From Chloroflexota bacterium (lineage in GTDB: Bacteria > Chloroflexota > Anaerolineae > B4-G1): a stretch of 9,605 bases of DNA. The notes beneath the pieces are model-generated. The model was not told where the DNA came from. It did not search any database and saw only the letters and a list, made by a program, of their open reading frames with translations. A program made the translations under genes and the position numbers. The DNA is taken from the NCBI GenBank assembly GCA_024232355.1, contig JAAEPW010001228.1, positions 1 through 9,605 on the forward strand, given 5' to 3'. Below, piece by piece: positions 1 to 9,605 of the stretch; within the stretch, counting starts at the first letter, position 1; each line of letters starts with the position of its first letter.

Positions 1-296
1 GGTGAGTGATTTGACCATTGATAATGATGAATTGCCCCACTGGGAACTAAATGACAGCGATTTCGCCTTGCCAAGCGAGCAGGGAAGTTCATTTTTAGCG
101 AGCTACGCACCACACAAGTGCCATAATGAGAATTGCTGCTACAATGCACAGATGCAAAATCAACGCCGGAACAAAGGCGGAAACCTTGCCAATGATACGA
201 TTAGGACACGGCTAAAGGCAATACCCGTGATTCACTACCGGACACTTTTTTCAGGACACAGATTGTACGGATTAATACGGATTCTTTTCGTTTTTG
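1..296. other. Left-edge region without a convincing gene
   Basis: An open frame begins with GTG at base 2 and runs to 337. Its first 40 or so codons look mildly protein-like (acidic, starting Met-Ser-Asp-Leu-Thr), but there is no visible upstream sequence to judge a ribosome binding site. The frame ends inside a mobile repeat, so at most a 5' or internal remnant of a gene is present. Base composition is clearly lower in G+C than the genes further right. I recognise no family. From about 200 onward the sequence has several GGACAC motifs and no coding character. Confidence 0.3.
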
Positions 297-304
297 TACT
301 TTTA
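297..304. repeat. Target-site duplication, left copy (TACTTTTA)
   Basis: The octamer TACTTTTA directly precedes the terminal GGCTCT of the miniature element and is repeated perfectly at 453-460, directly after the terminal AGAGCC. An exact 8-bp direct repeat at both boundaries is the signature of transposition. Confidence 0.8.
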
Positions 305-452
305 GGCTCTCTGGGACTCTGCGGGGTGAGACCCTAAAGGTTTCGCTCAAGACTGTGCAGATAATGTTTTGCACCAGATAATGGCCATTTTTCGTCATAT
401 TTTGCACCAAAACCTTTAGGGTCTGCGATTGACCCCGCGAAATCCCAGAGCC
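305..452. mobile_element. Complete 148-bp MITE with GGCTCT terminal inverted repeats
   Basis: The element starts GGCTCTCTGGGA and ends TCCCAGAGCC. Its arms (about 305-343 and 410-452) are imperfect inverted repeats sharing the ends, a GCGGGGT block and ACCCTAAAGGTTT. The arms differ by a CT insertion in the left arm and a few bases in the middle. It is flanked by the 8-bp duplication TACTTTTA. It has no coding capacity, so it would need a transposase in trans. Ends beginning GGCTCT together with 8-bp duplications fit the ISL3 family of insertion sequences; this family assignment is inference. A second copy, about 94% identical over 95 bp, lies at 9371-9465. Confidence 0.8.
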
Positions 453-460
453 TACTTTTA
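453..460. repeat. Target-site duplication, right copy (TACTTTTA)
   Basis: This is the exact copy of 297-304, immediately after the right end of the 148-bp element. Confidence 0.8.
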
Positions 461-737
461 AAGGTCCAGCTACTGACTGAGACATAATCTCCAAGCACAG
501 TTTCAAGCACGAAATGGAAAAAATCAAGCGCAAGTTGACACCAAAATCTGTGACATCTGTGAACTTTGTGTCCAAATACATTCTTTGTACACAAAGTGTC
601 CGATAAAAAATACCAAGTCCAAGTCAATACCGTGGAAAAGTTTCTCAAATGTCAGGTTACTCAACAGTGCAAGGCATAATGGGAACCTTTTAGTGGTGTT
701 TTGCGTCTTTGGGGTAGAGTGTCAAAAATTGATCGAT
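461..737. other. AT-richer leader region of the A2M gene
   Basis: No gene is supported here. It must contain or lie next to the promoter of the A2M gene, but I see no convincing promoter pair. A TTGACA at 535-540 has no good -10 at normal spacing, and CATAAT at 675-680 has no good -35. The stretch around 546-600 carries the tgtga/tctgtg-type intergenic repeat words often scattered in such genomes. Confidence 0.4.
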
Positions 738-744
738 AAAGGAG
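738..744 (+). promoter_or_regulatory. Ribosome binding site of the A2M gene
   Basis: AAAGGAG lies 9 nt upstream of the ATG at 754. This is a strong Shine-Dalgarno sequence at ideal spacing and fixes the start of the A2M frame. No comparable site precedes the GTG at 4261, which argues that the downstream half is not an independent gene. Confidence 0.85.
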
Positions 745-753
745 AAGAATATC

Positions 754-3700
754 ATGAATACCATAAATGCAAGTTTACTTGTTCGCAACAAGCGGCGCTG
801 GATCGCCAACGCGCTGCACGTGCTCATCGTTCTGTCCATCGTCGCCGGTTTCAGAGCACTACAATGGGCCGAAACGCTGCCGGAGCGTCTGGACGATCAG
901 CAAACCATCGTGGTGGGGCCAACCCGTTTCGCACCCGATAGCGACGGGTCGGTGCGCGTGGTGGTGCAGGACTTTGGTAATGGACGCCCCATCGCTGACG
1001 CTCGTGTCAAGGTCAGTCTGAAACCGGCCCGTGGGAGGGCGATCTCGCTCTTTGAGGGGCGGACCGACGAGACCGGCAGTTTGCCCGTCAGATTTCACGT
1101 GCCCGCCGATGTGTCTGCCGATGCGCACCTCATCGTAGAGACCCGCTCGAACGTGGGGCGCGACCGGGTGGAACAAGCGGTGACCATCCAGCGCGAGTAT
1201 CGGCTGCTTTTGTCCACCGACAAGCCGCTTTATCAGCCCGGCCAGGTGATCCACATGCGGGCGTTGGCCCTCAGTACCTTTGACCTGACCCCCGCCCGTG
1301 GCGCGACGATCAACTTTTTGGTGGAGGACGCCAAAGGGAACAAGGTCTTTCGCCAGGCTGTGACCACGTCCGACTTTGGCATTGCCGCCGCTGATTTTAT
1401 CCTGGCTGATATGGTCAACCAGGGGAATTACAAGCTCAGCGTCGCCATCGGGGATACGATTTCGGAGCGCACGGTGGAGGTGCGACCTTATGCCTTGCCA
1501 AAGTTTGGCGTCAATATCTCCACCGGCCGCAGCTTTTACCTGCCCGGCCAGCGGGTGGAGGGAACCGTGCAAGCCGATTACTTTTTCGGCAAGCCGGTGG
1601 CCGAGGGACAAGTGCAGATCGTCGGCAGCGTGTGGGACGTGGAGCGTATGGTGGTGGTCGATCTGCAAGGCGAGACGGACGAGAACGGAACCTACGAGTT
1701 CGGCTTTGACCTGCCCGAATACTTTGCCGGGCCAGGGTTGGACGTGGGGCAAGCCCAGTTCGGGTTGGAGGTGACGGTGATTGACCAGACCGAGCACCCG
1801 GAGCAGGTCAGCCAGGTGTTGCCCGTCGCCGCCCAGCCGTTGCTCATCGAGGCGGTGGCTGAGAGCGGCGCGCTCAGGCCGGGCGTCGAGAACGTCGTCT
1901 ACGTGCTCACCTCCTACCCCGATGGCCGCCCCGCGCCGACGCAGTTACGAATCCGCGTGAATCTCGGAGAAGCCGTGGAACTCGCCAGCGGCGAGTTTGG
2001 TTTGACAGAGTTCGCCTTTACGCCCCAACCGGGGCAGCAACACGTCTTGAATATTTATGCCCAGGACGAGACGGGCGTCAAGTCCGAGCGGCAGGTGAAT
2101 TTTGAGACCGAGTCTGGCAGCGACAACGTGCTGCTGCGCGCCGACCGGGCCGCCTACGTCGTCGGCGAGACGATGAACCTGGCTGCCTTTACGCCGGTCG
2201 AGTCTGGCAGCATCTATCTGGATATCGTCAAGGATGGGCAGACGCTCTCCACCCGCTCGGCCAGGGTTTCAGGAGGAAAAGTCGAGTTTGCCGTGGACGT
2301 GAGCGCCGATCTGTACGGCACGCTGGAACTACACGCCTACAAGGTGCTGCTTGACGGAACCATCGTGCGCGACACGCGGCTAGTGGTGGTGGACGCGCCC
2401 AACGACCTCGCTATCGCCGTCGACGCAGACAAGGACACGTATCTGCCGGGCGAGATGGCGGTGGTTGACTTTCAGACCAGCGCCGCCGGACAGGGGGATG
2501 GGGTTCAGACAGCATTGGGCCTGGCAATCGTGGACGAATCGGTCTTTGCGCTGCAACGCCAGGACCCTGGTTTCGCCAAGCTCTACTTTATGTTGGAGCA
2601 AGAATTGATGGAACCCTTTTACCAGGTCCAGGGTTTTACGCTGCCCGCCGCCATTTCTCCTGACGAGGAGTACGTCCGGTTGGCGCAGGACCAGGCGACC
2701 AAGGCGACCTGGGCTGGAGCGCCGGTGCTGGCGGCTTCTCAACCAACCTACTCACGCCAGGAAAAGATAGACGCGTCTTACCAGACGCAGGCTGAGACCT
2801 TTGACCGCGTCGGTCAGGCGGCGGCGGTTGGCTTGATCGCGGTCCCACTGTTGCTGATGCTTGTGGCCGTCGGCGCTCTGAGGCGGGCAGGGATCGTGAA
2901 ACGCTCGCTCACACGACTGCTCACCACCGTCGGGGGCTTTGTGCTGGTAGGGCTATGTCTGGGCATCAGTCTGTTCCCGATGGTGGAGGGGGGCAATACC
3001 TTTGTTCTGGAGAGGGCGCTCGTTTTGCTGGCGTTCGTACTTGGCCTCGGGGTGCTGATCTTTGCCGTCTATGTCTGGGTCAGGGGCGACCCGACGGCCA
3101 AATTCTTCATGTTGCTGACCCTGATCTGGCCCGCTCTCTTGCTTCTGTTGATCAAAGCTTCGGACCGGGGCGGTGACCCGTCGGAGGGGTTGATCCTGGC
3201 GGGGCTGGTGGCCTATCTGCTTATCCCTGGCGCGTATCTACTCTTTGGTCAGACGCCTTGGGTGCAGGAGCGCCGTCTGGTCCAGACACTGGTCAATGGA
3301 GTGGGGACGATGACGGCGCTGCCCGCGATGTTGATTCTTCCGCTGCTTTTGTTTTCTTCCCTATCGGCTGATAGGATGAGGGGTGGGCCGCCCGACGCGC
3401 TCCAATTTGAAGCACCGGAAGAAGTCTGGGTCGAGCAGGTGGCTATGGAGGTCGAGGTAGTGCTAGAGGCAGAGGCAGTGATGGATATGCCAGCAGCGGA
3501 GCCTATGGAGCATGGAGCGAACGACGCCGAGAATCAGACTGCCGGAGCAGAGGCCCCGCGCCTGCGCCAGTATTTCCCAGAGACCCTCTACTGGGCGCCA
3601 GAGGTGGTCACTGACGAGGGCGGCTTTGTCTCGCTGGAAATCCCGATGGCCGACTCGATCACCACCTGGCGGCTGACAGCGCTGGCCTCGTCGCAGGATG

Positions 3701-5682
3701 GGCGGCTGGGATTCACGACGCGCGGTGTGCGGGTGTTCCAGGACTTTTTCGTGGACGTTGACTTGCCCGTCTCGCTGACGCAGGGGGACGAGATCAGCAT
3801 CCCGGTGGGGGTGTTCAACTATTTACCCGACGCGCAAGATGTGCGGCTGGTGGTAGAGCCGGAATCCTGGTTCGAGCTGCTGGACGCGGACTTGGCGGAG
3901 CAGACGTTGACCATCGCTTCCAACGACATCGAGGTGGTCTATTTCCCCATCCGCGTGCTCAAATTCGGGCGGCGGGGTTTCCAGGTGACGGCCTGGGGGA
4001 AGCAGATGGCGGATGCTGCGCATCCGGGCGACGCTATCCGCCGCGAGGTGAACGTCGTGCCGGACGGCAAGGAATTCCGCTTTAGTGAAAGCAACTGGCT
4101 GCGCGAGAACGAAGAGTTCGAGATCGGCATCCCGCCGGAGGCTGTGCCAGATACGGGCTACGTCGCGGTCAAGGTCTATCCTGGGGTGATGGCCCAGGTG
4201 GTGGAGGGACTGGAAAAGATACTTCGCCTGCCAAGTGGCTGATTCGAGCAAAGTACGTCGGTGACGTACCCGAATGTGCTCGTGCTAGACTATTTGCAGA
4301 CGACCGGCCAGACGAATCCCGAATTGCAGTTGCAGGCCGAAAAGTACGTGGCAACCGGCTACCAACGATTGTTGACCTTTGAGGTGAACGGCGGCGGTTT
4401 CAGTCTCTTTGGGCAACCCCCGGCGCGGCCCTTTCTCACCGCGTTTGGGCTGATGGAGTTCAACGATATGGGCCAAGTCTACCCGGTGGACGAGGCCCTG
4501 ATCGAGCGGACGGCCCGTTGGCTGCTCGACCAACAACAATCGGACGGAACCTGGAGCGACTCGGGGCAATCCGAGCACTGGCGCATCAATTCCGCAGCGC
4601 CCACCACCGCCTACATCGCCTGGGCGTTGATCGAGGCGGGCTACGAGGACACGCCGGAGGTTGGCCGGGCCATTGCCTACATCCGCGAATCCGCATCAGG
4701 GGAAGATGATGCCTACAGCCTGGCCCTGATCGCCAACGCGCTGGCCGCCTACGCCCCCGACGACTCGACGACCAAGGCGGCGATGGAGCGGCTGTACGAG
4801 ATGCGCGTAGAGGATGGCGACGCTTTCTACTGGCCGATAGGCGGCGCTTCGTTCATGGGCGCGACCGGCCAGAGCGGCAGTATGGAGACGACGGCGCTGG
4901 CGGCCTACGCCTTTATGCGGGCGGGCGTCTATTCAGACGCGACGGGCGGCGCGCTGGCGTATCTGATCCAATCGAAGGATAGTTGGGGTACGTGGCAGAC
5001 GACCCAGGCCACGATTCTCACGCTCAAGGCACTGTTGCTGGCGACCGAGCAGATGGGTGAGACGGCAGGCCCGGCCACGGTGCGGGTGAGCTTGAACAAA
5101 GAGTTGACGCAAGAGATCATCATAGATGAGGGCAACAGCGACGTGGTACACGTGGTCAGCTTTGATCGCGGCTTTTCGCCCTCGGGCAACAACCGGGTGC
5201 AGATCGAACTCGAGGGTGGCGGCAACTTGATGTATCAGGTAATGACTCGCTACTATTTACCCTGGGATCGAGTGGAATCCCTGCCCGCGGCGGAGGAACT
5301 CATCACCATCGACGTGGGCTATGACCGAATGCAACTGGCCGTCAACGACGAGGTGACGGTGGATGTGGGGGTGAGGTTGAACGAAGCGGGTGTGGTCCAG
5401 ATGGCGCTGGTCGACCTGGGCGTGCCGCCGGGCTTTACGGTGCTGGCGGAGGATCTGAGCCGCCTGGTGGAGCGAGGCATTATCTCCCAGTATGAGCTGA
5501 CCGGCAGGCAGATCATCATTTATCTGGAGAACCTGGCGTATGAAGCGCCGTTGTCCTTTAACTACCGGCTGAGGGCGCGGTTCCCGATGCGGGCGCAGAC
5601 GCCGCCGTCCAGTGCGTATGACTATTACAATCCGGGCGATTTGACGGTGCAGCCGCCGTTGGAGGTCGTGGTGAGGGAGTAG
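754..5682 (+). CDS. Alpha-2-macroglobulin family protein, probable selenoprotein (in-frame TGA at the thioester cysteine)
   Basis: 1642 codons if the TGA at 4240-4242 (residue 1163) is read as selenocysteine; TAG stops at 5680-5682. A2M proteins trap or tag proteases and other targets through a Cys-Gln thioester and here would act on the outer face of the membrane. Visible order: basic N-terminus and signal anchor (about 19-37); macroglobulin domains with the MG2 motif TDKPLYQPGQ (155-164) and YLPGQ/YLPGE echoes (262-266, 563-567); VDESVFAL (593-600); six membrane helices (about 691-709, 722-742, 754-775, 784-801, 812-832, 848-869); an acidic segment (880-935); MG7/A2M domain (about 940-1040, FPETLYW at 942-948); thioester motif Gly-Sec-Phe-Glu-Gln (1162-1166); alpha-toroid thioester domain (to about 1440); C-terminal receptor-binding-like domain (PPGF 1558-1561, YDYYNP 1622-1627). 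The frame is undamaged on both sides of the TGA, and the second half has no start signal of its own. Alternatives are a recent nonsense mutation of TGC/TGT or a sequencing error. Confidence 0.9.
4240..4242 (+). other. In-frame TGA codon, proposed selenocysteine of the thioester motif
   Basis: The frame reads Leu-Pro-Ser-Gly, TGA, Phe-Glu-Gln-Ser-Thr-Ser-Val-Thr-Tyr-Pro-Asn-Val. Bacterial A2M proteins conserve Pro-Ser-Gly-Cys-x-Glu-Gln here, and the Cys forms a thioester with the Gln. TGA therefore replaces precisely the one reactive cysteine, a third-base difference from TGC or TGT. Cys-to-Sec exchange at a nucleophilic position is the classic pattern by which selenoproteins are recognised. 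TGA serves as a normal stop at 8085-8087, so the genetic code as a whole is standard. The selA, selB, selC and selD genes needed for decoding are not in the window. Confidence 0.7.
4245..4282 (+). promoter_or_regulatory. Bacterial SECIS-like stem-loop downstream of the TGA
   Basis: Upper stem GTACGTC (4253-4259) pairs perfectly with GACGTAC (4263-4269) around the triloop GGU (4260-4262). Lower stem CGAGCA (4245-4250) pairs perfectly with TGCTCG (4277-4282). The asymmetric internal loop between them is AA against CCGAATG. The apical loop begins 17 nt after the TGA. In known bacterial SECIS elements, a short hairpin with G at the first or second loop position lies roughly 16-37 nt from the UGA and binds SelB; the E. 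coli fdhF loop also carries GGU. The element lies within codons 1165-1177, so it must satisfy both the protein and the RNA fold. The folding is by eye; no energy was calculated. Confidence 0.65.
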
Positions 5683-5739
5683 GAGGGAGCACGATTTTGG
5701 ACCAATACGGTTCAGCCCTTACCCTTTTGCGAACTAGAG

Positions 5740-5767
5740 CCCCCACTCATTACGGGTGGGGGTTTTT
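5740..5767 (+). terminator. Intrinsic terminator after the A2M gene
   Basis: CCCCCACTC (5740-5748) pairs with GGGTGGGGG (5754-5762), with one T-G pair and an ATTAC loop, followed immediately by TTTTT (5763-5767). It lies about 60 nt after the TAG at 5680, so the A2M gene is transcribed as a unit separate from the deacetylase gene. A strong terminator here, rather than near 4240, also fits a single transcript reaching through the TGA. Confidence 0.85.
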
Positions 5768-5893
5768 CCTTCAAGTTGCTTTCCTCAGGTGGTTCCTAGT
5801 GCACACCGTTCACACTCGTTTGTGGTGAAAAATTAAAGCTCTCCGGCCAGTGCAGGGCCGCACGGCGAGCAGGTACGAACGACGAAATTGGTG

Positions 5894-5899
5894 TATAAT
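5894..5899 (+). promoter_or_regulatory. Consensus -10 box (TATAAT) at the start of the deacetylase gene
   Basis: A perfect TATAAT lies 10 nt before the ATG at 5910 and overlaps another ATG at 5898. If used, transcription would begin near 5906, giving a leader of only a few bases. No TTGACA-like -35 is visible around 5871-5876, and no Shine-Dalgarno sequence precedes either ATG. Leaderless or near-leaderless expression is therefore inferred. Confidence 0.5.
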
Positions 5900-5909
5900 G
5901 TCCACCACA

Positions 5910-7094
5910 ATGGAAACTACCTTTATCTGCACAGACGAACTGTGGGCGCGGGGCTTTGGCGAATCGCACCCACTGAAACCAGAGCGACTGAAGCGTACGT
6001 ACGATCTGCTGATGGCCTACAGCGCTTTCGACGCGCCCAACTCGCGCCTGGTTGCGCCGGTCCCGGCCAGTCGGGAGGAACTGCTCTTGTTCCACACCGC
6101 CGAATACGTGGACGCCGTCGCCAGGTTGAGCGGTGCTATGAGCCCTCAGCCCCTGGGTCCGAGGACCAGGGGCTTGCCGAAAGGCGATGGTGGGGAACGT
6201 GTATCAGCCTGGCGCTATGGCTTTCGTTCCAACGAGACCCCCGTCTTTCCGGGTATGTACGAGAGCGCGGGCCTCAGGGTGGGAGCGGCCCTGACGGCGG
6301 CCAGATCGGTCATTAACGGGCAAGCGCACACAGCCTTTAGCTTTGCTGGGGGGATGCACCACGCGCGGCAGGCGCTGGCGTCCGGATTTTGCATCTTTAA
6401 CGACGCGGCGGTAGCCATCCATTGGCTGCTGCGCCAGGGGCTGCGGGTGGCCTACGTGGACATTGACGTACACCACGGTGACGGCGTCCAGGCCGCATTC
6501 TACGACACCGACCAGGTGTTGACCATCTCGCTGCACCAGGCAGGCATCCGCTTCTATCCCGGCACCGGTTTTTCTGATGAATTGGGGACCGGCGCGGGAT
6601 ATGGGTACAGCATCAACGTGCCATTCCTGAGATACACGGGCGAAGAATTGTACCTGCGAGCCTTTCGCCAGGTGGTGGTGCCACTGGTGCGTCAATTCGC
6701 CCCCGATGTGCTGGTGACTCAACTGGGCGTGGACAGCCACTATCGCGATCTGCTGGGCTCACTGCGGTTGACGACGCACGGTTACGTCGCCTTGATCGAG
6801 GAATTCAAGACGTTGGACGGCGACGTCGGACGGTGGTTGGCCCTGGGCGGCGGGGGATACGCCGTGGACGTGGTGCCGCGCACGTGGACGTTGGCATACG
6901 GCGTGATGTCGGGCCAGACTTTTATGGACGATCTGCCGTCTGCGTACGGCGAGCGGTACGGCCCCGGACATCTGCACGATACCACAGGTCCGGAGCCGGT
7001 GGAAACGTGGGTGATTGAGGATACCCGCAAGTACGTCGAAAAGAGCATCTCTACCCTCAAAGCCCAGACACAAGATGTGTGGCGATGGGAGTAG
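5910..7094 (+). CDS. Histone deacetylase-family amidohydrolase (AcuC-like)
   Basis: 394 residues from ATG 5910, ending in TAG at 7092-7094. Proteins of this arginase/deacetylase fold are zinc enzymes that remove acyl groups from lysine side chains or small amines such as polyamines; AcuC deacetylates acetyl-CoA synthetase in Bacillus. All hallmarks are present: FAGGMHHA (145-152) with the paired catalytic histidines, DIDVHHGDG (184-192) giving the zinc ligands Asp186 and His188, GVDSH with the third ligand Asp275, and GGGGY with the transition-state tyrosine (317). Length fits the bacterial family. The start is uncertain: ATG 5898 in the same frame overlaps the TATAAT box and neither ATG has a ribosome binding site, so 5910 is preferred. 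It stands alone between a terminator and a palindromic spacer. The substrate cannot be told from the sequence. Confidence 0.9.
   Translation: METTFICTDELWARGFGESHPLKPERLKRTYDLLMAYSAFDAPNSRLVAPVPASREELLLFHTAEYVDAVARLSGAMSPQPLGPRTRGLPKGDGGERVSAWRYGFRSNETPVFPGMYESAGLRVGAALTAARSVINGQAHTAFSFAGGMHHARQALASGFCIFNDAAVAIHWLLRQGLRVAYVDIDVHHGDGVQAAFYDTDQVLTISLHQAGIRFYPGTGFSDELGTGAGYGYSINVPFLRYTGEELYLRAFRQVVVPLVRQFAPDVLVTQLGVDSHYRDLLGSLRLTTHGYVALIEEFKTLDGDVGRWLALGGGGYAVDVVPRTWTLAYGVMSGQTFMDDLPSAYGERYGPGHLHDTTGPEPVETWVIEDTRKYVEKSISTLKAQTQDVWRWE
6148..6174 (+). repeat. Palindrome inside the deacetylase gene
   Basis: AGCCCCTGG (6148-6156) is perfectly inverted as CCAGGGGCT (6166-6174) with a 9-nt loop. It encodes the Pro/Gly/Arg-rich stretch PQPLGPRTRGLP, in a loop between two conserved blocks of the fold. 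It may be an in-frame insertion of a small palindromic repeat. Confidence 0.5.
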
Positions 7095-7107
7095 AATCTG
7101 GTTGGAT

Positions 7108-7192
7108 ACAGAGAAGACACAGAGTCACAGAGAATATAACCAAAATGCCTTTTCTCCGCGTTACTCTGTGAAATGCTCCGTGAAACTCTGTG
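7108..7192. repeat. CACAGAG/CTCTGTG intergenic palindromic repeat
   Basis: The spacer between the deacetylase and exonuclease genes has ACAGAG at 7108-7113 and CACAGAG at 7118-7124 and 7126-7132, then the complementary CTCTGTG at 7164-7170 and 7186-7192 with a variant CTCCGTG at 7175-7181. The arms can form a long imperfect hairpin. Such short-word palindromic spacers are scattered in many environmental genomes; their role is unknown. The hairpin could shield or attenuate the following transcript, which is inference. Confidence 0.6.
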
Positions 7193-7217
7193 TAACAACC
7201 CAGGTTGGCAGTTACGC

Positions 7218-7222
7218 AAGGA
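7218..7222 (+). promoter_or_regulatory. Ribosome binding site that sets the exonuclease start
   Basis: AAGGA lies 7 nt before ATG 7230. The frame is open from an earlier ATG at 7173, but that start lies inside the palindromic repeat and lacks such a site. The conserved protein also begins only after 7230. Confidence 0.65.
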
Positions 7223-7229
7223 CATTAGA

Positions 7230-8087
7230 ATGAGCAAGTTTCACGCTGACTCGATTACCCAGTTCGATCTCCATCAACCGCTAGGCGAAACCATCTTTGC
7301 CGTCTTTGACGTCGAGACCACCGGTTTGAGCCCGGCCTACGGCCATCGCATTTGCGAAGTGGGATGTTTGCGTGTTTGTAACGGCCAAGAACTGGATCGC
7401 TTTGAGTCATTGGTAAACCCACGACGACCGATCTCGCCCGGAGCCTTTCGCGTCAATCGTATCACGGCAGAGATGCTACGAGGGGCACCTACCTTTGAGC
7501 AAGTCGCCGGCCCCTTGCTGCAAGTGATTGAGGGCGCGGTATTGGTGGCTCATAACGCCCCCTTTGACCTGGGTTTCCTGGCAGCGGAACTCGGGGTTGC
7601 GCGCTTGCCCGTGCCCGAAAATCCGGTGATAGACACCTTGGCTTTGGTACGCCGCACCTACAGCTTGCCCCGAAACAGCCTGTCCGCCGTCGTCGCAGCC
7701 CTGGGCGTAACGGTCAGCCCGACCCACCGGGCGCTGAGTGACGTGCAGGCTACTTGCGGTGTCTTGGAACGAATCATTGAGGACCTGGAGCGCCGTCAGG
7801 GAATCACCACGTTGGGGCAACTGATCGAGTTTCAGGGTGGTCCAATTCCTTATCCACACGCTCGTGCCCTATCCTTGCCGCCGACCATCACCGAGGCGTT
7901 GGAAAACGGAGGGCGGGTGCAGATGCGTTACATAGATGCCAGGGGCCGAGAAACAGATCGTCTGGTGCGCCCCATACGTGTGAATGCGCGGGGAGGTGTC
8001 CTGTATCTGATCGCCCATTGCTTCCGGCGTGACGAAATGCGCACCTTTCGACTGGATCGTGTGGTGGAGATGGCACTGGAAGAATGA
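7230..8087 (+). CDS. DnaQ-like 3'-5' exonuclease with C-terminal WYL-like domain
   Basis: 285 residues, TGA stop at 8085-8087. The N-terminal two thirds is a DEDDh exonuclease of the DNA polymerase III epsilon type, a two-metal enzyme that removes nucleotides from 3' ends. ExoI is FDVETTG with Asp27 and Glu29, ExoII is AHNAPFD with Asp113, and ExoIII is HRALSD with His166 and Asp171, so the active site is complete. The C-terminal 60-70 residues (about 217-285: RVQMRYIDARGRETDRLVRP, then YLIAHCFRRDEMRTFRLDR) match the strand pattern of WYL domains, which sense nucleic acid or nucleotide ligands in regulators. The protein lacks the polymerase-binding context of true DnaQ, so a repair or nucleic-acid-clearance role is more likely than replicative proofreading. 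It follows the palindromic spacer and has its own ribosome binding site. Confidence 0.88.
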   Translation: MSKFHADSITQFDLHQPLGETIFAVFDVETTGLSPAYGHRICEVGCLRVCNGQELDRFESLVNPRRPISPGAFRVNRITAEMLRGAPTFEQVAGPLLQVIEGAVLVAHNAPFDLGFLAAELGVARLPVPENPVIDTLALVRRTYSLPRNSLSAVVAALGVTVSPTHRALSDVQATCGVLERIIEDLERRQGITTLGQLIEFQGGPIPYPHARALSLPPTITEALENGGRVQMRYIDARGRETDRLVRPIRVNARGGVLYLIAHCFRRDEMRTFRLDRVVEMALEE

Positions 8088-8190
8088 GAAATCTTAATCC
8101 GGAATCTTGTGTGCCAGCGGATTTTCAACGCGTGATGATGTCTGAACTGGAACATTGTTGGTCGCGAGGAAAAGGAGTGTTGCGCAGAAT

Positions 8191-8195
8191 AGGAG
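8191..8195 (+). promoter_or_regulatory. Ribosome binding site of the small CcbP-like ORF
   Basis: AGGAG lies 10 nt before ATG 8206 and selects this start over an upstream ATG at 8155 in the same frame. Confidence 0.5.
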
Positions 8196-8205
8196 AGCCG
8201 ACAGG

Positions 8206-8379
8206 ATGAACCAAGAAAGATTGCGCGAATTGCTTCTAGATGCAATGGCAGACTGTCATGACGGTGAGGATGCATTCTGTTTTTTTTACACTCTGGCTGA
8301 AGGCAAGTTGAATTTTCCTCTCAAGGCCAGGGCGTTGGGAGGTCTGGTAGAGGTCGTGGATCTAGAAAGGTTCGCGTGA
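8206..8379 (+). pseudogene. Truncated small protein resembling CcbP-type calcium-binding proteins
   Basis: 57 residues with a proper ribosome binding site. The helix-rich start followed by FFYTLAEGKLNFPLKA and GLVEVVDLE resembles the first half of the cyanobacterial calcium-binding protein CcbP family (acidic residues, aromatic cluster, Leu-x-Phe-Pro-x-x-Ala, then Val-Glu-Val). Those proteins are usually about twice this length. A TGA at 8377-8379 stops this frame, while the +1 frame just after it reads DLDSHGVWYDVLRGR, which could be the displaced continuation. I therefore read it as a frameshifted remnant, but it could be an intact short protein. The family match is from memory of the pattern and is tentative. 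Confidence 0.4.
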
Positions 8380-8673
8380 CCTCGACAGCCACGGCGTCTG
8401 GTACGATGTTCTTCGGGGAAGGCCGTTGCATCCAGGGCTGTTCAGTTCTGACGATCTCTTGGTACAGAGTGCTCACAGCCACTGCACTTGTCCTGAACCC
8501 TGTACCTGTCGGTCCAGGACAGGTATTGCCAAGTACAGGGTCCCAGGGACGGCCTATGCGACAAAACATCAACTTGAGATTTTTCTGCCCAAAATCGCCC
8601 TTGGTCACTCGCCTGCGCCCCTTCCTCGGCAACATCGGCACGACTCTGGTCACTGATATGCTCGATTCCCACA
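8380..8673. other. Region with no supported gene between two remnants
   Basis: Several frames are open but none shows a recognisable protein or a ribosome binding site. The region may hold the displaced tail of the preceding small gene (about 8378-8425 in the +1 frame). It also contains a small hairpin at 8503-8525. Confidence 0.4.
8503..8525 (+). repeat. Small hairpin (TACCTGTC/GACAGGTA)
   Basis: TACCTGTC (8503-8510) and GACAGGTA (8518-8525) form a perfect 8-bp inverted repeat around GGTCCAG. There is no T-run after it, so it is not a terminator. With the adjacent CTTGTCCTGAAC it resembles the cctgtc/gacagg intergenic repeat words common in such genomes. Confidence 0.5.
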
Positions 8674-9183
8674 ATGCTGGCAACTTTGGGTAGATCAGGA
8701 TTGCCTCTTCTCAAAGACCTGCCGCACCTACCGCGGCCTCTCACTTTAGCCGACAAGGAAGCGGTAAAACATCTGGCCGAACTTGTCGGTCAGAGCGTGC
8801 TGGAGGACACTGCTCCCATTCAGATGGTGGGTTCCGGAGCGAATCTGAACGAGGCCACCGATAACGGCATGGCCCGGTTGGCAGAACTGGTGGATATGGG
8901 AGCAGAACAAGTGCTGAACCAGGTGACTCTCACGGGGGCGGTAGAGATCGGGCGGTTGCCGGGAGTGTTTACCGTGACCATGCTGGGCTGGCGGAATTGG
9001 GCCTGGCAGACCTGGTCAGAGAGCAATACAATTTATAGGCGAGCCGATCGTTCGCCCCTCACTTTGACAGGCTCAGTACAAGCGATCACAACAGAAACTC
9101 CCCTTTCGTCTGACGATGGGTTGCCGAGGGGCTTTGCCAAACGCATCTCTCTTTCGACCGTTGCCCTTTGGCAATTTGCATAG
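8674..9183 (+). pseudogene. Fragment resembling the C-terminus of acetamidase/formamidase
   Basis: The open frame spans 169 codons, but only about residues 24-110 look like real protein: an extended segment, GANLNEATDNGMARLAELV, then VTLTGAVEIGRLPGVFTVTM. This resembles the end of the FmdA/AmdA acetamidase-formamidase family, where a Leu-Asp-Glu-Ala helix is followed by a final strand pair. The N-terminal two thirds of that family (normally around 300 residues or more) is absent, no ribosome binding site precedes 8674, and after about 9000 the frame degenerates into intergenic repeat-like sequence (TTTGACAGGCTCAGTACAAG near 9063). I read this as the decayed end of a deleted gene. The assignment is tentative. 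Confidence 0.4.
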
Positions 9184-9370
9184 CCAACGTTACCAATGTT
9201 GACGGATATAGGGTAATTTCAGCAAGGTGTGCGCCGGACGATATTTGTGAGTAGAGGCGGTTCACGGCATCAATTTATTGGGTTGTTGTAGTAAAGGCCA
9301 AGACCTGGGGCAAGGTTGAGTGACTTGACAGTTCGGTTGGAATGATCAAAAGATACAAGATACTGTTAGA
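9184..9370. other. Spacer before the right-hand mobile repeats
   Basis: I see no gene or RNA here. A TTGACA at 9325-9330 has no good -10 partner at normal spacing and no gene downstream. The octamer CTGTTAGA (9363-9370) directly precedes the second MITE copy and would be its left target duplication if the right boundary exists outside the window. Confidence 0.4.
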
Positions 9371-9465
9371 GGTTCTCTGGGATTTTGCGGGGTGAGACCC
9401 TAAAGGTTTCGCTCAAGACTGTGCAGATAATGTTTTGCGCCAGATAATGCCCCTTTTTCGTCATA
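9371..9465. mobile_element. Left part of a second MITE copy, interrupted at 9465
   Basis: This aligns without gaps to 305-399 with 6 mismatches in 95 positions, in the same orientation, and begins GGTTCTCTGGGA. The match stops abruptly after TCGTCATA; the first copy continues there with TTTTGCACC and its right arm. The missing right arm is explained if another element was inserted at this point. Confidence 0.8.
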
Positions 9466-9605
9466 GGCACTGGTTCAGTTGGGTGGGATTTTTAGAGAAT
9501 AGTCTGTTGTGGCTCGAAATTGAGCTTGTAGCCGCGCTTTCCATAGCGCGTAAGGCTCTACGAGGTATGGAAACCTCGTCTACATCGTAATCCCATTCAA
9601 CTGAA
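9466..9605. mobile_element. Second palindromic element (probable MITE), right end beyond the window
   Basis: It begins GGCACTGG exactly where the first MITE copy breaks off. TTCAGTTGGGTGGGATT (9474-9490) is inverted at 9589-9605 with two mismatches, so the window ends inside the right terminal repeat. There is no coding capacity. Inside are two hairpins: CGCGCT/AGCGCG (9533-9538, 9545-9550) and ACGAGGT/ACCTCGT (9560-9566, 9573-9579). Family unknown. Confidence 0.65.

Follow-up and report, generated by a model that had tools for sequence, protein, structure and literature searches.

Selenocysteine predicted at the thioester cysteine of a bacterial alpha-2-macroglobulin family

Introduction

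Thioester proteins such as alpha-2-macroglobulin (A2M), complement C3/C4 and the insect TEPs form an ancient line of defence, and their chemistry has been taken to rest on a cysteine. The locus described here raises the question of what an A2M gene encodes when the codon for that cysteine is TGA. It lies in a window, by which we mean the whole stretch of 9,605 nt that was analysed (contig JAAEPW010001228.1 of a Chloroflexota bacterium), where a listing of open reading frames gives 754-4242 (1162 residues) and 4261-5682 (473 residues). Counting TGA as a residue joins these into a single A2M frame on the plus strand, 754-5682, with 1642 codons and a TAG end at 5680-5682. We think it probable that this is an A2M gene whose UGA at the Cys codon is decoded as selenocysteine (Sec) by way of the hairpin that follows it, with the Sec forming an internal selenoester with Gln.

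An A2M gene with one in-frame TGA

A preliminary description, made from the letters of the window, had held that the 1642-codon frame contains exactly one internal stop, a TGA, at the Cys of the motif Pro-Ser-Gly-Cys-x-Glu-Gln, and that the neighbouring Glu-Gln is intact. Translation agrees on both points: the sole internal stop is the TGA at 4240-4242 (residue 1163), within Pro-Ser-Gly-TGA-Phe-Glu-Gln at 4231-4251. The features of the gene are as follows.

738-744, plus strand: Shine-Dalgarno-like AAAGGAG, 9 nt upstream of the ATG (sequence)
754-5682, plus strand: A2M-family gene, 1642 codons, one in-frame TGA, TAG end (ORF listing, translation, Pfam)
1204-1482, plus strand: MG2 domain (PF01835), residues 151-243 (Pfam)
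2134-2553, plus strand: bait-region domain (PF07703), residues 461-600 (Pfam)
2824-3354, plus strand: six hydrophobic peaks, a predicted membrane insert, residues 691-867 (Kyte-Doolittle)
3583-3849, plus strand: A2M domain (PF00207), residues 944-1032 (Pfam)
4186-5034, plus strand: thioester domain (PF07678, TED_complement), residues 1145-1427 (Pfam E 9.7e-45, AlphaFold2, PDB fold matches)
4231-4251, plus strand: thioester motif, its TGA position being Cys in 119/119 other listed homologs
4240-4242, plus strand: predicted Sec codon (TGA), residue 1163 (translation, codon alignment)
5398-5643, plus strand: A2M receptor/C-terminal MG domain (PF07677), residues 1549-1630 (Pfam)

Seven Pfam families exceed the cut-off, six of them A2M-type and in the order MG2, MG3, bait-region, A2M, TED and C-terminal A2M, an arrangement that includes the domain order (MG2, bait-region, A2M, TED, C-terminal) by which A2M membership is recognized. 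The CxEQ motif would be present if Sec counts as a Cys equivalent: Glu-Gln is in place, and TGA replaces the Cys codon. An AlphaFold2 model of residues 1110-1450, calculated with Cys substituted for Sec (pLDDT 87.7, pTM 0.86), has chains of A2M, TEP1, A2ML1, CD109 and C4 as its best 20 PDB fold matches; the model confirms the predicted thioester-domain fold and says nothing of the bond. The six hydrophobic peaks lie between the bait-region and A2M domains, and peaks at residues 600-950 recur, again six in number, in 92 of the 103 listed homologs of at least 1500 residues; a membrane insert of several passes seems an uncommon feature in an A2M. There is also an N-terminal hydrophobic peak (residues 17-35).

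TGA at the cysteine codon of relatives

A protein search returned 5220 matches, the best 120 of which comprise the window's own N-terminal half and 119 others. Among these best 120, all 119 other homologs have Cys at the TGA position, and the residue after FEQ is Thr in every one of them and Ser in the window. This Ser codon of the window forms part of the hairpin described below; Ser after FEQ also occurs in one of the 51 FEQ-type Cys genes that were read as DNA (L089).

A genome collection of 84,980 species was then scanned with the pattern GG-TGA-NNN-GAR-CAR-N12-ACN-TAY-CCN-AAY, in which TGA is fixed. The scan gave 36 stretches (GG-TGA-x-E-Q-(4)-TYPN) in 31 genomes, from Chloroflexota, Planctomycetota, one member of Abditibacteriales and two other bacterial MAGs (two matches in one of these), and in 36/36 the thioester domain continues beyond the TGA as far as the contigs extend. 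The TGA motif had no match in viral contigs. Searches with protein queries (E <= 1e-15), in which any stop was counted, avoid the TGA bias of the pattern scan. They found matches in 13 of 201 Chloroflexota genomes (14 matches, 1 with TGA), in 39 of 249 Anaerolineae genomes (42 matches, 12 with TGA) and in 57 of 246 Planctomycetota genomes (90 matches, 30 with TGA). Although the preliminary description had named random other stops in relatives as the mark of a decaying gene, neither TAA nor TAG occurs in any match of these three draws, a few of which miss the codon, and all 42 TGAs of the Anaerolineae and Planctomycetota draws sit at the Cys codon. They are spread over 12 Anaerolineae genomes (7 already known from the pattern scan, 5 new) and 21 Planctomycetota genomes (11 already known, 10 new), such that 15 of the 33 TGA genomes in both draws are outside the pattern scan's 31.

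From these draws we fetched the loci of 66 of the 90 Planctomycetota and 35 of the 42 Anaerolineae matches, including all those with TGA; one locus, L109, misses the codon. The codon was read in 150 rows, as TGA in 79, TGC in 51, TGT in 18 and TCT in one, with one gap. Dropping 22 exact duplicates, the gap row and the TCT row left 126 distinct sequences, 57 with TGA and 69 with Cys (51 TGC and 18 TGT). As 36 of the 57 TGA genes come from a search that specified TGA, these counts should not be read as frequencies. Among the 69 Cys genes, 18 have motifs of other types that are more distant. The search for homologs with TGA aligned to Cys that had been proposed at the outset thus yields 57 distinct sequences, the window included. 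One-base changes can create a stop within the frame in 491 ways, of which 56 give TGA, and a random stop would land on this particular codon about once in 500, odds that are insufficient alone after a large scan; the same-codon TGA in 56 other distinct sequences is far beyond chance.

Glu-Gln is kept in all 57 TGA genes. Since the pattern itself demanded it in 36 of them, only the window and 20 others test this freely. One A2M relative (L110, the TCT row) has a Ser codon for the Cys and has lost Glu-Gln as well; here the whole motif is gone, unlike in the TGA genes. A few sequences have a Cys adjoining or near the predicted Sec, namely L021/L163 (UCEQ; L021) and L175 (UFEQC). Three Planctomycetota genomes, G006, G017 and G024, each have three TGA-bearing A2M paralogs, and G006 and G024 also have Cys ones; Sec and Cys paralogs occur together in some genomes, for example G024 and G003.

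A SECIS-like hairpin downstream of the TGA

Two elements of predicted RNA structure follow the TGA in the window.

4245-4282, plus strand: outer stem of the predicted hairpin fold, arms 4245-4250 and 4277-4282 (MFE fold)
4253-4269, plus strand: SECIS-like hairpin, arms 4253-4259 and 4263-4269, loop GGU at 4260-4262

The bacterial SECIS model, as given in the available portion of PMC13188914, has a loop of 3-9 nt with G in its first two positions, a spacing of 16-37 nt and an MFE <= -7.5. The hairpin of the window, GUACGUC-GGU-GACGUAC, starts at the 11th nt after the TGA and has 7 bp and a GGU loop 17 nt after the TGA, and so agrees with the model in spacing and in the G among the first two loop positions. 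Taken singly it is not exceptional: the MFE fold has a z-score of -0.83, with 43 of 200 shuffles folding equally well, and the helix score has a synonymous-shuffle p of 0.19. Under the SECIS model none of 60 recodings of the window folds equally well, the best structure in that case being one in another register, with loop UGACGUAC at 19 nt, and not the GGU hairpin. A search of the window against Rfam gave nothing up to E 1, and the window contains no tRNA.

Across the family, with 60 synonymous recodings per gene as the null, structures that agree with the published SECIS model were found in 34 of 57 TGA genes, versus 11.3 expected, and in 5 of 69 Cys genes, versus 6.5 expected. Since 23 of the 57 TGA genes lack such a structure, part of the family has either an atypical SECIS or one that the scan missed. 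Within the Chloroflexota clade 19 of 22 TGA genes agree with the model and the remaining 3 fail by energy. A helix of at least 6 bp at the 17-nt spacing, with loop G[GU][UC], occurs in 24/57 TGA genes versus 0/69 Cys genes, and in the Chloroflexota clade in 22/22 TGA genes versus 0/15 Cys neighbours. It is also present in L175, a sequence from the Planctomycetota draw that lies among Planctomycetota Cys genes on the tree, with two base pairs reversed on both sides. Some Planctomycetota TGA genes have the hairpin in other registers. In a second hairpin class from Planctomycetota (nine sequences, chosen by eye as one class), 92.2% of cells are paired and both-side changes are seen at 7 of 10 pairs; four of five covariation measures were reached by 0/500 shuffles and the fifth (further pair types) by 2/500, and none of six slides came near.

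Selection beyond the TGA

The nearest relative, L019, also has the TGA, and is 87% identical to the window after it. Between the two, which are separated by 0.50-0.66 synonymous changes per site, dN/dS is 0.289 before the TGA (1143 codons) and 0.144 after it (479 codons), and in all 12 pairs tested the values are below 0.32 before and below 0.26 after the TGA. This shows that the codons beyond the TGA are under purifying selection, as protein in frame.

Selenocysteine machinery in the genomes of relatives

A lack of Sec machinery had been listed beforehand among the findings that would speak against Sec; in the relatives the opposite is seen. SelA or SelB is present in all 31 pattern-scan genomes, and 18 of the 31 have SelA, SelB, SelD and tRNA-Sec together, including G018, the genome of L019. 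Taken separately, matches over the cut-off were found for SelA in 29, SelB in 25 and SelD in 28 of the 31. The two SelA exceptions are G020, with only a piece at a contig end, and G004, with none; left out of the SelB count are G015 (match at a contig end) and G029 (match in two pieces). In G009, a genome of one 5.35 Mb contig with a Sec-A2M, SelA and tRNA-Sec, only a 42-residue start of SelB is visible (G009:C1 near 135772-135897, L182) before the sequence runs into a stretch of 200 N. A tRNA-Sec with a UCA anticodon is supported by ARAGORN in 23 of the 31 genomes (one locus per genome, 30 genomes run); Rfam tRNA-Sec matches over the gathering score, in 29 of 31, include ordinary tRNAs. SelD itself contains an in-frame TGA, counted anywhere within the match, in 26 of the 31 genomes, and the hosts therefore likely have at least one other selenoprotein. 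One SelD match (G008:C225:19805-20722) differs from the others listed in containing a TAG as well as a TGA.

Such machinery is common in both groups (SelA exceeds the cut-off in 207 of the 249 Anaerolineae genomes and in 163 of the 246 from Planctomycetota), and its presence is therefore necessary rather than telling. Fisher tests of association used SelA matches at E <= 1e-60 (209 Anaerolineae, 164 Planctomycetota). In Planctomycetota SelA accompanies 19 of 21 genomes with a Sec-A2M versus 145 of 225 without (p 0.015); in Anaerolineae there is no association (11/12 versus 198/237, p 0.70), and SelA does not separate Sec from Cys genomes there because most have it.

Exchange of predicted Sec and Cys

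A quick tree was made from the 126 sequences, with the Sec/Cys codon and the next nine codons removed. It requires 14 Sec/Cys changes, counted without direction, of which at least 10 are forced by well supported branches; 37 of its 123 inner branches are open, and there are long-branch warnings for L081, L158 and L021 with L162. Repeated exchange on this quick tree points to one job done by both.

Discussion

Decoding and chemistry

The placement of Sec at the thioester Cys, which the preliminary description had proposed, is strongly supported by the TGA-only homologs, the SECIS-like hairpin, the machinery in the genomes of relatives and the purifying selection past the TGA. For the family, we infer that the UGA is almost certainly decoded as Sec by SelB and the hairpin; in the window's own host, Sec insertion is likely.

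The sequence of events that we propose is the following. The ribosome would meet the UGA, and SelB with Sec-tRNA(Sec) would bind the hairpin at 4253-4269 and insert Sec. The exported protein would then fold with the Sec side chain joined to Gln1166 and shielded in the thioester domain, as in the Cys homologs, until a protease cuts the bait region and exposes the selenoester. A Lys or hydroxyl of the target would attack the acyl group, the selenolate would depart faster than a thiolate, and the target would be held covalently. The scheme follows that of the Cys A2Ms, whose CxEQ thioester, according to the accessible text of PMC4498604, stays protected until the bait is cut and a Lys of the protease can reach it. 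Phenyl and alkyl selenoesters are stronger acyl donors than thioesters, and the available part of PMC12728643 attributes this chiefly to a leaving group of lower pKa. Because the Gln and its surroundings are kept (Glu-Gln in 57/57, 20 of them unforced besides the window), a Sec-Gln selenoester, which the preliminary description had already inferred, is the economical prediction, and we regard it as the most likely chemistry, with good though not decisive odds, judging from the sequences. Such a selenoester may, on the other hand, hydrolyse too fast to be useful.

Somewhat more guardedly, we favour a wider reading in which the family would have a genetically encoded internal selenoester, with Sec as the leaving group of an electrophilic acyl trap (UxEQ), in Chloroflexota, Planctomycetota and one Abditibacteriota genome, and in which Sec and Cys would have been swapped back and forth many times, tuning the speed of the warhead.

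Alternative explanations

The TGA might have arisen by a sequencing error, or by a recent nonsense mutation in a gene that is being lost, and the window indeed comes from a single contig. Yet 57 distinct sequences have TGA at one codon where TAA and TAG are never seen, in G553 a TGA case is part of one 9.5 Mb contig, L019 shares the TGA across 0.50-0.66 synonymous changes per site with a dN/dS of 0.14 after it, and the 1642-codon frame has no other stop; error or decay is contradicted by these observations, and we give it next to no weight. A general reassignment of TGA was also considered and rejected, as the exonuclease gene at 7173-8087 of the window ends in TGA. Recoding tRNAs of the suppressor or tRNA-Cys(UCA) kind are known, and if one of them decoded the TGA as Cys or another standard residue, read-through alone would equally explain the selection past the TGA. 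A general suppressor needs no hairpin, however, and the TGA genes have a SECIS-like one that the Cys genes lack; with tRNA-Sec (UCA) in 23 of 31 genomes, SelA in 29, SelB in 25 and a TGA in SelD in 26, decoding by such a tRNA is very improbable.

Two further possibilities accept Sec and differ in what it does. It is unlikely, though deserving of more weight than any other alternative, that Sec is inserted but makes no selenoester, and instead works as a selenol in redox chemistry or peroxide reduction, or links to the target through a selenenylsulfide. The majority of characterised selenoproteins, according to the available part of PMC13188914, have a thioredoxin-like fold with a redox motif, and a few relatives do have a Cys near the Sec (L021, UCEQ; L175, UFEQC). 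A redox role would have no need of the Gln, though, which is kept in 57/57 TGA genes (20 found without demanding it); the domain set is that of an A2M, with no redox domain found by Pfam; and the 14 Sec/Cys changes on the quick tree, 10 of them forced, point to one shared job. The UGA might also be a selenium-responsive switch, giving a 1162-residue form that lacks the thioester domain when selenium is absent and the full trap when it is present. Sec insertion generally has to compete with termination at UGA, and the short form, ending immediately ahead of the reactive residue, would not contain it; against this, the short product would be without most of the thioester domain and without the C-terminal MG domain. 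As an account in its own place we think a switch improbable, and it is compatible with Sec forming a selenoester; both could be true.

Known systems and novelty

In animals, CD109, human A2M, TEP1 and complement C3/C4 use a Cys thioester, and C5 has none; we know of no Sec member among CD109, human A2M, TEP1 and C3/C4. The window matches these proteins in sequence over the A2M, thioester and C-terminal domains (8s3o, E 7.8e-73) and in the fold of the thioester domain, and differs in having UGA where they have the Cys of the thioester. Closer to hand are the Cys FEQ-type A2Ms of Anaerolineae and Planctomycetota (for example P0002-P0005, L085 and L117), which have the family, tree and motif in common with the window and are of similar length, but have TGC or TGT for TGA and lack the helix of at least 6 bp at the 17-nt spacing (0/69 Cys genes). 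With E. coli ECAM and Salmonella SaA2M, bacterial A2Ms that are anchored in the cell envelope (PMC4498604, in the portion available), the window shares MG domains, a bait region, a CxEQ-type thioester domain and a C-terminal MG domain; it differs in the UGA (predicted Sec) for the Cys of CxEQ, in the six hydrophobic peaks between the bait and A2M domains, and in that its best PDB sequence matches are animal proteins. As in known bacterial selenoproteins described in the accessible sections of PMC13188914, the UGA is aligned to Cys and a SECIS-like hairpin lies just downstream, with the machinery present in the genomes of relatives.

The preliminary description had stated that no selenoprotein is described in the A2M family, and the literature searched is in accord with this. 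A2M is absent from the 119 families and subfamilies in Table 1 of PMC13188914, the portion of this 2026 inventory that was available, and the word 'macroglobulin' is absent from the main texts of PMC13188914, PMC9312934, PMC12013277, PMC8318568, PMC4807772 and PMC5029168. A search of titles and abstracts for selenocysteine or selenoprotein together with macroglobulin or thioester found no such protein, and the NCBIfam selenoprotein models have no match to the window protein at E <= 0.001. We conclude that this is a new selenoprotein family within the known A2M family, with a possibly new use of selenium; it would be new for a Sec to carry an acyl group instead of serving in redox chemistry or metal binding.

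If this is true, the Sec form extends the use of selenium to acyl-transfer chemistry, and the 57 Sec and 69 Cys sequences of one family are a natural comparison for judging what selenium does to a covalent trap. The known selenoproteins would gain a large member (~1640 residues), one that standard gene finders split in two, as the ORF listing of the window does, and encoded selenoester domains might be usable as fast tools for protein ligation or capture.

Gene neighbourhood

A common partner is absent from ten neighbouring ORFs of six Sec-A2M loci. Downstream of the A2M gene, the window encodes a histone-deacetylase-family protein (5850-7094, PF00850) and a DnaQ-like exonuclease fused to a WYL domain (7173-8087), both without an evident link to A2M. 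The contig of L019 (genome G018) has an apparent second Sec-A2M downstream in tandem (L024; MG2-bearing start L019:3-806), and directly upstream of L019 is an ORF for a TPR-CHAT protease-like protein (5973-8000, minus strand).
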